Virus record (IMG/VR): IMGVR_UViG_3300034101_003180
Coordinates: 1-64,000 of that record
DNA length: 64,000 nucleotides
Direction: 5' to 3' (one strand)
Source: a virus
In this document: in pieces, positions 1 to 64,000 of the stretch
Position numbering within the stretch: the first letter of the stretch is position 1
How the letters are laid out: each line of letters opens with the position of its first letter
Notes under the pieces: model-generated
Seen by the model: only the letters and a program-made list of their open reading frames with translations
What the model was told of the DNA's origin: nothing
Databases searched by the model: none
Translations under genes and position numbers: made by a program

Positions 1-64
1 AGCAAATTTTTTTGGAATACAATTACCAAACCAAGAAGAATCTTCAAACGAGTTTAATTTTTAA
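1..64 (+). CDS. 3' end of an unidentified gene (partial)
   Basis: An open frame runs from base 2 to a TAA at 62-64 and would end in an acidic 20-residue tail (ending EESSNEFNF). The next gene's AAGGA ribosome site overlaps this stop, as is usual in phage operons. A second frame is open from base 1 to a TAA at 55-57 with a basic tail, so the choice of frame is uncertain. No function can be assigned from 20 residues. Confidence 0.4.
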   Translation, partial: ANFFGIQLPNQEESSNEFNF

Positions 65-75
65 GGAATTATATT

Positions 76-399
76 ATGCCAGAGACATATAAAAGTTTTG
101 GAACAATTTTAGGAACAACAGCCGCAACCACAATTTATGCAGGAATATCATCTGGAACTGCAATTGTAAATAGTGTCAATTTGAGTAATATTCAGGCTGG
201 TGGTGGAGTTTTGGTTACCTTGGAGGCTGTAAAAGGATCTACAGCATATTCTTTGATTACAAATGCTTCTGTTCCAGTATCTACAACTTTACAAGCATTA
301 GATGCACCTGTTGTTTTAGAAGCAAACAATACTCTTAGAGCCACTGCGGGATATACGGGATACATTCACGCCTTTGTTTCCGTCTTAGAAATTACTTGA
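76..399 (+). CDS. Putative small virion protein
   Basis: A 107-residue protein, rich in Thr, Ala, Ser, Val and Gly and almost free of charge in its centre. This beta-rich composition is typical of phage decoration, tail or fibre proteins. An AAGGA ribosome site lies at 63-67. There is no signal peptide or membrane segment. The TGA stop (397-399) is embedded in the -35 box of the promoter for the next gene, so transcription units change here. I do not recognise the family. A surface virion role is inferred from composition and from similarity in style to the 77-residue protein at 43656-43889. Confidence 0.6.
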   Translation: MPETYKSFGTILGTTAATTIYAGISSGTAIVNSVNLSNIQAGGGVLVTLEAVKGSTAYSLITNASVPVSTTLQALDAPVVLEANNTLRATAGYTGYIHAFVSVLEIT

Positions 400-423
400 C
401 ACTAAAAATCCATAGGATATACT
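396..423 (+). promoter_or_regulatory. Early-type promoter TTGACA-N16-TATACT
   Basis: The -35 TTGACA is at 396-401 and the -10 TATACT at 418-423 with a 16-nt spacer. The -10 ends 7 nt before the ATG at 431, so the transcript should begin at or next to the start codon. It has the same architecture as the promoters at 17149 and 19009. It probably drives the small basic gene and the clamp/clamp-loader operon. Confidence 0.75.
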
Positions 424-430
424 GATAGCC

Positions 431-586
431 ATGAATGAAGACAGTTTTGAAAAATTTACCAATCGCCGTAAGAACAAAAAAACGGGTCTGAGCCGCAAAC
501 AAGAGAAGCGCAGCAAGCGTGGTAATCGCCACGAACAGAAGCAGCAACTAAATGACGCTATGTATCGTAAGTTTCAAGACGATTAA
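431..586 (+). CDS. Small basic protein upstream of the clamp gene
   Basis: A 51-residue protein made mostly of Lys, Arg, Asn and Gln (for example NRRKNKKTG and RKQEKRSKRGN) with an acidic start (MNEDSF) and end (FQDD). It is the first gene after a strong early promoter and lies 17 nt before gp45. Small basic proteins at this position occur in related phages, but I cannot name its family. Binding to nucleic acid or to a replication protein is only an inference from its charge. No ribosome site is visible, which fits a leaderless message. Confidence 0.65.
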   Translation: MNEDSFEKFTNRRKNKKTGLSRKQEKRSKRGNRHEQKQQLNDAMYRKFQDD

Positions 587-603
587 TTTATATAAGGATC
601 TAT

Positions 604-1275
604 ATGACAACTGTGACAAAAATGCGTTTGAGCAAAGAAACATTTAACATTCTTAAAAACTTCTCAGCAATCAATTCTAATATTCTTATCAAGCCCGGGA
701 ACAGAATCAAGACTGTATCGGCAGGCAAGAATATCTTTGCTGAAGCAACCGTAACCGAAGACTTTCCAGTAGATGTAGCTATCTGGGATCTTAACAAGTT
801 CCTTGGTGTTATTAGTATGTTTAATAATCCAGATCTTGAGTTCCATGACAACTATGTTGAGGTTTCCAATGGAAACTCATCTATTCATTATTACTACTCT
901 GAGGCAGCACTACTCACTGTGCCAACTAGAGATGTAAAGATGCCTAGTATTCTATTCTCTTTTGATCTTGAGGAAAAGGATCTAAATGAGATTCTAAAGG
1001 CATCTAGTATTCTTCAAGTCAGCGATCTAAACATCGTTGCTGGTGATGGTAAGATCAAAATTACCGTAGATGACGCAAAGAAGGGAACCATGAACAGCTT
1101 TGCAATCACTGTGGAGGAGAATTATAATGGGCCGGATTACATCGGGTCTCTTGATGTGTCTGACATTAAGTTTCTTCCGGGTTCATATAAAGTTGAATTG
1201 ACTACCAGCATCATTTCTAGATTTACTCATACTTCTCAGGATCTTGCCTACTATATCGCAATCAAGCGAGGTTAA
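604..1275 (+). CDS. 45: DNA polymerase sliding clamp, gp45-like
   Basis: A 223-residue protein of the size of T4 gp45. It starts with the typical clamp opening (MRLSKETFNILKNFSAIN) and has the two-domain, mixed alpha/beta pattern of a trimeric DNA clamp, including SFDLEEKDLNEILKAS at the second domain. It would tether gp43 to DNA and, in T4-like phages, also activates late transcription at TATAAATA boxes, many of which are in this window. An AAGGA site lies at 594-598. It heads the conserved T4-like order 45-44-62-regA, with the gp44 start 3 nt after its stop. Confidence 0.93.
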   Translation: MTTVTKMRLSKETFNILKNFSAINSNILIKPGNRIKTVSAGKNIFAEATVTEDFPVDVAIWDLNKFLGVISMFNNPDLEFHDNYVEVSNGNSSIHYYYSEAALLTVPTRDVKMPSILFSFDLEEKDLNEILKASSILQVSDLNIVAGDGKIKITVDDAKKGTMNSFAITVEENYNGPDYIGSLDVSDIKFLPGSYKVELTTSIISRFTHTSQDLAYYIAIKRG

Positions 1276-1277
1276 TT

Positions 1278-2222
1278 GTGACTGATGTAAACAGCATTCT
1301 TTGGGTCGAAAAGTATCGACCCAAGACACTATCCGATTGCATTCTTCCTATCGACACAAAGGCCATGTTCAATGGCATGTTGAAGGAGGGATCAATCCCA
1401 AACATGATGTTCTACGGTAAGGCAGGAACGGGCAAGACCACAGTTGCCCGTGCCTTGGCACATGATTTAGACTCAGAATACATTCTTATCAACTGCTCCG
1501 AAGAGAATGGTATTGATACTCTTCGAACCAAGATTCGAAATTATGCTTCAACAGTTTCATTGAATGGTGGTCAGAAGATTGTTATTCTTGATGAGTTTGA
1601 CTATGCAAATGCTCAGTCTATTCAGCCTGCTTTGCGCGGAGCAATTGAGGAGTTTCACAAGAATTGCCGGTTCATTATAACCTGCAACTACAAGAATCGT
1701 GTTATTGAGCCTCTTCATTCTCGCTGCACTGGAATTGATTTTACCATTCCTACAGCAGAGAAATCCCAAATGGCTGGGGCTATGCTCGCTAGGATTGAAC
1801 AGATTTTGACCAATGAATCTGTAGCCTTTGACAAGGCTGTGGTTGCAAACCTTATCAAGAAACACTTTCCAGACCTTCGTAGAATCATCAATGAACTACA
1901 GAAATATTCTTCTGCTGGAAAGATTGATGTAGGTATTCTTGCACAAAACAGTAGCGAGTCTTTTAAAGAACTTCTTGGCTTTATGAAGAACAAAGACTTT
2001 GCTTCTTGTCGCAAGTGGGTTGTGCAAAATCTAGATCTCAATACCACAGAGTTCTTTAAGCGTCTGTATACCGAACTATATACCGCTTTAAAGCAGAGTT
2101 CTATTCCACAAGCCATTCTTATCATTGCTGAATATCAATACAAGTCTGCGTTTGCAGCAGACCAAGAAATCAATACCATGGCTATGTTGGTTCAAATTAT
2201 GATGGACTGTGAGTTTAATTAA
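1278..2222 (+). CDS. 44: Clamp loader large subunit, gp44-like AAA+ ATPase
   Basis: A 314-residue AAA+ ATPase close to T4 gp44 in length. Walker A (GKAGTGKT) is at residues 47-54, Walker B (DEFD) at 105-108 and the arginine-finger SRC motif at 148-150 (R149). It opens and loads the gp45 clamp together with gp62. The start is a GTG at 1278, two bases after the gp45 stop, with GAGG just upstream. The stop overlaps the ATG of gp62 by one base (TAATG), so the two subunits are probably translationally coupled. Confidence 0.94.
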   Translation: MTDVNSILWVEKYRPKTLSDCILPIDTKAMFNGMLKEGSIPNMMFYGKAGTGKTTVARALAHDLDSEYILINCSEENGIDTLRTKIRNYASTVSLNGGQKIVILDEFDYANAQSIQPALRGAIEEFHKNCRFIITCNYKNRVIEPLHSRCTGIDFTIPTAEKSQMAGAMLARIEQILTNESVAFDKAVVANLIKKHFPDLRRIINELQKYSSAGKIDVGILAQNSSESFKELLGFMKNKDFASCRKWVVQNLDLNTTEFFKRLYTELYTALKQSSIPQAILIIAEYQYKSAFAADQEINTMAMLVQIMMDCEFN

Positions 2223-2602
2223 TGGAACTTAAAGAATTTCTTAACAGCATAAATCACGACAAGAAACCTTTACTAGACGAAGAAACAGCAGTTCGTTATT
2301 ATCCTCCATTTGTGGTTAATCGGTGTCTGTCTTATTTTCCAGACACCATTTTTCATTCCAATGAAATGAATTGCCATCCTTGGCTTGACCCCAAATCTCA
2401 GTTTGATTTTCATCGTTTATCTGTACGCAAAAAGAAGCGTTTCTCACCTTGGTTGCGAAAAGAAACCGAGGAAAATATAGCCTTAATTAAGGAAGTTTAT
2501 GGGTATACAAATGAGAAGGCTAGAGAAGTGCTAAATATACTTAGTTCAAAAGACATAGCAAAATTAAAGCAGTCTTTATATAAAGGTGGAACTAAGAATT
2601 AG
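2222..2602 (+). CDS. 62: Clamp loader small subunit, gp62-like
   Basis: A 126-residue protein, shorter than T4 gp62 (187) but the size of the cyanophage-type gp62. Recognisable signatures are PFVVNRCLSYFPDT, the basic KKKRFSPWLRKE patch and the C-terminal YGYTNEKAREVLNIL helix. Its start overlaps the gp44 stop. It completes the loader complex as the non-ATPase subunit. It lies directly before regA, exactly as in T4. Confidence 0.88.
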   Translation: MELKEFLNSINHDKKPLLDEETAVRYYPPFVVNRCLSYFPDTIFHSNEMNCHPWLDPKSQFDFHRLSVRKKKRFSPWLRKETEENIALIKEVYGYTNEKAREVLNILSSKDIAKLKQSLYKGGTKN

Positions 2603-2613
2603 CAGGTGTTGAT

Positions 2614-3039
2614 ATGTCAGAATTATCAGATAAAACATTTAATAACGTTGGTGTTCACGTCAAATTATTTGATGATGAAGACTTTATGGTGGTCAGAGAA
2701 ACCCTTTCAAGAATAGGTGTTTCTCCAAAAGGCAAAAAAGTTTTGTATCAATCTTGCCATTTGATTCATAAAAACAACGTATATATTGTAGCGCACTTTA
2801 AAGAACTTTTTGCACTTGATGGATTGCCATCAAATGTTAGTGAAGAGGATATTAAAAGAAGAAATGCTATTGTAAATCTTCTTGAAGAATGGGAACTAAT
2901 AGAAGTAATTGACAAAGATAAAATAAAAGACAAAATGCCTATAAGTGGGCTAAAGATTATTCGTTACGGTGAGAAGGATGACTGGGAATTAATTCCAAAA
3001 TTTAATCCCGGTTCATTACGTAGATTTTTTAATTCATAA
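2614..3039 (+). CDS. regA: Translational repressor RegA
   Basis: A 141-residue protein that aligns by eye along its length with T4 RegA (122 residues). Shared pieces include VRETLSRIG, KVLYQSCHL, YIVAHFKEL, NAIVNLLEEWELIE and the C-terminal WELIPKFNPG. RegA binds the start regions of early phage mRNAs and shuts off their translation. About 13 extra residues are added at the N-terminus. It sits 11 nt after gp62 in the T4 order. If early messages here are leaderless, as promoter spacing suggests, its target sites would have to lie at or inside the start codon. Confidence 0.92.
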   Translation: MSELSDKTFNNVGVHVKLFDDEDFMVVRETLSRIGVSPKGKKVLYQSCHLIHKNNVYIVAHFKELFALDGLPSNVSEEDIKRRNAIVNLLEEWELIEVIDKDKIKDKMPISGLKIIRYGEKDDWELIPKFNPGSLRRFFNS

Positions 3040-3047
3040 GGATTATT

Positions 3048-4268
3048 ATGCACAATTTAACTTTAAGTATGATCGTCAAAAACGAGGCACCAAATATTCA
3101 ACGATGTTTGGAGTCTGTCGCACCATTTATTAATTACTATGTAATCTGTGATACTGGTTCTACAGATAACACTAAGGAAATTATTAAAAAGTTTTTTGAT
3201 GAAAAGGGAATCCCCGGTGAAATTCACGACCATGAATGGTCTGACTTTGGAATCAACCGATCAAAGGCTCTTGAACTTTGCATGGGCAAAACAAAATGGG
3301 CTCTGATGATCGATGCAGATGATTTTATTTCTGGAAAACTTCCAGTTGATAAATTTGATGAAAATTTAGATGGTTATGTTGTAAAGATAAAACGGGGACC
3401 TTTTGAATGGTATCGTGCACAGATATTTCATCTAGCCAAAAAGAAATGGTGGTACGAGGAACCTCTGCACGAATATTCTATCTGCGAACAGCCAATGAAT
3501 ATTGGTAAACTTGAAGGAGATTATTGTTGGGAAGTTCGAACAGAGGGTTGCAGATTTAGAGAAACAAATGGTGATGATAGAGAAAAATATAGAAGAGATT
3601 ATTACATTCTAAAGAAATATATTGAAGAAAATCCAAACCAACCTAGAAAACAATTTTATTTAGCTCAATCTGCCTTTGATGCTCACATGTTTGATATTGC
3701 AGAGGTTGAGTATGAAAAAAGAGCAAAAATGGGACAATGGATAGAAGAGGTTTTTTATTCTTGGATGCGCGTTGGAATGTGCCGGGAACTTTTAAATAAG
3801 CCATTAGAAAATGTAATCGATGCGTTTATGCAAGCGTTTGAGTGTCTTCCAAATAGAGTAGAACCCTTGTATCATATGTCTTGTATCTATAGAAAGCATA
3901 ATAGACCAAGAAATGCATTCATCATGTCATCACAAGGTCTGTCTTATGCTATTCCACAAGACCAAATTCTTTTCGTGGATACTGGAAATTATCTTTGGGG
4001 AATTCTAGATGAGGTTGCCACTACCGCAGCCCATGTAGGAAAATTTCATATGGGATTGGCTGCTTGTGAAAAATTATTGGCAGAACCACATCTTCCAGAA
4101 GATCAAAGAGAAAGAGTAAAACAAAATAGAGAACTTTATCTCAAAGCTGTTATGCAGCACCAAGGTCAAATTGAAGCACAACAAAAAAAACTTTTAGATG
4201 AAGTGAAGAAAAAAGCCAACAGAACCACTTTAGATGTGGACCCAAATAAAGTTCCAGCGGTTCTTTAA
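3048..4268 (+). CDS. Glycosyltransferase family 2 with helical repeat C-terminus
   Basis: A 406-residue protein. The N-terminus is a GT-A, family 2 glycosyltransferase: LSMIVKNEAPNIQRCLESV, then DTGSTDNT at about residue 36, and the metal-binding MIDADD (DxD-like) near residue 89. The C-terminal half (from about residue 185) looks like TPR-type helix pairs and ends in a Lys/Gln-rich coil. It would transfer a sugar from a nucleotide-sugar to an acceptor. It has an AAGGA site and follows regA, but a late promoter lies between it and the fibre genes. Its nearness to Thr-rich collagen-like fibres suggests virion glycosylation, which is inference. Confidence 0.85.
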   Translation: MHNLTLSMIVKNEAPNIQRCLESVAPFINYYVICDTGSTDNTKEIIKKFFDEKGIPGEIHDHEWSDFGINRSKALELCMGKTKWALMIDADDFISGKLPVDKFDENLDGYVVKIKRGPFEWYRAQIFHLAKKKWWYEEPLHEYSICEQPMNIGKLEGDYCWEVRTEGCRFRETNGDDREKYRRDYYILKKYIEENPNQPRKQFYLAQSAFDAHMFDIAEVEYEKRAKMGQWIEEVFYSWMRVGMCRELLNKPLENVIDAFMQAFECLPNRVEPLYHMSCIYRKHNRPRNAFIMSSQGLSYAIPQDQILFVDTGNYLWGILDEVATTAAHVGKFHMGLAACEKLLAEPHLPEDQRERVKQNRELYLKAVMQHQGQIEAQQKKLLDEVKKKANRTTLDVDPNKVPAVL

Positions 4269-4274
4269 TTAAAG

Positions 4275-4282
4275 TATAAATA
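4275..4282 (+). promoter_or_regulatory. T4-like late promoter TATAAATA
   Basis: A perfect TATAAATA box lies 8 nt before the ATG at 4291 and just after the stop of the glycosyltransferase. It has no recognisable -35 box, as for T4 late promoters. It separates the early regulatory operon from the fibre genes. Confidence 0.8.
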
Positions 4283-4290
4283 TTTTTGTA

Positions 4291-4680
4291 ATGGAAAATA
4301 TTTATGACCCAAATGTAGTATTAGGTGATACTTTACGTTGGTCTATGGCTATCAAAAATAGTGCTGGATCCAGTTATGATCTAACTGGATCCACATTATC
4401 TATGCAAATTAGATCTGGATATTATCCTAGTTCCGTTTTAGTATCATACAGTACCGGAATAACAGCAGGGACTATAATTTCAATACCAGAAGGTTCTACT
4501 GGTGGTTTAGCTGCAGCCACAGGTGGTTCTGTAAATATCTGTGTTGGTTCTAATTATACTAAAAATTTTCCACCATATACTCAAATTTTTTATGATCTGC
4601 AACAGATAACATCTGGTGGAGATACTATAACTCTTTTAAGAGGAAAAATAAACACAATTTTAGATGTAACAAGAACATAA
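4291..4680 (+). CDS. Putative fibre/baseplate-associated protein
   Basis: A 129-residue beta-rich protein. The opening ([33 protein letters not shown]) resembles small phage proteins with an Ig-like or baseplate-upper-protein fold that precede fibre genes. It has no membrane segment or signal peptide. It is the first gene after a TATAAATA box and ends one base before the collagen-like gene, so it is probably a co-expressed virion part. Family assignment is by resemblance only. Confidence 0.6.
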
Positions 4681-4681
4681 A

Positions 4682-6292
4682 ATGACAGATGTAAATGTAA
4701 CGGTTGTAACATCAACCCCAAATCTAATAGAAGTAATTACACAAGGTAGCGGATCTGCTGGTGCTTCTGGTACTCCCGGAGCAAAGGGAGCCACAGGAGC
4801 CACTGGTGCTACAGGAGCCACAGGAGCCACAGGAGCCACAGGAGCCACTGGTGCTACAGGAGCCACAGGAGCCACAGGAGCCACTGGTGCCACAGGAGCC
4901 ACAGGAGCCACAGGAGCCACTGGTGCCACAGGAGCCACTGGTGCTACAGGAGCCACAGGAGCCACAGGAGCCACTGGTGCCACAGGAGCCACAGGAGCCA
5001 CAGGAGCCACTGGTGCTACAGGAGCCACAGGAGCCACAGGAGCCACTGGAGCCACTGGTGCTACAGGAGCCACAGGAGCCACAGGAGCCACTGGTTTACC
5101 TGGGGATATATACTCCACACAATCTACAGATTTTATTAATTTAAATACCTTGTCTATAAATGACACCTTAACATTAAGCATACCAAGTGGCTTGGCTTAT
5201 ACTAAGGTTCAATCTATCAGAGTTGCACACAGCAATACACAATACATAGATGCTGAAATTTCTCAATATATAGGAACAAATTTAACTTTTATTGCAAAAG
5301 GTATAACAGGAAGTGGTAATGTTAGCCCATGGGATATAAATCTAGCTGGCGCAATTGGTCAGAAAGGTGATCAAGGAGTTCAAGGCATAACAGGAAACAC
5401 GGGTGCCACGGGAGCAACTGGTGCCACAGGAGCCACAGGAGCAACTGGTGCCACAGGAGCCACGGGTGCTACAGGAGCCACGGGTGCTACAGGAGCCACG
5501 GGTGCCACAGGAGCCACGGGTGCCACAGGAGCCACGGGTGCTACAGGAGCCACGGGTGCTACAGGAGCCACGGGTGCTACAGGAGCCACGGGTGCTACAG
5601 GAGCCACGGGTGCTACAGGTCCGGTTGGACCCCATGTTGTTAGTTTAAATGGATTGAGCGGTGGTGTAACTCTTTATGGTGGAACTGGTATAAATTTAAT
5701 TTTATCATTACAAGGAATTACAATATCCTCTTCTACATCTCAAAGTGGATCTTCTGAAATTTCTTCTTTAACTCCTGCTGGAATCACAGGTGATATAGTG
5801 GGTTATAGAAATAGTTCTTGGGGAATAATTAAACCAAATACTGTTTCTATGCCTCTTCCCAATCTTGGAAATATATTATCAATTATTGGAGGATTTACTT
5901 CATGGAATGTTGCTCCACAATTTAGTCCAGGATTTCAAGGAAGATATTTGGGGAAAGGTACATTTTTAGTACATAATACAGAATATGTTGACGCCACTTT
6001 GTTTGGGACCAATTCTATATTATTAGCATATGATAATAGAGTTGACGGAAATGCAGTTGCTTCTGCAACTAAAATACTTCAAGGCGATGGAATAACATTT
6101 CCACTTTTTGTTGGTTCTGGTGAAGCTAGAAGTTATACTTTTTTAAATAGTAACGGTAATTTTGAAACTAGAGATTGGTACAATGGTGGTGCACCATCAA
6201 CAACTCACGTTGGATGGGCCATTCGATTAAGTGGAGTAACTTCTGGTGGTTTAGTTGGTGGCGCATTTGGTGGAGGTATACAAACAGTTTAA
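4682..6292 (+). CDS. Collagen-like fibre protein with Gly-Ala-Thr repeats
   Basis: A 536-residue protein. A short N-terminal domain (1-35) is followed by 34 Gly-Ala-Thr triplets (36-137), a globular spacer (138-240), a second tract of 24 triplets (241-312), and a C-terminal beta-rich domain of about 220 residues. Gly-X-Y tracts form trimeric triple helices in phage fibres. Thr in position Y could be O-glycosylated, as in bacterial collagen-like glycoproteins. It starts one base after the preceding stop. The tracts are almost perfect 9-base DNA repeats, so their length should vary by slippage. Host attachment is inferred. Confidence 0.85.
4787..5092 (+). repeat. Tandem 9-bp repeat encoding 34 Gly-Ala-Thr units
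   Basis: Consecutive GGA/GGT-GCC/GCT-ACA/ACT units run without interruption. Synonymous changes form a higher-order pattern in which GGTGC(T/C)ACAGGAGCC blocks recur. This marks past unequal crossing-over or slippage. Confidence 0.95.
5402..5617 (+). repeat. Tandem 9-bp repeat encoding 24 Gly-Ala-Thr units
   Basis: A second tract in the same gene. It is dominated by an 18-base unit, GGAGCCACGGGTGCTACA, so its synonymous pattern differs from the first tract (ACG rather than ACT). The two tracts have therefore been expanding separately. Confidence 0.95.
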
Positions 6293-6295
6293 CCT

Positions 6296-8581
6296 ATGTT
6301 CTTCGGAAAGAACAAAACATCTTTAAGACTTAAAAAGCCATTTTTAGGATTGGCTTTGGATACCGATTATTATATTGTAGAACATGTAACAAATCCATCA
6401 AGATTAAAAGTTGGTACAGGTATTTCCAAGTTATCTTTAATAAATTCAAATGGAGATGAATATCTTTTAGAAGGAAATTCAACCAAGATAAAGGATTTGT
6501 TTACTCAAAAATATTTGTTTGAATCAACTGAAGGAAAAACATATAAAGTTGTAAGACCTGTTGGTAATTTATTAAGAAATTCTTTATTAAAAGAAATTAT
6601 CACAGAACATTACGATGAAAAATGGCAATTGGGCCATGGCACATCAGAGCAATATTACATACAACAATCTAATAATAAAATTATTAAGTTGTATGGCAAT
6701 TCACAACAAATAAAAAATATAATGGAAGAGGTTGTTCAACAACCGAAACCACAGATTACTCAATCTGTTCTCACAGAAACAAAAATTGAACCAAAAGTTC
6801 AAGTTATTGAAAAAACAATAATCCGTGAACAGGCTCCTATTATTGGAGAACCAGGTCCTAAAGGTGACATTGGTGAAAAAGGTCCCAGAGGTGAACCCGG
6901 TCCACAAGGACCAAGAGGATTCCCGGGCCCAATTGGTCCTCAAGGAGAAAAGGGAGAAAAAGGAGATCAGGGAGAACAAGGAACACCCGGCGAACAAGGT
7001 CCGGTAGGCCCAAGAGGAATTAAAGGACCAAAGGGAGATAAAGGTGATAAGGGTGATAGAGGTCCTGCGGGCCCAATGGGCCCAATGGGTGCAGCAGGAT
7101 TACAAGGAGAACAGGGCCAAATTGGTCCACAGGGTCCAATTGGCCCACAAGGTTCTGTTGGTCCTGCTGGACCACAAGGACCAAAAGGAGAAAGAGGTCC
7201 ACAAGGAGAAAGAGGATTACAAGGTCCTGCTGGTCCAAAAGGTGAAATTGGACTATCTCCAATTATAAAAGCCGAAGAACCATTAGTTTTAAATAATGGA
7301 ACTCTATCTTTTCAGACAGATAAATTTAAAGATCTTATAACAAAAACTTCAAGTAAAGATATACAGGATGCTATTAGTAAACTTACCTCTTCCATAATTC
7401 CAACTGGAGGTGGCGCTGTAGGAATCGTATTTGAAGGAAAAAGATTAATTCGTTCAGTTAACGATATTAAATTTTCTGGTGATGTAAATGTAACTAGAGA
7501 AGGAAAAGATGTTCGTGTCACCATTGCACCAAATACAGCAACAAGTGTATTTGCTGGTTCTGGAATCAGTATCACTGATGGAATAACCGCTGGAAGCAAA
7601 GTAATCAGCAATACTATTAGTGTAAAAAGTAGTAAACCCGGTGTTATTCAATATTCTAACACAGGCAACACAGATTTAGAAAGTGATAATGCATTTTTCT
7701 TAAATCAAGATAACAGTGAGTTAATTTTACCAAAAGGTGTTAGTCTTGGTGTAGATGGATTTATTACATTTCCGGATGGCACAACTCAAGGTTCTGCATT
7801 TTCTGGAACAGAATCTACATGGACAAATCCAGATCCGGGTGCAGCAAATGGAATTGCTAGCGGAATAACTTTTGCATTAGGATTAAATGCTATAGAAGTT
7901 TTAGAACAATTAATTTATCCTTATCAACCAGTAACATTCACAGCCTTCTCAATAAACTTGGGAACATCTCCATTCGATCTTGGAAGAACTTTTGGTTCCG
8001 GTTCATACACTGCTACATGGACTACATCAGGTCCAACTGGAAACTGGATTCCTGCTTCGTTGGTGGTAAGAGACAATACAAATTCTACAGTAATTCGTTC
8101 TGGTTTGAACTACAACAGTACACCAGCCGGAATTACTTTGAGCCAATATGGCTATTCAACACCATCTCAACTTACATTTGGCTTAACAGGTCAACAACAA
8201 TCTGGTCTTGTTGTGTCGAGAACAGCAACATTCGATTGGCGTCATAGAATTTATTGGGGCAAGAGTGCATCTGCTTCACCGACATCACTTGCTGATCTAA
8301 CAACCGGCTCTAATAATAGATTCACATCATCTACTACGGCTTTGGGAACTTACACATATACTTTCCTTGATTCTGTAAGCCCAGAATATTCATATGTAAT
8401 TGTACCAACATCTCCGGGATCTCCCGGAACCTATACATCTTGGAAGGATGCAAACAATCTAACCGTAACACCAGTTTCAGGAACATTCACTCAAACCAAT
8501 GCTTATGGAGTTTCAATTTCTTGGACATGGTATCAAGTCAGCAACCCAACAACCGGAATTTATTCCATAACCGCTTCTTAA
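6296..8581 (+). CDS. Collagen-like fibre protein with Gly-Pro-rich triplets
   Basis: A 761-residue protein. Residues 1-150 form a globular head ([18 protein letters not shown]...). Residues about 184-322 are an animal-collagen-like Gly-X-Y domain with many GPQ, GPR, GEK and GPK triplets, charged and varied in contrast to the GAT gene upstream. The C-terminal ~440 residues are beta-rich and Thr/Ser/Gly-rich, with [11 protein letters not shown], a motif seen in phage fibre shafts. It is probably a trimeric host-binding or spike fibre. It starts 3 nt after the preceding stop in the same late operon. No hydroxylase is seen nearby. Confidence 0.85.
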
Positions 8582-8582
8582 T

Positions 8583-9158
8583 ATGCCAATTACAGGATAC
8601 ATCTCAGTAGGTCTACCAATCGGCCCAAATGTCGATAGTGACCCATATTTCGTAACAAATCCAAGATACGGACTTGGTGGATTACGAACTGTAACTGACA
8701 TAACAGCAAGAGATGCCATCATAACTCAACGACGTGAAGTTGGTATGATGACCTATGTTACAACTGAAAATAAATTTTACTATTTATCTGGTGGTACTGG
8801 AAATTCTTATTGGATTGAATTTAGTGGTGCAACAGGAAGTGGTGGAACTGGTGCAGTATCTTCCATAACCGGAACTCCGAATGAAATAGAGGTATCAAGT
8901 CCCACCGGAAATGTTTCCATAGGACTTCCAAATTCAGTAAATATTGCAACTAGTTTAAATATTGGTGGAATAACTATTGGTGTAAGTGGAGGAAATTTAT
9001 ATGTTTCTAGCGGATTAGATATATTTGGTAATATAAATACTACAGGAACCCTTATTGTTGACGGATTAATTATCACCAAATCAGGCTTCCAAGGATATAC
9101 CGGAACAGAACAACTAGAACCGATTGAACACGTTACACTTGATGGTGGAGATTATTAA
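8583..9158 (+). CDS. Fibre-associated structural protein
   Basis: A 191-residue Gly/Thr/Ser-rich protein. The first 85 residues (GLRTVTDITARDAIITQRREVGMMTYVTTENKFYYL) match a module often found in marine phage fibre proteins, and the rest is a repetitive beta shaft (SITGTPNEIEVSSPTGNVSIGLP). The ATG follows the preceding TAA by one base. No enzymatic motif is visible. It is probably a short fibre or adaptor. Confidence 0.7.
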   Translation: MPITGYISVGLPIGPNVDSDPYFVTNPRYGLGGLRTVTDITARDAIITQRREVGMMTYVTTENKFYYLSGGTGNSYWIEFSGATGSGGTGAVSSITGTPNEIEVSSPTGNVSIGLPNSVNIATSLNIGGITIGVSGGNLYVSSGLDIFGNINTTGTLIVDGLIITKSGFQGYTGTEQLEPIEHVTLDGGDY

Positions 9159-9168
9159 GGAATAAACA

Positions 9169-11169
9169 ATGGCAACAATTAAGATTAAAAGAGGTACGGG
9201 ACAACCAGCACTAACAGGGCTTACGGCCTATGAACCAGCATGGGATACAACAAATAATCGTTTGTTTATTCACAATGGATCCACTGCAATGTGGATTGGT
9301 GCCCAAATTGATAATAATACCTCTTTGGCAGGAAATTGTGCCTTTACAATTCCAACTCAAAACGCTGTAAAAACTTACGTTGATAGCCAAGTTGCAGGTG
9401 GTGCAGTATCTACATTAAACGGTGCTACTGGTGCAGTTACGATTGGCGGTGGTACTGCAATTGCAATAGCAACATCTACTGCTGCTAGAGGAATCACAGT
9501 TACAAATACTGGTGTATGGAGTGTAAACGGAAATACCGGAGCAGTAAGTAATATTGCAGTAACAAATGCTGCACAAACATTTACAGGAACTCAAAGTTTT
9601 ATTTCTGGTATTTGTGCTGGTCCCGGATCGACATTTAATATTTCAGTATTTGTTCGTGGAACAGCAGTAGGTATTGACGGTGCAACTTCCGGACAATTGA
9701 GAATCGGAAACGATCTTGGCCAAGATGCTGGATTTGCAGCCATTGTCAAAGAAGCAGGAAATAATAAGCGAACCACAACTATTTTAGGAAATTCTGACGG
9801 TTACTTTGTAACATCCAATACCGATGGTGCTGCAACTAATAGAATTTTGAGAGCACAGGGCAGTGGTATAACTCCTATATGGATTGACCCTGAATCACCA
9901 ACAACAGGATTGTCAGCATATTGGTCAAATAGAACAGATAGAATTTTGATGCAAGATGCTTCTGGAGCTATGTTCTTAACTTTGTCTGGAGGCAAGACTG
10001 GATATCAACAACAATTTACAAGCAATAGTGCTACATGGAATGAAACTACAGGACTTTTAACAGTAGCAAATGCAAACTTTACTTCTGGTGTAACAATTGC
10101 ATCTCTTCGTACAACATCAATTGCAAACTTTGTAGGTGGTTTGTGTGCCTCTGGTGGAACTTTCAGCGGTTCACTAACACTAAATGGAAATGCTGTAACA
10201 ACAGTTGCAAATACTGTTACATCCATTGCTGGAACGGCAAATCAAATTACAGCAAGCGGATCTACTGGATCTGTAACACTAAGCCTTCCATCTACGCTAA
10301 TAGCACCCGGTTCTCTTACCGTAACGGGTGACCTAACTGTTAACGGCACAACAACAACGGTAAACTCTACAACTGTAACAGTTCAAGATCCACTTATTGC
10401 AATTGGTGGTCTAACAGGTAATATTCCTCCAGTAACCGGAGATGTAAAAGATCGTGGTATTCTTTTCCAATATTTTGATGCTGCTGGAAGAACAGGCTTC
10501 TTTGGTCACGATACAAGCACTGGAAGATTTACATATATTCCTATTGTAACATCTGTATCCGGTGAAGTTGTAACAGGACCAGCAGGAATTGCAGAATTTA
10601 GCAGTGTTCGTGCACCAAACCAAACTCTTACACTTGTAGGTGTATCTGGTGCTAATGCTACAGTAACATTAAATGGTGCTGCCACTGCTGCGGCCACATC
10701 AATAGTAAATACAGCATATGAAACTGTAATTACTTCTGCTACAGGTATCGGAAGATTGGCTATTGCTGGAGATCTTTTGGATCCAGCAAATGAAGGAACC
10801 ATCACAACATCAGCATTTACTGCAGCAAGAACCTTTACTCTACCAGACATTACTGGTACATTCCCAGTTGCAACAACAGGTGGTGCAACTTCTGGTTGGA
10901 TTTTAAGAGGACAAGGTGCTACAACTGTAAATACATGGATTAATCCTGCTGCTTCTGGATTTACTGCCTTTACATCTACTAATGTAAATTTAGTCGCAGT
11001 AAAAGATGCAGTAAATTATGGTTTGGTCTTTGCTTTAGGTACAGCTGGAAATCAAACTCTTTATGGTGACTCTACAACAGGTGTAATGTGGAGACCAAGT
11101 ACAAATACACTCACGGTTGGTGGTGGTTTGGGATTCTTTGAAGGAATTGTTGACGGCGGTGCATTCTAA
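9169..11169 (+). CDS. Long tail-fibre-like protein
   Basis: A 666-residue protein. The N-terminus MATIKIKRGTGQPALTG, then the short module with YEPAWDTTNNRLFIHNG, is the attachment module shared with the genes at 11451 and resembles the N-terminal domain of several phage fibre and tropism proteins. The remainder is a repetitive shaft of Thr, Ala, Gly, Val and Asn with repeated VNGNTGAVS / LNGATGAVT units. An AAGGAATAAAC site precedes the ATG. No catalytic motif is seen. Confidence 0.78.
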   Translation: MATIKIKRGTGQPALTGLTAYEPAWDTTNNRLFIHNGSTAMWIGAQIDNNTSLAGNCAFTIPTQNAVKTYVDSQVAGGAVSTLNGATGAVTIGGGTAIAIATSTAARGITVTNTGVWSVNGNTGAVSNIAVTNAAQTFTGTQSFISGICAGPGSTFNISVFVRGTAVGIDGATSGQLRIGNDLGQDAGFAAIVKEAGNNKRTTTILGNSDGYFVTSNTDGAATNRILRAQGSGITPIWIDPESPTTGLSAYWSNRTDRILMQDASGAMFLTLSGGKTGYQQQFTSNSATWNETTGLLTVANANFTSGVTIASLRTTSIANFVGGLCASGGTFSGSLTLNGNAVTTVANTVTSIAGTANQITASGSTGSVTLSLPSTLIAPGSLTVTGDLTVNGTTTTVNSTTVTVQDPLIAIGGLTGNIPPVTGDVKDRGILFQYFDAAGRTGFFGHDTSTGRFTYIPIVTSVSGEVVTGPAGIAEFSSVRAPNQTLTLVGVSGANATVTLNGAATAAATSIVNTAYETVITSATGIGRLAIAGDLLDPANEGTITTSAFTAARTFTLPDITGTFPVATTGGATSGWILRGQGATTVNTWINPAASGFTAFTSTNVNLVAVKDAVNYGLVFALGTAGNQTLYGDSTTGVMWRPSTNTLTVGGGLGFFEGIVDGGAF

Positions 11170-11190
11170 AATTTAAAAGGAGAAATGTGA

Positions 11191-11400
11191 ATGTCTTTTG
11201 ATAAGAAGATGATGGAACTTTTATATAAGCGTTATTTTGAATTAGCACAATCAAGTTTAGTTACAGAACTCAACTTTCTTGCAGAACAAATAAAAAATTC
11301 TGAACTGCAAGAAAAAATTGAGGAATTGAATAAAAAGTTAGAAAATTATTCAAAAAAGAAGAAAAAGGATTCACCAGAACTAGATGGTGAAACCTTCTAA
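11191..11400 (+). CDS. Small coiled-coil protein between fibre genes
   Basis: A 69-residue protein predicted to be almost entirely helical. Heptad-like Leu/Ile spacing (ELQEKIEELNKKLENYSKKKKK) suggests a coiled coil with a basic tail and an acidic end. AAAGGAG lies at 11178-11184. Its place between two fibre genes suggests a fibre chaperone or trimerisation aid, but no family is recognised. Confidence 0.6.
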   Translation: MSFDKKMMELLYKRYFELAQSSLVTELNFLAEQIKNSELQEKIEELNKKLENYSKKKKKDSPELDGETF

Positions 11401-11450
11401 ATAGTATTGTACTTGTCAAGATTGTATAGACATTAGGAGTTATTTCCAGA

Positions 11451-13508
11451 ATGGCCAGCATTAAACTTAAAAGAGGAACGGGAGTTCCAAGTGGACTCAC
11501 CTTTGGCGAACCCGCATTTGATATTACAAATAGCAGACTTTATATCGGTGTAACTGGTGGCAGTGCTCTCGTAGGTGTTGCTGGTGGTGGTGTTCACTCA
11601 TTCAATGGATTAACTGGTGCTGTTACTGGCGTGACAACGGGAACTTCGAATATATTTGTTCCTATTCAACATTTTACTAATGGATTAACCAGTTCCGGAA
11701 ACATTTCACTTAGAAAAGAAACAAATACAGCAACACAATTAAGTTTATATGCTGGTGCTACTGGTTCAGTTTCATATAGTGAAGTATCTGTTGGCGCGGC
11801 TCCGGGTTATGGTATTGGACTAAAATCACTTGCAGAGGCATACACAACAAATTCTACTTATCCATCAGAAATTGCAAATTCTAATGTTTTATATGCAAAT
11901 GGAGCACAAGGTCTCAGAATTCATTCGTATAATGCAAATATGCAATTTTGGACCGGAAATACCGGATCCCTTAAAGCAACATTGACAACAGGTGGAGATT
12001 TCATACTTAGTAACGGTGGTATAAGTGCTACTGGTGGTACATTTTCTGGACAATTAAGTGCTCAAAACTTTAGAGCACTGACTATTGGTGGAGATGAGGG
12101 TGGTCAGATTGATTTTGGTTTACCTACAACAAATACCAGTTTAACTGGTGGTGTTTCAATCGATGTATTTCAAAATAGAGTTCGTATTTTTGAAAGTGGT
12201 GGAACAAATCGTGGTGTATTTATTGATTTAACAGGTGTAAGTGCCAGTGCAGGAACAAATCTTGTTGGTGGTGGAGGTGGTGGTGGAGCAGTTTCATCTG
12301 TTTCAGGATCTGGAAATGGTATTTCAGTATCACCAACTACAGGTGCTGTAGTAATCCAAAACACTGGTGTACATTCATTTAATGGCCTTACTGGTGCAGT
12401 AACTGGTGTTACAACAGGAGTTGCAAACACATTTGGTCCTTTGCAAACATTTACTAGTGGGGTATCTGGTTCTACTGCTTATTTTGATCAAATAATTATT
12501 CCAAGACAATCAACAGATTCACGCATAAAAAGAATCTCTGTTGGTTTTTATGGATCTATTTCGGAAACTGCCGGTGGTGCTGCGTATATACAAGGAAATG
12601 CAATCGCTGCATCAGTTACTTCTAACAATGAAGTTGTAAAAACCAGCAGCAATTCCGATCCAGCAAACTTTATTCGTATGCGTTATGACCAAGGTGTTTC
12701 TGTCCATACAGGAATAACTGGAAACGTAGGAACAACTTTTGCAGACAACGTATATCAAAGATTGAGAATAGACAACAATGGAGATATGATAATTGGAACT
12801 GGAAGTCCTAGTTCTGCATACAAGGTTGACATAGTTGGAGCCATGCGTGCCAGCCAATTAATTACAGCATCTTCTGGAATTTCTGCTTCTGGAGGAACAT
12901 TCAGTGGAACACAAACATTCGTAAATGGTGCAACCTTCTCGGGAAGAGCAAGCTTTACAGCAGGAATCTGTGCTTCTGGAGGAACATTCAGTGGAACACA
13001 AACATTCGTAAATGGTGCAACCTTCTCGGGAAGAGCAAGCTTTACAGCAGGAATCTGTGCTTCTGGTGGTGTAACTCTAAGTGGTCAGTTGACAGGAGTA
13101 AGTGCCTCCTTCAGTGGATTAATAATTTCCACAGCAGGATTCTCAGGTACAGGAATCACACTTAGCGGAAATCTAAGTGCTGCAACCAAGTCCTTCTTGA
13201 TCCCCCACCCATCAAAACCAGAAAAGAAACTACAATACGCTTGCTTGGAAGGACCAGAAAATGGTGTATATGTCCGTGGAAGACTTACAGGAACAAATGT
13301 AATTGATCTTCCAGATTATTGGGTTAATTTAGTACATGAAGATTCTCTGACAGTTCAATTGACATCCTTTGGTGAATACAAGAATTACTTTGTAAAATCA
13401 ATTCAAGGAAACAAAGTAACTATTGGACCAAGAAGCAAAGATACAGATTGCTTCTACCTTGTTCAAGGTGAGCGTAAGGATGTCCCAAGACTAAAAGTGG
13501 AGTATTGA
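11451..13508 (+). CDS. Long tail-fibre-like protein with conserved C-terminal domain
   Basis: A 685-residue protein. It begins with MASIKLKRGTGVPSGLTFGEPAFD, paralogous to the start of the fibre gene at 9169. The shaft contains repeated VHSFNGLTGAVTGVTTG units (twice) and a perfect 29-residue duplication. The last ~110 residues (KSFLIPHPSKPEKKLQYACLEGPE...GRLTG) match a C-terminal module common in marine myophage fibres, probably a folding or receptor-binding tip. An AGGAG ribosome site lies before the start. It is probably a host-range determinant. Confidence 0.8.
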   Translation: MASIKLKRGTGVPSGLTFGEPAFDITNSRLYIGVTGGSALVGVAGGGVHSFNGLTGAVTGVTTGTSNIFVPIQHFTNGLTSSGNISLRKETNTATQLSLYAGATGSVSYSEVSVGAAPGYGIGLKSLAEAYTTNSTYPSEIANSNVLYANGAQGLRIHSYNANMQFWTGNTGSLKATLTTGGDFILSNGGISATGGTFSGQLSAQNFRALTIGGDEGGQIDFGLPTTNTSLTGGVSIDVFQNRVRIFESGGTNRGVFIDLTGVSASAGTNLVGGGGGGGAVSSVSGSGNGISVSPTTGAVVIQNTGVHSFNGLTGAVTGVTTGVANTFGPLQTFTSGVSGSTAYFDQIIIPRQSTDSRIKRISVGFYGSISETAGGAAYIQGNAIAASVTSNNEVVKTSSNSDPANFIRMRYDQGVSVHTGITGNVGTTFADNVYQRLRIDNNGDMIIGTGSPSSAYKVDIVGAMRASQLITASSGISASGGTFSGTQTFVNGATFSGRASFTAGICASGGTFSGTQTFVNGATFSGRASFTAGICASGGVTLSGQLTGVSASFSGLIISTAGFSGTGITLSGNLSAATKSFLIPHPSKPEKKLQYACLEGPENGVYVRGRLTGTNVIDLPDYWVNLVHEDSLTVQLTSFGEYKNYFVKSIQGNKVTIGPRSKDTDCFYLVQGERKDVPRLKVEY
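12885..13058 (+). repeat. Perfect 87-bp tandem duplication in a fibre gene
   Basis: Bases 12885-12971 are repeated without change at 12972-13058. The unit encodes 29 residues with ASGGTFSG and GRASFTAGIC. Because even synonymous positions are identical, the duplication is recent. It changes shaft length in phase without breaking the frame. Confidence 0.95.
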
Positions 13509-13509
13509 C

Positions 13510-14190
13510 ATGGCAGTTCAATATAATCCCGGAATAGTTACAGATGGTTTACTTCTTCATATAGATGCGGGAAATCCCAAATGTTATCCAGGATCAGGTG
13601 TGACTTTATCAAATATAGTTTCAACAACTCAAGCAACAAACACATCTGGTGCAACATTTGATTCAGGAAATTTTAGAACATTGAGTTATGACGGAATAGA
13701 TGATTTAACAAATTTACCTATATCATCGATTCCATCGGGAACACAAGTAACTGTTTGTGTTTGGCAAAATATATCAAATGTTAGTTCAAGATCTACTTTT
13801 TGGATGGCTGCGGGAGGAAATAGAACAATTCAAGCACACGTTCCTTGGAGCGATAACAATGTTTATTGGGATTGTGGGGATAGTGGTTCTAGTTTTGATA
13901 GAATAAATAAAGCAACAACAGCAGCGGAACGAACTGGATGGCATTATTGGGTATTTACAAAAAATTCTTCAACACAAAATATGTTTATTTATTTAGATGG
14001 AGTTCAATGGCATTCCGGTTCAGCAAAAACATTCAACATGTCTGTTGCTACATCAGGGACTTTGGGTGGTCTTGCTGGCAATTTCCTTTTTTCTGGAAGA
14101 ATTGGATTGTTTTCAATGTATAACATTGAATTAAATGCAGTACAAATTTTACAAAATTTTAATGCAACTAGAAGAAGGTTCGACATCTGA
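13510..14190 (+). CDS. LamG/concanavalin-like lectin, copy 1
   Basis: A 226-residue protein. GLLLHIDAGNPKCYPGSG opens a concanavalin-A-like (LamG) domain as found in phage adhesins. Later strands WHYWVFTKNSSTQNMFIYLDG and the C-terminal LFSMYNIELNAVQILQNFNATRRRF complete the jelly roll. It would bind a surface glycan. It is the first of three related genes in a row and starts one base after the fibre stop. The C-terminal RRRF motif is shared in weaker form by the next copies (RGRY). Confidence 0.75.
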   Translation: MAVQYNPGIVTDGLLLHIDAGNPKCYPGSGVTLSNIVSTTQATNTSGATFDSGNFRTLSYDGIDDLTNLPISSIPSGTQVTVCVWQNISNVSSRSTFWMAAGGNRTIQAHVPWSDNNVYWDCGDSGSSFDRINKATTAAERTGWHYWVFTKNSSTQNMFIYLDGVQWHSGSAKTFNMSVATSGTLGGLAGNFLFSGRIGLFSMYNIELNAVQILQNFNATRRRFDI

Positions 14191-15023
14191 TGGCACTTTC
14201 TCACTCACCACAAATAGTTCTTGATGGTCTAGTTCTATACATAGACCAATTCAACCCAAAATCATATCCCGGTTCTGGTGTTACTCTTTATGATTTGAGT
14301 GGAAACAATCGGCATTACACTCTTTTCAATGGCGGAACATTTGTTCAAGATCCAATATTCAATTATACTTCTTTTGCCTCATCAAGAGGATATGCGCCGG
14401 GTTATCGCCAATCAAGCGGAATATGGGTGGATGGTATCGATGATTATATTGGTTCTACTTTTTATTCGGCAATATCCGGATTGACGCAAATTACCGTAGA
14501 ATTGTGTTTTGGTGTTAGAGCGTATCAAACAAATAGACAATTAATTTCTACAATGGGAAATGCAACAAATCTTGATGGATTTTCACTTAGAAGTGGTGGC
14601 CTTGCTTCAACCGATCCAATAGAAATTGAAATTAGAAAAGGATCAACAGTAAGAACCTTTGATTTTAATCCAAATCCATCAGGAAGAAGAGAACCAATGT
14701 ATACAGAAACCTCCGAATTATCCATGTATGGTTTTAATTCAGTTACTGCAAGAATGTGGGGTGCAGGTGGAACTGTTTTTGCAGATATTTCTGTAAATGG
14801 ATCAACTTTGACCAACACTCAAAGTGCCGCTTTAAGTGGAATTACATCAATTAACCCTCTTTGGTTTGCAAAAAATCCAGTAGGAACAACTTCTGGTGCG
14901 CAAATGTTTGGAAGTAATGACAATGCAGCTACATTTGCATATCTTCGGGTTTATAACAAGCTTTTGAGTGAAGCTGAGATTAAACAAAATTACGCCGCAA
15001 TGCGAGGAAGGTATAAGACATAA
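14190..15023 (+). CDS. LamG/concanavalin-like lectin, copy 2
   Basis: A 277-residue paralogue of its neighbours. It begins GLVLYIDQFNPKSYPGSGVTLYDLSGNNRHYTLFNGG, the classic phage LamG opening, and ends YLRVYNKLLSEAEIKQNYAAMRGRY. Its ATG overlaps the stop of copy 1 by one base. It lacks a signal peptide or catalytic residues. A glycan-binding adhesin attached to the tail is the likely role. Confidence 0.78.
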   Translation: MALSHSPQIVLDGLVLYIDQFNPKSYPGSGVTLYDLSGNNRHYTLFNGGTFVQDPIFNYTSFASSRGYAPGYRQSSGIWVDGIDDYIGSTFYSAISGLTQITVELCFGVRAYQTNRQLISTMGNATNLDGFSLRSGGLASTDPIEIEIRKGSTVRTFDFNPNPSGRREPMYTETSELSMYGFNSVTARMWGAGGTVFADISVNGSTLTNTQSAALSGITSINPLWFAKNPVGTTSGAQMFGSNDNAATFAYLRVYNKLLSEAEIKQNYAAMRGRYKT

Positions 15024-15763
15024 TGGCAGTATATGCAGGACCACCAACATCAACAAATGGATTAATTTATTCTATTGACCCGGGAAACAGCCGAAGTTAT
15101 AATATAAATGGTAGTGCCACTAGTTTTAATAATTCCGTTCCCGGTTTGTCTGGTAATGGAAATTTGAGAGTTGGTGCTAGTATCGGAAGAAGATATGGTG
15201 GTTCTATTTCTTTAGATGGTCTAAATGACTATGTAACTCTTCCACTCATGGCAAATTGGTGTCCACAAAATATAAATGGTTATTCGTCAATATCATTTGA
15301 ATTCTGGGTTAATTTGGAAGATTCTGGTGAAGCTTTCTTTTTAAGCAGATATTATAATAGCGGAACTGGAAATAAATCAATAAGTTTGACAAAAAATGGA
15401 ACTATAGCAGTTATTGCTAAGACATTTTATAGCTCAACAATTACAACAAATTGGTCTTTTACAAATGGACAATGGAATCATGTTGTATTAACAATTTCAC
15501 CTACACAAGTAATAGCATATAAAAATGCAACTCAATCCTTTTCTGCAAATCATGGGGTTACCGCTGCATATGATGGCGCATTTGACACCATGAATGCTGA
15601 AGGGATAGGAATAGGTTGTGGAGTTTTATATAATTACGCACCATATACAGAAGTTTCTGCATTACAAGGTTACGTAGGATTAATTAATGTTTATAATAAA
15701 ATTTTAACTCCCGAAGACATTTCAATCAATTATCAAAGTATGCGAGGAAGATACAATGTTTGA
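15023..15763 (+). CDS. LamG/concanavalin-like lectin, copy 3
   Basis: A 246-residue paralogue. GLIYSIDPGNSRSYNINGS and LDGLNDYVTLP open the fold, FTNGQWNHVVLTISPTQVIAYKN is a typical central LamG strand pair, and LINVYNKILTPEDISINYQSMRGRY closes it. Its ATG overlaps the preceding stop (TAATG). The three copies differ strongly in sequence, so they are old duplicates, probably with different ligands. Confidence 0.78.
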   Translation: MAVYAGPPTSTNGLIYSIDPGNSRSYNINGSATSFNNSVPGLSGNGNLRVGASIGRRYGGSISLDGLNDYVTLPLMANWCPQNINGYSSISFEFWVNLEDSGEAFFLSRYYNSGTGNKSISLTKNGTIAVIAKTFYSSTITTNWSFTNGQWNHVVLTISPTQVIAYKNATQSFSANHGVTAAYDGAFDTMNAEGIGIGCGVLYNYAPYTEVSALQGYVGLINVYNKILTPEDISINYQSMRGRYNV

Positions 15764-16007
15764 AAACCGTAGATATGTAATTTTTAATGTTTCAGAACTT
15801 CCATTAGTTGATTTTTCTAAAGTTTTAGAAGAATCTTCCGAAAGAATGATAAGATCATTAGATTTGACAAAAACAATTGTAAAATGGGAAGGTGAAACTC
15901 CAGATTTTGTCAATAATTTAACTACTAAAGAAGGTATATATACACTTGAAGAAATTTGGCAAATTTTAAAAGGCCCGGAGTGGACTAATCCAAATCAAAT
16001 GCCCTAA
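15756..16007 (+). CDS. Small conserved-type protein of the fibre operon
   Basis: An 83-residue protein beginning MFENRRYVIFNVSELPLVDFSKVLEESSE and ending in a Pro-rich tail (GPEWTNPNQMP). Its start overlaps the third LamG gene by 8 bases, so it is translationally coupled. Small proteins of this kind are found among fibre genes of marine myophages, but I know no function. A fibre-assembly role is possible. Confidence 0.55.
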   Translation: MFENRRYVIFNVSELPLVDFSKVLEESSERMIRSLDLTKTIVKWEGETPDFVNNLTTKEGIYTLEEIWQILKGPEWTNPNQMP

Positions 16008-16020
16008 ATATAGGTGAAGC

Positions 16021-17145
16021 ATGGCAGACTCAGATAAGAACATAATCATTACACCTTTTCGTGGGGCCACTAGCCAACCAAACATTGCTCTTACGGGGCA
16101 AGGAAATGATCCCATTTATATTAGAGTTCTTGACGGAACTACAGGAACAGGTCTAACAGCTGGTGGGGCTTTGTCCTTTGAAGGTTCTGCTGGTCAGTTA
16201 TTCAGTGTTGTCAATCGTTTGGGGACTGGAAGTATCTTTAGCGTCAATGATATTTCTGGTATTCCGAGCATTGATGTGGATGCAAACGGGACAATAGAAT
16301 TTGCTCCATTTACTGGATATGTGGCTATTGGCCTTACTCTACCAACAGAAAAATTAGATATATCTGGAAGTTTAAGAGTTAGAAATTTAGCCAAATTTGA
16401 TTCCGGAATTTCTGCAAGCAATGGAATGACCCTTACAGGGACTTTGAATTTGAATGGTACTACTTATAGTACAAATATTGCCAGAACAAATGCAAGCAAT
16501 ATTTTTACAGCAACTCAATTTATTTCTGGTTTAGATGCAACATTAATTGTGACAGACACTTCTAGTTCTGACAGCATATCATTAGATCCTGCTAACAACA
16601 AAATTAATTTTTTAGATGATAATAGTGGATTCAATATAACTTTATATGCAGATGGTTTTGCAGATCAGATAATAACTTTTCCTGATACATCAACACGACT
16701 TGCTGGTGTTGCAAGCACTCAAACATTCACTGGAACAAATACATTTAGTTCATCTGCAAACTTTAGCGCAGGAATAAGTGCATCTGGTGGTGTAACCTTC
16801 AATTCAACAATAATCTCAAATGGCTACAGATACAGTTCTTCAATTTTTGACAGCAGAACATCTGGATTCACTTTGTTGGCAGCAGATGCTGGAAAAACAT
16901 TCTTGATTGGAGCCTGTGCTGCCACAACAAATATTTACTGCCCAACTGGATTGCCTGTTGGTTTCCAATGTGATGTTATTCGTAGAGCAGCAGCGAGCCA
17001 AAGAATAAGAATATTTGAATCTGGTACTACAATAGAAAGTAAATCCGGACCTAATCCAGAGCTTTCAACTTCTGCCAGCGGTGGAGAAAAAGCAACAATA
17101 ATGCAAATTGCAACAAATGTTTATGTAGTTTCTGGCGATATTTGA
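16021..17145 (+). CDS. Tail-fibre-like protein
   Basis: A 374-residue beta-rich protein. It opens with a distinct N-terminus (MADSDKNIIITPFRG) and has a shaft with FTATQFISG, SAGISASGGVTF and related units shared with the fibre gene at 11451. Its C-terminal third (TSGFTLLAADAGKTFLIG...QCDVIRRAAASQRIRIF) looks like a globular tip found in other phage fibres. A GGTGAAGC site precedes the ATG. It ends the plus-strand fibre region. Confidence 0.7.
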   Translation: MADSDKNIIITPFRGATSQPNIALTGQGNDPIYIRVLDGTTGTGLTAGGALSFEGSAGQLFSVVNRLGTGSIFSVNDISGIPSIDVDANGTIEFAPFTGYVAIGLTLPTEKLDISGSLRVRNLAKFDSGISASNGMTLTGTLNLNGTTYSTNIARTNASNIFTATQFISGLDATLIVTDTSSSDSISLDPANNKINFLDDNSGFNITLYADGFADQIITFPDTSTRLAGVASTQTFTGTNTFSSSANFSAGISASGGVTFNSTIISNGYRYSSSIFDSRTSGFTLLAADAGKTFLIGACAATTNIYCPTGLPVGFQCDVIRRAAASQRIRIFESGTTIESKSGPNPELSTSASGGEKATIMQIATNVYVVSGDI

Positions 17146-17148
17146 TGC

Positions 17149-17176
17149 TTGACAATGTAATTTATTCAAGTATATT
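17149..17176 (+). promoter_or_regulatory. Early-type promoter TTGACA-N16-TATATT
   Basis: The -35 is at 17149-17154 and the -10 at 17171-17176, with a 16-nt spacer. The -10 ends 5 nt before the dUTPase ATG at 17182, and no ribosome site fits between, so the message should be leaderless. Confidence 0.75.
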
Positions 17177-17181
17177 TCAGT

Positions 17182-17697
17182 ATGCTCAAAGTATATAAAG
17201 TAGAACCAGACGCTCAGATTCCAAATTATCAAACCCGTAAAGCTGCCTGCTTTGATTTGGCAGCGTATATTCCAGCCAATTCAAAGGTCACTGTTTGGTC
17301 TGGAAGGTTTTCTAAAGAAATTCCCACCGAACATGATGGGGAGAATGGAAAGACATATACTACCATATGCCCAAATGAACGGGTTATGATCCGCACTGGT
17401 TTGATCTTTGATATCCCTGAAGGATACACTCTTCGTCTTCACCCTAGATCTGGGATGGCTTTAAAGTATGGTCTAATCCTTGCTAACTGTGAAGGTGTAA
17501 TTGATGAGGATTATGTTAATGAAACTCAACTCATCATTCTTAATACATCAGATGAAATGATGAAGATTTATCATGGTGACAGACTTGCACAAGGCGAACT
17601 AATTCGGTATGAGCAAGCCGATATTGTCGAAACTTGGGAGAAGCCTACTCAGAAATCAAACCGTGTCGGTGGGTTTGGTAGCACTGGTAGATTCTGA
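17182..17697 (+). CDS. dut: dUTP diphosphatase
   Basis: A 171-residue trimeric-type dUTPase. All five motifs are visible: motif 1 ACFDLAAY (22-29), motif 2 PRSGMA (88-93), motif 3 GVIDEDYVNE (105-114) with the catalytic Asp region, motif 4 RLAQGEL, and motif 5 NRVGGFGSTG near the C-terminus. It converts dUTP to dUMP and PPi, keeping uracil out of DNA and feeding ThyX. A loop of about 25 residues (38-65) between motifs 1 and 2 is longer than usual. It is transcribed from its own early promoter. Its 3' end overlaps the convergent lipoprotein gene by 42 bases. Confidence 0.93.
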   Translation: MLKVYKVEPDAQIPNYQTRKAACFDLAAYIPANSKVTVWSGRFSKEIPTEHDGENGKTYTTICPNERVMIRTGLIFDIPEGYTLRLHPRSGMALKYGLILANCEGVIDEDYVNETQLIILNTSDEMMKIYHGDRLAQGELIRYEQADIVETWEKPTQKSNRVGGFGSTGRF

Positions 17698-17922
17698 TTT
17701 TTTCTTTGGCCATTTAACAGATTTAAATTCTTTCCAAACAAGCCAAAGTGTGAATACACAAATTATAACATACCAAAAAGTCCATTCAGAAGCCTGACTT
17801 GGACTTCCAAAGAATGGTTCTTTAAGCACGCTATGAATTGGATTTCCTTTTTTATCCAAGGGAGAAATAATTTCTGGTGTTGTGCAACCAACAAGAAGAA
17901 GTAATGCTAAAAGGTATTTCAT
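17656..17922 (-). CDS. Small lipoprotein with a second membrane segment (spanin-like candidate)
   Basis: An 88-residue protein. The N-terminus MKYLLALLLLVGC is a lipoprotein signal with Cys13 as the lipidation site. A second hydrophobic segment, FWYVIICVFTLWLVW, lies at about residues 49-63, followed by a basic, Ser/Thr-rich tail. A lipobox plus a transmembrane helix in one short protein is the design of unimolecular spanins, which break the outer membrane at lysis. The ~35-residue stretch between them is short for that role, so this is only a candidate. It overlaps the preceding gene by ATGA. Confidence 0.65.
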   Translation of the reverse strand: MKYLLALLLLVGCTTPEIISPLDKKGNPIHSVLKEPFFGSPSQASEWTFWYVIICVFTLWLVWKEFKSVKWPKKKSESTSATKPTDTV

Positions 17923-18353
17923 GACTTATTTCCTCCTGCGGCTGTACCAAAATAAAATCCAACTACCGCCAATAGAACTTGTCTATTTTCTTCTGCAAAC
18001 AAGTACCCTGGAATTTCTACAAAATATTTCTTAGTTGTTTCGGGAATTAGTCCAAAGAAACTTGAAGGTTGTTCTTGTGTAAATTCAGCAAAGGTTGATA
18101 TCCCAAAGAATGGGAGAACAAAGGGTGCCGCAACTACTGCAAATAAGCAGGCTAGTACAATAAGTTGTCTTACACCTTTACCAACATCAATTGGCACTCT
18201 CTGAACAGCCTTATCTTGATTATCTGTAGTTTGTTTATTGGCTCCCATTGCCATCTCAAACATTTCCTTGCGATCTTGGGCTTGTTGAGCCCAATAGCGG
18301 AACAGGAATCCTGTGACACCTCCACCCAATAATGATATCAATTCTGTTGGCAT
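17919..18353 (-). CDS. Membrane protein, holin-like candidate
   Basis: A 144-residue protein. An N-terminal hydrophobic stretch (LISLLGGGVTGFLFRYW), a polar linker and two further segments (LIVLACLFAVVAAPFVLPFF and VLLAVVGFYFGTAAGG) suggest three membrane helices. This resembles the three-helix holin-like family of phages and gene transfer agents. It lies between a GAF-like membrane protein and a lipoprotein on the minus strand, downstream of a late box, a plausible lysis cluster. No endolysin is seen in this window. Confidence 0.6.
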   Translation of the reverse strand: MPTELISLLGGGVTGFLFRYWAQQAQDRKEMFEMAMGANKQTTDNQDKAVQRVPIDVGKGVRQLIVLACLFAVVAAPFVLPFFGISTFAEFTQEQPSSFFGLIPETTKKYFVEIPGYLFAEENRQVLLAVVGFYFGTAAGGNKS

Positions 18354-18360
18354 AAATTCC

Positions 18361-18969
18361 TCAATTCTTTTGTTGTGAAAGTTGCATTTCTATTGAATCA
18401 CGAATATGTTCAAAATTTTTCATGGCCTCTTCTTGTGCTTCACTTGGTATTTCAAAATCGTGATGCCATTGAAGCAAGATAAAACCTACGTTTGCACCCT
18501 TATTCTTTAATGGTAAACATGCATATTGGGAGACATTCTCATCTTCAAAAAACCCTTTTACATAACTGTGGGGAAGCAAATTAGTGTGATGAATTGTATT
18601 TTTATTTTCAATAACTTTAGTCAATAAGGGAATATACATCGAACAGAGATTTCCCTTGAGTTTCATTACCTGTGATGTATATCCCTTGTATGTCGATTCG
18701 TGAGTTACCGAGAATTTACGCATGGAAATTCCATCCATTGTATACTCACCATTATGGAACTGAATTATGCTGGCTCTCATTGCCTTTGCGACAATTCTAA
18801 GTTCTGTAAGAAGTTCATGAATTTCTGTATGTATTTCAATAAAGTTGTCATCATTTTTTTTTGTTTTCCAAAATTTTATGATTCCCCAAATTACTCCGAG
18901 GGTTCCTGCGACTATTAATGTGGTGGCTTCAAGGAATTTTGTGGGGTCTATTAGGGAAATGAGGTACAT
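18361..18969 (-). CDS. Membrane-anchored GAF-like protein
   Basis: A 202-residue protein. One membrane helix at about 17-33 (TLIVAGTLGVIWGIIKFW) is followed by a soluble domain with RASIIQFHNGEYTMDG, YACLPLKNKGANVGFILLQW and a C-terminal helix, which has the look of a GAF domain. The N-terminal helix suggests the soluble part faces the cytoplasm. A GGAG site lies upstream, and a late TATAAATA box (minus strand, 18998-19005) is 28 nt before the start. The function is unknown. Sensing or a lysis-timing role is speculation. Confidence 0.6.
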   Translation of the reverse strand: MYLISLIDPTKFLEATTLIVAGTLGVIWGIIKFWKTKKNDDNFIEIHTEIHELLTELRIVAKAMRASIIQFHNGEYTMDGISMRKFSVTHESTYKGYTSQVMKLKGNLCSMYIPLLTKVIENKNTIHHTNLLPHSYVKGFFEDENVSQYACLPLKNKGANVGFILLQWHHDFEIPSEAQEEAMKNFEHIRDSIEMQLSQQKN

Positions 18970-18997
18970 CTTAATGAAACTCCGATGGGGACTTTAA

Positions 18998-19005
18998 TAT
19001 TTATA
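18998..19005 (-). promoter_or_regulatory. T4-like late promoter TATAAATA (minus strand)
   Basis: The plus strand reads TATTTATA, so the minus strand has a perfect late box, 28 nt before the ATG at 18969. It lies 3 bases from the -35 box of the divergent early promoter at 19009, forming one composite element. Confidence 0.75.
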
Positions 19006-19008
19006 TTC

Positions 19009-19036
19009 TTGACAGTCCACAAAGAAGTGTTATATT
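19009..19036 (+). promoter_or_regulatory. Early-type promoter TTGACA-N16-TATATT
   Basis: The -35 is at 19009-19014 and the -10 at 19031-19036, spacer 16. The -10 ends 7 nt before the ATG at 19044. It probably drives the nucleotide/DNA polymerase operon. It is back to back with a minus-strand late box. Confidence 0.8.
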
Positions 19037-19043
19037 TACAGTT

Positions 19044-19367
19044 ATGAAAAGAGAAGACCTATTTAAACTCCATGAAGAAATTTGCACTGGTGCCAAGGAA
19101 TTGATGAAGAAAAAGAATGCAGACTACGCATGTAGTGAAGATCCTTTCATGAATTTTCGTAGAGCTGAATTTTTAGGATTTAGCACGGCTGAAATGGGCG
19201 TGCTGATTCGAATGACAGATAAGATGTCCAGAATATCTACCTTTCTCAACCGAGGCCAACTCTCTCTTGAAAATGAGAGTGTTTATGACGCAATTGTTGA
19301 CATGATCAACTACAGTGTCATACTTGCTGGTCTCCTGAAGGATAGAGAAACCAACAAAGCAAAATGA
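19044..19367 (+). CDS. DUF1599-like protein (nucleotide-modification-associated)
   Basis: A 107-residue helical protein. KKKNADYACSEDPFMNFRRAEFLGFSTAEMGVLIRMTDKMSRISTFL followed by VYDAIVDMINYSVILAGLL matches the DUF1599 family, sometimes named nucleotide-modification-associated domain 1. The all-helical fold with acidic residues is MazG-like and may bind a nucleotide. Its stop overlaps the start of the DNA polymerase gene by ATGA. A role in nucleotide metabolism is likely, but the reaction is unknown. Confidence 0.75.
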   Translation: MKREDLFKLHEEICTGAKELMKKKNADYACSEDPFMNFRRAEFLGFSTAEMGVLIRMTDKMSRISTFLNRGQLSLENESVYDAIVDMINYSVILAGLLKDRETNKAK

Positions 19368-21868
19368 AATTTTATACTGCCTGCGGTATCAAGGGAAACA
19401 AAATACTTGTTCGTGGTTATAAGAATGGTGTCCGATTTACGGATACCGTCTCTTTTAAACCATCACTCTTTATTCAGAGTGATGCAAACACCAAGTATAA
19501 GACTCTAACCGGAGTTCCGGTGAAGAAGATGATATTTGACACCCTATATGACTGCAGGGAGTTCTTGAAACAATATGCTAGCCTACAAGATTCGCCAATT
19601 TACGGAAATACTGATTTCGTCACTCAATATCTCTTGGAGACTTATGAGGGTGAGGTATTATACGATCTTTCCCAAATCAAAATAGCCTACTTTGATATTG
19701 AAAGCGAGTGCGAATCTGGATTCCCAGATCTTCGCAATCCAAATGAAAAGATTAATATCATAGGTGTTCGCATCTGTGGTGTTAACTATGCCATCACATG
19801 CAAGCAGATTAACATTCCCAACTGCAAACTTATTCTTGCAAGCTGTGAGAAGGATCTAATCAAGAAGTTCTTTGAACTTCTTCGAAAGAAGGATATCGAT
19901 GTCATAACCGGCTGGAATGTCAAGTTGTTCGATATCCCTTATATCATTGGAAGAGCCAAACTCTTCTTTGATGACGAGGAGATTCAGTCATGGATGCCCT
20001 TCAATCTGATGAAGGAGCGGGAGACAAATATCGGTGGTGTGGAGTATCGCTTGTTTGAGTTTCCCGGATACACCATCCTTGATTACATGGATCTATACAA
20101 GAAGTTCTCGGGAACCAGCCAAGAGAGTTATGCCCTAAACTTCATTGCCAAGGCAGAACTTGACGAGCAGAAGTTGGATTATGCTGAGTATGGATCCCTG
20201 AAGGAATTCTATACCAAAGACTTTCAACGGTTTGCAGAGTATAACATCCAAGACGTTGAACTAGTTGAGAAATTGGACAATAAACTTCGTCTCATTGACT
20301 TGGCGGTGTCTATTGCCTACGAAGCCAAAATTCCATTTGATGTTGTCTTCTTTGCCACTCGCATTTGGGGAACGATCTGCTGCGACTACTTGTTGCAGCG
20401 GAATATCATTCCACCCATTCAAACCACATACGCCAAGGACGAACAGTTTGTCGGTGCGTATGTGAAAGAGATCACACCAGGTCTTTACAAGAATGTTGTC
20501 AGCTTTGATGCCACAAGTCTGTACCCGAGCATCATAATGGGTTGGAACATTTCCCCAGAAACCTGCATCAGCAAGGATTCATCTCTCAATGCAGATGACT
20601 TCTTGCTTAGTAAGAAAAAAGAGATCCCATCTCTGATTGAAGAGGCAATTAAGCAGAACGGATGCTTGGCCTGCAATGGTTCTGTCTTCAGCAATAACTC
20701 CAAAGGATTTATTCCCATATTGATTGAGATAACTTTCAATCAAAGAAAAGAAGCAAAGTCCAAGATGTTGGAGTTGGAAAAGGAGTATGAGCATACAAAG
20801 AATAAAGATCTTCTTCCACGGATTGCTGCGCTCAAGATTCGCCAATCGGTCAAGAAGATTTTGGCCAACAGTTTGTACGGCTGTCTTGGCAATCCAGCAT
20901 TCATCTATTCTTCTCCAGAATTGGCTACCGCAGTCACTGTGACAGGTCAGGCCATCATTCGTTCTGCAGAGAACGCAATGAATTCATACATCAGGAAACT
21001 AACCAAGAATGAAACTAAAGACTTTGTTCTCGCAGTGGATACGGATTCTGTGTACATCAATCTGGAAGATATTGTCACACAAATTTCAAGCAAGACCAAG
21101 ATCTCAAACATCACAGATTTTGTTGACACAATCTGCGAACAAAACATTCAAGTCGAACTGACGAAGGAAATGAACCTTCTTACAAAGACTTTGAACTGCA
21201 GTGAAAATAAAATCTTCTTCAAGCGTGAAGCGATTGCTTCGGCAGCAATCTTTATTGCCAAGAAGAGATATGCCCTGCTGGTTCAAGATCTAGAAGGTGT
21301 TCGTTTTGAGGAACCCAAACTAAAGATCATGGGTCTTGAAACTGCAAGAAGCAGCACCCCTTTGATTGTGCGCAACAAATTAAAAGATTGCATTAAGATT
21401 ATCTTGACCAAAACCCCCGAGGAGTTGCGAGAGTATGTGAATGAATTCCATGATGAATTTATAAATTTACCTTTGTCTACGATTGCATCTCCTCGGGGAG
21501 TCAAGGGCATAAAGAAGTACGAAGATAGAACTAAGATTTACAAATCAGGGACACCAATTGCAACCAAGGCTGCATTGCTACATAATGCATATATAAAGAA
21601 GATTGGAATAGATAAGCAATATCCTGAAGTGAAAGAGAATGACAAGATTAAATTTGTTTTCTTGAAAGTTCCAAATCCTTATGGTACAGTGGGCAAAGAA
21701 AATGTTCTTGGTTTCATTAACTCACCACCAAAAGAATTCAATCTTGAAAAGTATGTTGATCGACAACTGCAGTTTGACAAAACATTCAAGGAACCACTTG
21801 ATAATATTTTGCAATCAATTAATTGGAAATTAAATAAAGAAGTAACACTTGAAGAGTTCTTTGTTTGA
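19364..21868 (+). CDS. 43: DNA polymerase, family B, gp43-like
   Basis: An 834-residue replicative polymerase. The 3'-5' exonuclease site starts with FDIESE (D111, E113). Polymerase motif A is DATSLYPS (D382), motif B is KKILANSLYGCLGN, and motif C is DTDS (D559, D561). It is somewhat shorter than T4 gp43 (898) and similar to cyanophage versions. No intein or frameshift is seen. It works with the gp45 clamp, gp44/62 loader, and gp41/61 primosome found in this window. The start overlaps the preceding stop (ATGA). Confidence 0.96.
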   Translation: MKFYTACGIKGNKILVRGYKNGVRFTDTVSFKPSLFIQSDANTKYKTLTGVPVKKMIFDTLYDCREFLKQYASLQDSPIYGNTDFVTQYLLETYEGEVLYDLSQIKIAYFDIESECESGFPDLRNPNEKINIIGVRICGVNYAITCKQINIPNCKLILASCEKDLIKKFFELLRKKDIDVITGWNVKLFDIPYIIGRAKLFFDDEEIQSWMPFNLMKERETNIGGVEYRLFEFPGYTILDYMDLYKKFSGTSQESYALNFIAKAELDEQKLDYAEYGSLKEFYTKDFQRFAEYNIQDVELVEKLDNKLRLIDLAVSIAYEAKIPFDVVFFATRIWGTICCDYLLQRNIIPPIQTTYAKDEQFVGAYVKEITPGLYKNVVSFDATSLYPSIIMGWNISPETCISKDSSLNADDFLLSKKKEIPSLIEEAIKQNGCLACNGSVFSNNSKGFIPILIEITFNQRKEAKSKMLELEKEYEHTKNKDLLPRIAALKIRQSVKKILANSLYGCLGNPAFIYSSPELATAVTVTGQAIIRSAENAMNSYIRKLTKNETKDFVLAVDTDSVYINLEDIVTQISSKTKISNITDFVDTICEQNIQVELTKEMNLLTKTLNCSENKIFFKREAIASAAIFIAKKRYALLVQDLEGVRFEEPKLKIMGLETARSSTPLIVRNKLKDCIKIILTKTPEELREYVNEFHDEFINLPLSTIASPRGVKGIKKYEDRTKIYKSGTPIATKAALLHNAYIKKIGIDKQYPEVKENDKIKFVFLKVPNPYGTVGKENVLGFINSPPKEFNLEKYVDRQLQFDKTFKEPLDNILQSINWKLNKEVTLEEFFV

Positions 21869-21884
21869 GGTATAATGTTAAGAT

Positions 21885-22181
21885 ATGGTAAAGAAAATTA
21901 AATCTAGATATGGTGATGAAAGAATTATCACACTTCTTGAAGACGGATCTTACAAAGTCGAAGGTAGGTCAATGTATTCTCGCTTTGGCGATGGCTTATT
22001 CGATTTTGAAGGTGGGCCATGCTTTATCGTTGGTGACCGACTACTTGATGTTAAAGATGATGTAATCATCGAATCCATCAAGATTCTTCATGACACTCCT
22101 GAAGGTGTCGCTGGTTGTATATTGTATGTAAAGGAAAATAATGTCAAAGTATCTAAAAAATCTAATCGGAAAAATAAATAA
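21885..22181 (+). CDS. Conserved-type small protein between polymerase and uvsX
   Basis: A 98-residue protein, mostly beta with a basic C-terminal tail (KVSKKSNRKNK). It starts 16 nt after gp43 and overlaps uvsX by 41 bases in another frame. A TATAATG sequence (21873-21879) just upstream could be a weak promoter. A gene of similar size occupies this place in many T4-like cyanophages. I know no function. Confidence 0.65.
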   Translation: MVKKIKSRYGDERIITLLEDGSYKVEGRSMYSRFGDGLFDFEGGPCFIVGDRLLDVKDDVIIESIKILHDTPEGVAGCILYVKENNVKVSKKSNRKNK

Positions 22182-23163
22182 TCCAGACGCAAAAATTGCT
22201 GAAGAAGGACTGGAGGGATCAGATGTCACTGGATTTATTGACACCGGATCATATGTATTAAATGCTCTTCTTTCTGGAACAATCTATGGCGGTCTTCCAA
22301 ACAACAAGATCTCTTGCTTGGCTGGTGACCCAGCAACAGGCAAAACATTCTATGCTATTGGAATTGCTTCACAGTTTCTAAAGGATAACAAGGATGGAGT
22401 AGTGGTTTACTTCGATACGGAGCAAGCTATTACCAGTGATATGTTCAAGCAACGTGGTATCGATATGGAAAGAGTTGCAGTAGTTCCTGTATCCACTATT
22501 GAAGAATTTAAAACACAATCACTAAAGATTGTTAATGATGTAATTGAACAACCCGAAGAAGACCGAAAGCCTGTTCTGTTTGTTCTTGATTCTTTGGGTA
22601 TGTTGTCAACAGAAAAAGAGATGAACGATTCTGCTGAAGGCAAAAATGTTCGTGACATGACAAAGGCCCAACAAACTAAAGCAACATTTCGTGTTCTTAC
22701 TCTTAAACTTGGAAAGGCCAAGATTCCAATGCTTATGACCAATCACACATATCAGGTGATTGGTGCATACGTTCCCACTAAGGAACTTGGTGGTGGTGTT
22801 GGATTAAAATATGCAGCAAGCAACATACTTACGCTTTCAAAGAGCAAAGACAAGACTGATGAAGGTGTTGTTGGAATCTTTATTAAATGCACAAACTATA
22901 AGAATAGATTTGTCAAAGAGAACATGAATGTAGAGACTCGTCTCAACTACACTTCTGGTCTAAGCAGATACTATGGCCTAACCGATTTGGCAATCAAGTA
23001 TGGTATTTTTAAAAAGGTATCAACACGAATTGAATTGCCGGATGGAACAAAAGCATTTGAAAAAAATATTGACGAAGACCCAGAGAAGTATTATACTAAG
23101 GAAATCCTAGATAGATTGGACGCAGAGATTCAAAAGGACTTCAAATATGGACAAGGTTCCTAA
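22141..23163 (+). CDS. uvsX: Recombinase UvsX (RecA-like)
   Basis: A 340-residue RecA-family protein. Walker A is GDPATGKT at 62-69, Walker B lies in VLFVLDSLGML, and a RecA-like DNA-binding loop follows in LGGGVGLKYAASNILTL. It forms filaments on single-stranded DNA and directs strand exchange for recombination-dependent replication. It overlaps the upstream gene by 41 bases and the next by 17. Length and gene order fit T4-like phages. Confidence 0.93.
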   Translation: MSKYLKNLIGKINNPDAKIAEEGLEGSDVTGFIDTGSYVLNALLSGTIYGGLPNNKISCLAGDPATGKTFYAIGIASQFLKDNKDGVVVYFDTEQAITSDMFKQRGIDMERVAVVPVSTIEEFKTQSLKIVNDVIEQPEEDRKPVLFVLDSLGMLSTEKEMNDSAEGKNVRDMTKAQQTKATFRVLTLKLGKAKIPMLMTNHTYQVIGAYVPTKELGGGVGLKYAASNILTLSKSKDKTDEGVVGIFIKCTNYKNRFVKENMNVETRLNYTSGLSRYYGLTDLAIKYGIFKKVSTRIELPDGTKAFEKNIDEDPEKYYTKEILDRLDAEIQKDFKYGQGS

Positions 23164-23464
23164 TTATCGTTACACACCAGAATCAGACACAGACACAAAC
23201 AAAACATGCCCAATAGAAATTGTGGATGGAGAATTTGCAGGAATTGTTTTTCGTTATGGAACAATTAATGTTTCAGAACACGACAATGACAATGTAAAGG
23301 TTACTATGGAGCTTGAAATTGTGAAGGGTCCTAAAAACTTTAATAAAGATACACCAGAATTTACAAATGCAGTTGGTGAAATTTTTGTTAAGATCATAGA
23401 AGAGCAGTCAGAGCGAGAACTTGAAGAAGCAGTCGATCTTGAAGATGATGTTCATACGGATTGA
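23147..23464 (+). CDS. Conserved-type protein between uvsX and gp41
   Basis: A 105-residue acidic protein (NYRYTPESDTDTNKTCPIEIVDGEFAGIVFRYGTI then an acidic C-terminus EEAVDLEDDVHTD). It overlaps uvsX by 17 bases. A similar gene sits between uvsX and the helicase gene in many T4-like cyanophages. The acidic tail recalls single-strand-binding proteins that interact with helicases, but no OB-fold assignment can be made by eye. Confidence 0.7.
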   Translation: MDKVPNYRYTPESDTDTNKTCPIEIVDGEFAGIVFRYGTINVSEHDNDNVKVTMELEIVKGPKNFNKDTPEFTNAVGEIFVKIIEEQSERELEEAVDLEDDVHTD

Positions 23465-23501
23465 TACTGGACTTCTTAAAAAACCAAGACATAATTAAAA
23501 C

Positions 23502-24917
23502 ATGGAATCAGTAATTCTAAAGAACTTGGTCCTCAATGAGGACTATGCTCGCAAAGTTGTCCCGTTCCTCCAAGAGGAATATTTTCACGACAAGTCTGAA
23601 AAGACTGTGTTCGGTATCGTCGGCAAATTTATTTTAAAGTACAACAGCATCCCTACAAAGGATGCTGTTCTCATTTCTCTTGGAGACGAGAAAGCACTCA
23701 GTGAAGTTGAATTTAAGAAGTGTACATCTATTGCCGATGAGATGTACAAAGAGGGTGAGAAGTCAGATACAGTTTGGCTAGTTGAACAGACAGAAAAGTT
23801 CTGCAAGGAAAAGGCAATCTACAATGGCATCATGGCATCCATTGGTATTATTGAGGGCAAAGACAAAGAGAAGACTCAGAATGCTATTCCTGATATCATG
23901 TCAAAGGCTCTTTCTGTTTCTTTTGATACTAGAGTTGGCCATGACTTTTTGGAAGATGTTGATGAGCGATACGAGTATTATCACAGAGTAGAAGAGAAGG
24001 TACCATTCGATCTTGAGATGTTTAACAAGATCACCCGTGGTGGTACACGCAAGAAAACCCTCAACGTAGTAATGGCAGCATCAGGTGTAGGGAAGAGTGC
24101 CTTCCTATGCCATCATGCGGCTGCGTGTCTGTCTCAAAATCTGAATGTTCTTTACATCACACTTGAGATGGCAGAGGAAGAGATTGCAAAGCGTATCGAT
24201 GCCAATCTTCTTGACACAGACATGCATCACCTTGAGACTATGCCATTGACTCAGTATGAATCAAAGGTGGAAAATCTCAAGAGAACTTGCCGTGGCAAAC
24301 TTATTATTAAAGAATATCCTACGGCTGCTGCAAACGTAACTCACTTCCGCAATCTCATGGAAGAACTTAAGATCAAAAAGAAGTTTGTTCCAGATGTGAT
24401 CTTTGTAGATTATCTAAACATCTGTTCCTGTGCCAGGTTTAAACTTGGTAATGGTATGAACAGTTACACTTATGTCAAGGGAATTGCTGAGGAACTGCGT
24501 GGCATGGCCAAGCAGTACAACATTCCTCTTTGGACAGCAACACAGGTCAACCGTGAAGGTGCCAAGAGCAGCGACATGGAAATGACTGACACATCAGAGA
24601 GCTTTGGGTTGCCACAGACTGCGGACTTCTTCTTTGCTCTTATTGAGAATGAGGAACTTGCCGAGGCTGGGCAACTCATGGTGAAGCAATTGAAGAATCG
24701 TGGTAATGACACGACCAAGAACAGAAAGTTCTTAGTTGGAGTTAATAAGTCCAAGATGAAATTCTATGATGTTGACAACACGAATTCCAATCTTGTAAAC
24801 TCCAATAACACCGATGAAGAGGGTTATGGGTCTGGGTCAGATGCCAGCACGTTCAATCCTCAATTTGGAAAGAAAAAGAATAAAGCAATCAATTGGACTT
24901 TTGAAGAAGCCAAATGA
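23502..24917 (+). CDS. 41: Replicative DNA helicase, gp41-like (DnaB family)
   Basis: A 471-residue hexameric helicase. An N-terminal helical domain is followed by a RecA-like core with Walker A AASGVGKS (192-199), LNVLYITLEMAEEE, Walker B VIFVDYLNI, and ATQVNREG before the arginine-rich end. The Gly-rich region before the C-terminus (EEGYGSGSDAST) is a flexible tail. It unwinds DNA at the fork with gp61 primase. It ends in an ATGA overlap with gp61. Confidence 0.93.
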   Translation: MESVILKNLVLNEDYARKVVPFLQEEYFHDKSEKTVFGIVGKFILKYNSIPTKDAVLISLGDEKALSEVEFKKCTSIADEMYKEGEKSDTVWLVEQTEKFCKEKAIYNGIMASIGIIEGKDKEKTQNAIPDIMSKALSVSFDTRVGHDFLEDVDERYEYYHRVEEKVPFDLEMFNKITRGGTRKKTLNVVMAASGVGKSAFLCHHAAACLSQNLNVLYITLEMAEEEIAKRIDANLLDTDMHHLETMPLTQYESKVENLKRTCRGKLIIKEYPTAAANVTHFRNLMEELKIKKKFVPDVIFVDYLNICSCARFKLGNGMNSYTYVKGIAEELRGMAKQYNIPLWTATQVNREGAKSSDMEMTDTSESFGLPQTADFFFALIENEELAEAGQLMVKQLKNRGNDTTKNRKFLVGVNKSKMKFYDVDNTNSNLVNSNNTDEEGYGSGSDASTFNPQFGKKKNKAINWTFEEAK

Positions 24918-25900
24918 CACTATATATTGATAAGAAGTTTGTCAATTTGGTATCTGGTTCACTTGAGAAGTTTAAGTGGAAGAAAGATACACTAGCCACA
25001 TGTAGATGTTTTAAGTGTGGCGACTCAAAGAAAAATAAGTCCAAGACAAGGGGATATTTCTTTGAGCACAAAGGCCATTATGTTTACAAATGCCATAATT
25101 GCGGTTTTTCTTGCAACTTATATTCTGTACTTGAAAATATTAGCCCATCACTCGCAAAGGAATATGCGTTTGAAAAATTTAAAGATGCGAATCCGAAACC
25201 AGTTGAGAAAAAACAAGATGCTCCCCGCCAACAAGTGTTTACTAATCTCGGAACGAGGATTGACTTACTCAATGCAGACCATACGGCGGTAAAATATGTT
25301 AAGTCCCGTGAAATACCTAAAGACAAATATTGCAACTTTTATTATTGCACTGACTTTGCAAAGGTCATGCATTCCTTTGGCCGTGAAGGGACCAAAGAAC
25401 CCAGACTCGTCATACCATTCTATAACGATTTTGGGGAGCTTATCGGAGTTCAAGGACGCTCTCTTGACCCAACTGGTAAAGCGATACGCTATATTACGCT
25501 CAAACAAGAAGGTTGCGAGCGCCTTTGGTATAATCTAGATAAGATAGAGCCAAGGGATACTGTTTATGTAACAGAAGGCCCGATAGATTCTATGTTCATC
25601 CCAAATGGGGTGGCTATGCAAGGTGCTGGCTGGTTGTCTGAGTTGCCTGATAAAATAAAAAAATCCAAAGTTGTTTTTATATTTGATAATGAACCAAGAA
25701 ATGTAGAGATTGTATCGTTAATAGGAAAGTACGTAGAGGCTGGACGAAATGTAGTAATCTGGCCATCAGAAATTGACAAGAAAGATATAAATGACATGGT
25801 GTTGGCTTACGGGATTAACACCACCATGAAACTAATAATTAATAATGTTTATTCTGGACTTGTAGCAAAAATGAAGTACACTTACTGGAAGAAAGTTTAA
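24914..25900 (+). CDS. 61: DNA primase, gp61-like
   Basis: A 328-residue primase. The N-terminal zinc-binding domain has CRCFKC (30-35) and CHNC (60-63). The Toprim core has VTEGPIDSMF (E221) and the metal-binding FIFDNEP. Together with gp41 it forms the primosome and makes RNA primers for lagging-strand synthesis. Length and order after gp41 agree with T4-like phages. The ATG overlaps the gp41 stop. Confidence 0.92.
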   Translation: MTLYIDKKFVNLVSGSLEKFKWKKDTLATCRCFKCGDSKKNKSKTRGYFFEHKGHYVYKCHNCGFSCNLYSVLENISPSLAKEYAFEKFKDANPKPVEKKQDAPRQQVFTNLGTRIDLLNADHTAVKYVKSREIPKDKYCNFYYCTDFAKVMHSFGREGTKEPRLVIPFYNDFGELIGVQGRSLDPTGKAIRYITLKQEGCERLWYNLDKIEPRDTVYVTEGPIDSMFIPNGVAMQGAGWLSELPDKIKKSKVVFIFDNEPRNVEIVSLIGKYVEAGRNVVIWPSEIDKKDINDMVLAYGINTTMKLIINNVYSGLVAKMKYTYWKKV

Positions 25901-25901
25901 T

Positions 25902-26141
25902 ATGGAACATGAAGATAATGATGACATGACTGAAGAAGAGATCTTAAAGGCAAGTGAAGCCTATCTCATGTTTGTTCAAAGATTTTCTGAATATGTAAAG
26001 GAAATGGATTTTGTTTTATGGTCAAAGGCTAGAGAATATGCTGCTGACTTTACAAAGATCCCTGGTGTTACTGTTGAACTTGTAGACAAGGATGAAGATA
26101 CTAATGACAAAGATGATGGAAACAAGTCCGGAGCTGACTGA
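25902..26141 (+). CDS. Small acidic protein after the primase
   Basis: A 79-residue strongly acidic helical protein (MEHEDNDDMTEEEILKASEAYLMFVQRFSEYVKEMDF) with an acidic, Asp-rich tail. It starts one base after the primase stop, and the thyX start codons are inside its 3' end. Comparable small acidic genes follow primase in T4-like cyanophages. The function is unknown. Confidence 0.65.
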   Translation: MEHEDNDDMTEEEILKASEAYLMFVQRFSEYVKEMDFVLWSKAREYAADFTKIPGVTVELVDKDEDTNDKDDGNKSGAD

Positions 26142-26814
26142 AGTTAAAGTTCTTGATTATGGTCATGTACAACTAGTTGATTGTATGGGCACAGATCTTT
26201 CTGTTTGTGATGCTGCCCGCGTTTCTTTCAACAAGACAAGTCAATTGAATGAAGATGGTACTCTTGCAGAACGAGATGCTAAACTTATTAATTATCTTTC
26301 TAAGCATGATCACTTTACTCCATTTTGTCATGTAGTTGTAACACTCAGAGTTAAATGTCCAATTTTTGTTCGTGCTCAACTTGGTAAGCATCAGATTGGT
26401 CTTACTATGAATGAGGTGAGCAGAAGATATGTAACATTTGATCCCGAAATTTACATTCCTCTTTGGAGGTCGGCACCAATCAATGGTGCAAAGCAAGGAA
26501 GCAGCGGAAGAATTGAAGATATGGATCTCTGCATTAAGATGCGTCAAGAATATGATGCAGTTGCAAAAGAATGTGTTAAACTTTATAATGATCTTCTCGC
26601 TGATGGTGTTGCACCTGAGCAAGCCAGATCAATTTTACCGCAAGGAACTTACACGGAATTTGTATGGACTGGTTCTCTCTATGCATTTGCCCGTATTTAT
26701 AATTTGAGAATCGATGCCCACGCACAATGGGAAATTCAGGAATATGCCAAAGCAATTAACAAAATAATTGCTCCACTTTTCCCGGTTTCGTGGCAAACTC
26801 TAACAACTAAATAA
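26104..26814 (+). CDS. thyX: Flavin-dependent thymidylate synthase ThyX
   Basis: About 236 residues. HDHFTPFCHVVVTLRVKCPIF and the signature region KHQIGLTMNEVSRRY correspond to the ThyX motif RHRxxSxNExSxR, here with a changed first half (GKHQ for RHRx). A C-terminal DAHAQWEIQEYA also fits. It makes dTMP from dUMP with FAD and methylene-tetrahydrofolate, downstream of dUTPase. Several in-frame ATGs (26092, 26104, 26113, 26116) lie inside the preceding gene. I chose 26104 because an AAGG lies 12 nt upstream, but the exact start is uncertain. Confidence 0.9.
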   Translation: MTKMMETSPELTEVKVLDYGHVQLVDCMGTDLSVCDAARVSFNKTSQLNEDGTLAERDAKLINYLSKHDHFTPFCHVVVTLRVKCPIFVRAQLGKHQIGLTMNEVSRRYVTFDPEIYIPLWRSAPINGAKQGSSGRIEDMDLCIKMRQEYDAVAKECVKLYNDLLADGVAPEQARSILPQGTYTEFVWTGSLYAFARIYNLRIDAHAQWEIQEYAKAINKIIAPLFPVSWQTLTTK

Positions 26815-26839
26815 AGACACCAATATAGAAAGGCCCATT

Positions 26840-28729
26840 ATGCCAGAAATTTTATCACCATTTCAATCGTTTATTTTCATCTCTCGCTATTCAAGATGGC
26901 TTCCATCAGATGGTCGCCGTGAATCTTGGGATGAGTGTGTAGATAGATGGTGGAATTATTTTACGGACAAAGTTCCTGCACTCGCAGATCGTCCAGACAT
27001 CAAGAAGGCAATCCTTAATCTTGAGGTTCTTCCTTCCATGCGTAGTCTTATGACTGCTGGGCCTGCATTGGATCATGACAACACTTGTTTGTATAACTGT
27101 TCATATTTACCAATTGATTCTATTGATTCTTTTGCAGAACTGTTTGTCATTCTTATGAATGGTACTGGTGTTGGTTACAGTGTAGAGCGACAATACACTG
27201 ACAAGTTGCCTGCTGTCGCTAATAAGATAGAAAAGGATTTTAATGTTGTTGTCAAAGTTGAAGACTCTAAAGAAGGTTGGGGAAACGCTCTCAAAGAAGT
27301 TCTACGACATCTGTATTCGGGTCGTCACGTTAAATGGGATGTGTCCGGGATCAGACCCGCTGGAGCTAGACTTAAGACTTTTGGCGGTCGCGCTAGTGGC
27401 CCTGCTCCTCTTGATAATCTCTTTAAGTTAATCGTAAAGGTATTCTATGCAGCACAAGGAAGAAGACTTACTGCTTTGGAGTGTCACGATATATGCTGTG
27501 CTATTGCTAATGCTGTTATCGTAGGTGGTGTTCGTCGTTCTGCTATGATTTCACTCAGCGATCTTTCTGATCGTGAGATGGCTCTATGCAAGAGCGGAGC
27601 ATGGTGGGAGCAGGCTGGCTTCCGTTCTTACGCCAACAACTCTGCAGTTTACCGTGGTCGCCCACCAATGGGTCAGTTCCTTGAGGAATGGACTTCGCTC
27701 TACAACAGCCATAGCGGTGAGCGTGGAATGATCAATCGTAAGGCTCTTCAAGAGCAAGCAGCCAAATGGGGTCGTGATGCCGATGCTGAGTACGGAACCA
27801 ATCCATGCTCGGAGATTATTCTGAAGCCATTTGAATTCTGCAATCTTTCAACCGTTGTTGTTCGTCCCGATGATACTGCTGCAACACTCAAGAAAAAGAT
27901 TGAGATGGCAACAATTATTGGAACAGTTCAATCAACATTCACACACTTCCCATATCTTCGTCCTGAGTGGAAGAAGAACTGTGAGGATGAGAGACTTCTT
28001 GGTGTGAGCATGACTGGTATCTATGACAACAAGTTAACCAGTGGTCTTGAGGGCAAGCCAAAACTTATTCGTTTGCTTGAATCTCTCAGAGATCATGCAA
28101 CAGCAACAAATCTTGATTGGGCAGAGAAGTTGGGAATCAACCCAAGCAAATCCATAACCTGCGTCAAGCCAGAGGGAACCACTTCCTGCTTGGTAGATTC
28201 TGCATCAGGTCTTCATCCAAGATATGCAGATTATTATTATCGCAGAGTTCGTATTGACAAGAAAGATCCAATCTATCAACTCATGAAAGATCAAGGAGTT
28301 CCTTGTGAGGATGATGTAATCAATCCAAACAACACTGCCGTCTTTACATTTGCAATGAAGGCTCCACGTGGCACAGTAACTACTGAAGATCTCCGTGCAC
28401 TTGATCACTTGGATCTTTGGAAGACATACCAAGAACATTATTGCCAACACAAGCCCTCTGTAACCGTAAACTACCGTGACAGCGAATTCCTTGAAGTTGG
28501 TCAATGGTTATGGGAAAACTTTGATGTTGCAACGGGAATCTCCTTCTTGCCAGGTGGTGACAATCATACATATGCTCAGGCTCCGTTTGAGCAGATTGAC
28601 GCTGCAACTTATAATGAACACCCAAAGATCAAGGTTAACTTCAAGGAGTTGTCACAATACGAGTCACAAGACAACACAGAAGCAGCAAAGGAATTTGCAT
28701 GCTCGGCAGGAGGTTGTCAAATAGTGTAA
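26840..28729 (+). CDS. nrdJ: Class II (B12-dependent) ribonucleotide reductase, monomeric type
   Basis: A 629-residue enzyme. NCSYLPIDSIDSFAELFVILMNGTGVG, GGVRRSAM, NPCSEIILKPFEFCNLSTVVV and CVKPEGTTS are hallmarks of the adenosylcobalamin-dependent ribonucleoside-triphosphate reductase (Lactobacillus leichmannii type). The C-terminal CSAGGC supplies the redox-active cysteine pair. It reduces ribonucleotides for phage DNA synthesis without oxygen or a separate radical subunit, but it needs B12. It is complete, with no intein. It follows thyX by 25 nt with AAAGG upstream and is followed 8 nt later by tRNA-Asn. Confidence 0.92.
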   Translation: MPEILSPFQSFIFISRYSRWLPSDGRRESWDECVDRWWNYFTDKVPALADRPDIKKAILNLEVLPSMRSLMTAGPALDHDNTCLYNCSYLPIDSIDSFAELFVILMNGTGVGYSVERQYTDKLPAVANKIEKDFNVVVKVEDSKEGWGNALKEVLRHLYSGRHVKWDVSGIRPAGARLKTFGGRASGPAPLDNLFKLIVKVFYAAQGRRLTALECHDICCAIANAVIVGGVRRSAMISLSDLSDREMALCKSGAWWEQAGFRSYANNSAVYRGRPPMGQFLEEWTSLYNSHSGERGMINRKALQEQAAKWGRDADAEYGTNPCSEIILKPFEFCNLSTVVVRPDDTAATLKKKIEMATIIGTVQSTFTHFPYLRPEWKKNCEDERLLGVSMTGIYDNKLTSGLEGKPKLIRLLESLRDHATATNLDWAEKLGINPSKSITCVKPEGTTSCLVDSASGLHPRYADYYYRRVRIDKKDPIYQLMKDQGVPCEDDVINPNNTAVFTFAMKAPRGTVTTEDLRALDHLDLWKTYQEHYCQHKPSVTVNYRDSEFLEVGQWLWENFDVATGISFLPGGDNHTYAQAPFEQIDAATYNEHPKIKVNFKELSQYESQDNTEAAKEFACSAGGCQIV

Positions 28730-28737
28730 AAACACGA

Positions 28738-28810
28738 TCCTCTGTAGCTCAGTAGGTAGAGCGGGAAGCTGTTAACTTCCATGTCACTGGTTCGATTCCA
28801 GTCGGAGGAG
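28738..28810 (+). tRNA. tRNA-Asn (GTT)
   Basis: A complete cloverleaf of 73 nt. The acceptor stem TCCTCTG pairs with CGGAGGA, the anticodon loop is CTGTTAA, the T-arm CTGGTTCGATTCCAG is regular, and the discriminator is G. No CCA is encoded. It starts 8 nt after the reductase stop and is followed by a strong terminator. Confidence 0.95.
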
Positions 28811-28821
28811 TTTAAAAAATA

Positions 28822-28848
28822 AAATTCTCCCCAAAAGGGAGAATTTTT
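28822..28848 (+). terminator. Rho-independent terminator after tRNA-Asn
   Basis: AAATTCTCCC (28822-28831) pairs with GGGAGAATTT (28837-28846) around a 5-nt loop and runs into T residues. It ends the replication/nrdJ/tRNA transcript just before a late box. Confidence 0.85.
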
Positions 28849-28850
28849 GT

Positions 28851-28858
28851 TATAAATA
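28851..28858 (+). promoter_or_regulatory. T4-like late promoter TATAAATA
   Basis: A perfect TATAAATA box directly after the terminator. No coding sequence begins within 100 nt downstream. Instead, the predicted start (about 28864) coincides with the first base of a strongly structured segment, so this promoter probably makes a small RNA, read through to the next gene or not. Confidence 0.7.
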
Positions 28859-28863
28859 ATTTT

Positions 28864-28947
28864 GCCGGGGGAGTTGTGGCTCGCGTTTTCTCTTAAGTGG
28901 TCGAAGCACGCTTGACAGAGAACCAAGAAACACTCCCCTGCGCGAGG
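28864..28947 (+). ncRNA. Candidate structured RNA with nested pseudoknot
   Basis: A non-coding segment between two late boxes. Stem A: 28866-28874 (CGGGGGAGT) with 28932-28940 (ACTCCCCTG), 9 bp including one G-U. Stem B: 28880-28885 (CTCGCG) with 28941-28946 (CGCGAG), 6 bp, crossing stem A and stacking directly on it. Inside, 28888-28893 (TTCTCT) pairs with 28917-28922 (AGAGAA), topped by 28895-28899 with 28909-28913. The three strong helices form an H-type pseudoknot with an inserted hairpin. No known RNA family was recognised. Function, and whether it is a separate RNA or a leader, are open. Confidence 0.55.
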
Positions 28948-28955
28948 TATAAATA
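28948..28955 (+). promoter_or_regulatory. T4-like late promoter TATAAATA
   Basis: A perfect box that abuts the last strand of the pseudoknot. It lies 3 nt before the ATG at 28959 and 12 nt before the ATG at 28968, favouring the second as the start of the RuvC-like gene. Confidence 0.7.
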
Positions 28956-28967
28956 TCTATGTTCTAT

Positions 28968-29519
28968 ATGCTCGTAGGTGTTGACTACTCAATAACTTGC
29001 CCGTGTTTATGTCTCTATGATGAGCGTAAAGAATTTAAATTTGAAAATTGTTCGTTCTATTATCTTACAACAGTTAAAAAATTTGCAGATAAAATTTTGC
29101 CAAATATTAATGGTGAAAGTTTCCAAGAGTATGTGATGGACGTGGATCGGTTTGATACGATATCTGACTGGTCAAGCAAGTTATGTATGGGTGCCTCAGA
29201 TGTAGCCGTAGAAGGCTATTCCTACGGTTCTAAAGGCCGTGTGTTTAATCTGGCCGAGAACATGGGGATCTTCAAGCATAAGCTCTATAAGGCCGGGATT
29301 CCCGTAACCGTCATAGAGCCGTCCAAAGCAAAGAAACTCGCCACAGGCAAAGGAAACGCTGATAAAGTGGCAATGTATAAAGCCTTCTCTGAGGAGACTG
29401 GAACAAATTTAGCGTTTACTTTTAATCAAAAAACTTTGTCAAATCCAATAACGGATATTGTAGACAGTTATTATATTCTCAAATCACTTCTTCAGTTAAA
29501 AACTGATCTTGCAAATTAA
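28968..29519 (+). CDS. RuvC/RNase H-fold nuclease (Holliday junction resolvase-like)
   Basis: A 183-residue protein. It opens with MLVGVDYSIT (first catalytic Asp), then VAVEGYSYGSKG (Glu), and near the end TDIVDSYYIL (C-terminal Asp pair), the order of acidic residues in RuvC-like resolvases. Cyanophages carry similar genes. It may cut branched DNA before packaging, overlapping the role of endonuclease VII (55915). An in-frame ATG at 28959 is only 3 nt from the TATAAATA box, so 28968 is preferred. Its 3' end overlaps the convergent gene by 41 bases. Confidence 0.8.
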   Translation: MLVGVDYSITCPCLCLYDERKEFKFENCSFYYLTTVKKFADKILPNINGESFQEYVMDVDRFDTISDWSSKLCMGASDVAVEGYSYGSKGRVFNLAENMGIFKHKLYKAGIPVTVIEPSKAKKLATGKGNADKVAMYKAFSEETGTNLAFTFNQKTLSNPITDIVDSYYILKSLLQLKTDLAN

Positions 29520-29775
29520 TAACTTTATATTCATAAATTGGTTTTAGTTCTTTTGTTTCTTCCAATACAACAAGATGATAACCATTTTCATCCGCCATAT
29601 ATGCTTTACCCGAGAAACCAAAAGATTCTGCTAAAGCAACGATATTTAAATCATCGGTCTGAATAAGAGTCATATTATCATTTTTAACAATAACATGACC
29701 CAAAATTTTGTTTTCAAATAAAATATTGTAAACAGTGCAATCTGCAAGCAAAATTTTCTGAAGTTTATAGTTCAT
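29479..29775 (-). CDS. Unidentified 98-residue late protein
   Basis: A mixed alpha/beta protein (MNYKLQKILLADCTVYNILFENKILGHVIVKNDNMTLIQ). No motif or membrane segment is seen. A GATAAATA box lies 5 nt before the start on the minus strand, so it is a late gene. It overlaps the RuvC-like gene tail to tail by 41 bases. The function is unknown. Confidence 0.65.
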   Translation of the reverse strand: MNYKLQKILLADCTVYNILFENKILGHVIVKNDNMTLIQTDDLNIVALAESFGFSGKAYMADENGYHLVVLEETKELKPIYEYKVINLQDQFLTEEVI

Positions 29776-29780
29776 AATAA

Positions 29781-29788
29781 TATTTATC
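29781..29788 (-). promoter_or_regulatory. Late promoter GATAAATA (minus strand)
   Basis: The plus strand reads TATTTATC. The box ends 5 nt before the ATG at 29775, inside the end of the zinc-ribbon gene. The message would be nearly leaderless. Confidence 0.65.
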
Positions 29789-30086
29789 TTACAAATCTTC
29801 CTATACCTTTGCCCGCACTGTCTAATCTATCATGATATCTTTTTGGCACCATCCCATTATTTTTAATTCTATCAACTACTTCATTCCAAGCACTTCCACA
29901 GACTTTTGTTGGAGTTAAAGCCATATCATATGCAATGGAATTTCTTTGTCCTTCCCAATTTTTTACAACTTTTTTCTTTCCACAAGAAGGGCATTTTTGT
30001 TTGATGGGGGCATCACTTTCAGACATTTTTAAAAACAATTCAAATTCATGATCACATTTTTCACACTTAAAAGCATAGTTTGGCAT
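29784..30086 (-). CDS. FmdB-like zinc-ribbon protein
   Basis: A 100-residue protein. The start MPNYAFKCEKCDHEFELFLKMSE and the second knuckle KCPSCGKKKVV give the CxxC...CxxC zinc ribbon of the FmdB family of small regulatory-type proteins. The rest (SAWNEVVDRIKNNGMVPKRYHDRL) is basic. Such proteins are frequent in T4-like phages near late genes. GGAAGAAAT precedes the ATG. It lies 2 nt after the HNH gene on the minus strand. Nucleic acid binding is likely but unproven. Confidence 0.8.
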   Translation of the reverse strand: MPNYAFKCEKCDHEFELFLKMSESDAPIKQKCPSCGKKKVVKNWEGQRNSIAYDMALTPTKVCGSAWNEVVDRIKNNGMVPKRYHDRLDSAGKGIGRFVR

Positions 30087-30087
30087 A

Positions 30088-30576
30088 TTATTTCTTCCTA
30101 AAAGTAATTAGCATGTGATCAAACAAGAACCCATAGGATGGTTCCTTTGGTTTATTTTTAAGAGGCATTTTTGCTTCTTTGGGTGTCTTATTTCCTTTTG
30201 CAAGATTGCAATCTTTGCAAGAAGTTACCATATTGACCCAAGTAGATCCACCGCCTTTTGACTTGGGAACGATATGATCTACAGTTGCTGTTTTATCACA
30301 AAGATCTATTCCGCAGTATTGACATGTATAATTGTCTCTGCGGAATACATTTTTTCTATTTGGAACTACTCGTTTAAAAGGAAGTTTGACGTAGTATTTT
30401 AAAATTAATACCTTTGGAATTTTAACAATTTTAGAAACTGAAACAACTTCATAGTATTCGGGAGTTTGTTCGTCAACCCATACTTTATCTTTTGAAATAA
30501 GTTTAAATGCTTTTCCAACGGTAATAATATTAAGCGGTGTATTGTCTTGATTGAGCAAGAGGACCTGCTTAGTCAT
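30088..30576 (-). CDS. HNH endonuclease
   Basis: A 162-residue protein. The HNH core has CQYCG, ATVDHIVPKSKGGG and SCKDCNLAKGN, giving two zinc knuckles around the catalytic DH. The N-terminus VLLLNQDNTPLNIITVGKAFKLI is typical of a free-standing HNH family spread in phages and bacteria. The frame is open upstream to an ATG at 30618, but a CATAAATA late box (30587-30594) and AAAAGG site place the start at 30576. It may nick DNA in packaging or act as a homing-type enzyme. Which one is unclear. Confidence 0.85.
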   Translation of the reverse strand: MTKQVLLLNQDNTPLNIITVGKAFKLISKDKVWVDEQTPEYYEVVSVSKIVKIPKVLILKYYVKLPFKRVVPNRKNVFRRDNYTCQYCGIDLCDKTATVDHIVPKSKGGGSTWVNMVTSCKDCNLAKGNKTPKEAKMPLKNKPKEPSYGFLFDHMLITFRKK

Positions 30577-30586
30577 ACCTTTTAAG

Positions 30587-30606
30587 TATTTATGAAAATC
30601 TAAATA
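30587..30606. promoter_or_regulatory. Divergent pair of late promoters
   Basis: The minus strand has CATAAATA (plus TATTTATG, 30587-30594), 10 nt before the HNH start. The plus strand has TCTAAATA (30599-30606), 10 nt before the ATG at 30617. The two boxes are 4 bases apart and point away from each other. Confidence 0.6.
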
Positions 30607-30616
30607 TTTTAAAGCC

Positions 30617-30907
30617 ATGGATAATAAACAAGATAGACAATTTTATTGGGAAGTCAAGGATTTTATGCAAAAAAAGACAAATCCTGTAACACCAGCACCC
30701 AATAAACTACAAAATACAATTAAAGAAGTGACATCAAATATTCCATCAGTTTCAGCGCCAGTCAATGATATGGTAAATAGTTCCTCACAATTAAAAAATT
30801 CTGTAAATGAAACTATTCAAAAATATCAAAATAGTTTAAATAGACAAAAACCACAATCATTCAAAACAAGTGCAAACATAAATCTAAATCCTTTTAGAAT
30901 TAAATGA
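30617..30907 (+). CDS. Unidentified 96-residue protein
   Basis: A polar, Asn/Gln/Lys-rich and probably disordered protein (for example NKLQNTIKEVTSNIPSVSAP and QKYQNSLNRQKPQSFK). It has no membrane segment or motif. It is first in a plus-strand late unit and is followed one base later by the 620-residue gene. A virion or internal role is inferred from context only. Confidence 0.55.
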   Translation: MDNKQDRQFYWEVKDFMQKKTNPVTPAPNKLQNTIKEVTSNIPSVSAPVNDMVNSSSQLKNSVNETIQKYQNSLNRQKPQSFKTSANINLNPFRIK

Positions 30908-30908
30908 T

Positions 30909-32771
30909 ATGAGTAATTTGCCTCCAACACTTCAACATATCTTAAAACAAAGATATGAAAATAAGTTGCTCTTGGAAAAAAGAAAAGAGCAAGAAGATCC
31001 ATTCTTGGAGCAATATCCAAGATATAAAGCTGTTGGTGAATTTGGAGAACAGGCTTTAGAGAGATTAAAAGAAATTGGAACTGATCCTGAAACATACAAA
31101 ATGGCAGCTCTTGCCACGCTACTTGGTATAGCATTTCCACCATCTATTCCCTTTATAATAGCAGGAGCTGCTGGTGCTGGTACATATAGTGCATATCAAC
31201 AAGCCCAATCTGGTAACTATGGAGCAGCAGCAGTTGATGTTGGACTAGGCGTGTTACCTCTAGGAACCAAGGGTGGAAGAGCATCTTTTAAACCCGGTGC
31301 AGCAAAGAATGTTAGAGCAAGACCTGTTGCTGCACCAGAAGCAGCCGCTTCTTCATCAGTGCTTGCAAATCTTAGACAAAGAATGCAAGCAGCCCAACAA
31401 CCACCAGATGTTGCTTTTAAAATTCCCGAACCAAAACCACCAAAAGAATTTGCTGATGTATTATGGGATGCAAGCAAAGGAGTTTCTGAATTACCACCTC
31501 TTACACCGTGGGAATTAGTTCAAGCAGAAATGCGTTTGACTTCACCACCAAGACAAGGTATGCCTGGGACTACAGTAAGAGGTGTTGATGGAAAGCCTAC
31601 ACGGGTATCACCATATGGTTTAACTGATAAAGAAATAAGAAGAATTGAAAAATTTGGAAACGCTGCAGAAAAAGATATAATATCAAAAGCAAAACAAAGA
31701 CAAGTAGGAAAAACAATAGGTGGTGAAGTAGGAGAAAGAATCGCTTCATCTGAAAGCCCCTTCATAAAGGGAGTTGTAGACAAATATTATCAAACTCAAA
31801 GAGAAGCAGGCTGGACTCCTGAAGAACCATCTATTGGTCAAGCCAGAGAAACATTTAGAAGATCTGGAATACCAGTAGTTCCTCTTGAAATAACACCTCC
31901 AAAACAATCAGAAATTGTAATGCGACCTGTGATTGTTCTACAGCCATATCAATATGCAAATAGAGCCGAATATATTCAAGCAGTTCAAAAAGAAGTTCGT
32001 AAAAAATTAACTGATGAAGAAATAGCCGAACTTTCAAAAGTTTATGACGAATCTGTAAGAAATGCAGGATATGGTGCAAGAACACTTCCTATTGAACCAG
32101 TTCACAGTGTAGAATATTCTGATGGGTTTACTTCTAAAAAGGCACCTATGCCCGAAACACTAAGAAAAGCAGCAAGTGGTGCAGGTGTTGCAGTGGAATT
32201 GGCCACAACGGGTGGAGCAAAAACTGTAGAGATTCCGCCTCCACAACCACCTGCGGTTGTAGAAGTAGTACCTTCAACATCAAGAGCCATTGAAACAACT
32301 AAAGTTCCAAGTGTTCCAGAAACAAGACCAACAACTGGTGTAAGCAAAACACAAAGCACTGCAAAATCTACCACACAAATTCCAGTTCCAGTTTCTTCAG
32401 AAGAAAAACCAGTTTCTTCAGAAGAACCAGAAAAAGAAAAACAAGTTGACACTTCTCAAGATTCCGAGGTTACTAAAGAACAACAAAAGCAAATTGATCA
32501 ATACAATCAAATAACTCCAGCAATTGCTGCTGCAAGCCTTTTCTTTCCGTTTAAAGGTTCACCAAATCTTCCCCCTAAAGAAATACCACAAATACCTAGA
32601 GAACCTTTGGCAAAAAGAAAATTCCAAATTGAACCAACAAAACAAGAAAAGAAACAACCATCTGATTTACAAGATTTAGTGGCTTTACTTGCTCCAGATA
32701 GTGAAGAATTAAGAACAGCACTAAAAAGAGGCCAGTTAGGTCAAATTAGTGGATATTATCAATTAGCGTGA
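30909..32771 (+). CDS. Large putative virion/internal protein with hydrophobic segment
   Basis: A 620-residue protein. A helical N-terminus is followed by a Gly/Ala-rich hydrophobic region at about 60-95 (LLGIAFPPSIPFIIAGAAGAGTY) that resembles the pretoxin-like or membrane-active segments of injected proteins. A long low-complexity Pro/Thr/Glu/Lys region follows (about 400-540). It has no cysteines of note and no recognised enzyme motif. It probably belongs to the virion or is packaged. The similar hydrophobic arrangement in the protein at 58256 supports this weakly. Confidence 0.55.
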   Translation: MSNLPPTLQHILKQRYENKLLLEKRKEQEDPFLEQYPRYKAVGEFGEQALERLKEIGTDPETYKMAALATLLGIAFPPSIPFIIAGAAGAGTYSAYQQAQSGNYGAAAVDVGLGVLPLGTKGGRASFKPGAAKNVRARPVAAPEAAASSSVLANLRQRMQAAQQPPDVAFKIPEPKPPKEFADVLWDASKGVSELPPLTPWELVQAEMRLTSPPRQGMPGTTVRGVDGKPTRVSPYGLTDKEIRRIEKFGNAAEKDIISKAKQRQVGKTIGGEVGERIASSESPFIKGVVDKYYQTQREAGWTPEEPSIGQARETFRRSGIPVVPLEITPPKQSEIVMRPVIVLQPYQYANRAEYIQAVQKEVRKKLTDEEIAELSKVYDESVRNAGYGARTLPIEPVHSVEYSDGFTSKKAPMPETLRKAASGAGVAVELATTGGAKTVEIPPPQPPAVVEVVPSTSRAIETTKVPSVPETRPTTGVSKTQSTAKSTTQIPVPVSSEEKPVSSEEPEKEKQVDTSQDSEVTKEQQKQIDQYNQITPAIAAASLFFPFKGSPNLPPKEIPQIPREPLAKRKFQIEPTKQEKKQPSDLQDLVALLAPDSEELRTALKRGQLGQISGYYQLA

Positions 32772-32785
32772 TATAATATATTATA

Positions 32786-33448
32786 GTGTGTACATTTAAA
32801 ACTTTTAATCATAAATTCATCGATATAAAATCCGAAATTAAAGAAGTAGAAGTAGACGGAAAACGTTTTTATTCTACTCCCGGTGGTGTATTTCCTAGTG
32901 TAACAACTGTTACTGGATTTGAAAAAAAACAATTTTTTGCCGAATGGCGAGAAAAGAATCCAGAAGAAAGCAAAAGAGTTACAGTTCGTGGTACAAAATT
33001 TCATAGTACGATTGAATCCTATTTGAGAAATGAACCGATAGACTTAGAGAATATGTTACCAGGAAATAAGGCTTTATTTTTATTATTAAAACCAGAACTT
33101 GATAAAATTGATAACATTCTAGCGTTAGAAACAGCCCTTTGGTCAAAAACTGTTGGGCTTGCTGGTCGTACTGATTGCATTGCAGAATATGATGGTAAAT
33201 TATCCATAATAGATTTTAAAGCCAGCAGCAAAGAAAAGAAAAAAAGCCACGTAGACAATTATTTTACACAAGCAACAGCATATTCATTAATGTTTCAAGA
33301 GAGAACTGGAATTAAAATAGATAATTTTGCAATTTTAATTGCTTGTGAAGATGGCATAAGACAAGTATTTGAAGACAAACCAATTAGATATGTAAAAGAA
33401 TTGCATAAAATAATAAAAAAATATAAGGAATCAAATGGAAATCCATAA
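32786..33448 (+). CDS. PD-(D/E)XK exonuclease
   Basis: A 220-residue RecB-like nuclease. The order is FPSVTTVTGF, RGTKFHSTIESYL, then LALETALWSK, GLAGRTDCIAEYDG (metal-binding Asp), IIDFKAS (the E/DxK-type motif IV) and QATAYSLMF, which fits the phage/MGME1-like exonuclease family. It probably trims single-stranded or double-stranded DNA ends in recombination or replication. The start is a GTG at 32786, preceded by TATAAT at 32771-32776. The gene overlaps the next one by 14 bases. Confidence 0.82.
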   Translation: MCTFKTFNHKFIDIKSEIKEVEVDGKRFYSTPGGVFPSVTTVTGFEKKQFFAEWREKNPEESKRVTVRGTKFHSTIESYLRNEPIDLENMLPGNKALFLLLKPELDKIDNILALETALWSKTVGLAGRTDCIAEYDGKLSIIDFKASSKEKKKSHVDNYFTQATAYSLMFQERTGIKIDNFAILIACEDGIRQVFEDKPIRYVKELHKIIKKYKESNGNP

Positions 33449-34013
33449 TGTTAGGACTGAAACGGATGAAGTAAATAGACCGGGTTCAAGAATCTGGTTA
33501 ATGATGAATGATAATTCAAAGGCAAAAATTTTAAGAGATCAATTTATTTCAAAACACGGCGGTTCTTTTTACAGAGACGGGAGATTTTGGAAGTGGAGGT
33601 CTCCAGTAACTGAAAAAAATGGATATTGGTTAAAACGAGTAGATACACAAGAAAAAGTATTTTTTGAAAGTATGACTGAATTTGGAAATAAACATGGCTT
33701 AACTCCAGTAAAAATTTGTGAATTATTGAATGGCAAAAGAAAAACATATAAAGGCTGGACTGCTGTGGAAATACGAGCCGTAAAGGAGGGGGTGGGCTCC
33801 AACATAAAAGAAAAAGAGAAAAAGAAAATAAAGATAAAATCTTATAACGGTGCTACATTTCAAAATATAGTGACCAAAGAAGTATTTTACATAGACAATA
33901 TTTTTCAATTTTGTAAGGACAATGGGTTGTGCAGCAGTAATCTTTATAAAGTAGCAACTGGGAAGGCAAAAAGTTATAAAAATTTAAAATTGTATAATCC
34001 TTTGGAGACCTAA
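33435..34013 (+). CDS. NUMOD-like DNA-binding repeat protein without nuclease domain
   Basis: A 192-residue protein. Two copies of a modular pattern are visible: VDTQEKVFFESMTEFGNKHGL then ICELLNGKRKTYKGW, and VTKEVFYIDNIFQFCKDNGL then LYKVATGKAKSYKNL. These resemble NUMOD DNA-binding modules of homing endonucleases. No HNH or GIY-YIG catalytic core is present in the protein. It may be a remnant of a homing endonuclease or a free DNA-binding protein. It overlaps the exonuclease gene by 14 bases. Confidence 0.65.
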   Translation: MEIHNVRTETDEVNRPGSRIWLMMNDNSKAKILRDQFISKHGGSFYRDGRFWKWRSPVTEKNGYWLKRVDTQEKVFFESMTEFGNKHGLTPVKICELLNGKRKTYKGWTAVEIRAVKEGVGSNIKEKEKKKIKIKSYNGATFQNIVTKEVFYIDNIFQFCKDNGLCSSNLYKVATGKAKSYKNLKLYNPLET

Positions 34014-34019
34014 AATTAT

Positions 34020-34027
34020 CATAAATA
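34020..34027 (+). promoter_or_regulatory. Late promoter CATAAATA
   Basis: It lies 6 nt before the ATG at 34034. The string ATAAATAATTTAGATGAAC recurs as CTAAATAATTTAGATGAACC at 38506, so both starts share the same core and leader. Confidence 0.7.
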
Positions 34028-34033
34028 ATTTAG

Positions 34034-36406
34034 ATGAACTTCAAAGATCTACTAAATTTATTGGAACAAAAGCGTTCTACAGCCGATTCTTTCCGTACTA
34101 CTGGTGAAGCCATGGAAAAGGATAAGATAAAGTCTTCTTCTGCCACCGATAAGCAAAAAGATGCAGAAAGAAAGCGCAAAGAGCGTGCTAGACAAATTCC
34201 AAGAGAGCGTAGGTCAAAAGACCAACTCATTAAAGAAGTAATCGCAGTAAAAACACCATCTGGAAGAGTTCAACTTATCTTCAAGGATTCATTTGATAAG
34301 AGTAAGCATCAAAAAATTAATAAAAATGAAAGTATGACTATGGAAGAAGCCCGTGCATTGACGGGTGATCCAAAGTTTGAACAAACAGGTGCATCAAAAC
34401 TTTTGTTTGGAAATGTAAGAGAAAAAGAATCCAAGAAAACCGATAAAGGTAAAATTTCTGGAAAAGAAACAGATAAAAAGGTAACACAGTCACAAGATTC
34501 TGAATCCGAGGGGGCTGAGGGAAAACCTCAGCAAAAAGAAGCAAAGAAATTATCTAAACAAGATATCTTTGAGTTGATGACTCAGATGACTCCTGAGCAA
34601 TTAAATCAAATTCCATTTGAAATGCGTCAAGAGTATTTCAAAATGGTAAGAAATCCACCGACAAACAGTAGTTTTGATTCTATGACCTTTGAGGCATTAT
34701 CCAATAAGTTTGGAATCAATCCACTATCTACAGCATCTTATAATCAACAAGTATTGAATGCACTGATATTTTTGGCCAAGATAAAGGCTGGCGCTGGAGA
34801 ACAAGAACTTGAATCTTATACAGCAATTGCTCCAAATGCATTAGATTTCACTAAAAACGCCTTTGAACAAGCCAAAAAAATTCTTTCACAAATTGGTGAA
34901 GCGTGCATTCAAAATCTTGTTGCAAGCGTTGAAAGTGGTTCAAAGACCATATTTGCGGAAGGTAACGTGGATATGGAATGTGGGAACTACAAATTCAATA
35001 TATCTGCTGGTGGTGAGTTTTCTCTAACCACAGATAAATTTGATCAAAGCAGTAAGTCTTTCAGAGGATTAATTAAAAATTCTTTGGCTACAGCTTTGTC
35101 CACAACAAATTTAGAAAAAGATCCAAAATTTTCTAAATTTGCTCAAACAATATCTACGGTTGGATCAAAGTTTTCAACTATGTTGCTTTCTAAAGAAGCA
35201 ATATCAGCCATTCAAAATAACCCCCAATTGGCTGCTCAATTAGAAAATGTAAGTCTAACAGATAGTGAAGGAAAAGAAATCGGTAAACTATTTGATGAAA
35301 ATGGAAAAGTAAATAAATTAGCATCATTAGATGGTTATCAACAAGAAATAACAAAATCTGCTCCTTCGTTATTTAAAAATGCCCAAAATAAAATTTCTGA
35401 GTTTAGTGATGTATTCGTGAAAAATATTTTAAAAACATATTATCGTGGTGATATGTTGAAGAAGCCAGAAGAGTCACCAACACACTTAGTTACACAAAAT
35501 GGAATATTTCCAATGAGTGACGAATATTTTGATGAAATTTCAAAATCAGCATCTGTCTCTGTTAAATCATCTTCTACAATCACATCAAAAGATAATATTA
35601 AACAAAGGCAAGATAGTCAATCAGAGATAACTAGAAGATTTGCAACTGTTGTAGAACAAAAACAAGAGTTAGATTTAAATTCTTTATTCGTATCAAAAGA
35701 CAATATAAATCCAGTTCAAATTGCTATGGACTATATTGCTAATAATATGGATTTTGATATAAATGTAAGTTTGATACCAGGATTTAAAACATCTGATCTA
35801 AACACTATACAATACAATTATGTAAGAATCAATGGTAAAACAATAAAAATACCAGTTGAAAAAACAGATACACTAAAAACATTTGTCAATGAAAATGCTG
35901 TTTTGTTTATAAATTACTTGTTGACTGAATCGCTTACAAATAATTTTATTCTTTCTTCATTAGTGAATTCAAAGTTATTAACAGATGCTGAAGCTGCTGC
36001 ATTGGTACAACCCGGGATATTAACTGAAGACAATGGCACTTTAAAAAATATTTTTCATCAAGTTTCTTCCCGTGCCATTGTCTTTCCAGAAATGTTGATG
36101 GCAGTTTTAAATCAAAGAGAAAAACAATTACAAGAAGCAAAGAAAAGAAATTATGCCATGGAGTATAGAAATTATCATGGCAAACCAAAGCAAAGAAAAG
36201 AGCGTGCCAAAAGAACTAAAGCCCGTGAAGAAATGATAAAAAAGGGTCGGGTAAGAAAGGGTGATGGAAAAGATATTGATCACAAGAGAGCCCTCAGACA
36301 CGGTGGTTCAAACGGCATAAATAATCTACGAGTCCGAGATAAATCGGACAACAGATCAGATAATGGCCACTCAAAAGGTGAAAAACAAGATAAGGATTGG
36401 AAGTAA
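34034..36406 (+). CDS. Large late virion-type protein with HNH-like C-terminus
   Basis: A 790-residue protein of a type seen in T4-like cyanophage structural regions. It begins MNFKDLLNLLE, a capsid-targeting-like peptide ending in LLE. The middle is helical and polar. The C-terminal 60 residues are very basic and contain GDGKDIDHKRALRHGGSNGINNL, an HNH-like DH...GG...N motif without zinc cysteines, then many Asp/Arg/Ser residues. It might be a packaged nuclease-like or DNA-binding head protein. The start is fixed by a late box 6 nt upstream. It ends in a TAATG overlap with the next gene. Confidence 0.65.
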   Translation: MNFKDLLNLLEQKRSTADSFRTTGEAMEKDKIKSSSATDKQKDAERKRKERARQIPRERRSKDQLIKEVIAVKTPSGRVQLIFKDSFDKSKHQKINKNESMTMEEARALTGDPKFEQTGASKLLFGNVREKESKKTDKGKISGKETDKKVTQSQDSESEGAEGKPQQKEAKKLSKQDIFELMTQMTPEQLNQIPFEMRQEYFKMVRNPPTNSSFDSMTFEALSNKFGINPLSTASYNQQVLNALIFLAKIKAGAGEQELESYTAIAPNALDFTKNAFEQAKKILSQIGEACIQNLVASVESGSKTIFAEGNVDMECGNYKFNISAGGEFSLTTDKFDQSSKSFRGLIKNSLATALSTTNLEKDPKFSKFAQTISTVGSKFSTMLLSKEAISAIQNNPQLAAQLENVSLTDSEGKEIGKLFDENGKVNKLASLDGYQQEITKSAPSLFKNAQNKISEFSDVFVKNILKTYYRGDMLKKPEESPTHLVTQNGIFPMSDEYFDEISKSASVSVKSSSTITSKDNIKQRQDSQSEITRRFATVVEQKQELDLNSLFVSKDNINPVQIAMDYIANNMDFDINVSLIPGFKTSDLNTIQYNYVRINGKTIKIPVEKTDTLKTFVNENAVLFINYLLTESLTNNFILSSLVNSKLLTDAEAAALVQPGILTEDNGTLKNIFHQVSSRAIVFPEMLMAVLNQREKQLQEAKKRNYAMEYRNYHGKPKQRKERAKRTKAREEMIKKGRVRKGDGKDIDHKRALRHGGSNGINNLRVRDKSDNRSDNGHSKGEKQDKDWK

Positions 36407-37557
36407 TGAACCGCAAGACAAAATTACTAGTTGAAAAAGTCTTTGAACGCTCCGGTTTAGGTAAGTGGTTCAATAAGGAATCTGCTGGTGGTGGCCCCGG
36501 CTGGGATCGTTATAATACCAAGGGAGAGCGTGTTGGTAAGTGTGGTGATGCAGATGAGGGAGATGCCTACTCCGCTTGTCTAAGCCGTCAGAAGGCCGAT
36601 AAACTAGGAAAGGGTGGCATTGCATCATTTGTTCGTCGCAAGAGATCTGCTCAAAAGAAAGCAGGCCGTGGTAAAAAGGGATCTATAAAAGGAAAAGGAA
36701 AAAAGCCAGTATTTGTAAAGACTGGTGTTACTGATATAAAGGAAACGTATGACACCTTTATCGTTGAAAGCCATTCAAATGTTTTTCAAATGAATTTTAC
36801 TCCAATAGAAGCATGGGAACTACTTCCATGTGATCTTATAATTAATGAATCTGGAGAAGTATTTGATATCGATTATATAGAAGAGTCTAATGATAATTTA
36901 CTAGTTGTAATGACAAATGAAGACGGAGAATTCATTACTGAAAACTTTTCTAAAGATACTGTTATGGGATTTTTAGATAATTTAGAAGAAGCAGCATTTA
37001 ATGAATTTGGTGATAAAATCGAAATATATGAATCTGAAGGTAAAAAAGTTAAACTCAACAAGATAATGCGCGGTGATGTTAAGAAGTATAAAGTTTATGT
37101 AAAAAATGATAAGGGCAATGTTGTTAAGGTAAACTTCGGTGATCCCAACATGGAAATCAAGCGGGATGACCCAGCACGCAGAAAGAACTTCCGTGCCCGT
37201 CATAACTGTGATAACCCTGGTCCTCGTTGGAAAGCAAGATATTGGGCTTGCAAAACATGGAGTGCCACGCCGGTTAGTTCTATGTTAAAAGAGGAACTAG
37301 AGTGCTTGGAAGAAGGAAAGAAAAATAAAGCTAAAGATCCAAAAAAATGGAGTTCCTGTATCGCACAAGCAAAACAAAAATTTGATGTTTATCCAAGTGC
37401 TTATGCCAATGCATGGGCTGCTAAATGCTATAAGAGTAAGGGTGGTAAATGGAAAGCAGTGTCTGAAAGCATTGCCGAAGAAATTTACAACAGCCTTAAA
37501 GATAAAAAATACGATCCAGATTTGTTTAATTTAATAAAACAAAGAAAATTTAATTGA
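36406..37557 (+). CDS. Late protein with DUF5872-like regions
   Basis: A 383-residue protein. The N-terminus MNRKTKLLVE could be a targeting peptide cut after LVE. SGLGKWFNKESAGGGPGWDRYNTKG and GDADEGDAYSACLSRQKA form the first block. KVYVKNDKGNVVKVNFGDP...RRKNFRARHNC...WKARYWACKTW forms a second Cys/Trp/Arg-rich block known from myophage head-region genes, and a third, AKDPKKWSSCIAQAKQKF, follows. An in-frame ATG lies 9 bases earlier. AAGGA and the TAATG overlap favour 36406. It may be a packaged DNA-binding protein. Confidence 0.68.
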   Translation: MNRKTKLLVEKVFERSGLGKWFNKESAGGGPGWDRYNTKGERVGKCGDADEGDAYSACLSRQKADKLGKGGIASFVRRKRSAQKKAGRGKKGSIKGKGKKPVFVKTGVTDIKETYDTFIVESHSNVFQMNFTPIEAWELLPCDLIINESGEVFDIDYIEESNDNLLVVMTNEDGEFITENFSKDTVMGFLDNLEEAAFNEFGDKIEIYESEGKKVKLNKIMRGDVKKYKVYVKNDKGNVVKVNFGDPNMEIKRDDPARRKNFRARHNCDNPGPRWKARYWACKTWSATPVSSMLKEELECLEEGKKNKAKDPKKWSSCIAQAKQKFDVYPSAYANAWAAKCYKSKGGKWKAVSESIAEEIYNSLKDKKYDPDLFNLIKQRKFN

Positions 37558-37565
37558 TCTAAATA
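37558..37565 (+). promoter_or_regulatory. Weak late-like box TCTAAATA
   Basis: It lies 11 nt before the ATG at 37577. It differs from TATAAATA at the second base, as do the boxes at 30599 and 54171. Confidence 0.45.
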
Positions 37566-37576
37566 AAAGAGAAGCC

Positions 37577-38110
37577 ATGAAATTCAAACAATTACTTAAA
37601 AAAATCGAACCAATAAATGAAAATTCAGGTGAGCAAACCTTTGGTGGTGGTTTATTCATCGGTGATCCACAAGCACCAAGAATGCCAAGTCCCTTAACAG
37701 ATAAGGGCACTTTTAATCTTAAACTTCCACGATCAATTGATGCAATCAATGCACTTCTTTTTGGATTAAGTCAGAGAGATTATATTGATCCAGATAGCAT
37801 CTTATCAACAGTAAAAGAAAAATTAAATCACTTTGGTTTAGATTTTGAATATAAGTCTTCTCTACAAGACGGCGAAAATTCATATAAATTATATCAATAC
37901 GGTAGTCCTTACATTGGAGTATATGGTCAAAACCCATATCAAGATGTAAATAAAACTGGTTTTAGCCAAGGTGATGGCATATCTGAAAAGATGGGTCATG
38001 GATTAAAACTATTAGCAACTGTAATAAAGCAACCTAATTCTCTTCGTAAAGTTCAAATGGTAATTGTGCCAGATATGGGTTCTGATGAAAATTGTGGTTG
38101 TATGCACTGA
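37577..38110 (+). CDS. Late head-region protein (cyanophage-like, unknown function)
   Basis: A 177-residue protein. It begins MKFKQLLKKIEPINE, resembling the T4 capsid-targeting peptide with an INE cleavage site at 13-15. The body includes RSIDAINALLFGLSQRDYIDPDSI and ends with Cys-rich ENCGCMH. Similar genes sit in the same order in T4-like cyanophages (before the small gene at 38118). The function is unknown. Confidence 0.65.
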   Translation: MKFKQLLKKIEPINENSGEQTFGGGLFIGDPQAPRMPSPLTDKGTFNLKLPRSIDAINALLFGLSQRDYIDPDSILSTVKEKLNHFGLDFEYKSSLQDGENSYKLYQYGSPYIGVYGQNPYQDVNKTGFSQGDGISEKMGHGLKLLATVIKQPNSLRKVQMVIVPDMGSDENCGCMH

Positions 38111-38117
38111 AAAAAAT

Positions 38118-38513
38118 ATGGAGAAAGATTCTTTAACTGAGATTAATTTTATTAATTTCTGTCAAAAGAATTATTTTAATTCTCATTGTTCTGGAAAAAC
38201 GGAATTTATTGATGATTTAAAACGTGTAAAATACGTTAAAAGATTAATTCAAAAAATTCACAAATATAAAACTATAAAATCCATAAGAGAACGATTGATA
38301 TTAAATCATATCATCATTTTAAAAAATGTTTTTGGTGAAGAAAATTCAGCAAGAATACTTTTTTTTAAGTTAGAGCCAAAATTACATTCTTACCTAAAAT
38401 CTTTCTTAGTATTTTTAGAATATAAAATTACTAATATACCAGAAGCACAATATCATAAAATTAATACAGATCCCCGTATTGATAAAAAATTAGTTGGTTC
38501 AAAAACTAAATAA
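38118..38513 (+). CDS. Conserved-type helical protein of T4-like phages
   Basis: A 131-residue helical, Lys/Ile-rich protein. VKYVKRLIQKIHKYKTIKSIRERLILNHIIILKNVFG and LFFKLEPKLHSYLKSFLVFLEY are highly characteristic of a hypothetical family in T4-like cyanophages. The frame is open 54 bases upstream, but this ATG matches the family and lies 7 nt after the preceding stop. The function is unknown. Confidence 0.75.
   Translation: MEKDSLTEINFINFCQKNYFNSHCSGKTEFIDDLKRVKYVKRLIQKIHKYKTIKSIRERLILNHIIILKNVFGEENSARILFFKLEPKLHSYLKSFLVFLEYKITNIPEAQYHKINTDPRIDKKLVGSKTK
38505..38512 (+). promoter_or_regulatory. Late-like box ACTAAATA
   Basis: It sits 6 nt before the ATG at 38519 and overlaps the stop of the preceding gene. 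The following TTTAGATGAACC matches the leader at 34028. Confidence 0.5.
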
Positions 38514-38518
38514 TTTAG

Positions 38519-40261
38519 ATGAACCATATTCAGTATATACCTTCATTCTATTTTTATAAGTTTGCAAATGCTATAAGTGCTCCTTATACTGCATTGAGTG
38601 CATACAGTAATGGTTTAATTGATGAAAGTGGAAATATAATTTCAAATGAAGGTTCTTTAGATGACTTTGAGTATTTTGTAATAAAGTTAAAAAAAATCTT
38701 TGAAGATCTCCCACCCGGATTAACAAAAAGTAGACTTACCAATGTTTCTTCTATAATGCAATTATTTTCAGAAGAAATTGAAAAAATTGGAATATCACAA
38801 GAACAATTAATATGTCTTATCGAAGCACACGTAACATTAAACAGTGATAATACTGTAAGTTTTATAGAGTTACTTGAAGATATGGGCACTGGTGCTATGT
38901 CAACAGGATCTCAACCCGGAGAATTGGGTACGCCAGCGGAGGCACCTGAAGCAAATAAAGGAAATGTATCTGGTTATGATCCTCGTTTGGGTGAAATACT
39001 TACTAGAAGTCAACCAGTTAATATGTTCTCAAATGTTGAAATGTTTAGTGTTCCATCTCAAGAATTTAAAGCATTTAAACAATCAAAGGCATGGAGACAT
39101 TTGCCAGATAGTCCAACAAAAAGATATCTTCAGCGTTTCCAAAGAAGAAACAAAGAAGGTAAAATGGCAGTTCGTGATGAATCAAGTGGTGAAATTTTCT
39201 TTGTACCTTACAAAGAAAAAAGTTTTATGGAAGAGTTTAATTTAGAAGGGTTGCCTATTTTGAGTGAACAAAGAGATTTTACAGAACCATTCAGAGCTGC
39301 TTTGGATGCTCTAAGAAAAGGTAATCGAACCGATAATGATGGGAAGGTTACTAGAGGTGAATCAGGTGAAAGATTTGCTCAAATTGTTGCAAATATTTCC
39401 AATCTTAGTAATGCAATAAAACACGCAGGCATTCAATCTGATGCTGTAGATAGATCTATTGAAATAGCACAAAAACAAGCAGAAAAACCAGTTGCAAAAC
39501 AAGGAACAGACGCATATCTTTGGACTCCCGATGGAGATTTTCAAGAAGTTGATGCAAAACAAGTTGACGCAGATCGTGGAAGAAGAATTTATCCCGGTGA
39601 TGAACCACATGAATTAATTGCTGGATTGCCTGAATATCAAGATTTAATGAAAGGGTTGCGATCTGGCGCACCAATTGAAGCGTTGAAGGGTTTAAATCGA
39701 AGGTTCAGAGAACAAACAAAACAAATTGCACCTGGTGTACGCACAATAAGCGACCCTTCAAAATTGTCTCCACAACAATCAGTCAATCAAACAATATTAA
39801 CAAGATTTGTTGCTGGAACACCTACAATGCCTCAAGCATTTATAAGAACACCAGGAAAAAAAGTTCCAAATTATTGGGGTGCAGGATCTGTTCCCCTTGT
39901 TCCAAAAGAGGTTCTTTCAGCAGCAAGTGGTGAATCTAGAGCAACTTTTAATACGAGAGTATTTCAAAGAAAAATTAAAGATGGAAAACAAATGCCACCG
40001 GAAAGTGAAATCTTTGTAAGAGGTGGAAATCCTTTTAGTAGAGGTGCTATGGAAAGAATGAGACAATTGAGTGGCTTAAAACCGGGAGAACCAATACGCA
40101 ATTGGAGTGCAAGTTTTCAAGATGTAAATCGCTATGGTAAGTCAAGAGGGCAAGAAATTTATGATTTGAGAATAGGTGAACAGGATTGGAATGTGGTAAG
40201 ACCACATCTTAATGCGGATGTTGCTGCTGAATATGAAAAAATTTTACGTGATATTGGATAA
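38519..40261 (+). CDS. Structural protein of the T4-like cyanophage type
   Basis: A 580-residue protein. The first ~250 residues (IQYIPSFYFYKFANAISAPYTAL, FEYFVIKLKKIFEDLPPG, GTPAEAPEANKG, KRYLQRFQRRNKEGKMAVRDESSGEIFFV) are typical of a conserved virion gene of marine T4-like phages. The rest, up to the end, is a polar extension with Arg/Gln-rich segments. The start is at a late-like box. A terminator-like hairpin lies 3 nt after the stop. Its position in the particle is unknown. Confidence 0.75.
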   Translation: MNHIQYIPSFYFYKFANAISAPYTALSAYSNGLIDESGNIISNEGSLDDFEYFVIKLKKIFEDLPPGLTKSRLTNVSSIMQLFSEEIEKIGISQEQLICLIEAHVTLNSDNTVSFIELLEDMGTGAMSTGSQPGELGTPAEAPEANKGNVSGYDPRLGEILTRSQPVNMFSNVEMFSVPSQEFKAFKQSKAWRHLPDSPTKRYLQRFQRRNKEGKMAVRDESSGEIFFVPYKEKSFMEEFNLEGLPILSEQRDFTEPFRAALDALRKGNRTDNDGKVTRGESGERFAQIVANISNLSNAIKHAGIQSDAVDRSIEIAQKQAEKPVAKQGTDAYLWTPDGDFQEVDAKQVDADRGRRIYPGDEPHELIAGLPEYQDLMKGLRSGAPIEALKGLNRRFREQTKQIAPGVRTISDPSKLSPQQSVNQTILTRFVAGTPTMPQAFIRTPGKKVPNYWGAGSVPLVPKEVLSAASGESRATFNTRVFQRKIKDGKQMPPESEIFVRGGNPFSRGAMERMRQLSGLKPGEPIRNWSASFQDVNRYGKSRGQEIYDLRIGEQDWNVVRPHLNADVAAEYEKILRDIG

Positions 40262-40263
40262 AA

Positions 40264-40283
40264 AAATCCCCTTTCGGGGATTT
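40264..40283 (-). terminator. Terminator hairpin between convergent genes
   Basis: AAATCCCC (40264-40271) pairs with GGGGATTT (40276-40283) around TTTC. On the minus strand it is followed by a run of T, so it mainly ends the minus-strand operon. It may also act weakly on the plus strand. Confidence 0.75.
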
Positions 40284-40284
40284 C

Positions 40285-40506
40285 TCAGTCCTGAATAAAA
40301 TCTTTCTTTTTACAACACTTGGGCTTGGTGCAAGAGTTTCGCTCTCTTGCTTCATTTATAATCTTTGTATCTGCATCTTCCCAACCAGTCTTATATTCTT
40401 TCCAAAATGGATCCACTGAATAAATTGCTTGATTGGGAAGTTCACCACCACTCATACGACAAGTAAAACCTTTGTCATAACCTTCACCGGGTTTATAACC
40501 ACTCAT
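40285..40506 (-). CDS. Small Cys-containing early protein
   Basis: A 73-residue protein (YKPGEGYDKGFTCRMSGG ... SVDPFWKEYKTGWEDADTKI) ending in CTKPKCCKKK, which may bind a metal. The N-terminal Gly/Tyr/Trp-rich part resembles short phage proteins that occur in early regions. It is last in a minus-strand operon, overlapping the upstream gene by 4 bases. The function is unknown. Confidence 0.6.
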   Translation of the reverse strand: MSGYKPGEGYDKGFTCRMSGGELPNQAIYSVDPFWKEYKTGWEDADTKIINEARERNSCTKPKCCKKKDFIQD

Positions 40507-40907
40507 AAAACATCCTTTCCATCTACCTTAATATGATTAATAACCTTATCCAATGCCTTAACGTGAGCATATTGCTCAGTGATTGCAAGGTAACCACGAA
40601 TCTCAATTAGTTTGAGATATTCATCATGTGTAAATTGTACAACTTTAGATGGCTTTGGCTTTTGGCTTTTCTTTTGATGTTTATCACCAAATTTACCACT
40701 AACCTCTGGCTTCTTTGGATTATCAATATCATGAAAATTCATGTATTCTTGAAGATAATCCATGGGAGTTTGATTTTGAATCATTTTCTCCCACATCTTT
40801 CTCAATTCTTCTTTACTACCATTGAAATAGAAGAATCCATTCTTTGGACGATAAATGTGGTCTGGATTGTTATATTCCTCAAACTCGTTGTTTTCAAAAT
40901 TATCCAT
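40503..40907 (-). CDS. Unidentified early protein
   Basis: A 134-residue polar, acidic protein (MDNFENNEFEEYNNPDHIYRPKNGFFYFNGSKEELRKMWEKM) with a C-terminal helical part (FTHDEYLKLIEIRGYLAITEQ). AAAGGAAT precedes the ATG. It lies in the minus-strand operon from the early promoter at 41624. No family or motif is recognised. Confidence 0.62.
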   Translation of the reverse strand: MDNFENNEFEEYNNPDHIYRPKNGFFYFNGSKEELRKMWEKMIQNQTPMDYLQEYMNFHDIDNPKKPEVSGKFGDKHQKKSQKPKPSKVVQFTHDEYLKLIEIRGYLAITEQYAHVKALDKVINHIKVDGKDVL

Positions 40908-40915
40908 ATATTCCT

Positions 40916-41212
40916 TTATTTGGTATCAAAAAACTGCTCGTATAAAACTTTGCCAGTTGGATCTGTAACTGACATATAACGCACATGACGCTCAAGTGCA
41001 TCATTTATATTTATAGCATCATTAGGACCAAAAGACAGATTCTTGATCCATGCAGGACATCCACCCAAGGAAATACGAACTTCTACGCCAGTAGCGTTAG
41101 TTCCATAAAAATCAAAGGTGGACTTTTCACCATCATAATAAGTAAAGAAACAATCAATATTATCAAACTTTTTACGAACATCTGTGATGTTCATTTGAGT
41201 AGCATTAGCCAT
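40916..41212 (-). CDS. Unidentified early protein
   Basis: A 98-residue beta-rich protein (MANATQMNITDVRKKFDNIDCFFTYYDGEKSTFDFYGTNATG). An upstream extension of 23 codons is open, but ATGGCTAA overlaps the stop of the small basic gene at 41205, showing that translation is coupled at 41212. The function is unknown. Confidence 0.6.
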   Translation of the reverse strand: MANATQMNITDVRKKFDNIDCFFTYYDGEKSTFDFYGTNATGVEVRISLGGCPAWIKNLSFGPNDAININDALERHVRYMSVTDPTGKVLYEQFFDTK

Positions 41213-41378
41213 TGGGCAATCTCTCTTGCTTGACAGACTTAGGAAGTTGGCCAATCCGGTCAAGCTCTCGGAGTGTACCAACCTTGGCGTTCATCAGGCT
41301 AGCAGCCCTTTGACGCTTTTGACGCTCATGCTTTCTCTTATGCTTACGATTAGTAACGCGTTGTTTTGAATTAGGCAT
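41205..41378 (-). CDS. Small very basic early protein
   Basis: A 57-residue protein rich in Lys, Arg, His and Gln in its first half (NSKQRVTNRKHKRKHERQKRQR), followed by KVGTLRELDRIGQLPKSVKQERL. A consensus promoter ends 6 nt before its ATG. Binding to nucleic acid or to RNA polymerase is plausible for such an early phage protein but is not shown. It overlaps the next gene by 8 bases. Confidence 0.6.
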   Translation of the reverse strand: MPNSKQRVTNRKHKRKHERQKRQRAASLMNAKVGTLRELDRIGQLPKSVKQERLPNG

Positions 41379-41384
41379 AGTTAT

Positions 41385-41413
41385 ATTATATCACTTTCTT
41401 TGTTTATTGTCAA
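41385..41413 (-). promoter_or_regulatory. Early-type promoter TTGACA-N17-TATAAT (minus strand)
   Basis: On the minus strand the -35 is at 41408-41413 and the -10 at 41385-41390. The spacer is 17, one longer than in the other early promoters. The -10 ends 6 nt before the ATG at 41378. It overlaps the end of the coiled-coil gene. Confidence 0.72.
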
Positions 41414-41537
41414 GTTTTTTCTTTAAATCCATGTTTTCAGCAGCCAGTTTTCCTGCAGCCACAGTAATCTCTCGGTTTACTTTTTGGAGTTCTTGGATTT
41501 GTTCTTTGAGTTTCTTGATTTCTTTTTCTTCTCGCAT
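41391..41537 (-). CDS. Small coiled-coil protein overlapping its neighbour
   Basis: A 48-residue helical protein (REEKEIKKLKEQIQELQKVNREITVAAGKLAAEN) with heptad repeats. It overlaps the upstream 46-residue gene by 61 bases in a different frame. It ends inside the promoter of the next gene. Its small size makes it less certain than its neighbours. Confidence 0.5.
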   Translation of the reverse strand: MREEKEIKKLKEQIQELQKVNREITVAAGKLAAENMDLKKKLDNKQRK

Positions 41538-41617
41538 CCAAAAATTTTCTCCCAATTTTCACAGTAAATTTTATAATTTACGGGTCTGTACGAATCACCT
41601 TTACCTGCGTTACTCAT
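41477..41617 (-). CDS. Small phage-conserved-type protein (GKGDSYRPVN)
   Basis: A 46-residue protein. The opening MSNAGKGDSYRPVNYKIYCENWEKIFG is a pattern seen in many small phage proteins of unknown function. The end is Lys/Ser/Asn-rich. The early promoter at 41624-41651 ends 6 nt before the ATG. It is the first gene of a minus-strand early operon. Confidence 0.6.
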   Translation of the reverse strand: MSNAGKGDSYRPVNYKIYCENWEKIFGCEKKKKSRNSKNKSKNSKK

Positions 41618-41623
41618 ACCAAT

Positions 41624-41660
41624 ACAATAACTCAGACTAAACAAATGTCAAGTATAAATA
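41624..41660. promoter_or_regulatory. Composite divergent early/late promoter
   Basis: Minus strand: TTGACA (41646-41651), 16-nt spacer, TATTGT (41624-41629), 6 nt to the ATG at 41617. Plus strand: TATAAATA (41653-41660), 5 nt to the ATG at 41666. The early -35 and the late box are one base apart, so they share polymerase footprint. Confidence 0.75.
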
Positions 41661-41665
41661 TTTTC

Positions 41666-42544
41666 ATGGACAAGAAAATTAAGAAATACTCATGGATTCA
41701 CGAACTCAATGCAGCAGCCATGAAAGCCAAACTATTGAACGAAGCTGAGCAATATGCCAAGCATCAACAATTTTTGGCTGAACACACTAGATTAGAAGAA
41801 GCCAAAAAAGGAAATTATATTCAAAATCTTATGGATCTTTTAACCGCTGCAAAGGTAGAAATTGATCCTAAATCTAGAAGGCATGCTAATAAATTTAGAG
41901 AAGCCTTAGAAAAAGATGATCCAACAAAAACATCTATTTTGGATATTGAAGGTTTAGAAGATGAATCTGGAATGGGTTATCCCGATCCAAGTGGTGTTGA
42001 ATCACTAAATCCAAATAATTCAGATATGGATGGTGACGGTCAAGGAACAGCAAATGAAGTAGCAAGTGATGCACAAGATTGGGAAGCCGGGGATGGAGAT
42101 ACTACAACAGACTATGAAAATTTAGGAATGAGTGGTCCACCAACATTCCCCAATGTTGGTATGACCCCTTCACCATCTGCACCAGTTCCGCCTGCTAGAT
42201 TTCCACCTAATATGTCTCCAAATGAAATAACAAGAACAGGAACTGAAGATGCTATTAACAGAGGTATAATTCCTCAAAGAAAAACCAGAAGATTACAAGA
42301 TCTTCAAAATCAAATGGCTGTTGATGCTGCATTGCGTGCCAAAGGTCAAGCACAAAAAGAAGGAAAACTTCCAGCATCCGCAAATCAAACCGGAAGAGAA
42401 GCAGGAAAACAAGCAGTAAGAGATTTCAAATCCAATTTAGGACTTGAGGCTGCTGCAAGAGAAATTATGTCTCGTAATCCTGCCCAAGGTCCACGTCCAA
42501 CAGAAGATGATTTGCGTAGAATGGGAAGAATTTTAGGCGGATAA
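41666..42544 (+). CDS. Late internal/virion-type protein
   Basis: A 292-residue polar protein. The N-terminus up to KAKLLNE and FLAE contains (L)xE cleavage-like sites. The middle has an Asp/Gly-rich patch (NSDMDGDGQGTANEV). The C-terminal half is Arg/Gln/Pro-rich (RKTRRLQDLQNQMAVDAALRAKGQ). An upstream in-frame ATG (41645) lies inside the promoter. The TATAAATA box fixes 41666 as the start. No enzyme motif is visible. It is probably packaged with, or part of, the head. Confidence 0.62.
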   Translation: MDKKIKKYSWIHELNAAAMKAKLLNEAEQYAKHQQFLAEHTRLEEAKKGNYIQNLMDLLTAAKVEIDPKSRRHANKFREALEKDDPTKTSILDIEGLEDESGMGYPDPSGVESLNPNNSDMDGDGQGTANEVASDAQDWEAGDGDTTTDYENLGMSGPPTFPNVGMTPSPSAPVPPARFPPNMSPNEITRTGTEDAINRGIIPQRKTRRLQDLQNQMAVDAALRAKGQAQKEGKLPASANQTGREAGKQAVRDFKSNLGLEAAAREIMSRNPAQGPRPTEDDLRRMGRILGG

Positions 42545-42546
42545 AA

Positions 42547-43659
42547 ATGATAAATGAATCAAAAAAATCATTAGAACCATTGCCAAGAGGGGCATCATAT
42601 TTTACCAGTGATCCTAATAAAGAAGCAGCATATAAGGCTGCTGAAGAATTATTATATCAAATCACGTCTAAGGTGCCCGAATCACAAATACAAGCAACAG
42701 CTGAAAATGCTAGAGAAGCACGCAGAAAAGCTGGCTATACTGTAGATGATACTGTAGATAATAATGCTCCTGATAAAAGAATAAGTCCCGTATATTGGGT
42801 AACTCAAAATGATTTTAAGCAAGCATTTGGTAGAAATTATAACCCAATGAATGAAACAGATCGCCAAGATTTCTTTTCATTGGTAAAGAATGCACCGGGA
42901 ATGAGAAGAAGAACAGATGTTGCTGGTGCAGATTCTGGTGCCCCAATTGCTTCAAGACAAAGACCGGAATTTATTCCAACATTTCAAGATGTCGATGGAG
43001 TCAAAGTTCCAGAATCTGCCTTGGGTTATACGGCAAAGGAACAAAAAAGAGCAAGAGATTTGGGTTTTAAAAGTATACAAGACTTCAAAGATGCTGAAAA
43101 ATATGATGGTTCCTATAGTGACCAACCAAGGCGTCTTATTCAACAAGAGGTAGATAAAAATCTAGCCCTTGATAGGCAAATGAATTTATTGGGAATAAGC
43201 AGACAACAAATAAAAAAGCCTGGTGTGATGCCTTATTCTGAAAGACAACCAAATCCTTTAGAAAATCAGGATAATTTATTAAAATTTGTTCAAACATTTG
43301 CACCAGAAACTTTAACACCAGAACAAAAATCAAAATTAAATTTACAACCTAAAACTGACTCAGGTTCAATGCCTTATTCAGAAAGACAAGATAATCCATT
43401 CGATCAAAGTTTGGTAAATGGAGTACAAACTAGCAATAAAAATGCTGCAGATAAGATTACCGATAAGGTAGGTCAGTTTGTAAATATTGTTCCGTCATAT
43501 GAACCAAGATCAGAATCGGAAACTATTTTTGATGCTCTAAGACAAATAGAGAGACAAGACATAGAGAGAGAAATAAATAGAAATCTTAAATCTAAGAAAA
43601 GCCTACCATCTCAAGCAAGAAATTACTTGGATAGAGTTGTCTCAAAAAGAAAAGTTTAA
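42547..43659 (+). CDS. Late internal/virion-type protein with repeated PYSERQ motif
   Basis: A 370-residue polar protein starting MINESKKSLEPLPRG, with an INE site at 2-4. Two short repeats, MPYSERQPNP (228) and MPYSERQDNP (275), are followed by Asn/Asp-rich stretches. The rest is Arg/Lys/Gln-rich and probably disordered. It starts 2 nt after the preceding stop. Its end overlaps a convergent gene by 4 bases. No family recognised. Confidence 0.58.
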   Translation: MINESKKSLEPLPRGASYFTSDPNKEAAYKAAEELLYQITSKVPESQIQATAENAREARRKAGYTVDDTVDNNAPDKRISPVYWVTQNDFKQAFGRNYNPMNETDRQDFFSLVKNAPGMRRRTDVAGADSGAPIASRQRPEFIPTFQDVDGVKVPESALGYTAKEQKRARDLGFKSIQDFKDAEKYDGSYSDQPRRLIQQEVDKNLALDRQMNLLGISRQQIKKPGVMPYSERQPNPLENQDNLLKFVQTFAPETLTPEQKSKLNLQPKTDSGSMPYSERQDNPFDQSLVNGVQTSNKNAADKITDKVGQFVNIVPSYEPRSESETIFDALRQIERQDIEREINRNLKSKKSLPSQARNYLDRVVSKRKV

Positions 43660-43889
43660 TTTAAATAAAGTCCGGTTAGACCATTTAAACCAGTTACCAT
43701 AAATGATTGAACTGGTAAAATATTCATTCCAGATGTAAAATTTATATTATATCGAAATGTATTTCCTTGGTCATTTACCAAATAAAAGGAAGCAGTTCCA
43801 CCACCAGAGAATAAAAATCCTTTATGCTTTGGAATTCTATTTGTTGTTGAGGCTATAAATGTATTTCCGGTTTGATATTTGTCGTACAT
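43656..43889 (-). CDS. Small late virion-type protein
   Basis: A 77-residue beta-rich protein (KHKGFLFSGGGTASFYLVNDQGNTFRYNINF), like a small decoration or tail protein. It is expressed from the minus-strand half of a palindromic late promoter. It overlaps the convergent gene by 4 bases. Function unknown. Confidence 0.6.
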   Translation of the reverse strand: MYDKYQTGNTFIASTTNRIPKHKGFLFSGGGTASFYLVNDQGNTFRYNINFTSGMNILPVQSFMVTGLNGLTGLYLN

Positions 43890-43897
43890 GTTATAAT

Positions 43898-43909
43898 TAT
43901 TTATAAATA
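43898..43909. promoter_or_regulatory. Palindromic bidirectional late promoter TATTTATAAATA
   Basis: The 12-base palindrome contains TATAAATA on both strands. The plus box (43902-43909) points to the gene at 43913/43922 and the minus box (plus 43898-43905) to the ATG at 43889, 8 nt away. Only one polymerase could use it at a time. Confidence 0.7.
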
Positions 43910-43921
43910 CTAATGTATACG

Positions 43922-44119
43922 ATGAGACATCTAAAAGAAGGAAATCTATATAATATTGAGGATGAAGTTAAGGATAAAACTGATGCTTCTTTCACAGGTA
44001 TTTCTAGACTTCAAATGGAAATTAGAAAACAAATCATAGATCAACTTCGAAGACAAAATGTTCCAAATATTGAAGAAGTAATAACAAAAACTTTTGGGCA
44101 AACTCTGGATCAAACATGA
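43922..44119 (+). CDS. Small late protein
   Basis: A 65-residue helical protein (RHLKEGNLYNIEDEVKDKTDASFTGISRLQMEIRKQIIDQLRRQ). An in-frame ATG at 43913 is only 3 nt from the TATAAATA box and is less likely than 43922. LKE at 4-6 is a possible head-protease site. It overlaps the next gene by 4 bases. Function unknown. Confidence 0.5.
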   Translation: MRHLKEGNLYNIEDEVKDKTDASFTGISRLQMEIRKQIIDQLRRQNVPNIEEVITKTFGQTLDQT

Positions 44120-44883
44120 ACAAATCAAACTTTCAACTCCTTTCTGAAGATTTAGAAAAAGAAGTATTAGATTTACAAAAAGAAATTAAAAACAAAAAGC
44201 AATTGCTTGAAAAAGCACCAGATCCTAGTTTTGGAAAAGCAGATTATAGCGCAGATTACAGTGTTCTACAACCAAACATAGGTGGTTTTGCTGGTTTTGG
44301 TGTAGGTGATGCAGCAAACCCCTCTGCAATCGTAATGAACCCAAATGTTCTTGCAGCAGCAAAGGGAAAAATTTTACCAGATGCAGATCCAAGAGTTGTA
44401 AAATATCAACCTTATTATTCGAATAATCTTGCAACTATGATGGGCTTAGGTGTAGATATGGCTACATTTGCAAGAGCCAAAGAATTTATGAATATGTATA
44501 GCCCTGTAGATGGTGGCGTTGCAGAAAAAGATGATCCAGAGCAAAGTGTTGCGTTAGATTGGAAAAGATTAAATAATGCTGTTTCTGCTCACAGCACACA
44601 AAGAATTAAAGAAAAATTATCACAAAATCATTTGTTTAATGGAAATGGCTCGGATCCTTATTCTCAAGGTGTACCCGATACATATCAAAGATTTGTTGTT
44701 GGCAAAAAAGCACAAAAAGCTGTCGAAGATACCGTCACCAACATTTTAGGAAAACCAAGTAAATCAAGAGGAAAAGATGTTACAGGTTATGTGAGACAAC
44801 TTTCACAAGGTCAAAAAGAAAGAATGGGAAGTATGTGGTCTCAAAATCCGGATCAATCAGGAAAAATTAAACTAGGAAGATAA
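44116..44883 (+). CDS. Late internal/virion-type protein
   Basis: A 255-residue protein. It starts MNKSNFQLLSE, a targeting-like peptide ending in LSE, then a coiled-coil stretch (LEKEVLDLQKEIKNKKQLLEKA). The rest is polar with no known motif. It overlaps the previous gene by ATGA and ends 2 nt before the dockerin-repeat gene. Confidence 0.6.
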   Translation: MNKSNFQLLSEDLEKEVLDLQKEIKNKKQLLEKAPDPSFGKADYSADYSVLQPNIGGFAGFGVGDAANPSAIVMNPNVLAAAKGKILPDADPRVVKYQPYYSNNLATMMGLGVDMATFARAKEFMNMYSPVDGGVAEKDDPEQSVALDWKRLNNAVSAHSTQRIKEKLSQNHLFNGNGSDPYSQGVPDTYQRFVVGKKAQKAVEDTVTNILGKPSKSRGKDVTGYVRQLSQGQKERMGSMWSQNPDQSGKIKLGR

Positions 44884-44885
44884 AA

Positions 44886-46034
44886 ATGAACTACTTAACA
44901 AACTACTATAAGAATCTATCAGAACAATTACAAGAAAAATTAAATTATTTAGAAACATATGTAAATTTTTTATCTGAAGATTTGGCATCCGGAACTATAG
45001 AGCAGGGTGCTGGACCAGGTGCTGGGGTTGGAACAGGGACCACAACAAATCAAAATAACGACTCTAATGATTTAAATGCTTTGCTTCAAGCATGGGGTTC
45101 TTCAAACCCTCAATTTGATTTGAACCGAGACGGTGTAGTTGATGGAGATGATCTTGGATTGTTCTTGGCAAATATGCTTAACAGAGGACAATCATCACCA
45201 GTTGCTATGGCCAGCACCGCCTTACCCGGAACACCAGAAACTGAAACTATTGGTGGGGGTGGTGGTCAAAAAGCAGGTAGAGCTGCCAAAGCCTTGGATC
45301 AACCTGGTCTTGCAAGTGGTAGAGTAGGAAGAATGTTTGACGTTGGTGCAGGTGCACCTGTTGGTGAAAAAAAAAATCAAACCCCGCCAAGGCTGAACCC
45401 CAAAACCCCGTATTCACCAGAAATAAGTCCATCAACCGCTAAATTTTCTCCAGCAATACAATCTCCAACACCCGGTAATATTGTAAACATCAAAGCAAAA
45501 GGAATGTCCTCTAATAAAAATAGAGGTGTTTCACAAGGAGATGTTGAAGGACCTAACAGAATGCCTCCAATGGTTAGACCAAAAACACAAGGAGGTTTGA
45601 GCACTAAAGTTTCCATGGGACCAGAACAATATACAAATTTTGATATTTCACAAGGAACTGGGGTTCCATCAAATAATGTAACAAAACCGGGTAGCGGATC
45701 ACCACCTCCACCCTTTGACATAACTGGTGATGGTTTCGTTGATGCTAATGATTCTGGTTTGATATTTGCAAACTGGGGGCCAGTAGATCCGGGAAGTCCT
45801 TATGATTTTAATCAAGATGGTTTCGTTGATGGTACTGATATGGGTCTGTTATTTGCAAACTGGGGGCAAGTAAATCAAGGTGGTGGTGGTGGTGCCGGTG
45901 AAACACCACCAGAAGAACAATCCGATCAACAAGGTTCTTCAGTTGATCAAGAAAATGTTCCATATTGGATGAGTGGAAAAACAACAAAAATTGATACGGG
46001 ATTCCGTTCAATGCAAAGAAGAAGAAAAAAATAA
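44886..46034 (+). CDS. Late protein with three dockerin-like repeats
   Basis: A 382-residue protein. The N-terminus MNYLTNYYKNLSE is nearly the same as that of the gene at 54184. Three Asp/Asn-Gly loops follow: FDLNRDGVVDGDDLGLFLANML (from residue 78), FDITGDGFVDANDSGLIFANWG (277) and YDFNQDGFVDGTDMGLLFANWG (306). They match the dockerin-type EF-hand DxNxDGxVDxxDxxxLxxxxG common in Planctomycetes. The linkers are Pro/Gly/Thr-rich. Calcium binding is likely, and protein-protein docking is inferred. It ends just before a terminator. Confidence 0.7.
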   Translation: MNYLTNYYKNLSEQLQEKLNYLETYVNFLSEDLASGTIEQGAGPGAGVGTGTTTNQNNDSNDLNALLQAWGSSNPQFDLNRDGVVDGDDLGLFLANMLNRGQSSPVAMASTALPGTPETETIGGGGGQKAGRAAKALDQPGLASGRVGRMFDVGAGAPVGEKKNQTPPRLNPKTPYSPEISPSTAKFSPAIQSPTPGNIVNIKAKGMSSNKNRGVSQGDVEGPNRMPPMVRPKTQGGLSTKVSMGPEQYTNFDISQGTGVPSNNVTKPGSGSPPPPFDITGDGFVDANDSGLIFANWGPVDPGSPYDFNQDGFVDGTDMGLLFANWGQVNQGGGGGAGETPPEEQSDQQGSSVDQENVPYWMSGKTTKIDTGFRSMQRRRKK

Positions 46035-46040
46035 TTTAAA

Positions 46041-46211
46041 TTACTTTAAAGATTTTAAGAACTCGTCAATTTTATTGACGAGTTCTTCTTTTTCTTTTGT
46101 CTTTTTATTATATTCTTTTTGAGTATCTTGGCCATCAGTTTCCATTCGACCAAGGCGATACATTACATGGCCATATTCATAGATCATTTCTTCAATGTCT
46201 TGTTTCTTCAT
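46041..46211 (-). CDS. Small coiled-coil early protein
   Basis: A 56-residue helical protein (MKKQDIEEMIYEYGHVMYRLGRME then KKTKEKEELVNKIDEFLKS). The start at 46211 is set by an ATGA overlap with the upstream gene, in place of a longer open frame. Its last 15 codons form the stem of a terminator for the convergent late operon. Function unknown. Confidence 0.58.
   Translation of the reverse strand: MKKQDIEEMIYEYGHVMYRLGRMETDGQDTQKEYNKKTKEKEELVNKIDEFLKSLK
46057..46092 (+). terminator. Terminator embedded in a convergent coding sequence
   Basis: AAGAACTCGTCAAT (46057-46070) pairs with ATTGACGAGTTCTT (46074-46087) around TTT, followed by CTTTTTC on the plus strand. It would end the 41666-46034 late transcript. 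The same bases code for the C-terminus of the minus-strand gene. Confidence 0.75.
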
Positions 46212-46567
46212 TGTCCGTGTTGATCCCGAATTTCCTTGTTCAAGTAGTATTCTTGACAATCAATATCTTCACGAAGACCACCAATTATAAGTCTGATTTG
46301 ATCTTCGATAGCATAGACACGCTTACGTGCTTCGCTGTACATTTCAAATGACTTGGTATCTTTCTTCAACTGTCTTTGGGCGTACATATACCCAGAATAC
46401 TCTGCATAATAAGAAAGATCCTCAATCAAAATTCGATAAGGCTTATTCTTCAACTCCATGTAAAAATTATCATCTTTCTCAAGTGTGAGTGAGGAAAGAG
46501 AAAATCTATCAAACTCTGAAAGGGGAGTGGTTTCTTCTGACTTGGTTTTAATTTTCTTTTTAGGCAT
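46208..46567 (-). CDS. Unidentified early protein
   Basis: A 119-residue protein. The N-terminus is Lys/Thr/Ser-rich (KKKIKTKSEETT), the rest helical (YRILIEDLSYYAEYSGYMYAQRQLKKD ... RKRVYAIEDQIRLIIGGLRED). Second gene of a minus-strand early operon. No motif is recognised. Confidence 0.6.
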   Translation of the reverse strand: MPKKKIKTKSEETTPLSEFDRFSLSSLTLEKDDNFYMELKNKPYRILIEDLSYYAEYSGYMYAQRQLKKDTKSFEMYSEARKRVYAIEDQIRLIIGGLREDIDCQEYYLNKEIRDQHGQ

Positions 46568-46569
46568 TT

Positions 46570-46887
46570 TTATGACTCCATGTTCTTGTAGGTTTCAATA
46601 TCAATTTTCAATTCAGCATTCTCTTCTTCAAGTTCCTTAATTCTTGCTTTGAGTGCTTCGATTTCTCTAGTCATATTATTTTTTACATGATTAAAATCTG
46701 TTATTTGGCCATATGGAGATTTTAAGGATTTATTTTTAGGATACTTGCTTTTTTGACCATATGATTCAAAATCTTGATAATAATATGATAGAGCATCAAC
46801 TTTATTCTTTGTCGGATCGTGTTCTAAATTTACATTTTCAACAATAAAGTTAAGATCTTCATCGGTTAGTTGAATTTCTTCATTCAT
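46570..46887 (-). CDS. Unidentified early protein with coiled-coil C-terminus
   Basis: A 105-residue protein. An acidic N-terminus (MNEEIQLTDEDLNFIVENVNLEHDP) is followed by a Tyr/Lys-rich middle and a C-terminal coiled coil (MTREIEALKARIKELEEENAELKI). An earlier in-frame ATG (46905) lies within the promoter. The -10 box 6 nt upstream fixes 46887 as the start. Function unknown. Confidence 0.62.
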   Translation of the reverse strand: MNEEIQLTDEDLNFIVENVNLEHDPTKNKVDALSYYYQDFESYGQKSKYPKNKSLKSPYGQITDFNHVKNNMTREIEALKARIKELEEENAELKIDIETYKNMES

Positions 46888-46893
46888 ACAAAC

Positions 46894-46952
46894 AATATAC
46901 TGCATGATTTAGCAAAGTCAAATCTTGACTATAAGTATTCATAGGCTATACT
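46894..46952. promoter_or_regulatory. Back-to-back early promoters
   Basis: Minus: TTGACT (46916-46921), spacer 16, TATATT (46894-46899), 6 nt to the ATG at 46887. Plus: TTGACT (46925-46930), spacer 16, TATACT (46947-46952), 9 nt to the first base of tRNA-Gly. The two -35 boxes form an inverted repeat, AGTCAAATCTTGACT. Confidence 0.8.
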
Positions 46953-46961
46953 GTGTTCGTT

Positions 46962-47033
46962 GCGGGTGTAACTCAGTGGTAGAGTGCTAGCCTTCCAAGC
47001 TTGCTGTCGAGGGTTCAAGTCCCTTCACCCGCT
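46962..47033 (+). tRNA. tRNA-Gly (TCC)
   Basis: A 72-nt cloverleaf. GCGGGTG pairs with CACCCGC, the anticodon loop is CTTCCAA, and the T-arm GAGGGTTCAAGTCCCTT is regular. The anticodon stem has one T-T mismatch. The discriminator is T, and no CCA is encoded. It is the first gene after an early promoter. Confidence 0.92.
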
Positions 47034-47048
47034 TTGACAATCGAATAT

Positions 47049-47193
47049 GCACGCTGTTCGGTATGACGAACTAGGATGAATGGCTGGCCAGCAGTCATCT
47101 GAAAAGAACTGTAGAGAGGTCCAATAACGGGTAAGTGAAGGCCGTAGCCTTCGCCTCTCCTTCTTCAAATGGGTTTAAGTCCCTCGGCGTGCT
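47049..47193 (+). ncRNA. Candidate structured RNA with tRNA-like ends
   Basis: It lies between tRNA-Gly and tRNA-Thr. GCACGCT (47049-47055) pairs with GGCGTGC (47186-47192) like a 7-bp acceptor stem with discriminator T. A T-arm-like hairpin (loop TTTAAGT, 47174-47180, three G-C pairs) precedes it. Inside are hairpins GTTCG/CGAAC (47056-47060/47067-47071), GATGA/TCATC (47075-47079/47095-47099) whose loop holds the palindrome GCTGGCCAGC, and GAAGGC/GCCTTC nested in GAGAGG/CCTCTC. At 145 nt it is too long for a normal tRNA and no anticodon arm is evident. It could be an interrupted or decayed tRNA, or a new tRNA-like RNA. Confidence 0.5.
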
Positions 47194-47200
47194 ACAAATT

Positions 47201-47272
47201 GCCACCTTAGCTCAATGGTAGAGCCTTGCTTTTGTAAAGCAGAGGTTGCGGGTTCGAATCCCACAGGTGGCT
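47201..47272 (+). tRNA. tRNA-Thr (TGT)
   Basis: A 72-nt cloverleaf. GCCACCT pairs with AGGTGGC, the anticodon stem-loop TTGCTTTTGTAAAGCAG gives TGT, and the T-arm is GCGGGTTCGAATCCCAC. Discriminator T, no CCA. Only 3 nt separate it from tRNA-Tyr. Confidence 0.94.
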
Positions 47273-47275
47273 TTG

Positions 47276-47357
47276 GCGAGTATACTCAAGCGGTCAACGA
47301 GGTCTGACTGTAAATCAGATGGCAAAGCCTACGGGAGTTCGAATCTCTCTGCTCGCA
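47276..47357 (+). tRNA. tRNA-Tyr (GTA)
   Basis: An 82-nt class II tRNA. GCGAGTA pairs with TGCTCGC (one G-U), the anticodon loop CTGTAAA gives GTA, and the long variable arm is TGGCAAAGCCTA. Discriminator A, no CCA. It is followed by TT and then the ATG of the next gene. Confidence 0.94.
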
Positions 47358-47359
47358 TT

Positions 47360-47968
47360 ATGTACGATATCAATATCCCACATTTTTATTGTTTGTTAAG
47401 AAAAGAGCATCTTTACCAAAACAAAGATCATTTCTTTGAATATGAAAAGGTCGCAGTCTTTGGGGCACAATCAAGTGCTGGAAAGGCTTTGTTGTTTACA
47501 GTAATGTTGGATAACGGAACAATAAGAAGTAGAGTTCCAATTCATATGTTATGCAGTAAAGAAGGCCCATCAGATCCATTAGATTACTTGCAACTTTGGG
47601 ATTGTTTTTCTGAAAATGTTACAGTCACAACTTATAGTTTTTTAAAGGGTGCCAGAGCAAAAGTTATATTTAAAGATAAAAGCCACTCTTGGGGAAATTA
47701 TAAAATGACATTTGATTGGTATGATAACCCATACAGCAACGAACCATCTCAATACAAATGTCTTCACATGATTGAACTGGATAATGGAAATTATGCTCTA
47801 CAACCAAACAATAGAATATTTTGGAAAGAAATGTCTTTCACAACCAAGCCATTTCCAGAAAAACCAGATTATAAAGTTGACACACAGGAGTATAGATGCG
47901 AGAATAAAAGCGATAGATGGATTATAAGTGATGATGATAATTATTATTATGATATAAATCCTACATAA
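47360..47968 (+). CDS. Unidentified protein starting 2 nt after tRNA-Tyr
   Basis: A 202-residue protein with mixed strands (MYDINIPHFYCLLRKEHLYQNKDHFFEYEKVAVFGAQSSAGKALLFTVMLDNG) and aromatic-rich loops (FDWYDNPYSNEPSQYK). The frame stays open into the tRNAs, but the ATG at 47360 is the first outside them. No ribosome site can exist in the 2-nt gap. Proteins of this look with an AVFGAQSSAGKALLF-like segment occur in marine myophages, function unknown. It lies between tRNAs and the tmRNA. Confidence 0.65.
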   Translation: MYDINIPHFYCLLRKEHLYQNKDHFFEYEKVAVFGAQSSAGKALLFTVMLDNGTIRSRVPIHMLCSKEGPSDPLDYLQLWDCFSENVTVTTYSFLKGARAKVIFKDKSHSWGNYKMTFDWYDNPYSNEPSQYKCLHMIELDNGNYALQPNNRIFWKEMSFTTKPFPEKPDYKVDTQEYRCENKSDRWIISDDDNYYYDINPT

Positions 47969-48172
47969 TCATGGTATTGTTGATATCGGATAGAAATGCA
48001 TATGACACGGGAGTTCGAATCTCCCCGGATCCACTTTACGGGTCCGACAGGCATCGATCAGTGCAGAGTATTGAAGAAGGAGATACCCGACACGGGTAAC
48101 AAGTGTCGTAAATAAACAGTTGCAAATATAAAAGCCGCACCAATGCGGATGGCTGCTTAAAGCAGTGGGGTT
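47969..48172 (+). ncRNA. ssrA: Circularly permuted (two-piece) tmRNA
   Basis: The acceptor piece comes first: T-arm GGGAG-TTCGAAT-CTCCC (48009-48025) and acceptor strand CGGATCC (48026-48032), discriminator A. A 6-nt spacer follows, then the 5' acceptor strand GGGTCCG (48040-48046), which pairs over 7 bp. GTGCA (48061-48065) can pair with TGCAT (47997-48001) as helix 2. Pseudoknot 1: ACCC/GGGT (48085/48094) with GACAC/GTGTC (48089/48103). The tag frame begins GCA at 48122 and reads ANIKAAPMRMAA, stop TAA at 48158 in a CTGCT-TAA-AGCAG hairpin. It would rescue stalled ribosomes and tag proteins. The 5' limit of the acceptor piece is approximate. Confidence 0.85.
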
Positions 48173-48173
48173 T

Positions 48174-48208
48174 CCCGGTTTTCCCGCGACTGAAAAACCG
48201 GGTTTTTT
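48174..48208 (+). terminator. Rho-independent terminator of the tmRNA
   Basis: CCCGGTTTT (48174-48182) pairs with AAAACCGGG (48194-48202), followed by six T. It ends the tRNA/tmRNA transcript 6 nt before a late box. Confidence 0.9.
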
Positions 48209-48213
48209 ATTGC

Positions 48214-48221
48214 CATAAATA
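48214..48221 (+). promoter_or_regulatory. Late promoter CATAAATA
   Basis: It lies 5 nt before the ATG at 48227, right after the tmRNA terminator. Confidence 0.72.
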
Positions 48222-48226
48222 TCTTC

Positions 48227-48739
48227 ATGCAGCACCCGAATGAGGGATTTATTAGAAATTTTTTAGGCACCGACAAAGCCTACAAAGAACAACTATTAGC
48301 TGAAGAGAAAAAGCGAAGAGTTAATGAGTATTTTGCTTGTAAGAAAAATAAGCAAAATATTCTTACAGAGCAAAGCAAAAATTCTATCAACAAAACTATT
48401 GAAAAAGTTTATTCAAATAGAAAATCAATTTCTTTGAATGAACAAAGAATAAATCCAAAGGAATGGAAGTTAATAAACACAGAATACGGTTTGTTTTATT
48501 ATAATGAAAAACAAGATCTATGGATGAATACTTTTGGTGTTATTAAAAAATCAATTACAGAATTTATTCAAGTAATAGATTACAATGTAATTGATACCGA
48601 TTCACCAAAAAGAAAAACACCAAATGCACCATCTAATTTCCAAGTTGAAATTTTAAATGAATTTGGTGATGTTAATTTAACTTGGAATGATAATTCTGAT
48701 AATGAAAGTGGATTTGCAATTTATATAACTCAACAATAA
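48227..48739 (+). CDS. Late protein with partial fibronectin III-like C-terminus
   Basis: A 170-residue protein. The N-terminus contains a helical peptide ending in LLAE (possible head-protease site), then a Lys/Asn/Gln-rich linker. KEWKLINTEYGLFYYNEKQDLWMN is a separate beta element. The C-terminus (APSNFQVEILNEFGDVNLTWNDNSDNESGFAIYI) is the first part of a fibronectin III domain and is cut short by the stop. A late promoter fixes the start. The next gene begins 3 nt later and also ends in an Fn3-like segment. Confidence 0.6.
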   Translation: MQHPNEGFIRNFLGTDKAYKEQLLAEEKKRRVNEYFACKKNKQNILTEQSKNSINKTIEKVYSNRKSISLNEQRINPKEWKLINTEYGLFYYNEKQDLWMNTFGVIKKSITEFIQVIDYNVIDTDSPKRKTPNAPSNFQVEILNEFGDVNLTWNDNSDNESGFAIYITQQ

Positions 48740-48742
48740 GTC

Positions 48743-50047
48743 ATGCCTACAATTTATAACTATAATTCATCTAAACACGATTTATACTATTACAATAGTG
48801 GACCAACTATTGATCCTCAAAATTATTCAAATAACGTTGCGGTATATGGTGTTTCATATAACAATCAATTATACATCAATGATGTAGAATATGGTTTTAC
48901 TTTTTCTGTAGATTTTAGCGGTATATCGGTAAGACCTAGGGGAGCACCCGGTTATGGATTTGATACTTACAATGGACATTTGGCTTCAGGTATCACAATT
49001 AATCCAGCACCAGGAGGAACTATTGGATATCCAAATGCATTATCTTTTTCCATATTAGCAGAAGGTTTTACTTCTTGTTATTATCCTGGTTGCCCATCAG
49101 GAAACTTTACAAAAGCCTCAGATTACAATTATTGGAATAATGGTGTCTTTGGTTGTATATTAATTAGTCCAAAGCATTTTATTGCATGTCAACATTTTGT
49201 CGGCAGCACAACAGCAACAACCGTAAGATTTCTTGGAAAGAATAATCAAACTTATGTTAAGACTGCTCAAAAAGTAGTAGATCTTAGATCTTCACCAATC
49301 ATTGCTCCCCCCGGCTATAGTTGGCCATATTTAACACCAGATATATGTGTTTTTGAAATTGATGATGGACAAGAATTTTCTTCATCAGATTTAAATCAAG
49401 TAAAAGCATATAAATTTATAAATCTATATGGAATACCCACAACAGCACCAGCATTCTGTGTTACAGCACAATCACAAGTTGTGGTAACACAAGCACAACA
49501 ATCCTTTTCAAATTATTATTTTAATTCTTCAACATACCCCAATGCAGCATATAGCGCATCTTTAAACTCTTCAGGCAATTTAGTTTTAAATTCTACCTTT
49601 GAACTTCGTGCTGGAGATAGCGGAACTCCAGCACTTGTTTATATACCTAGATTAAATGAAACATGTTTTGCATATTTGATTAGAGGTGGTGGTGGTATCT
49701 ATGATCCATTTTTAACACCAGCAGATTCATATAAACAGTTTTTTGATGCATTGCAGGAATATATATTTGACACATCTTCTTACAATATAGAACTAATAAA
49801 TTACTTAGATCCACCTCCTGCACCACCTGTACCCGGACCTAGTGCACCATATCCTGCATCATTAAATATAAATGGAAATACCTATAGTTTAGATACGTTA
49901 ATAGATCCATCATCGGGAACAACTTTATCCTATACTGCAAATTTAGCCCCCGGTGCAACATACAGCATTGCAGTTGTGTCTTGGAACAAATATGGAATTT
50001 CCAACCCGGTTTATGTAGAAAACATTTATATTCCAGAAATTAGTTAA
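48743..50047 (+). CDS. Trypsin-like serine protease, probably virion-associated
   Basis: A 434-residue protein. The central domain has the chymotrypsin-fold catalytic triad in order: ISPKHFIACQH (His151), LTPDICVFEID (Asp200) and ELRAGDSGTPAL (Ser293). The 130 residues before it are Tyr/Gly/Asn-rich and beta-like. The C-terminal ~75 residues (after a Pro-rich linker) resemble fibronectin III (YSIAVVSWNKYGISNPVYVENI). No signal peptide is present, so it is not a classical secreted enzyme. Set among late genes before gp14, it may cleave host surface proteins or mature a virion part. Activity is inferred from the triad. Confidence 0.75.
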   Translation: MPTIYNYNSSKHDLYYYNSGPTIDPQNYSNNVAVYGVSYNNQLYINDVEYGFTFSVDFSGISVRPRGAPGYGFDTYNGHLASGITINPAPGGTIGYPNALSFSILAEGFTSCYYPGCPSGNFTKASDYNYWNNGVFGCILISPKHFIACQHFVGSTTATTVRFLGKNNQTYVKTAQKVVDLRSSPIIAPPGYSWPYLTPDICVFEIDDGQEFSSSDLNQVKAYKFINLYGIPTTAPAFCVTAQSQVVVTQAQQSFSNYYFNSSTYPNAAYSASLNSSGNLVLNSTFELRAGDSGTPALVYIPRLNETCFAYLIRGGGGIYDPFLTPADSYKQFFDALQEYIFDTSSYNIELINYLDPPPAPPVPGPSAPYPASLNINGNTYSLDTLIDPSSGTTLSYTANLAPGATYSIAVVSWNKYGISNPVYVENIYIPEIS

Positions 50048-50050
50048 TAA

Positions 50051-50058
50051 CATAAATA
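50051..50058 (+). promoter_or_regulatory. Late promoter CATAAATA
   Basis: It lies 6 nt before the gp14 ATG (50065) and starts 3 nt after the protease stop. Confidence 0.7.
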
Positions 50059-50064
50059 TTTTAA

Positions 50065-50718
50065 ATGGCCCTTAATCCTTATTTCAATAATTATGCAGGA
50101 GAACAAAATTTAGTTGAAGATATAACTATTGAAGTTATAAAAGCAACTGGAACAAATTGTGTTTATGTTCCAAGAGAATATCTAAACATTGATAAAGTTT
50201 TTGGTGAAGATCCTGGAACTAAGTTTATTAATTCTTACCCCATTGAAATGTATTTGCTTACATATAAAGGATTTGAGGGTACTGATGTAATAAGTCAGTT
50301 TGGTTTGGAAATTCGGGACAAAGTTGTTTTAGTGTTGGCAAGAAAAAGATTTAAAGAAGAAGTTACAAATAACAATTCTAGCATAACCAGACCAAGAGAA
50401 GGTGATTTGATCTATTTTCCTTTGGCAAATTCTTTATTTGAAATAAATTTTGTGGAACATGAAAATCCGTTTTATCCGCTTGGAAAATTGTATTCTTATA
50501 CAATAACTGCAGAACTCTTCACTTACAGTTATGAGAAGATGAATACTAAAAACACATCAATTGATTCTGTTTACAACACAACTAAGGGAGCATGTGCTGC
50601 TAATATAATACCTATGAACAATATGTTGGGAACTACTGCAGGAATAAATGATGTTCTTGAAAGTGAATCTTCTCTATATTCATTCAATGAAAATGATCCA
50701 AATGAAGCCTGCCCTTAA
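50065..50718 (+). CDS. 14: Neck protein gp14-like
   Basis: A 217-residue protein of the T4-like gp14 family. MALNPYFNNYAGEQNLVEDITIEVIK, the IEMYLLTYKGFEG region, TRPREGDLIYFPLANSLFEINFVEHENPFYPLGKLY and the Tyr/Glu-rich helix after it are clear signatures of cyanophage-type gp14. It is part of the head-to-tail neck that closes the filled head. It is a little shorter than T4 gp14 (256). gp13 and gp15 are not next to it. Confidence 0.88.
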   Translation: MALNPYFNNYAGEQNLVEDITIEVIKATGTNCVYVPREYLNIDKVFGEDPGTKFINSYPIEMYLLTYKGFEGTDVISQFGLEIRDKVVLVLARKRFKEEVTNNNSSITRPREGDLIYFPLANSLFEINFVEHENPFYPLGKLYSYTITAELFTYSYEKMNTKNTSIDSVYNTTKGACAANIIPMNNMLGTTAGINDVLESESSLYSFNENDPNEACP

Positions 50719-50726
50719 TAAATTTA

Positions 50727-50734
50727 TATAAATA
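50727..50734 (+). promoter_or_regulatory. Late promoter TATAAATA
   Basis: A perfect box 28 nt before the ATG at 50763. Unlike most late genes here, there is room for a leader and an AAAGGCAAAA ribosome site. Confidence 0.75.
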
Positions 50735-50762
50735 TTTCAAGATAATAAAACAAAGGCAAAAA

Positions 50763-51152
50763 ATGCAAAACAATGACCATCACTACAAGTTAAGATGTGC
50801 AAAATTAAATGAAATGAAGAAAAAGTTAATAGCAGATTTAAATTTGATTAATGAGCAATTGGCAGCGCAATCAATGCCACAAGGTGTTCAAACTCAACCA
50901 AATGCTGTTAATAAAGGAAAACAAGATCCAAAAAAATCAATTGAGGCACCAGTTAAAATGCAACATGGTTTTGCTCATACAGGAAATGCTGCAGAAGCAC
51001 AAGAAGATATTTTAAAAAGTTATTCCGATAACCCCGAAACAGAAGATCAAGAAATGGCAAAAGATGCTTCTTGGCAATCTGTAAATTCTGCAGTTGGAAA
51101 TTATATGACACAACAAGTTGCTAAACTTGCAAAATCACAATACATGGCCTAA
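50763..51152 (+). CDS. Late small internal/virion-type protein
   Basis: A 129-residue polar helical protein (HYKLRCAKLNEMKKKLIADLNLINEQLAAQ) with LNE and INE sites near the N-terminus, and a disordered middle. The C-terminus contains DASWQSVNSAVGNYMTQQVAKLAK. No known motif. It overlaps the next gene by one base. Confidence 0.6.
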   Translation: MQNNDHHYKLRCAKLNEMKKKLIADLNLINEQLAAQSMPQGVQTQPNAVNKGKQDPKKSIEAPVKMQHGFAHTGNAAEAQEDILKSYSDNPETEDQEMAKDASWQSVNSAVGNYMTQQVAKLAKSQYMA

Positions 51153-51874
51153 TGAAAACTTTTGGTCAATTTATCACAGAGTCATCAGATCTGACTTTAA
51201 GATACCATAATGAATTAAATTCAAAGTTGTGGCATGGTGATAAATTAAAACCAGAAGTACGTGAAAAATTAATAGACATAGGAAATGCTTGGGCAGAATT
51301 TTCTAAGATCCCCCAAGAAGCAGTCAAAGATATGATTCTTGTTGGTGGAAATGCAAATTTTAATTATACAGATTATTCAGATATAGATTTACATCTTTTG
51401 GTAGATAAAGAAGAGATGCCTGATTGTCCAGATTTGTTGGATGACTTTTTAAAAGATAAAAAACAATTGTGGTCATTATCACATGATATTTCGATATATG
51501 GGCACGATGTAGAATTATATGCACAAGATATAAATGATGAATTTCCAGCAAGTCAAGGAGTTTATAGTTTAACTCAAAACAACTGGATGGTTCCTCCAAC
51601 AAAACAAGAAGTAAATTTTGATGATCCAAATCTTATAAGAAAAATTAACGATTATACAAATAAGATTAATGATTTGATAGATTCAAATGCAGAGGATGAA
51701 TCTTTTAAAAAATTGAAGAAAAAGTTTGGTGATATGAGAAAAGCAGGTATTAAAAAGGCTGGTGAATTTTCTCAAGAAAACTTAATTTTTAAAGAACTTA
51801 GAAATAAGGGATATTTGGATAAAATGAATCAATATATCAAATCCAAAGAAGATGAAAAATTAAGTTTAAAATAA
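51152..51874 (+). CDS. Nucleotidyltransferase-like protein with T4-type capsid-targeting N-terminus
   Basis: A 240-residue protein. MKTFGQFITE is very close to the T4 internal-protein targeting peptide MKTYQEFIAE, which the gp21 protease removes. The body has LVGGNANFNYTDYSDIDLHLLVD (GG...DxD of polymerase-beta-type nucleotidyltransferases) and the third acidic residue in HDVELYAQD. The C-terminus is basic and helical. It may add a nucleotide to a host RNA or protein after injection. Both packaging and substrate are inferred. It starts in a TAATG overlap. Confidence 0.75.
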   Translation: MKTFGQFITESSDLTLRYHNELNSKLWHGDKLKPEVREKLIDIGNAWAEFSKIPQEAVKDMILVGGNANFNYTDYSDIDLHLLVDKEEMPDCPDLLDDFLKDKKQLWSLSHDISIYGHDVELYAQDINDEFPASQGVYSLTQNNWMVPPTKQEVNFDDPNLIRKINDYTNKINDLIDSNAEDESFKKLKKKFGDMRKAGIKKAGEFSQENLIFKELRNKGYLDKMNQYIKSKEDEKLSLK

Positions 51875-51882
51875 TATAAATA
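51875..51882 (+). promoter_or_regulatory. Late promoter TATAAATA
   Basis: A perfect box starting just after the nucleotidyltransferase stop, 18 nt before the ATG at 51901, with CAGGATAAAAA as ribosome site. Confidence 0.75.
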
Positions 51883-51900
51883 ATTAACACAGGATAAAAA

Positions 51901-52566
51901 ATGGATCCAACATATAGAAAAATCGAACAATTGCTCACTACAACTCAAATGCTCGCAGAAGAATTAGAAATCGTTTATGATATTCTAGACAATCTTTTTG
52001 AAGAGGAAGATTATGATCTCTCTGTAGAAGCACTTCTTGAAAAGAAGAACTGGATTCAAAAGGCTATCAAGAAAGAGGGTTCCCTTCGTAAGACTTTGAA
52101 AGCAAAGAAGGGAAAGAATATCCCAGCATCCAAACTAAAGAAAGCTGCAGAGAAGGGTGGAAAGACTGGTAAGCGTGCTCGTCTTGCTATGACTCTTCGT
52201 AAACTAAATGAAACTGTAGATAGAAATGGTGATGGAGACATTGATGCTTCTGACTTTGCACAACAACAATTTGAATGGACTCAAATTGGTGGTTGGGATG
52301 TCCCATCAAGAGAATTTGGTGAAGGATGGTTGGCTGCAACAGAACTTGGAAGACAGGCATCAGCAGCAAAATATGGCTCACCACAACAAGTAGAACTTTC
52401 TAGAGCCGCGCTTTCTGCAAGAAAGCAAATGGAAGCCCACCCACATTTTGGTGAATTTAGAAAAGGACATCCAAGAAAAAGAAATCAACCAAAAGGACCC
52501 GAAATGGGCCCATATATCCCAGCCTCACCAAGTGAACGGGCTTCAGGATTGTTTGGAGCAGACTAA
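51901..52566 (+). CDS. Late head-region protein with an EF-hand-like loop
   Basis: A 221-residue protein. The N-terminal helix ends MLAE and LE sites. The central basic block (KKNWIQKAIKKEGSLRKTLKAKKGKNIPASKLKKAAEKGGKTGKRARLAMTLRKL) is a widespread conserved pattern in phage head-region proteins. It is followed by an EF-hand-type calcium loop DRNGDGDIDASDF and a Pro/Arg-rich tail. It may bind DNA inside the head. It ends before a bidirectional terminator. Confidence 0.7.
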   Translation: MDPTYRKIEQLLTTTQMLAEELEIVYDILDNLFEEEDYDLSVEALLEKKNWIQKAIKKEGSLRKTLKAKKGKNIPASKLKKAAEKGGKTGKRARLAMTLRKLNETVDRNGDGDIDASDFAQQQFEWTQIGGWDVPSREFGEGWLAATELGRQASAAKYGSPQQVELSRAALSARKQMEAHPHFGEFRKGHPRKRNQPKGPEMGPYIPASPSERASGLFGAD

Positions 52567-52597
52567 CTCCCCACTAGGAATAGTATTCTTAGTCCGG

Positions 52598-52625
52598 CAA
52601 CCCCGAGTTAATCGGGGTTGTTTCT
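52598..52625. terminator. Bidirectional terminator holding a stop codon in its loop
   Basis: CAACCCCGA (52598-52606) pairs with TCGGGGTTG (52612-52620) around GTTAA and is followed by TTTCTTTC. The minus-strand stop codon of the GroES-like gene (52608-52610) is in the loop. Confidence 0.85.
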
Positions 52626-52886
52626 TTCTACAAAAGCAACCCAGTCTTGATGAACTACATGGTTGCCTTGATATCCATCTTTAATCTTACTTACATCCCA
52701 CCAGATAATATCACCAACTTGGATATCCTCAGTAAGTTTATTACCAACTGCTTCTACTTTTGCTGGGACAATTTTTGAACTTGATCGTTCATTGTATATA
52801 ATTCCTGCAGCAGTAGTCTTTTGACCACCGATCAAAGACTTTGCGAGTATCCATTTACCTACTGGTTTCATTGGTTTGTCTTTCAT
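52608..52886 (-). CDS. GroES-like co-chaperonin (gp31-type)
   Basis: A 92-residue protein with the GroES beta-barrel pattern: KPVGKWILAKSLIGGQKTTAAGIIYN, mobile-loop-like region, IVPAKVEAVGN, QVGDIIWWDVSKI, and VVHQDWVAFVE. T4 gp31 (111 residues) replaces GroES to fold the capsid protein, and a similar role with host GroEL is likely. The open frame reaches back through tRNA-Gln, but the ATG at 52886 is the first after the tRNA, two bases from its 3' end. No ribosome site fits. Confidence 0.82.
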   Translation of the reverse strand: MKDKPMKPVGKWILAKSLIGGQKTTAAGIIYNERSSSKIVPAKVEAVGNKLTEDIQVGDIIWWDVSKIKDGYQGNHVVHQDWVAFVERNNPD

Positions 52887-52888
52887 AA

Positions 52889-52959
52889 TTCCTTCGCTAG
52901 GATTCGAACCTAGAAAGAGAGATCCAAAGTCTCCCGTGTTACCGTTACACCACGAAGGA
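52889..52959 (-). tRNA. tRNA-Gln (TTG)
   Basis: A 71-nt cloverleaf. TCCTTCG pairs with CGAAGGA, the anticodon loop CTTTGGA gives TTG, and the T-arm CTAGGTTCGAATCCTAG is perfect. Discriminator A, no CCA. Its first 15 bases are also the last five codons (SFVV and stop) of the upstream methyltransferase, and it is followed by TT-ATG. Confidence 0.95.
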
Positions 52960-53505
52960 GTGAACCTTGGCACAATAATTATTCATTATAATGCCAGAGG
53001 CAGTACCAACATTGATGCTTCTCACAGAACCATACTGAGGAATGTAAAGAAGATCATCACACATATCTAGAACGTTTTCAGGAACTCCAATTTGTTCCTG
53101 CCCAAAGATCATAATATAATGCACATTGGGGTCAAAGTCAAATGCATTTATGTCTTTTGCTTCACGTACATTGTCAATTCCCAATAGTTTAACTTTGTTT
53201 TCATGCTTGGAAATAGTTTCTTCAATGTAGGAGCCGAGATCTTCAATGCTCCGGACATGACGAAGGTGGGTGTAGTGATGAGTACCGACAGTCCCCCGCC
53301 TATCGTACTTTTTATTCCCATAGATTACGACTTCTTTCGCCAGAAACGCATTGCTGTTGCGTATAATGGTAGCAATATTAAAATCGTTCCCAATGTTGCA
53401 ACACACAACAGCATAGTTATGGCGCTTGCTGTCAAGATTAGTGAGTATAGCTTCGTCATCCCAATATTTATAATGGTCTATGAGATTACGGGTTTCCGGA
53501 TTCAT
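52945..53505 (-). CDS. SPOUT-family (TrmH/SpoU-like) RNA 2'-O-methyltransferase
   Basis: A 186-residue protein. The three SpoU motifs are visible: NIGNDFNIATIIRNSNAF (motif 1), IMIFGQEQIGV (motif 2) and IPQYGSVRSINVGTASGIIMNNY (motif 3), forming the trefoil-knot SAM site. It is close to the size of catalytic-domain-only TrmL/TrmH enzymes, and it would methylate ribose in tRNA or rRNA. Being in an operon with tRNA-Glu and tRNA-Gln, a tRNA substrate is attractive but not proven. The stop codon is inside tRNA-Gln. Confidence 0.87.
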   Translation of the reverse strand: MNPETRNLIDHYKYWDDEAILTNLDSKRHNYAVVCCNIGNDFNIATIIRNSNAFLAKEVVIYGNKKYDRRGTVGTHHYTHLRHVRSIEDLGSYIEETISKHENKVKLLGIDNVREAKDINAFDFDPNVHYIMIFGQEQIGVPENVLDMCDDLLYIPQYGSVRSINVGTASGIIMNNYCAKVHSFVV

Positions 53506-53647
53506 ATACAGCTAGTTTTACTTCAAGATCTTTTACACGGGCTTCCAAACGTTCAAACACTATGAGTTGCATAAAAAATGTTATGCATAAAATTGCTGAT
53601 GCAAACAACGCATCATAGTATGTGAAATATTTTTTCTCGTTATTCAT
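53486..53647 (-). CDS. Small single-pass membrane protein
   Basis: A 53-residue protein. MNNEKKYFTYY is followed by a membrane helix ALFASAILCITFFMQLIVF (about 12-32) and a charged coiled-coil tail (ERLEARVKDLEVKLAVYE). It overlaps the upstream gene by 8 bases (ATGAATAA) and the methyltransferase by 20. The design recalls Rz-like or other small phage inner-membrane proteins. Function unknown. Confidence 0.62.
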   Translation of the reverse strand: MNNEKKYFTYYDALFASAILCITFFMQLIVFERLEARVKDLEVKLAVYESGNP

Positions 53648-53885
53648 CTTTTCCCTTTCCCCATCCACCACCATTTTCATATTCCTTTAAAATTGAATGA
53701 CTTGTATCTACATGATCTTTATAAATTTCATTGAGTCTATGTTGCATTGGAAAATGCTTCAAAACTCTTGCAGCCCGTTCTCTCACATCTGACGGAACTT
53801 TGGGCGTGTGAGCAGGATTTAAAAGATCATAAAGAAAGTTTTTGACGGCAACTAAACTATGATACTCTTCGTGTGGTAATGTCAT
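53640..53885 (-). CDS. BPSL0761-like small protein
   Basis: An 81-residue protein. LPHEEYHSLVAVKNFLYDLLNPAHTPKVPSDVRERAARVLKHFP matches a small family found in phages and proteobacteria (BPSL0761-like) of unknown function. It ends GGGWGKGKDE. Its ATG is two bases after the 3' end of tRNA-Glu, so no ribosome site is possible. It is part of the early minus-strand operon. Confidence 0.75.
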   Translation of the reverse strand: MTLPHEEYHSLVAVKNFLYDLLNPAHTPKVPSDVRERAARVLKHFPMQHRLNEIYKDHVDTSHSILKEYENGGGWGKGKDE

Positions 53886-53887
53886 AA

Positions 53888-53961
53888 TGATCCCTAGGGG
53901 ATTCGAACCCCTGTTATGGCCTTGAAAGGGCCGTGTCCTAGACCGACTAGACGAAGGGACC
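53888..53961 (-). tRNA. tRNA-Glu (TTC)
   Basis: A 74-nt cloverleaf. GGTCCCT pairs with AGGGATC (one G-U), the anticodon loop CTTTCAA gives TTC, and the T-arm is AGGGGTTCGAATCCCCT. Discriminator A, no CCA. It starts 3 nt after the upstream stop and is followed by TT-ATG. Confidence 0.94.
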
Positions 53962-53964
53962 AGT

Positions 53965-54129
53965 TCATTCGTTCTTAGCTTTGATTTCAAGGGCAAGGAA
54001 AGCAAGAATCATACCAACAACACTTCCAACAACAGCACCTTCGTAATTTTTGTAAAAGAGAAATCCAACGAGATTGATGGCGATCAAAATTATCATTGGA
54101 ACCATGAGTTTGTTCAGTACATTTTTCAT
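53965..54129 (-). CDS. Small membrane protein with two helices
   Basis: A 54-residue protein, MKNVLNKLMV followed by a helix (PMIILIAINLVGFLFY), a short charged turn (KNYEG) and a second helix (AVVGSVVGMILAFLAL), ending EIKAKNE. This is the size and shape of a small class II holin, but it is expressed from an early promoter, which is against a lysis role. It is the first gene of an operon that goes on through tRNA-Glu. Confidence 0.65.
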   Translation of the reverse strand: MKNVLNKLMVPMIILIAINLVGFLFYKNYEGAVVGSVVGMILAFLALEIKAKNE

Positions 54130-54135
54130 ATGCTT

Positions 54136-54178
54136 ATATTAGCATACAGGGGAGCATAGTCAAGAAATTGTCTAAATA
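54136..54178. promoter_or_regulatory. Composite divergent early/late promoter
   Basis: Minus strand: TTGACT (54158-54163), spacer 16, TAATAT (54136-54141), 6 nt to the ATG at 54129. Plus strand: TCTAAATA (54171-54178), 5 nt to the ATG at 54184. The early -35 and the late box are 7 bases apart. Confidence 0.7.
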
Positions 54179-54183
54179 ATTTT

Positions 54184-54807
54184 ATGGACTACCTTACAAA
54201 ATATTATAAAAATTTATCGGAAGATTTATCTCATAAAGTTAAGTTGTTAGAAAATTTTCTTTATGAAATGGATACACAGATTTCTAGAGGAAACGTATCA
54301 GCAGAAACATCTGCATCTTCTGCACCTGAGATAGACATATATACCAGTCCTTTTGATCCCCGTTTTTTTGACTCTGATAAGCCGACCTATCCGGAGCTTC
54401 CGGGTCTTCCTAGAAGACCAGACAGGAGAGTTCCAAGCGATATAGACGGTCCAGAATTTCGTAGAGGAGCGCCACCACATCCTGGACCACGACCAGAACC
54501 AAGAGATGGAGAAACCGAAGAACAATATCAGGAACGTCTTCGTGCATGGGAAGCGGCAGAAAGACGGAGATCGATGTGGTTTAAGATTCGTAGCTACAAT
54601 GTAGATAGTGTTCCTGGTGGAGAATATTTAGACATAAGAGTTTGGCCAAATCCTCCAAAAATGCCGTATCGTCGTATTGATAATGGAAATGGTGGATACA
54701 ATTATGATGCATTGCCACCATTCAGAGTAGGTGATACGTACATTACTCAAAATGGAGATGTATGGCGTGTGAATCAACAAGGATATTGGGAACAGGTAAG
54801 TAGCTAA
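54184..54807 (+). CDS. Late internal/virion-type protein
   Basis: A 207-residue protein. The N-terminus MDYLTKYYKNLSE is shared with the dockerin-repeat protein at 44886 (MNYLTNYYKNLSE), and LSE may be a head-protease site. A Pro/Arg/Asp-rich linker leads to a C-terminal domain rich in Tyr and Trp (RIDNGNGGYNYDALPPFRVGDTYITQNGDVWRVNQQGYW), which has the look of a small beta domain. It ends one base before the convergent methylase gene. Confidence 0.62.
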   Translation: MDYLTKYYKNLSEDLSHKVKLLENFLYEMDTQISRGNVSAETSASSAPEIDIYTSPFDPRFFDSDKPTYPELPGLPRRPDRRVPSDIDGPEFRRGAPPHPGPRPEPRDGETEEQYQERLRAWEAAERRRSMWFKIRSYNVDSVPGGEYLDIRVWPNPPKMPYRRIDNGNGGYNYDALPPFRVGDTYITQNGDVWRVNQQGYWEQVSS

Positions 54808-54808
54808 T

Positions 54809-55918
54809 TTATAGAAACTTATTTACTTCCTGTATTCTCTCAGCGATCCATTCCATACAGTTCACAGCCATACTATTTCCAAGAACTTTATACCTGTGAC
54901 CATCTGGACACTCAGGCTTTCCACGCCAAGGAATTAAAGTATAATCATCGGGAAAGCCCTGAAGTCTTTCACATTCACGGGGAGTCAGTTTACGCACTCG
55001 ACTTCTCTGTTGGGTTGGCACAGAAACAAATAAGCCACACTCGTCACCAGCAGGACCACCTGAGCCTTTCGCCCATTTGCTGGTTACGGTATCTGAGCAA
55101 GTAGGATCGTTGCCACCGTAGAATGGCATGTTCACGATGGCAGCAAACGAAGCATTATCTCTTGCCAAAGTATGACAAGGATCACCGGGCACACGACTCT
55201 GCCTATTGATGGGTGCAGTTATTTGGAAGAGGTCGTAGGGAACGGGGATGTAGGTGTCTCCGTCTTCTCGGTGTCTTGACCAGCCTCTTGCTCCAAGGCA
55301 CTTTGCAATATCTTCGGGAGAACCTTCCCCCGCTTTGCTGCGCGACTTAGAATGCCTTTGCAGGCTTTGGGACTCAAAAAGAACTTGGGCTGCACTGGTT
55401 GTGTCTCCAAGACATCCGACAACGAAGACACGTCTCCTACGCTGCGGCACGGCAAAGGGGTGCCCGTGTGTTCTGACCCATTGAGCGTCCAAGATCCGGT
55501 AGGCCCACCCATACCCCAAGTCCCCCAGCGCCCCGAGGAAGGTTCCAAAATCCCTTCCTCCGTTGCTGGACAGAACACCGGGGACATTTTCCCACACAAT
55601 CCATCGGGGGCGCTGACTCCTAGCGATCTCAAGGTAAGTGAGCATGAGTCCTCCACGGGGATCGGAGAGTCCTCCTCTGAATCCTGCCAAAGAGAAAGAC
55701 TGGCACGGAGTACCCCCAACGAGGAGGTCAATTTGTTCTTTGATTTCCCATTTTTCATAATTTGTCATGTCTCCAAAGTTTGGAACATTCGGATAATGGT
55801 GAGCCAATACAGCAGATGGAAATGGATCAACCTCGCTGAATCCAACGGGTTGCCACCCAAGAGGATGCCATGCAACCGTAGCGGCTTCAATACCAGAACA
55901 TACTGATAAGTATTTCAT
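54809..55918 (-). CDS. dcm: C5-cytosine DNA methyltransferase
   Basis: A 369-residue enzyme. SVCSGIEAATVAW (SAM site), GGTPCQSFS with the catalytic Cys72, WENVPG (E111), QRRRRVFVVG, the variable target-recognition region and RKLTPRECERLQGFPDDY to KVLGNSMAV follow in the normal order. It adds a methyl group to cytosine in a specific site, probably protecting phage DNA from host restriction. No restriction enzyme lies next to it. Its ATG overlaps the endonuclease VII stop. Base composition is more GC-rich than its plus-strand neighbours, suggesting later gain. Confidence 0.93.
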   Translation of the reverse strand: MKYLSVCSGIEAATVAWHPLGWQPVGFSEVDPFPSAVLAHHYPNVPNFGDMTNYEKWEIKEQIDLLVGGTPCQSFSLAGFRGGLSDPRGGLMLTYLEIARSQRPRWIVWENVPGVLSSNGGRDFGTFLGALGDLGYGWAYRILDAQWVRTHGHPFAVPQRRRRVFVVGCLGDTTSAAQVLFESQSLQRHSKSRSKAGEGSPEDIAKCLGARGWSRHREDGDTYIPVPYDLFQITAPINRQSRVPGDPCHTLARDNASFAAIVNMPFYGGNDPTCSDTVTSKWAKGSGGPAGDECGLFVSVPTQQRSRVRKLTPRECERLQGFPDDYTLIPWRGKPECPDGHRYKVLGNSMAVNCMEWIAERIQEVNKFL

Positions 55919-56346
55919 ATTAATTCGTTAGAAGAATCAGTTGTATGTGGCACACCGTCTCTTATTCGCTCCAAATATCTGACGGCATTCAAAACACCTT
56001 CAAGATCATCACCTAATTTTCCAATTCCAATATTACAGAGATCACATATCCAACCACGAAACTTATTGGTCTTGTAATCATGATCTAAAATAAGTTTTCC
56101 TTTTGGTCTATCTTTCGGACTTTTTCCACAACATTGACATAATTCTGTAACAGGAGGTGCAGTCTTATGTATTTCTCTTATAACTTTATCAAATTTTCTA
56201 CCACAATCCACACAACGAGGATGATAATAATTTCTATCTTTTCTAAAAGAAGAAATGGGTTTTCTTTCCTTGCAACGAATACAAATTTTTGTAGTAATCA
56301 ATTTAGGTTGACTTACTTCAAAAATTTTGTTTAATTCTTCTTTCAT
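55915..56346 (-). CDS. 49: Recombination endonuclease VII, gp49-like
   Basis: A 143-residue protein. The family signature LILDHDYKTNKFRGWICDLCNIGIGKLGDD (the DH-type catalytic core) is complete, preceded by zinc-binding Cys pairs (CIRC, CVDC, CQCC). T4 gp49 resolves Holliday junctions and branches before packaging. The open frame reaches into tRNA-Pro, but the ATG at 56346, 8 nt after the tRNA, is the real start. It overlaps Dcm by ATGA. Confidence 0.88.
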   Translation of the reverse strand: MKEELNKIFEVSQPKLITTKICIRCKERKPISSFRKDRNYYHPRCVDCGRKFDKVIREIHKTAPPVTELCQCCGKSPKDRPKGKLILDHDYKTNKFRGWICDLCNIGIGKLGDDLEGVLNAVRYLERIRDGVPHTTDSSNELI

Positions 56347-56354
56347 TGTATTAG

Positions 56355-56428
56355 TCGGGCATGCTGGATTTGAACCAACGACATCTTGCTCCCAAAGCAA
56401 GCACTCTACCAAGCTGAGTTAATGCCCG
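56355..56428 (-). tRNA. tRNA-Pro (TGG)
   Basis: A 74-nt cloverleaf. CGGGCAT pairs with ATGCCCG, the anticodon loop TTTGGGA gives TGG, and the T-arm is TTGGTTCAAATCCAG (with one mismatch). Discriminator A, no CCA. Its first 10 bases contain the last codons and stop (TAA) of the PEP-CTERM gene. Confidence 0.93.
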
Positions 56429-56868
56429 CGCTTCCTTCTTGCAATTATAGCAGCAATTCCAAGCATTGCAAGAACTCCTGGTGCAGGAACATCAGGAGGC
56501 TCACATTCGCTTCCATTCAATTCGGTAGAAGCCTGCATACAGACGCTCTCAATGCGATCATGGGCAACAGGAATGAACATATCCTGATCCACGGTCTGAA
56601 CGGTCATCACAAGCCTACCACCGTTGAAGATCTTATGGACCCAAAATCCGTCAAAAGATCCCATGAAGTATTTATTTGCAGTTTCAGGATAATTTGAAAC
56701 CGTATTATTTGAAATAGACTCCTTGATGGGCTCGGTGATCGTGAACTGCGTATCGAACACAAGCCTATCGGTGAAAGTGACTTCCTGATAAATTGCTCCC
56801 TGATACTCGGAGCGAGAGAAAGTCTGGCCGTTTGAATTATAGATTGTAGATGTAGGTACAATAGCCAT
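56419..56868 (-). CDS. Protein with a PEP-CTERM-like sorting tail
   Basis: A 149-residue protein. The first 115 residues are beta-rich (FSRSEYQGAIYQEVTFTDRLVFDTQFTI) without a signal peptide. The C-terminus has VPAPG followed by a hydrophobic helix (VLAMLGIAAIIA) and a basic end (RRKRGH), the exact layout of PEP-CTERM exosortase sorting signals, in the VPAPG form common in Planctomycetes. Absence of a signal peptide is odd for an exosortase substrate. It may mimic or occupy the host system. It starts 1 nt after the upstream stop. Its own stop lies in tRNA-Pro. Confidence 0.75.
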   Translation of the reverse strand: MAIVPTSTIYNSNGQTFSRSEYQGAIYQEVTFTDRLVFDTQFTITEPIKESISNNTVSNYPETANKYFMGSFDGFWVHKIFNGGRLVMTVQTVDQDMFIPVAHDRIESVCMQASTELNGSECEPPDVPAPGVLAMLGIAAIIARRKRGH

Positions 56869-56869
56869 T

Positions 56870-57154
56870 TTATTTTCTATTCTTGTAAGCGAGTTTAATA
56901 TCTTCGATAATTTTATCTGCAATTACTTGCCAACCATCCACAGCAGTCAAATCTTCACATGCTTCAACAGTCACAGCAAAATTTATTTCAATGTAGTTGC
57001 TGAACATCTTTTCACGAACCCACCAAACATAAGGTGAGTTTCTAACTCTATCAATTTCTCCCTTGAGTTTGTAATACTCAACTTCATCAAGACATTTCAT
57101 TTGTCTCTTGTATTTTGGTTCGGGAGCAGTGTAAAATTCTTCATCATTGCACAT
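56870..57154 (-). CDS. Unidentified early protein
   Basis: A 94-residue protein. MCNDEEFYTAPEPKYKRQMKCLDEVEYYKLKGEIDRV suggests a helical N-terminus, followed by WWVREKMFSNYIEINFAVTVEA and a basic end. It overlaps the upstream gene by one base. No family is recognised. Confidence 0.6.
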   Translation of the reverse strand: MCNDEEFYTAPEPKYKRQMKCLDEVEYYKLKGEIDRVRNSPYVWWVREKMFSNYIEINFAVTVEACEDLTAVDGWQVIADKIIEDIKLAYKNRK

Positions 57155-57477
57155 TAAATTTGTCCCTTACGAAACAACTCATTATTTGAATCGGCTTCCA
57201 TCTTTGCATGGTCATCATCACCGACAAAGAATTCCGCCTTGAAGCAATCCCAACCACGCCGATTCGCAACTTGATTTGCCGTGCATGGTGGTGATGGTGA
57301 AGGGCGATACGCTTCATCCCTGCACACCTCCCGCCTCGCCTCGTCGCGCTCACGCTCCAACTCACAGATCCTTTCATAGCCGTGAGAAATTATATTGATA
57401 ACTTCGGGACTGAGACACCAGTTCTTGGAAAGTAGACGCAGTTCGCTTGCAACATCTTCAGGCTTGATCTTCTTCAT
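57154..57477 (-). CDS. Unidentified early protein with helical N-terminus
   Basis: A 107-residue protein. A helical N-terminus (KPEDVASELRLLSKNWCLSPEVINIISHGYERICELERERDEARREV) is followed by a Pro/Cys-rich segment and an acidic end. It overlaps the upstream gene by 4 bases and the downstream one by one. Function unknown. Confidence 0.6.
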   Translation of the reverse strand: MKKIKPEDVASELRLLSKNWCLSPEVINIISHGYERICELERERDEARREVCRDEAYRPSPSPPCTANQVANRRGWDCFKAEFFVGDDDHAKMEADSNNELFRKGQI

Positions 57478-57902
57478 GGCATCATATTTCTGTTGTAGGG
57501 GATGTATTCATCCTTTGCACACTCAGAGCAGAGAGTCTTCAGCCAGAAGCCACCCGTAGACACATGGACAACTCCGCGCTTTGCACACACTTCACAGACA
57601 TTGGCACTCTGCTCCTCTGCGTAGTTGATACAATCCCACATCGTTTCATCGACTTCACCACTCACATAGAATCGCAGAGTACCAAACTTCTCCTTGATCT
57701 GATCTATACGAAATGGAAATTCACAGTCAATAAACTTTTCAGGATTGGCAGCAAGGTGATCTTCAAGTCTTGCAAGAAGAACATGAATAATTTTGTTCCA
57801 ACCGGGCTGAATCTCAATCCCATACATACAGCACCCCTTGTGCTTGAAGCAGAGGGGATACTGCTTCTCAAGATCTTCAAGGTTTAGGTGTTTATCTTCC
57901 AT
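57474..57902 (-). CDS. Zinc-binding phage-conserved-type protein
   Basis: A 142-residue protein. FRIDQIKEKFGTLRFYVSGEVDETM and INYAEEQSANVCEVCAKRG form a pattern known from many phage proteins of unknown function. Two Cys pairs (CEVC and CSEC) suggest a zinc site. It starts in a TAATG overlap with the upstream gene. Early-operon context only. Confidence 0.68.
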   Translation of the reverse strand: MEDKHLNLEDLEKQYPLCFKHKGCCMYGIEIQPGWNKIIHVLLARLEDHLAANPEKFIDCEFPFRIDQIKEKFGTLRFYVSGEVDETMWDCINYAEEQSANVCEVCAKRGVVHVSTGGFWLKTLCSECAKDEYIPYNRNMMP

Positions 57903-58096
57903 TACTTGCCTGCGGTGATCGTGATTTTGCCAGCCATCATTACGGCTGACACTACCATTACTATAGCACCGGACATGACCAATGCAACCATTGCAATGTC
58001 AAATGCAGCACCAATAACACCCTTATAGGGAAAGACTTTGAGAGTCATGGGCTCGGGCTTCTTCGTAATTTTCTTAGTAGCAATCTTCTTAGTCAT
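57902..58096 (-). CDS. Small membrane protein with basic N-terminus
   Basis: A 64-residue protein. MTKKIATKKITKKPEP is followed by a long hydrophobic region (AAFDIAMVALVMSGAIVMVVSAVMMAG) that could span the membrane. The ATG at 58096 has AAGGAATC upstream. A TTG six codons earlier is less likely. It overlaps the 39-residue gene by 8 bases. Function unknown. Confidence 0.6.
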   Translation of the reverse strand: MTKKIATKKITKKPEPMTLKVFPYKGVIGAAFDIAMVALVMSGAIVMVVSAVMMAGKITITAGK

Positions 58097-58208
58097 AACG
58101 ATTCCTTTTGTCAATGTAATAAATTACAATGTCTGAAATCAACAGTACCAACACCGGCAAAAAGGTGAAGAATACAAACCACCAGATTTGAGGTGGGTGA
58201 TGATTCAT
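58089..58208 (-). CDS. Very small membrane protein
   Basis: A 39-residue protein, MNHHPPQIWWFVFFTFLPVLVLLISDIVIYYIDKRNRYD, written here only to show the single long hydrophobic helix (WWFVFFTFLPVLVLLISDIV) and charged end. An ATG two codons upstream (58214) lies right after the -10 box and may be used. First gene of the early minus-strand operon that ends with Dcm. Confidence 0.55.
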   Translation of the reverse strand: MNHHPPQIWWFVFFTFLPVLVLLISDIVIYYIDKRNRYD

Positions 58209-58214
58209 GCGCAT

Positions 58215-58250
58215 ACTATAGCATGAGAAAGCCCTGTGTCAAGATAAATA
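58215..58250. promoter_or_regulatory. Composite divergent early/late promoter
   Basis: Minus strand: TTGACA (58237-58242), spacer 16, TATAGT (58215-58220), then the ATG at 58214 or 58208. Plus strand: GATAAATA (58243-58250), 5 nt to the ATG at 58256. The early -35 and the late box touch with no base between them. Confidence 0.75.
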
Positions 58251-58255
58251 CTTGT

Positions 58256-59800
58256 ATGAGACGATTTAAAAACTTTTTACTAGAAAAAGAAGATTTGGGT
58301 CAAACAACACAATATGGGGGAAAAGCTCCATCTGGTGCATTACGCCGTAGAGTTGTTGATCCTGCTGTTGGTTTTGCCAAAGAGGTTGGTAGTGCATTAA
58401 AAGATAATCCTGTAGAATTTGGTAAGCAATATGCACAATCACTTCTTACAGATCCAGAGACTTATCACTCAGGGTTGGCTGCAGCAGGTATGATTCCCGG
58501 TGTGGGTGAGATTGCCGATATGGCTGATGCAGCAATATATGCTGGACAAGGAGATACAGAAGGAACCAAGATGGCGCTTGCATCAACGGTTCCATTTGCT
58601 GGAATGATTCCTGGTGTTGCAAGATTGGGAAAATCTGCAAAAGCATTGAGAGAACCTTTGAATCGTGCAGAGCAAGCGGTCAAAGATGCAAAAGCAACAT
58701 GGAGAGAAACAAAAGCGGCTGAACATGCAGATACAATGAATGATCCTTTTTTCTCTCAAAGATTTTTAAAATCAGATATTCCAGCAACAGACGATTATAT
58801 AACACTTGCTAACAAATTTGGTTTTGAAATTCCAAGAGTAGATCAGCCAACTGCTTCTTTGACAGGAATGGAAGTCCTTCAAGGTGTTTATGGTAAAGAT
58901 GCAAGAAAAAATGTTGAACTTGCAAAAAGAGCACAAGAAAGAGCAACTAGAAGAAGTGGTCTTGGAGTATTTGACACCAAAGGATCAGCACTTAAAGGTC
59001 TATTTGATCAAATGGGAATTAAATATGCACAATTCCCAGAAATTAGACCAACGCGATCCACAAGAATTGAATTAGAAAATCCTTCAGAATTCGTATTGCC
59101 AGACTATTCAGATTCTGCATTGGCCAAAAAATTTAATGTTTATGTTGGAACACATCGGCCCGAGGGCATAGAAGGAACAGTTTCACCAATTTCACCATAT
59201 GGGTATGCAGAAGTTCATTTGGCTAACCCAAATTCCGTATCATTAAATGTAACAAATCCAAAACATTTAGATTTTGGTGAAACTATGGTTCACGAACTTA
59301 CCCACGATTTGGGTTTTGCAAATCCAAAAACTGCATGGCCTGCGGTTCGGGCATCATCTACTAGTGGTAATTATGCAGACGCATGGAATGCATTGGCAAA
59401 AGATAAATTACCAAGAAGATACACACAAATAATAGATGATCCAAATTTTACCAGTAAATTACCACCACACCCAAATAATGCACTGATCAGAGATTATTTT
59501 TCAAACAGTGAAATACCGGGACAAATTGCTCAAGCAAAAGCATGGATGCAAAGCAAAGGTCTTCCAAATGTAAATGCAAATATGTCTCAAGAAGAGGCAA
59601 CAAGAATCAGAGACATGGTGTTGGACAAATATGGCAAAGGAATGTTCCCAGAATTCAAAGGTGGAGCCGGTGGACGAGCAACACCAGCAATAATTGATAT
59701 AATTGGAAGTCCACAAGGAAAGAAATTATTTGAACTCATTGCCAAGAGAAACACTGGCTCAGAAGTCAACAATAGAGTCAATCAGATTGGATATGCCTAA
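58256..59800 (+). CDS. Late metallopeptidase-like protein with pretoxin-like region
   Basis: A 514-residue protein. MRRFKNFLLE is a capsid-targeting-like peptide with a LLE site. Residues about 80-120 (GMIPGVGEIADMADAAIYAGQGDTEGT and FAGMIPGVARLGK) resemble the pretoxin region of polymorphic toxins. A zinc-protease HExxH (HELTH, H346) follows, with DFGETMVHELTHDLGFANP. A candidate for an enzyme packaged in the head and injected. The open frame goes 63 bases further upstream, but the late box fixes the start here. Catalysis and injection are inferred. Confidence 0.7.
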   Translation: MRRFKNFLLEKEDLGQTTQYGGKAPSGALRRRVVDPAVGFAKEVGSALKDNPVEFGKQYAQSLLTDPETYHSGLAAAGMIPGVGEIADMADAAIYAGQGDTEGTKMALASTVPFAGMIPGVARLGKSAKALREPLNRAEQAVKDAKATWRETKAAEHADTMNDPFFSQRFLKSDIPATDDYITLANKFGFEIPRVDQPTASLTGMEVLQGVYGKDARKNVELAKRAQERATRRSGLGVFDTKGSALKGLFDQMGIKYAQFPEIRPTRSTRIELENPSEFVLPDYSDSALAKKFNVYVGTHRPEGIEGTVSPISPYGYAEVHLANPNSVSLNVTNPKHLDFGETMVHELTHDLGFANPKTAWPAVRASSTSGNYADAWNALAKDKLPRRYTQIIDDPNFTSKLPPHPNNALIRDYFSNSEIPGQIAQAKAWMQSKGLPNVNANMSQEEATRIRDMVLDKYGKGMFPEFKGGAGGRATPAIIDIIGSPQGKKLFELIAKRNTGSEVNNRVNQIGYA

Positions 59801-59801
59801 A

Positions 59802-60101
59802 ATGATAAAATTTATTCCATACATTTTCGCACTTTTGCTGATGTTACCCAAGCAAGCACCAGCACAAATTTTAATTATTCCAGTAGAAGATTTGCTGATG
59901 ACAATTCCCGACTTCAACAATGCCCCAAATTATAATTTTTGGAATGGAATGAACGGACAACAACCACCAATGGGTAACTCATCTCGACAACCCAGACTAA
60001 AGAACGAAGAAGAATTATTAAATTTGGCATGGGATATCTTTCCACAGGCTGAGACAATAAAAATTTGGAATAAGAAATTAATAATTAAATTAAAAGATTA
60101 A
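59802..60101 (+). CDS. Small exported protein
   Basis: A 99-residue protein. MIKFIPYIFALLLMLPKQAPAQ is a signal peptide with a likely cut after APA. The mature part is Pro/Asn/Gln-rich, then helical (KNEEELLNLAWDIFPQAETIKIWNKKLIIKLKD). An in-frame ATG 9 bases earlier overlaps the preceding stop region. It follows the metallopeptidase by one base, so it may be an accessory or immunity-like partner. No homologue is recognised. Confidence 0.55.
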   Translation: MIKFIPYIFALLLMLPKQAPAQILIIPVEDLLMTIPDFNNAPNYNFWNGMNGQQPPMGNSSRQPRLKNEEELLNLAWDIFPQAETIKIWNKKLIIKLKD

Positions 60102-60102
60102 C

Positions 60103-60225
60103 ATGAAAAGATTCATACAATTTTTAGAAAATTATGATGTCTACCTTGATATGCCTATGGGGTCTAATAAAGAGGAAACCATAGAGTCAGAGGAAGAGGA
60201 AACTGAGGAAGAAGAGGAAGGGTAA
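60103..60225 (+). CDS. Very small acidic protein with targeting-like N-terminus
   Basis: A 40-residue protein. MKRFIQFLEN resembles the capsid-targeting peptides of neighbouring genes. The C-terminal half is almost all Glu (SEEEETEEEEEG). The ATG follows the preceding TAA by one base. It might be a packaged acidic peptide, like the small internal peptides of T4 heads. Its size makes it uncertain. Confidence 0.5.
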   Translation: MKRFIQFLENYDVYLDMPMGSNKEETIESEEEETEEEEEG

Positions 60226-60604
60226 AGATTGGGAAAGATTGATGTGAGGTAGGTAAAAGATTTTAAAGATTTTTAAGATAAGTTAGAGTTAAAGACCCTC
60301 TCACACACTCTCAAAGGCCCTTTAAATGCCATTACAGAGGCTTTTAGACGCTTTATGGCCCGCAGCATGCCCAAATAACCGACCTCCTATAAGCCATCCT
60401 AGGCTGTCAAGCAAATAATAGCAAAATATTTAATAATTTTGACAAATTTACAGCCCATCCGCGACCCCCATGGTCTGCAAGGGGCCTCAGAGTGACAAAA
60501 TTAAGAAAATTTATAACAATTTTACATCCCGTCCATAATTTTCATCCTGTCCAGTAAATTATTCTTTATATCCCGTCCTAGGTCTTGTCCTAGCTGCACT
60601 GGGC

Positions 60605-60901
60605 CCCATAACCCGGATAGTAGTGATTATTATTATTTTTATGGGGCCTGTCCGGCTGAATCCTGTCCCATAACCAGCAGGTAGCCCAGTACCAAGCCCG
60701 ATAACATAGCCACAGTTATCAGAACCTTCCAGAAGGGTCCGATAACAGTATAGCACAAAGCCCGATAACTGCAAGAGTTATGGGATCCATGATCATCGAT
60801 ATTATGGGTCTCAGGACTACGTGTATTATGGGGCTCAGTGATCAAGGTCCCATAACTATAGCATGCAGGTCCGATAAGTCAAGGATCCAGTGGCCAATAA
60901 C
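60605..60901. repeat. Array of 13 ATAAC iterons in both orientations
   Basis: The core CC(C/G)ATAAC or close variants occur at 60605, 60667, 60697, 60738, 60761, 60849, 60871 (ATAAG) and 60894, and inverted (GTTATGGG, ATTATGGG, TTATGGGG, GTTATC) at 60639, 60715, 60777, 60801 and 60825. Three copies share the extension ATAAC..TATAGC. Spacing is about 20-60 bases. Confidence 0.7.
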
Positions 60902-61014
60902 TTGGACCAGGCTCCCAAGCACCAGAGCTCGGAGCTCTGACTCATCCAGTCCAAGAATATTATTATTCTTTGCGGGGTCCATCCCGTCCCGTCCAGGCCG
61001 TCCCAGGCCGTCCA

Positions 61015-61064
61015 GCTACTATCCGAGAAATCCAGAAGGTAAAGGCACCCTTCTGGATAGTAGC
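61015..61064. repeat. Hairpin element, copy A
   Basis: GCTACTATCC (61015-61024) and GGATAGTAGC (61055-61064) are inverted repeats. Inside, a second ATCCAGAAGG (61030-61039) pairs with CCTTCTGGAT (61049-61058). The two ATCC copies compete for the same GGAT, so the hairpin has two possible registers. Copy B is at 63424. Confidence 0.75.
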
Positions 61065-61083
61065 CGGTGCCCCCCGCCAAAGA

Positions 61084-61126
61084 CATAGGACCAGTCCAGG
61101 CTCTCTCCTTCCTGGCTGGTCCTATG
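61084..61126 (-). terminator. Long hairpin after the VWA gene
   Basis: CATAGGACCAG + CCAGG (61084-61100) pairs with CCTGG + CTGGTCCTATG (61111-61126) with one bulged T. It lies just downstream of the minus-strand VWA gene. No T-run follows, so termination or mRNA stabilisation is inferred. Confidence 0.55.
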
Positions 61127-61144
61127 CAATTGACTAAGCTTTAG

Positions 61145-63331
61145 TTAGGCGGTAAGCCCTCCGAAGGCAGAGAGGGAGTAGAGTCCCTGATCCATCTTGC
61201 GGAGGGGCTGTCCCGCGATGATGTCCACATACTTGGAGAGGAACACGCGGCTACCTCCACGCTGCCCCATCGTCTTGACGAAGGTGTTCTTCACCTTGAC
61301 GAAGGAACCCTTCTCAGCAATCGCGTCCTCGTCCTTGACGATCTTGGGGGTCTTGATGAGGAAGAACGCATCGTATCCGGGGAAGGTGTCCTCCACGACG
61401 AGGATGCAGCCGTCCTTATACTGCTCACGGGCCTTCAGGTAGCGGGGAGCGTCCTCAATGCGGTAGGAGCGACCCCGGACACTCACCCACTCCTTCTGAG
61501 TGACGCAGAAGTTTTGGTAGTCGTGTTCGGAGAGGTTACGCTGACCGACGAACATCCCGACGATCCGGGCATTGAGGGTAGACCGCAGAGACTCCATGAT
61601 CGTGGCGATCACTCCGTTGGGCAGAGTCACGGCGTAGTTTTCGCAGGGGAACCGAATCACGGTATCGCTGATCTCGTTGATGACCGTGAGCGAAGTGTTC
61701 TCCCCGGTGCGGTAGAACATCGTACCCGCCTTGCTATCGTCCATCACGCCGATGCTGTTGGGCTGACCATCCGTGACGAGCATGAGGGTCGGAATCTGAA
61801 TCTTGTTCGCAGTCACCCACTCCTTCATCAACTGCGAAACCATCATCATGGCCTCCACGGTGGGAGTACCGCCCATCGGCAGGAAGCCACGGTGGCCGTC
61901 CTTGCAGTACGAGGTATAGAGTCCCGCGAGAATCTTGTCCCGCTTCTCCTTGCTGTCCGCAGACGAGGCGAGGTTCACCAACTTGCAATTATAAACTCTA
62001 ACCGAAGTCGGGGAGGGATTGACGAGAACGGGATCGGAGGGATGCGTGAACCCGACACCCGCGTAGTCCTCGGGATTCTTCTTGTAATACTCCTTCTGCG
62101 CCTGCTCACGGTCACGGGTGTAGAGCGGGTGCGCCATGTCCGTGAAGGCGTACACCTCAAACGGGATCTTGGCCTTCTCGCAGAACCAAACCAACTGAAG
62201 CACCTGAAGGATGCAATTCCCGATGGACGAAGCCATCGACCCTGAGAAGTCGATCACGAACATGATGCCGTGATTCTTACCCTCCTGCTTGATGATCTTG
62301 GAGAGGAAGATATCGTCGTGAGTCCGGTACTGATGCAGGCGATCAAGGTCGAGCATCCCGGTCTGCTTGGGGCGCTCACGACGAATCTCGTCTGCTGCCT
62401 TACGGCGCTCAAACTGCGCGACCAACTGCCGCACAAACGCATCGGACTCGCTGACGAACTGACGGTAGGGCGGGAGCGGGTCGATGCCAAAGACATGGCG
62501 CTGGCCCATGATCTCCATGAGGTCGGTGGTGCTGACGATCTGCTTGTCCAAGTTGGCAAGCGGGGAGAGCGTGATGGTCGAAGCGTAGAAAGTCTCCCCG
62601 TCCTTCTTGCCGATGGCAGCGGACATATCAAGGAGCTCACTTCCGGGATCACCTTCCCCGGTCATGGAACTGCCCTCACCGGGAACGACCTTGCCCGTCT
62701 TGTCCCCCTTGCCGTTGCCCTGCGCTGCAAACTTCTTCTTCAGCGCATCAACAGACTTGGCGAACTGCTGCGAACCGTACAGACGCTTGGCAAGGTCGAT
62801 CACCTCATCGAAAGTCTCAACGGCAAGCACCTCGGCCACCACGGCCATCTCGTCCTCGCTCATGGCGAAGGAGAGGAATCCGGGAATGCCCCACTTGAGG
62901 TAGGTGTTGAGGCGGTTCAGGGCAGATGCCTTGCTGAAGTCCTTGCCCTTGAACTTGAAAAGGTCGGTGTCGATGATCTCCTTGTAGCCCAAGAAGAAGT
63001 CACGCCGCGTCCCCGGATACTTGTCCTTCATCAGACGCTCAATGCGGACATCCTCAATGACATTCGCAATGATCTGAAGGGTCTGAATGCAGTAGCCCTC
63101 CTCGCCTGCCTGCTTGAGCAGCACCTCGGAACGCTCATAGGGAGTCCACAAGGCGTGGCTGATCTCATGCGCGACGAGCATGGACTGTAGGGTTTCGGAG
63201 ACATTCCAAACGGGCATGACGAGGTGGCGGTTCTTGACATCGAAGGATGCCGTGCCTGCACTAGCGTCAAAGGCGAATGAAATGTTCTCGGTGGCGAGGG
63301 CGCGGGCAAAGATGGAGAGAGACTTGTTCAT
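61145..63331 (-). CDS. VWA/CobT-like protein with HEXXH motif
   Basis: A 728-residue protein. The N-terminus has LVAHEISHALW (H55-E56-x-x-H59) and NVIEDVRIERL, a zinc-peptidase-like site. The C-terminal half is a von Willebrand A domain with MIDAS DFSGS (D361, S363, S365) and a TDGQP loop, as in CobT and MoxR-linked VWA proteins. Cyanophage genomes carry similar CobT/peptidase-like genes beside a MoxR/CobS ATPase. The partner would lie beyond this window. It is far more GC-rich than the phage core. A weak -10 (TAAGAT) ends 6 nt before its ATG, with no ribosome site. Confidence 0.8.
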   Translation of the reverse strand: MNKSLSIFARALATENISFAFDASAGTASFDVKNRHLVMPVWNVSETLQSMLVAHEISHALWTPYERSEVLLKQAGEEGYCIQTLQIIANVIEDVRIERLMKDKYPGTRRDFFLGYKEIIDTDLFKFKGKDFSKASALNRLNTYLKWGIPGFLSFAMSEDEMAVVAEVLAVETFDEVIDLAKRLYGSQQFAKSVDALKKKFAAQGNGKGDKTGKVVPGEGSSMTGEGDPGSELLDMSAAIGKKDGETFYASTITLSPLANLDKQIVSTTDLMEIMGQRHVFGIDPLPPYRQFVSESDAFVRQLVAQFERRKAADEIRRERPKQTGMLDLDRLHQYRTHDDIFLSKIIKQEGKNHGIMFVIDFSGSMASSIGNCILQVLQLVWFCEKAKIPFEVYAFTDMAHPLYTRDREQAQKEYYKKNPEDYAGVGFTHPSDPVLVNPSPTSVRVYNCKLVNLASSADSKEKRDKILAGLYTSYCKDGHRGFLPMGGTPTVEAMMMVSQLMKEWVTANKIQIPTLMLVTDGQPNSIGVMDDSKAGTMFYRTGENTSLTVINEISDTVIRFPCENYAVTLPNGVIATIMESLRSTLNARIVGMFVGQRNLSEHDYQNFCVTQKEWVSVRGRSYRIEDAPRYLKAREQYKDGCILVVEDTFPGYDAFFLIKTPKIVKDEDAIAEKGSFVKVKNTFVKTMGQRGGSRVFLSKYVDIIAGQPLRKMDQGLYSLSAFGGLTA

Positions 63332-63423
63332 GCGTGTATCTTACCATACCGGGGTGCGAAATTGCAAGCCCATACTAAAGTTTTTTTAAAGTCCTATAAC
63401 CGGCGGGGGGTCCATGGTGTCCG

Positions 63424-63469
63424 GCTACTATCCGGGACCATCCAAAAGCAGCTGCTTTTGGATAGTAGT
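63424..63469. repeat. Hairpin element, copy B
   Basis: GCTACTATCC (63424-63433) and GGATAGTAG (63460-63468) match copy A. Inside is a perfect 24-base palindrome (63440-63463) with centre CAGCTG. Again two ATCC copies compete for one GGAT. Copies A and B bracket the VWA gene. Confidence 0.75.
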
Positions 63470-63481
63470 CTGCCGGTTCCT

Positions 63482-63514
63482 GGAGGGGACGGCGTAGCAG
63501 ATGCCGTCCCCTCC
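63482..63514. terminator. Strong GC-rich hairpin
   Basis: GGAGGGGACGGC (63482-63493) pairs perfectly with GCCGTCCCCTCC (63503-63514) around 9 nt. It lies 16 nt after the minus-strand gene at 63531. No T-run follows. It may be a terminator or an mRNA end-protection hairpin. Confidence 0.55.
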
Positions 63515-63530
63515 ACCGCAGAGCAACAGA

Positions 63531-63752
63531 TTAGGCCGGAACTGCGTTGAACAGAACCGTCAGGTCGTAGGTACGGGTGCTGACGCTGCTCTTGCACTCC
63601 TTCAGCACCCAAGTCGGGATGCCCTTCATGTTGATGCTGTTTGCGACTGCAAGAAGATCGGACTTCTTGAACTCGTCAGCTTTGATGCCGTTGGACTCTG
63701 CGTGAGTCTTTGCGGCCTGAATGAAGCGATTGCGCTTGTTGAGGTAAGGCAT
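63531..63752 (-). CDS. Small unidentified protein of the GC-rich region
   Basis: A 73-residue protein. MPYLNKRNRFIQAAKTHAESNG and KKSDLLAVANSINMKGIPTWVLKE are helical and basic, like a small DNA-binding or winged-helix fold. It has one of the best ribosome sites in the window (AAAGGAGGAACTAAC before the ATG), in contrast to the leaderless-looking genes. It lies 18 nt after the partial gene upstream. Function unknown. Confidence 0.68.
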   Translation of the reverse strand: MPYLNKRNRFIQAAKTHAESNGIKADEFKKSDLLAVANSINMKGIPTWVLKECKSSVSTRTYDLTVLFNAVPA

Positions 63753-63770
63753 TGTTAGTTCCTCCTTTCT

Positions 63771-64000
63771 TTAGGCGTTGAGGGCGTAGTTAGTGTTGGT
63801 TGCCTGCGGGGGCGCAGGGGGGTTAGTGTTCTCCATCCCCTCCGGGGCCGGGAGGATGGTCGGGTCGATCTTGGTGTAGAGGTTGAAGAACGCCTCCTGC
63901 GTGGACGCATCGAACCGCGTCAGCGTCAGGCGGATCGCCTTCTGCTTGTCGTTGAAGATGGCAAACGCCTTGCAGACCTCCTCCAAACGGCGGGTCGTGA
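63771..64000 (-). CDS. Unidentified protein, 5' end outside the window (partial)
   Basis: The frame is open to the window edge with no ATG inside it, so the start lies outside. The visible 76 residues (FAIFNDKQKAIRLTLTRFDASTQEAFFNLYTKIDPTIL) are mixed helical/strand and end in a disordered Pro/Asn/Thr-rich tail. It is GC-rich like its neighbours. No function is recognised. Confidence 0.6.
   Translation of the reverse strand, partial: TTRRLEEVCKAFAIFNDKQKAIRLTLTRFDASTQEAFFNLYTKIDPTILPAPEGMENTNPPAPPQATNTNYALNA

Follow-up and report, generated by a model that had tools for sequence, protein, structure and literature searches.

The window analysed here, a stretch of 64,000 nucleotides, belongs to a 64,747-bp virus record in IMG/VR and carries genes for a DNA polymerase, a replicative helicase, a primase and a thymidylate synthase, together with T4-type late boxes. 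The locus under study runs from a class II-like ribonucleotide reductase gene through a tRNA-Asn, a terminator-like hairpin and a late box to a structured element, which is followed by a second late box and the gene for a RuvC-like resolvase:

28738-28810, + strand: tRNA-Asn (GUU), 5' of the element (Rfam and ARAGORN)
28824-28848, + strand: intrinsic-terminator-like hairpin and T run that closes the tRNA unit (read directly from the sequence)
28851-28858, + strand: upstream T4-type late box TATAAATA (box scan), which precedes the hairpin in relatives too
28866-28940, + strand: conserved hairpin RNA (covariance model match of 84.4 bits; covariation)
28866-28876/28931-28940, + strand: stem P1 of the conserved hairpin, with U28875 bulged
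28880-28885, + strand: 5' strand of a proposed crossing helix, CTCGCG, clade-specific at most
28881-28882/28927-28928, + strand: P1b of the conserved hairpin
28885-28891/28917-28923, + strand: P2 of the conserved hairpin
28892 and 28916, + strand: C.C mismatch of the conserved hairpin, between P2 and P3
28893-28898/28910-28915, + strand: P3 of the conserved hairpin
28901-28908, + strand: apical loop motif UCGAAGCA (family consensus UCGAAGYA), conserved across groups
28941-28946, + strand: 3' strand of the proposed crossing helix, CGCGAG, clade-specific at most
28948-28955, + strand: downstream late box TATAAATA, which abuts the element and is conserved in relatives
28959-29519, + strand: RuvC-like Holliday junction resolvase ORF (phrog_159, E = 4.3e-27), starting at 28959 or, more likely, 28968

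An HNH endonuclease ORF lies near ruvC (30088-30618, minus strand); it is a candidate homing endonuclease and could drive allele exchange at the locus. Elsewhere in the window, near a tRNA cluster, the phage encodes a permuted tmRNA (47943-48251; Rfam RF04321, 53.6 bits; ARAGORN tag ANIKAAPMRMAA). The RuvC-like protein matched 410 phage records by tblastn, and the same kind of test found no relatives of it in genome_contigs. A cellular origin was rejected; the sole match to the element pattern in genome_contigs (L449) stops short of the element itself. In Mosig and Cr30, close isolated relatives, the RuvC gene sits within an operon whose upstream genes overlap or lie close.

The core of the element is one long interrupted hairpin. 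Folding of the segment yields -40.9 kcal/mol (z = -4.5), and none of 200 shuffled sequences folded as well. The first-pass annotation had proposed a structured RNA between two late promoters, built from an outer stem, an inserted two-part hairpin and a crossing helix. A fold far beyond chance and covariation of the nested helices give strong support to such an RNA, and both the outer stem and the two-part hairpin were recovered. The late box TATAAATA is indeed present at 28851 and again at 28948, exactly where the element had been said to end. Absent from that account was the apical loop, which is the most conserved part of the element. No strictly conserved internal core is visible.

Relatives were gathered by a search with the resolvase protein, and many proved to have a homologous hairpin upstream; pattern scans raised the total, so that the element is present in more than 100 IMG/VR contigs. 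Apart from the protease and methyltransferase-adjacent groups, a loose GGAGTAG pattern yielded mainly chance matches. We sorted the relatives into the window type (group A), the L020 type (B), those beside a Dcm-like methyltransferase (C), those inside a protease ORF (D) and the L045/L054 type, with a more distant ruvC (E). The layout of late box, hairpin, late box and ruvC recurs in A, B, C and E, and the stems are wholly different between some groups. The loop motif is kept although the stem sequences are unrelated: UCGAAGYA shows little or no variation in groups A, B and D, with the close variants UUGAAGYA and CCGAAGUA in C and E. A different long stem lies about 110 nt 5' of ruvC in L058 and L069, with a side hairpin bearing the loop CGAAGC, and is possibly a remote version of the element.

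Covariance analysis in relatives, which the first-pass annotation had suggested as a check, showed that the nested helices covary in groups A and B. In group B 98.3% of the cells of the nested structure are paired, and nine of its 28 pairs show changes in both partners; its covariation score is 0.324, whereas shuffled controls score 0.161 and slid controls no higher than 0.094. In group A 92.3% of cells are paired, 13 of the 27 pairs having changed on both sides, and no shuffle among 500 did as well. G.U cells are far more frequent than A.C cells (44:4 in B, 13:3 in C and 14:0 in D), a count that is somewhat biased because RNAalifold structures permit G.U; the A5 alignment, in which P1 is partly misaligned, gives 34:14. 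This excess argues that the mRNA strand is the one that folds, and sense folds beat antisense folds in three of four groups. These sequence patterns indicate that the segment is a real and strongly selected RNA structure.

The strand bias also bears on whether the interrupted palindrome might work as DNA, forming an extruded cruciform or single-strand hairpin that serves, for example, the neighbouring resolvase, packaging or recombination. Such a site would fit the adjoining Holliday junction resolvase gene, the single match per contig and the frequent exchange of alleles around the element. Against it stand the G.U excess on the mRNA strand, the better sense folds and a constraint that is one-stranded and falls on the loop, and we regard a DNA-level site as very improbable.

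The crossing helix fared differently. Its two 6-nt strands, CTCGCG and CGCGAG, are complementary in the window as had been described, but the helix does not hold up as a conserved feature of the element and shows no compensatory change. It is perfect in the window and in L009 and contains a G.U wobble, through one C-to-U change, in L001 and L260, and it is intact or almost intact in the three closest relatives of the window; in L006 and L017 the register of a similar helix is shifted. Among 10 and 16 distinct relatives, 57% and 53% of its cells are paired, which does not exceed shuffled controls, with no double-sided change. It is absent from the A' subgroup, B, D and most of C. Covarying nested pairs (C-G to U-A) moreover compete for the strand at 28880-28885. 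By a simple energy estimate, the pseudoknot-compatible fold (-21.6 kcal/mol) plus the crossing duplex (-8.6 kcal/mol) is less stable than the nested minimum of -39.3 kcal/mol. A stacked H-type or HDV-like pseudoknot was rejected as the conserved core.

From the stacked pseudoknot the first-pass annotation had drawn the possibility of a ribozyme, a ligand-binding RNA or a nuclease-resistant 5' end. Six contiguous crossing pairs in the window clade, a C-to-U change that still pairs as G.U, and region-to-tail complementarity that exceeds most shuffles in the window, L001, L009, L006 and L017, the only members where it is strong, speak for this idea. With the helix not kept across groups, the estimate preferring the nested fold and no ribozyme or riboswitch match in Rfam, we consider a pseudoknot with ribozyme, riboswitch or nuclease-resistant function highly improbable. 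At most, the crossing helix belongs to some members of group A; the structure is a long interrupted hairpin, to which one clade may add a pseudoknot. The Rfam search likewise proposed at the outset found no family for the element: no match in Rfam 15 reached the gathering score, and at E values up to 10 there were only sub-threshold, chance-level matches, mostly outside the element or on the opposite strand. A limited literature search found no published description of it.

The position of the hairpin is as telling as its fold. Its usual place is directly 5' of the RuvC-like resolvase gene, between two T4-type late boxes, with varied genes upstream. The gene on its 5' side may be a ribonucleotide reductase, a Dcm-like methyltransferase or one of several other ORFs, and ruvC remains downstream, either directly after the hairpin or separated from it by one or a few genes, such as, in some genomes, a protease gene, an LpxH-like phosphoesterase gene or another ORF. 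The covariance model R2 found one match in each of 11 of the 22 long records and none in the other 11, which include the record of the window, a divergent member of group A. A dispersed mobile repeat was rejected, there being at most one R2 match per contig. L442 (reverse strand, about 3656) and L446 have a second, partial copy before a different late gene, made of the late box, the 5' half, the loop and a new 3' half, with the intact copy before ruvC. The ruvC genes of L340 and L348 have no hairpin directly upstream, and the 94-kb contig of L340 has no R2 match; such loci imply that the hairpin is dispensable.

In L022, L025, L031 and others the locus takes another form. Immediately after the promoter-proximal TAAATATTTTTGCC comes the ATG of a gene for a lipoprotein that has a trypsin-like domain (phrog_9683 protease). 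The hairpin follows some 100 nt later, embedded in frame in this ORF and upstream of ruvC. A lipoprotein trypsin-like protease gene lies between a late promoter and ruvC in many related phages (L022, L025, L031, L334 and others). The distant L047-type proteases, likewise upstream of ruvC, are colinear in protein sequence and have no such hairpin. Among 13 representatives, synonymous codon differences amount to 5.4% in the P1 arms and loop, whereas the remainder of the ORF shows 41%, and none of 5,000 random codon sets and none of 185 windows was equally low. This low synonymous variation argues that the RNA is selected even as coding sequence. Coding and noncoding alleles are interleaved in the resolvase tree, whose labels are imperfect in that L334, L338, L347 and L353 are marked as having no element yet carry it. 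The RuvC proteins of L024 (hairpin only) and L027 (protease allele) are 98.9% identical. As judged from these comparisons, the architecture of the locus switches often and the hairpin is retained.

The description of the box at 28851 as lacking a gene of its own needs qualifying: in close relatives the same promoter stands before the hairpin-containing protease gene, and in most others before the hairpin and ruvC. By T4 spacing, transcription from this box would be expected to start near G28864. The box at 28948 lies 3-12 nt from the candidate ruvC start codons, a leaderless layout. The window holds 13 TATAAATA late boxes against 4.7 expected, and 17 of its 73 TAAATA boxes are followed at a distance of 3-12 nt by the ATG of an ORF with 60 codons or more, compared with 4.2% for other permutations of the same letters; this suggests that leaderless late mRNAs are widespread in this phage. 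Genes so placed include those at 41653, 48214, 50052, 54172 and 58244 on the plus strand and at 29787 and 56675 on the minus strand.

The product of T4 gene 49 is a junction resolvase. The order of hairpin, late promoter and resolvase start at our locus resembles that of T4 gene 49 (PMC3014915), and the locus could be a device of the gene 49/e/soc type, in which longer, hairpin-bearing transcripts are poorly translated and resolvase is made only from a late transcript that starts inside or after the hairpin. Start sequestration of this kind was rejected, since the hairpin ends 18 nt before the ATG at 28959 and, in six sequences, the presence of the hairpin did not consistently reduce start-codon accessibility; a direct effect on initiation is not apparent. 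The complete hairpin also precedes the late box, and the other late promoter would itself make a hairpin-bearing RNA. We consider this reading improbable.

With confidence somewhat short of even, we propose instead that the element is a cis-acting, putative protein-binding hairpin that lies at, or close to, the 5' end of a late transcription unit to which the RuvC-like resolvase gene belongs. In this scenario the late promoter at 28851 would give a long RNA that begins with the hairpin, and the promoter at 28948 a nearly leaderless ruvC mRNA without it; the window ruvC, having its own promoter, may not need to rely on the upstream one. The long variable stem would display the conserved loop to a phage or host RNA-binding protein, whose binding, possibly nucleating on the AU-rich stretch after the hairpin, would tune how stable the long late message is or how well it is translated. 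The structure conserved on the mRNA strand, its loop motif, the ruvC linkage and the double late-box layout are observations, from which we infer transcription, a binding partner and a regulatory outcome.

Covariation, a loop retained over unrelated stems, the ruvC linkage, the single match per contig and the synonymous constraint in the protease ORF all support the cis role; the other ORFs that sometimes separate hairpin and ruvC, and the ruvC loci without a hairpin, count against it. Some of these observations would also suit a stand-alone sRNA of about 85 nt, transcribed from 28851, processed out and acting in trans, for example with its loop titrating a host protein, so that proximity to ruvC would be positional. 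The position of a late promoter just where P1 begins, the separate late box of the next gene, the single copy and the nucleotide-level retention even inside the protease ORF or ahead of other genes fit this. No terminator follows the element, however, and the fixed ruvC amid changing upstream genes would be left unexplained; we judge a trans sRNA possible but unlikely. We are similarly doubtful of a version in which a late phage RNA acting in trans through the UCGAAGYA loop is so important that the protease allele preserves it as a dual-function sequence in its reading frame. Because the upstream genes vary while ruvC stays, a cis role linked to ruvC is favoured over a trans role, a preference that does not settle the matter.

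Whichever role applies, the element represents a structured RNA family with good support, which Rfam 15 lacks and which occurs in abundant uncultivated phages. It is unusual in that a single RNA structure is maintained in two settings, a noncoding leader and the coding sequence of a protease. The conserved loop offers a direct handle for finding a binding partner, and the locus draws attention to the leaderless late-gene layout in these phages.

Rickettsia palindromic elements are hairpin-forming sequences found both between genes and in frame inside protein genes. Our element shares this dual placement; unlike them, it is not a dispersed repeat, with a single R2 match in each of the 11 records rather than several copies per genome, a partial second copy in one contig and a fixed ruvC linkage. 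T4 gene 49, e, soc and I-TevI have hairpins with internal late promoters (PMC3014915). Here too a hairpin and a late promoter stand immediately ahead of a late gene, the box at 28948 lying between hairpin and gene and being conserved in relatives. By contrast, the element locks neither start codon nor Shine-Dalgarno sequence, and the whole hairpin, with a late promoter of its own, is 5' of that late box. The T4 gene 32 leader contains a stacked pseudoknot in T2 and T4 (PMC3014915). Like it, the element is a predicted structured 5' leader followed by an AU-rich stretch; the differences are that its pseudoknot lacks conservation and that it precedes a resolvase gene. T4 more generally has loop-specific hairpin operators and leader structures, and in the gene 43 operator of T4 and RB69 a short loop on an mRNA hairpin is read by protein, the loop and hairpin top being conserved between the phages (PMC3014915). 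A conserved recognition loop on a variable stem, as in gp43- and gp32-type operators, is also what we find here, in the mRNA of a T4-type phage, although the stem is much longer and interrupted, the loop differs, there is no overlap with the start region and the gene is late rather than early. We favor a model in which the element resembles, in principle, the leader operators of T4 genes 43 and 32, with a putative binding partner and a predicted effect on the late message.

Follow-up and report, generated by a model that had tools for sequence, protein, structure and literature searches.

A dense array of short repeats lies at positions 60605-60901 of the 64,000-nucleotide stretch of viral DNA analysed here (the window), in approximately 1 kb between convergent genes, 3' of a minus-strand gene of the VWA type. 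The question raised by this locus is whether the array represents a distinct origin of replication, a binding region for a repressor or packaging factor, or a recombination hotspot, all of which were put forward in a preliminary description of the DNA. The window has the look of a fragment from a T4-like phage, with replication genes recognized through the reading of the open reading frames (ORFs) and a DNA polymerase approximately 41% identical to those of Synechococcus myoviruses. It also contains a predicted tmRNA gene (47943-48251, tag ANIKAAPMRMAA), which lies among several tRNAs and matches the Rfam family of permuted tmRNAs, and an ORF at 4682-6292 with long Gly-Ala-Thr (collagen-like) repeats, which probably encodes a fibre-like protein.

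The 13 copies of an 8-base core that were first reported are an overcount, although the strong enrichment itself is real. Seven exact copies of CC(C/G)ATAAC are found in the array, against 0.03 expected and a maximum of two in 3000 local dinucleotide shuffles, and the relaxation of the ends to CCNATAA results in 12 copies, against 0.36 expected and a maximum of three. This density is not matched elsewhere in the contig, the full 64,747 bp of which contain 11 exact copies, only four of them outside the array. The sense (minus-strand) form of the motif is GTTAT(C/G)GGAC, and the 12 TTATNGG boxes of the array occur in both orientations, as originally described, with eight in the sense orientation (starting at 60900, 60877, 60855, 60768, 60745, 60704, 60673, and 60611) and four inverted (60639, 60778, 60802, and 60826). 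The upstream part of the array consists of three sense boxes at intervals of 22-23 bp, followed by three inverted boxes at intervals of 24 bp. The base-composition boundary reported beside the array is present, as a step in the GC content from about 37% to about 57%, as are the five ATCC(C/T)GTCC repeats, all in one orientation. On the minus strand, these repeats read GGAC(A/G)GGAT, with three at 60526-60578, and two more at 60660-60668 and 60981-60989; in two relatives, they are nearly confined to the GC-rich island described below.

The iterons of plasmid and phage origins are short repeated sites approximately 22 bp apart, near a promoter, and the present array is similar in this respect. 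In an iteron-type origin, an initiator would bind the 22-24 bp repeats and open an AT-rich stretch, and the small gene and promoter found here would form part of the origin region, which is consistent with the spacing of part of the array, the gap between the convergent genes, and the AT-rich stretch with TTGTCAAA repeats found downstream of the array in most relatives. However, the constant, helix-phased direct repeats of an iteron array were not found, given that the 22-24 bp spacing is restricted to part of the array in the window and gives way to intervals of approximately 14-44 bp in the relatives, and the same box is present at many ordinary promoters of the island. Neither in the window nor in two longer relatives of 117-137 kb does the cumulative GC skew, which also follows transcription in phages of this type, reach an extremum at the array, which leaves the proposal of a distinct origin unsupported. 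The window also has replication genes of the T4 type, as read from the ORFs and confirmed for the polymerase, and the neighbours of the array, which were inspected for an initiator gene, are the VWA-type gene and a small membrane ORF. An origin is considered improbable.

The relatives of the locus were located by means of the VWA protein, which has 728 amino acids (phrog_459, "peptidase") and is encoded at 61145-63331 on the minus strand. This protein was searched for in viral contigs, both alone and aligned with the first relative, and a pattern scan added one further relative. Once distant matches (L028-L030), loci ending before the region, and near-duplicates had been left out, 15 distinct relatives were counted, and all the relatives found are approximately 50-55% identical to the window in the VWA protein. 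Among the cultured phages, the search for close DNA relatives returned no meaningful match, and the VWA protein is less than 60% identical to all of their sequences, with 27-30% identity in the best rows. Bacterial and archaeal genome contigs, scanned with the VWA alignment, yielded no relative and hence no clue to the host.

The position of the locus downstream of the VWA gene is kept in the 15 distinct relatives, and boxes are kept in 14 of them; in one contig (L010/L021), the promoter has been kept and the boxes have been almost completely lost. Neither of the outcomes that the preliminary description put forward as refutations, an equal density of the core at other places or a lack of conservation in relatives, was thus observed. 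The order of the elements is also conserved, beginning with a hairpin with the loop GGAAGGAGAGAGCC, a CTACTATC...GATAGTAG hairpin, a TTGAC-N-TATANT promoter, and GACTGTTCATGCG, followed by GTTATCGG boxes, GGACAGGATTC, a second CTACTATC, and the GGAC(A/G)GGAT repeats. The first hairpin lies directly 3' of the VWA gene in the window (minus strand, 61084-61126, around 61099-61112), and its loop is invariant across the aligned relatives, with a stem that varies in sequence. The loop was dropped as a marker for relatives because it is so widespread among viral contigs that it is uninformative. The second hairpin (61016-61063) is terminator-like in the relatives, where it is followed by a run of T, and CTACTATC...GATAGTAG pairs around terminator-like hairpins recur between the genes of the island, both in the window (here, and at 63425-63468) and in the relatives. 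The CTACTATC copy at 60616-60623 (minus strand) corresponds, in the relatives, to YYP codons near the 3' end of the small ORF.

The promoter of the array is found on the minus strand of the window as TTGACT-N16-TATAGT. The -35 element (60877-60882) is identified by a match to the TTGAC-N-TANNNT pattern at 60882, in a position homologous to that in the relatives, and the -10 element (60855-60860) has a box immediately after it, an arrangement shared with the relatives. The TATAGC that was initially interpreted as an extension of the core turns out to be the reverse complement of this -10 box. In the window, the first box precedes the -35, the second overlaps the spacer between the -35 and the -10, and the third directly follows the -10. 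In most of the relatives, a box is kept 14-15 bp before the TTGAC, and a variant of the box follows the -10, whereas in the window, the first box and the -35 are separated by 9 bp instead of 14 bp, which is off the helical phase. The spacing within the array also differs between the window and the relatives, and its geometry is thus not conserved.

Two long contigs have an island of approximately 12 kb with a GC content of 55-65%, within a genome of 30-40% GC, and both leaderless promoters and boxes cluster there. This island represents 10-11% of the length of these contigs, and contains all seven boxes of one and 10 of the 11 boxes of the other. The promoters were scanned for independently of the box, as TTGAC or TTGCA, N16-18, TANN(A/C)T, and then ATG. 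With these patterns, which were chosen after the first relatives had been viewed and then run on longer stretches that overlap them, the -10 and the ATG in the relatives were separated by exactly 6 nt at 100 promoters, by 7 nt at eight, and by any other distance between 0 and 20 nt at 11. The island promoters are thus predicted to be mostly leaderless. In the islands of the relatives (L157-L165, e.g., L158 and L161), most genes appear to be leaderless, with their own TTGAC-N17-TACAAT promoter ending 6 nt before the ATG, and many of the proteins start with MSTT or MNTT. The VWA gene of the window is also leaderless by prediction, given that its promoter (63332-63400, minus strand) has the same layout as those of the island, that is, the box GTTATAGGAC (63400-63391), 23 bp, TTGCAA, 18 bp, TAAGAT (63343-63338), 6 bp, and the ATG at 63331, which places the end of the -10 within the 6-7 nt before the start codon that define a leaderless promoter of the sigma70 type. 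Leaderless bacterial genes have been described with a TA-rich -10 signal approximately 10 bp before the start codon and no leader (PMC3160421), whereas the genes predicted to be leaderless here belong to a T4-like phage and are concentrated in a single GC-rich island, each with its own promoter with a full -35 and -10.

The sequence upstream of the 102 leaderless promoters gave 28 occurrences of the box, none of the reversed pattern, and one of the reverse complement, and approximately three quarters of these promoters have no box. In nine relatives, a box could be linked to a promoter and a start codon in 33 instances, in which the gap between the box and the -35 was 14-15 bp (eight links), 23-27 bp (14), 32-35 bp (nine), or 38 and 46 bp. 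The position of the box has a helical phase of R = 0.67 at 10.5 bp, with a naive p value of approximately 3e-6, which is optimistic, given that the relatives are metagenomic and mutually related. This spacing in helix turns before the -35 leads to the box being read as the site of a transcription regulator, and, together with the overlap between the array and a promoter, favours the binding region among the options first proposed. The sites of class I and class II activators, such as CRP, are found upstream of the -35, with the allowed positions one helix turn apart, and the present box is similar in both its location and its steps.

It is considered probable that the array is a cluster of putative DNA-binding sites (GTTATSGGAC) for a sequence-specific transcription regulator of the GC-rich island of this T4-like lineage, and it is most likely the densest cluster of the box of this regulator. 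The enrichment of the box over chance is found in the window, and its helix-phased position relative to predicted promoters in the relatives. At the ordinary promoters of the island, the -35 is preceded by a single site, at a distance of approximately 14, 24, or 34 bp and on the same side of the DNA, which is the arrangement that a protein in contact with the RNA polymerase, either an activator or a face-dependent repressor, would be expected to have. The sites of the array, by comparison, occupy the region before the -35, the spacer, the predicted transcription start, and the body of the gene of a small membrane protein. This spread across the promoter and the gene suggests cooperative binding and feedback control, and the array probably mediates the autoregulation of the small gene. 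The regulator may be encoded by the phage, and a WYL_2-domain protein, found in the island of one relative (L158:13691-14038, minus strand), is a possible candidate.

The early (UP/-35/TGn/-10) and MotA-dependent middle promoters of T4 are likewise strong promoters of the sigma70 type, with an extra element near the -35 for an additional factor (PMC2988021). The MotA box, however, is centred at -30, approximately 13 bp upstream of the -10, and replaces the -35 (PMC2988021), whereas the present promoters retain an intact TTGAC or TTGCA and have the box 14-35 bp upstream of it, in steps of one helix turn. The sequence of the MotA box is also different, and the review of the T4 promoters makes no mention of leaderless mRNAs (PMC2988021). 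A limited search of open-licence papers found no matching description of the box or the array.

The stretch occupied by the array, which had been taken to be non-coding, is not plainly so, given that its minus strand covers the homologue of a conserved small ORF (60639-60845, 68 amino acids, TTG start), with the homologous core SYRAL...VMGQDSAGQ and one predicted transmembrane helix. In every relative that has the ATG of GACTGTTCATG, the ORF extends for 65-127 amino acids from this start, and a transmembrane helix is predicted in all except L013 and L021. The ORF of the window lacks both this ATG and the C-terminal YYPG part, and may be either divergent or decayed; it has no Pfam match, and the search of cultured phages for the small ORF by tblastn returned no match. 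The pN/pS ratio, calculated from the sum of eight pairs that are related and overlap in part, is 0.65 in frame 0, compared with 1.03 and 1.21 in the other frames. Three close pairs have either no gaps or in-frame gaps, although gaps that are not multiples of three are present in other pairs. These codon tests modestly support the ORF as coding.

The boxes might then be a by-product of this coding, given that GTTATCGGACT encodes VIGL, which would be repeated in the membrane helix, and VIGL, LIGL, and GYRAL repeats are, in fact, found in the small ORFs. However, the boxes occupy all three frames and are also found 5' of the ORF and at unrelated promoters, and the 49 boxes in the small ORFs of 15 sequences, including the window, exceed five-fold the mean of 9.4 obtained in 2000 synonymous permutations (maximum of 19). 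This rules out a coding repeat alone and indicates that the nucleotide motif is itself under selection, and it is very hard to see the array as such a by-product.

A further possibility is that the repeats function at the RNA level, forming either a structured 5' region or repeated RNA-protein sites, possibly in a non-coding RNA. Part of the motif lies inside a conserved 5' mRNA hairpin, CCGATAACCCCC/GGGGGTTATCGG, which is kept in the relatives with compensatory changes in six of the 19 pairs, and the first 13 nt, GACTGTTCATGCG, are nearly invariant. At other promoters, by contrast, the box precedes the -35 in helix-turn spacing and does not form part of the transcript, and the array coincides with an ORF with codon structure, as indicated by the pN/pS ratio of frame 0. 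The Rfam covariance models returned no match, which led to the rejection of any known family of structured non-coding RNAs. An RNA element is unlikely as the general explanation of the array, although some copies of the box may act as RNA.

The recurrence of the GATAGTAG/CTACTATC and GGACGGGAT repeats between the genes of the island would be in keeping with a recombination hotspot, a packaging signal, or a mobile intergenic repeat. The placement of the boxes is, however, tied to promoters, and no pattern of repeat-bounded insertion was seen, so an element of this type appears highly improbable.

The reading of the array as a cluster of regulator sites can be extended, more tentatively, to an uncultured T4-like phage lineage with a self-contained island of approximately 12 kb, in which most genes would be leaderless and individually promoted, with a subset under the control of a new phage regulator acting through GTTATSGGAC, and the array as a hub over the gene of the small membrane protein. 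The control of early genes in T4 is a textbook case, and the box bears on the question of how this control is exerted in T4-like phages without the MotA/AsiA system, such as the cyanomyoviruses, in which its absence has been reported (PMC2984593). A helix-phased box at leaderless promoters provides a concrete sequence (GTTATCGGAC in probe form) for fishing out the regulator, together with approximately 100 predicted start sites, and is a caution that a phage array with the appearance of iterons may consist of promoter sites.
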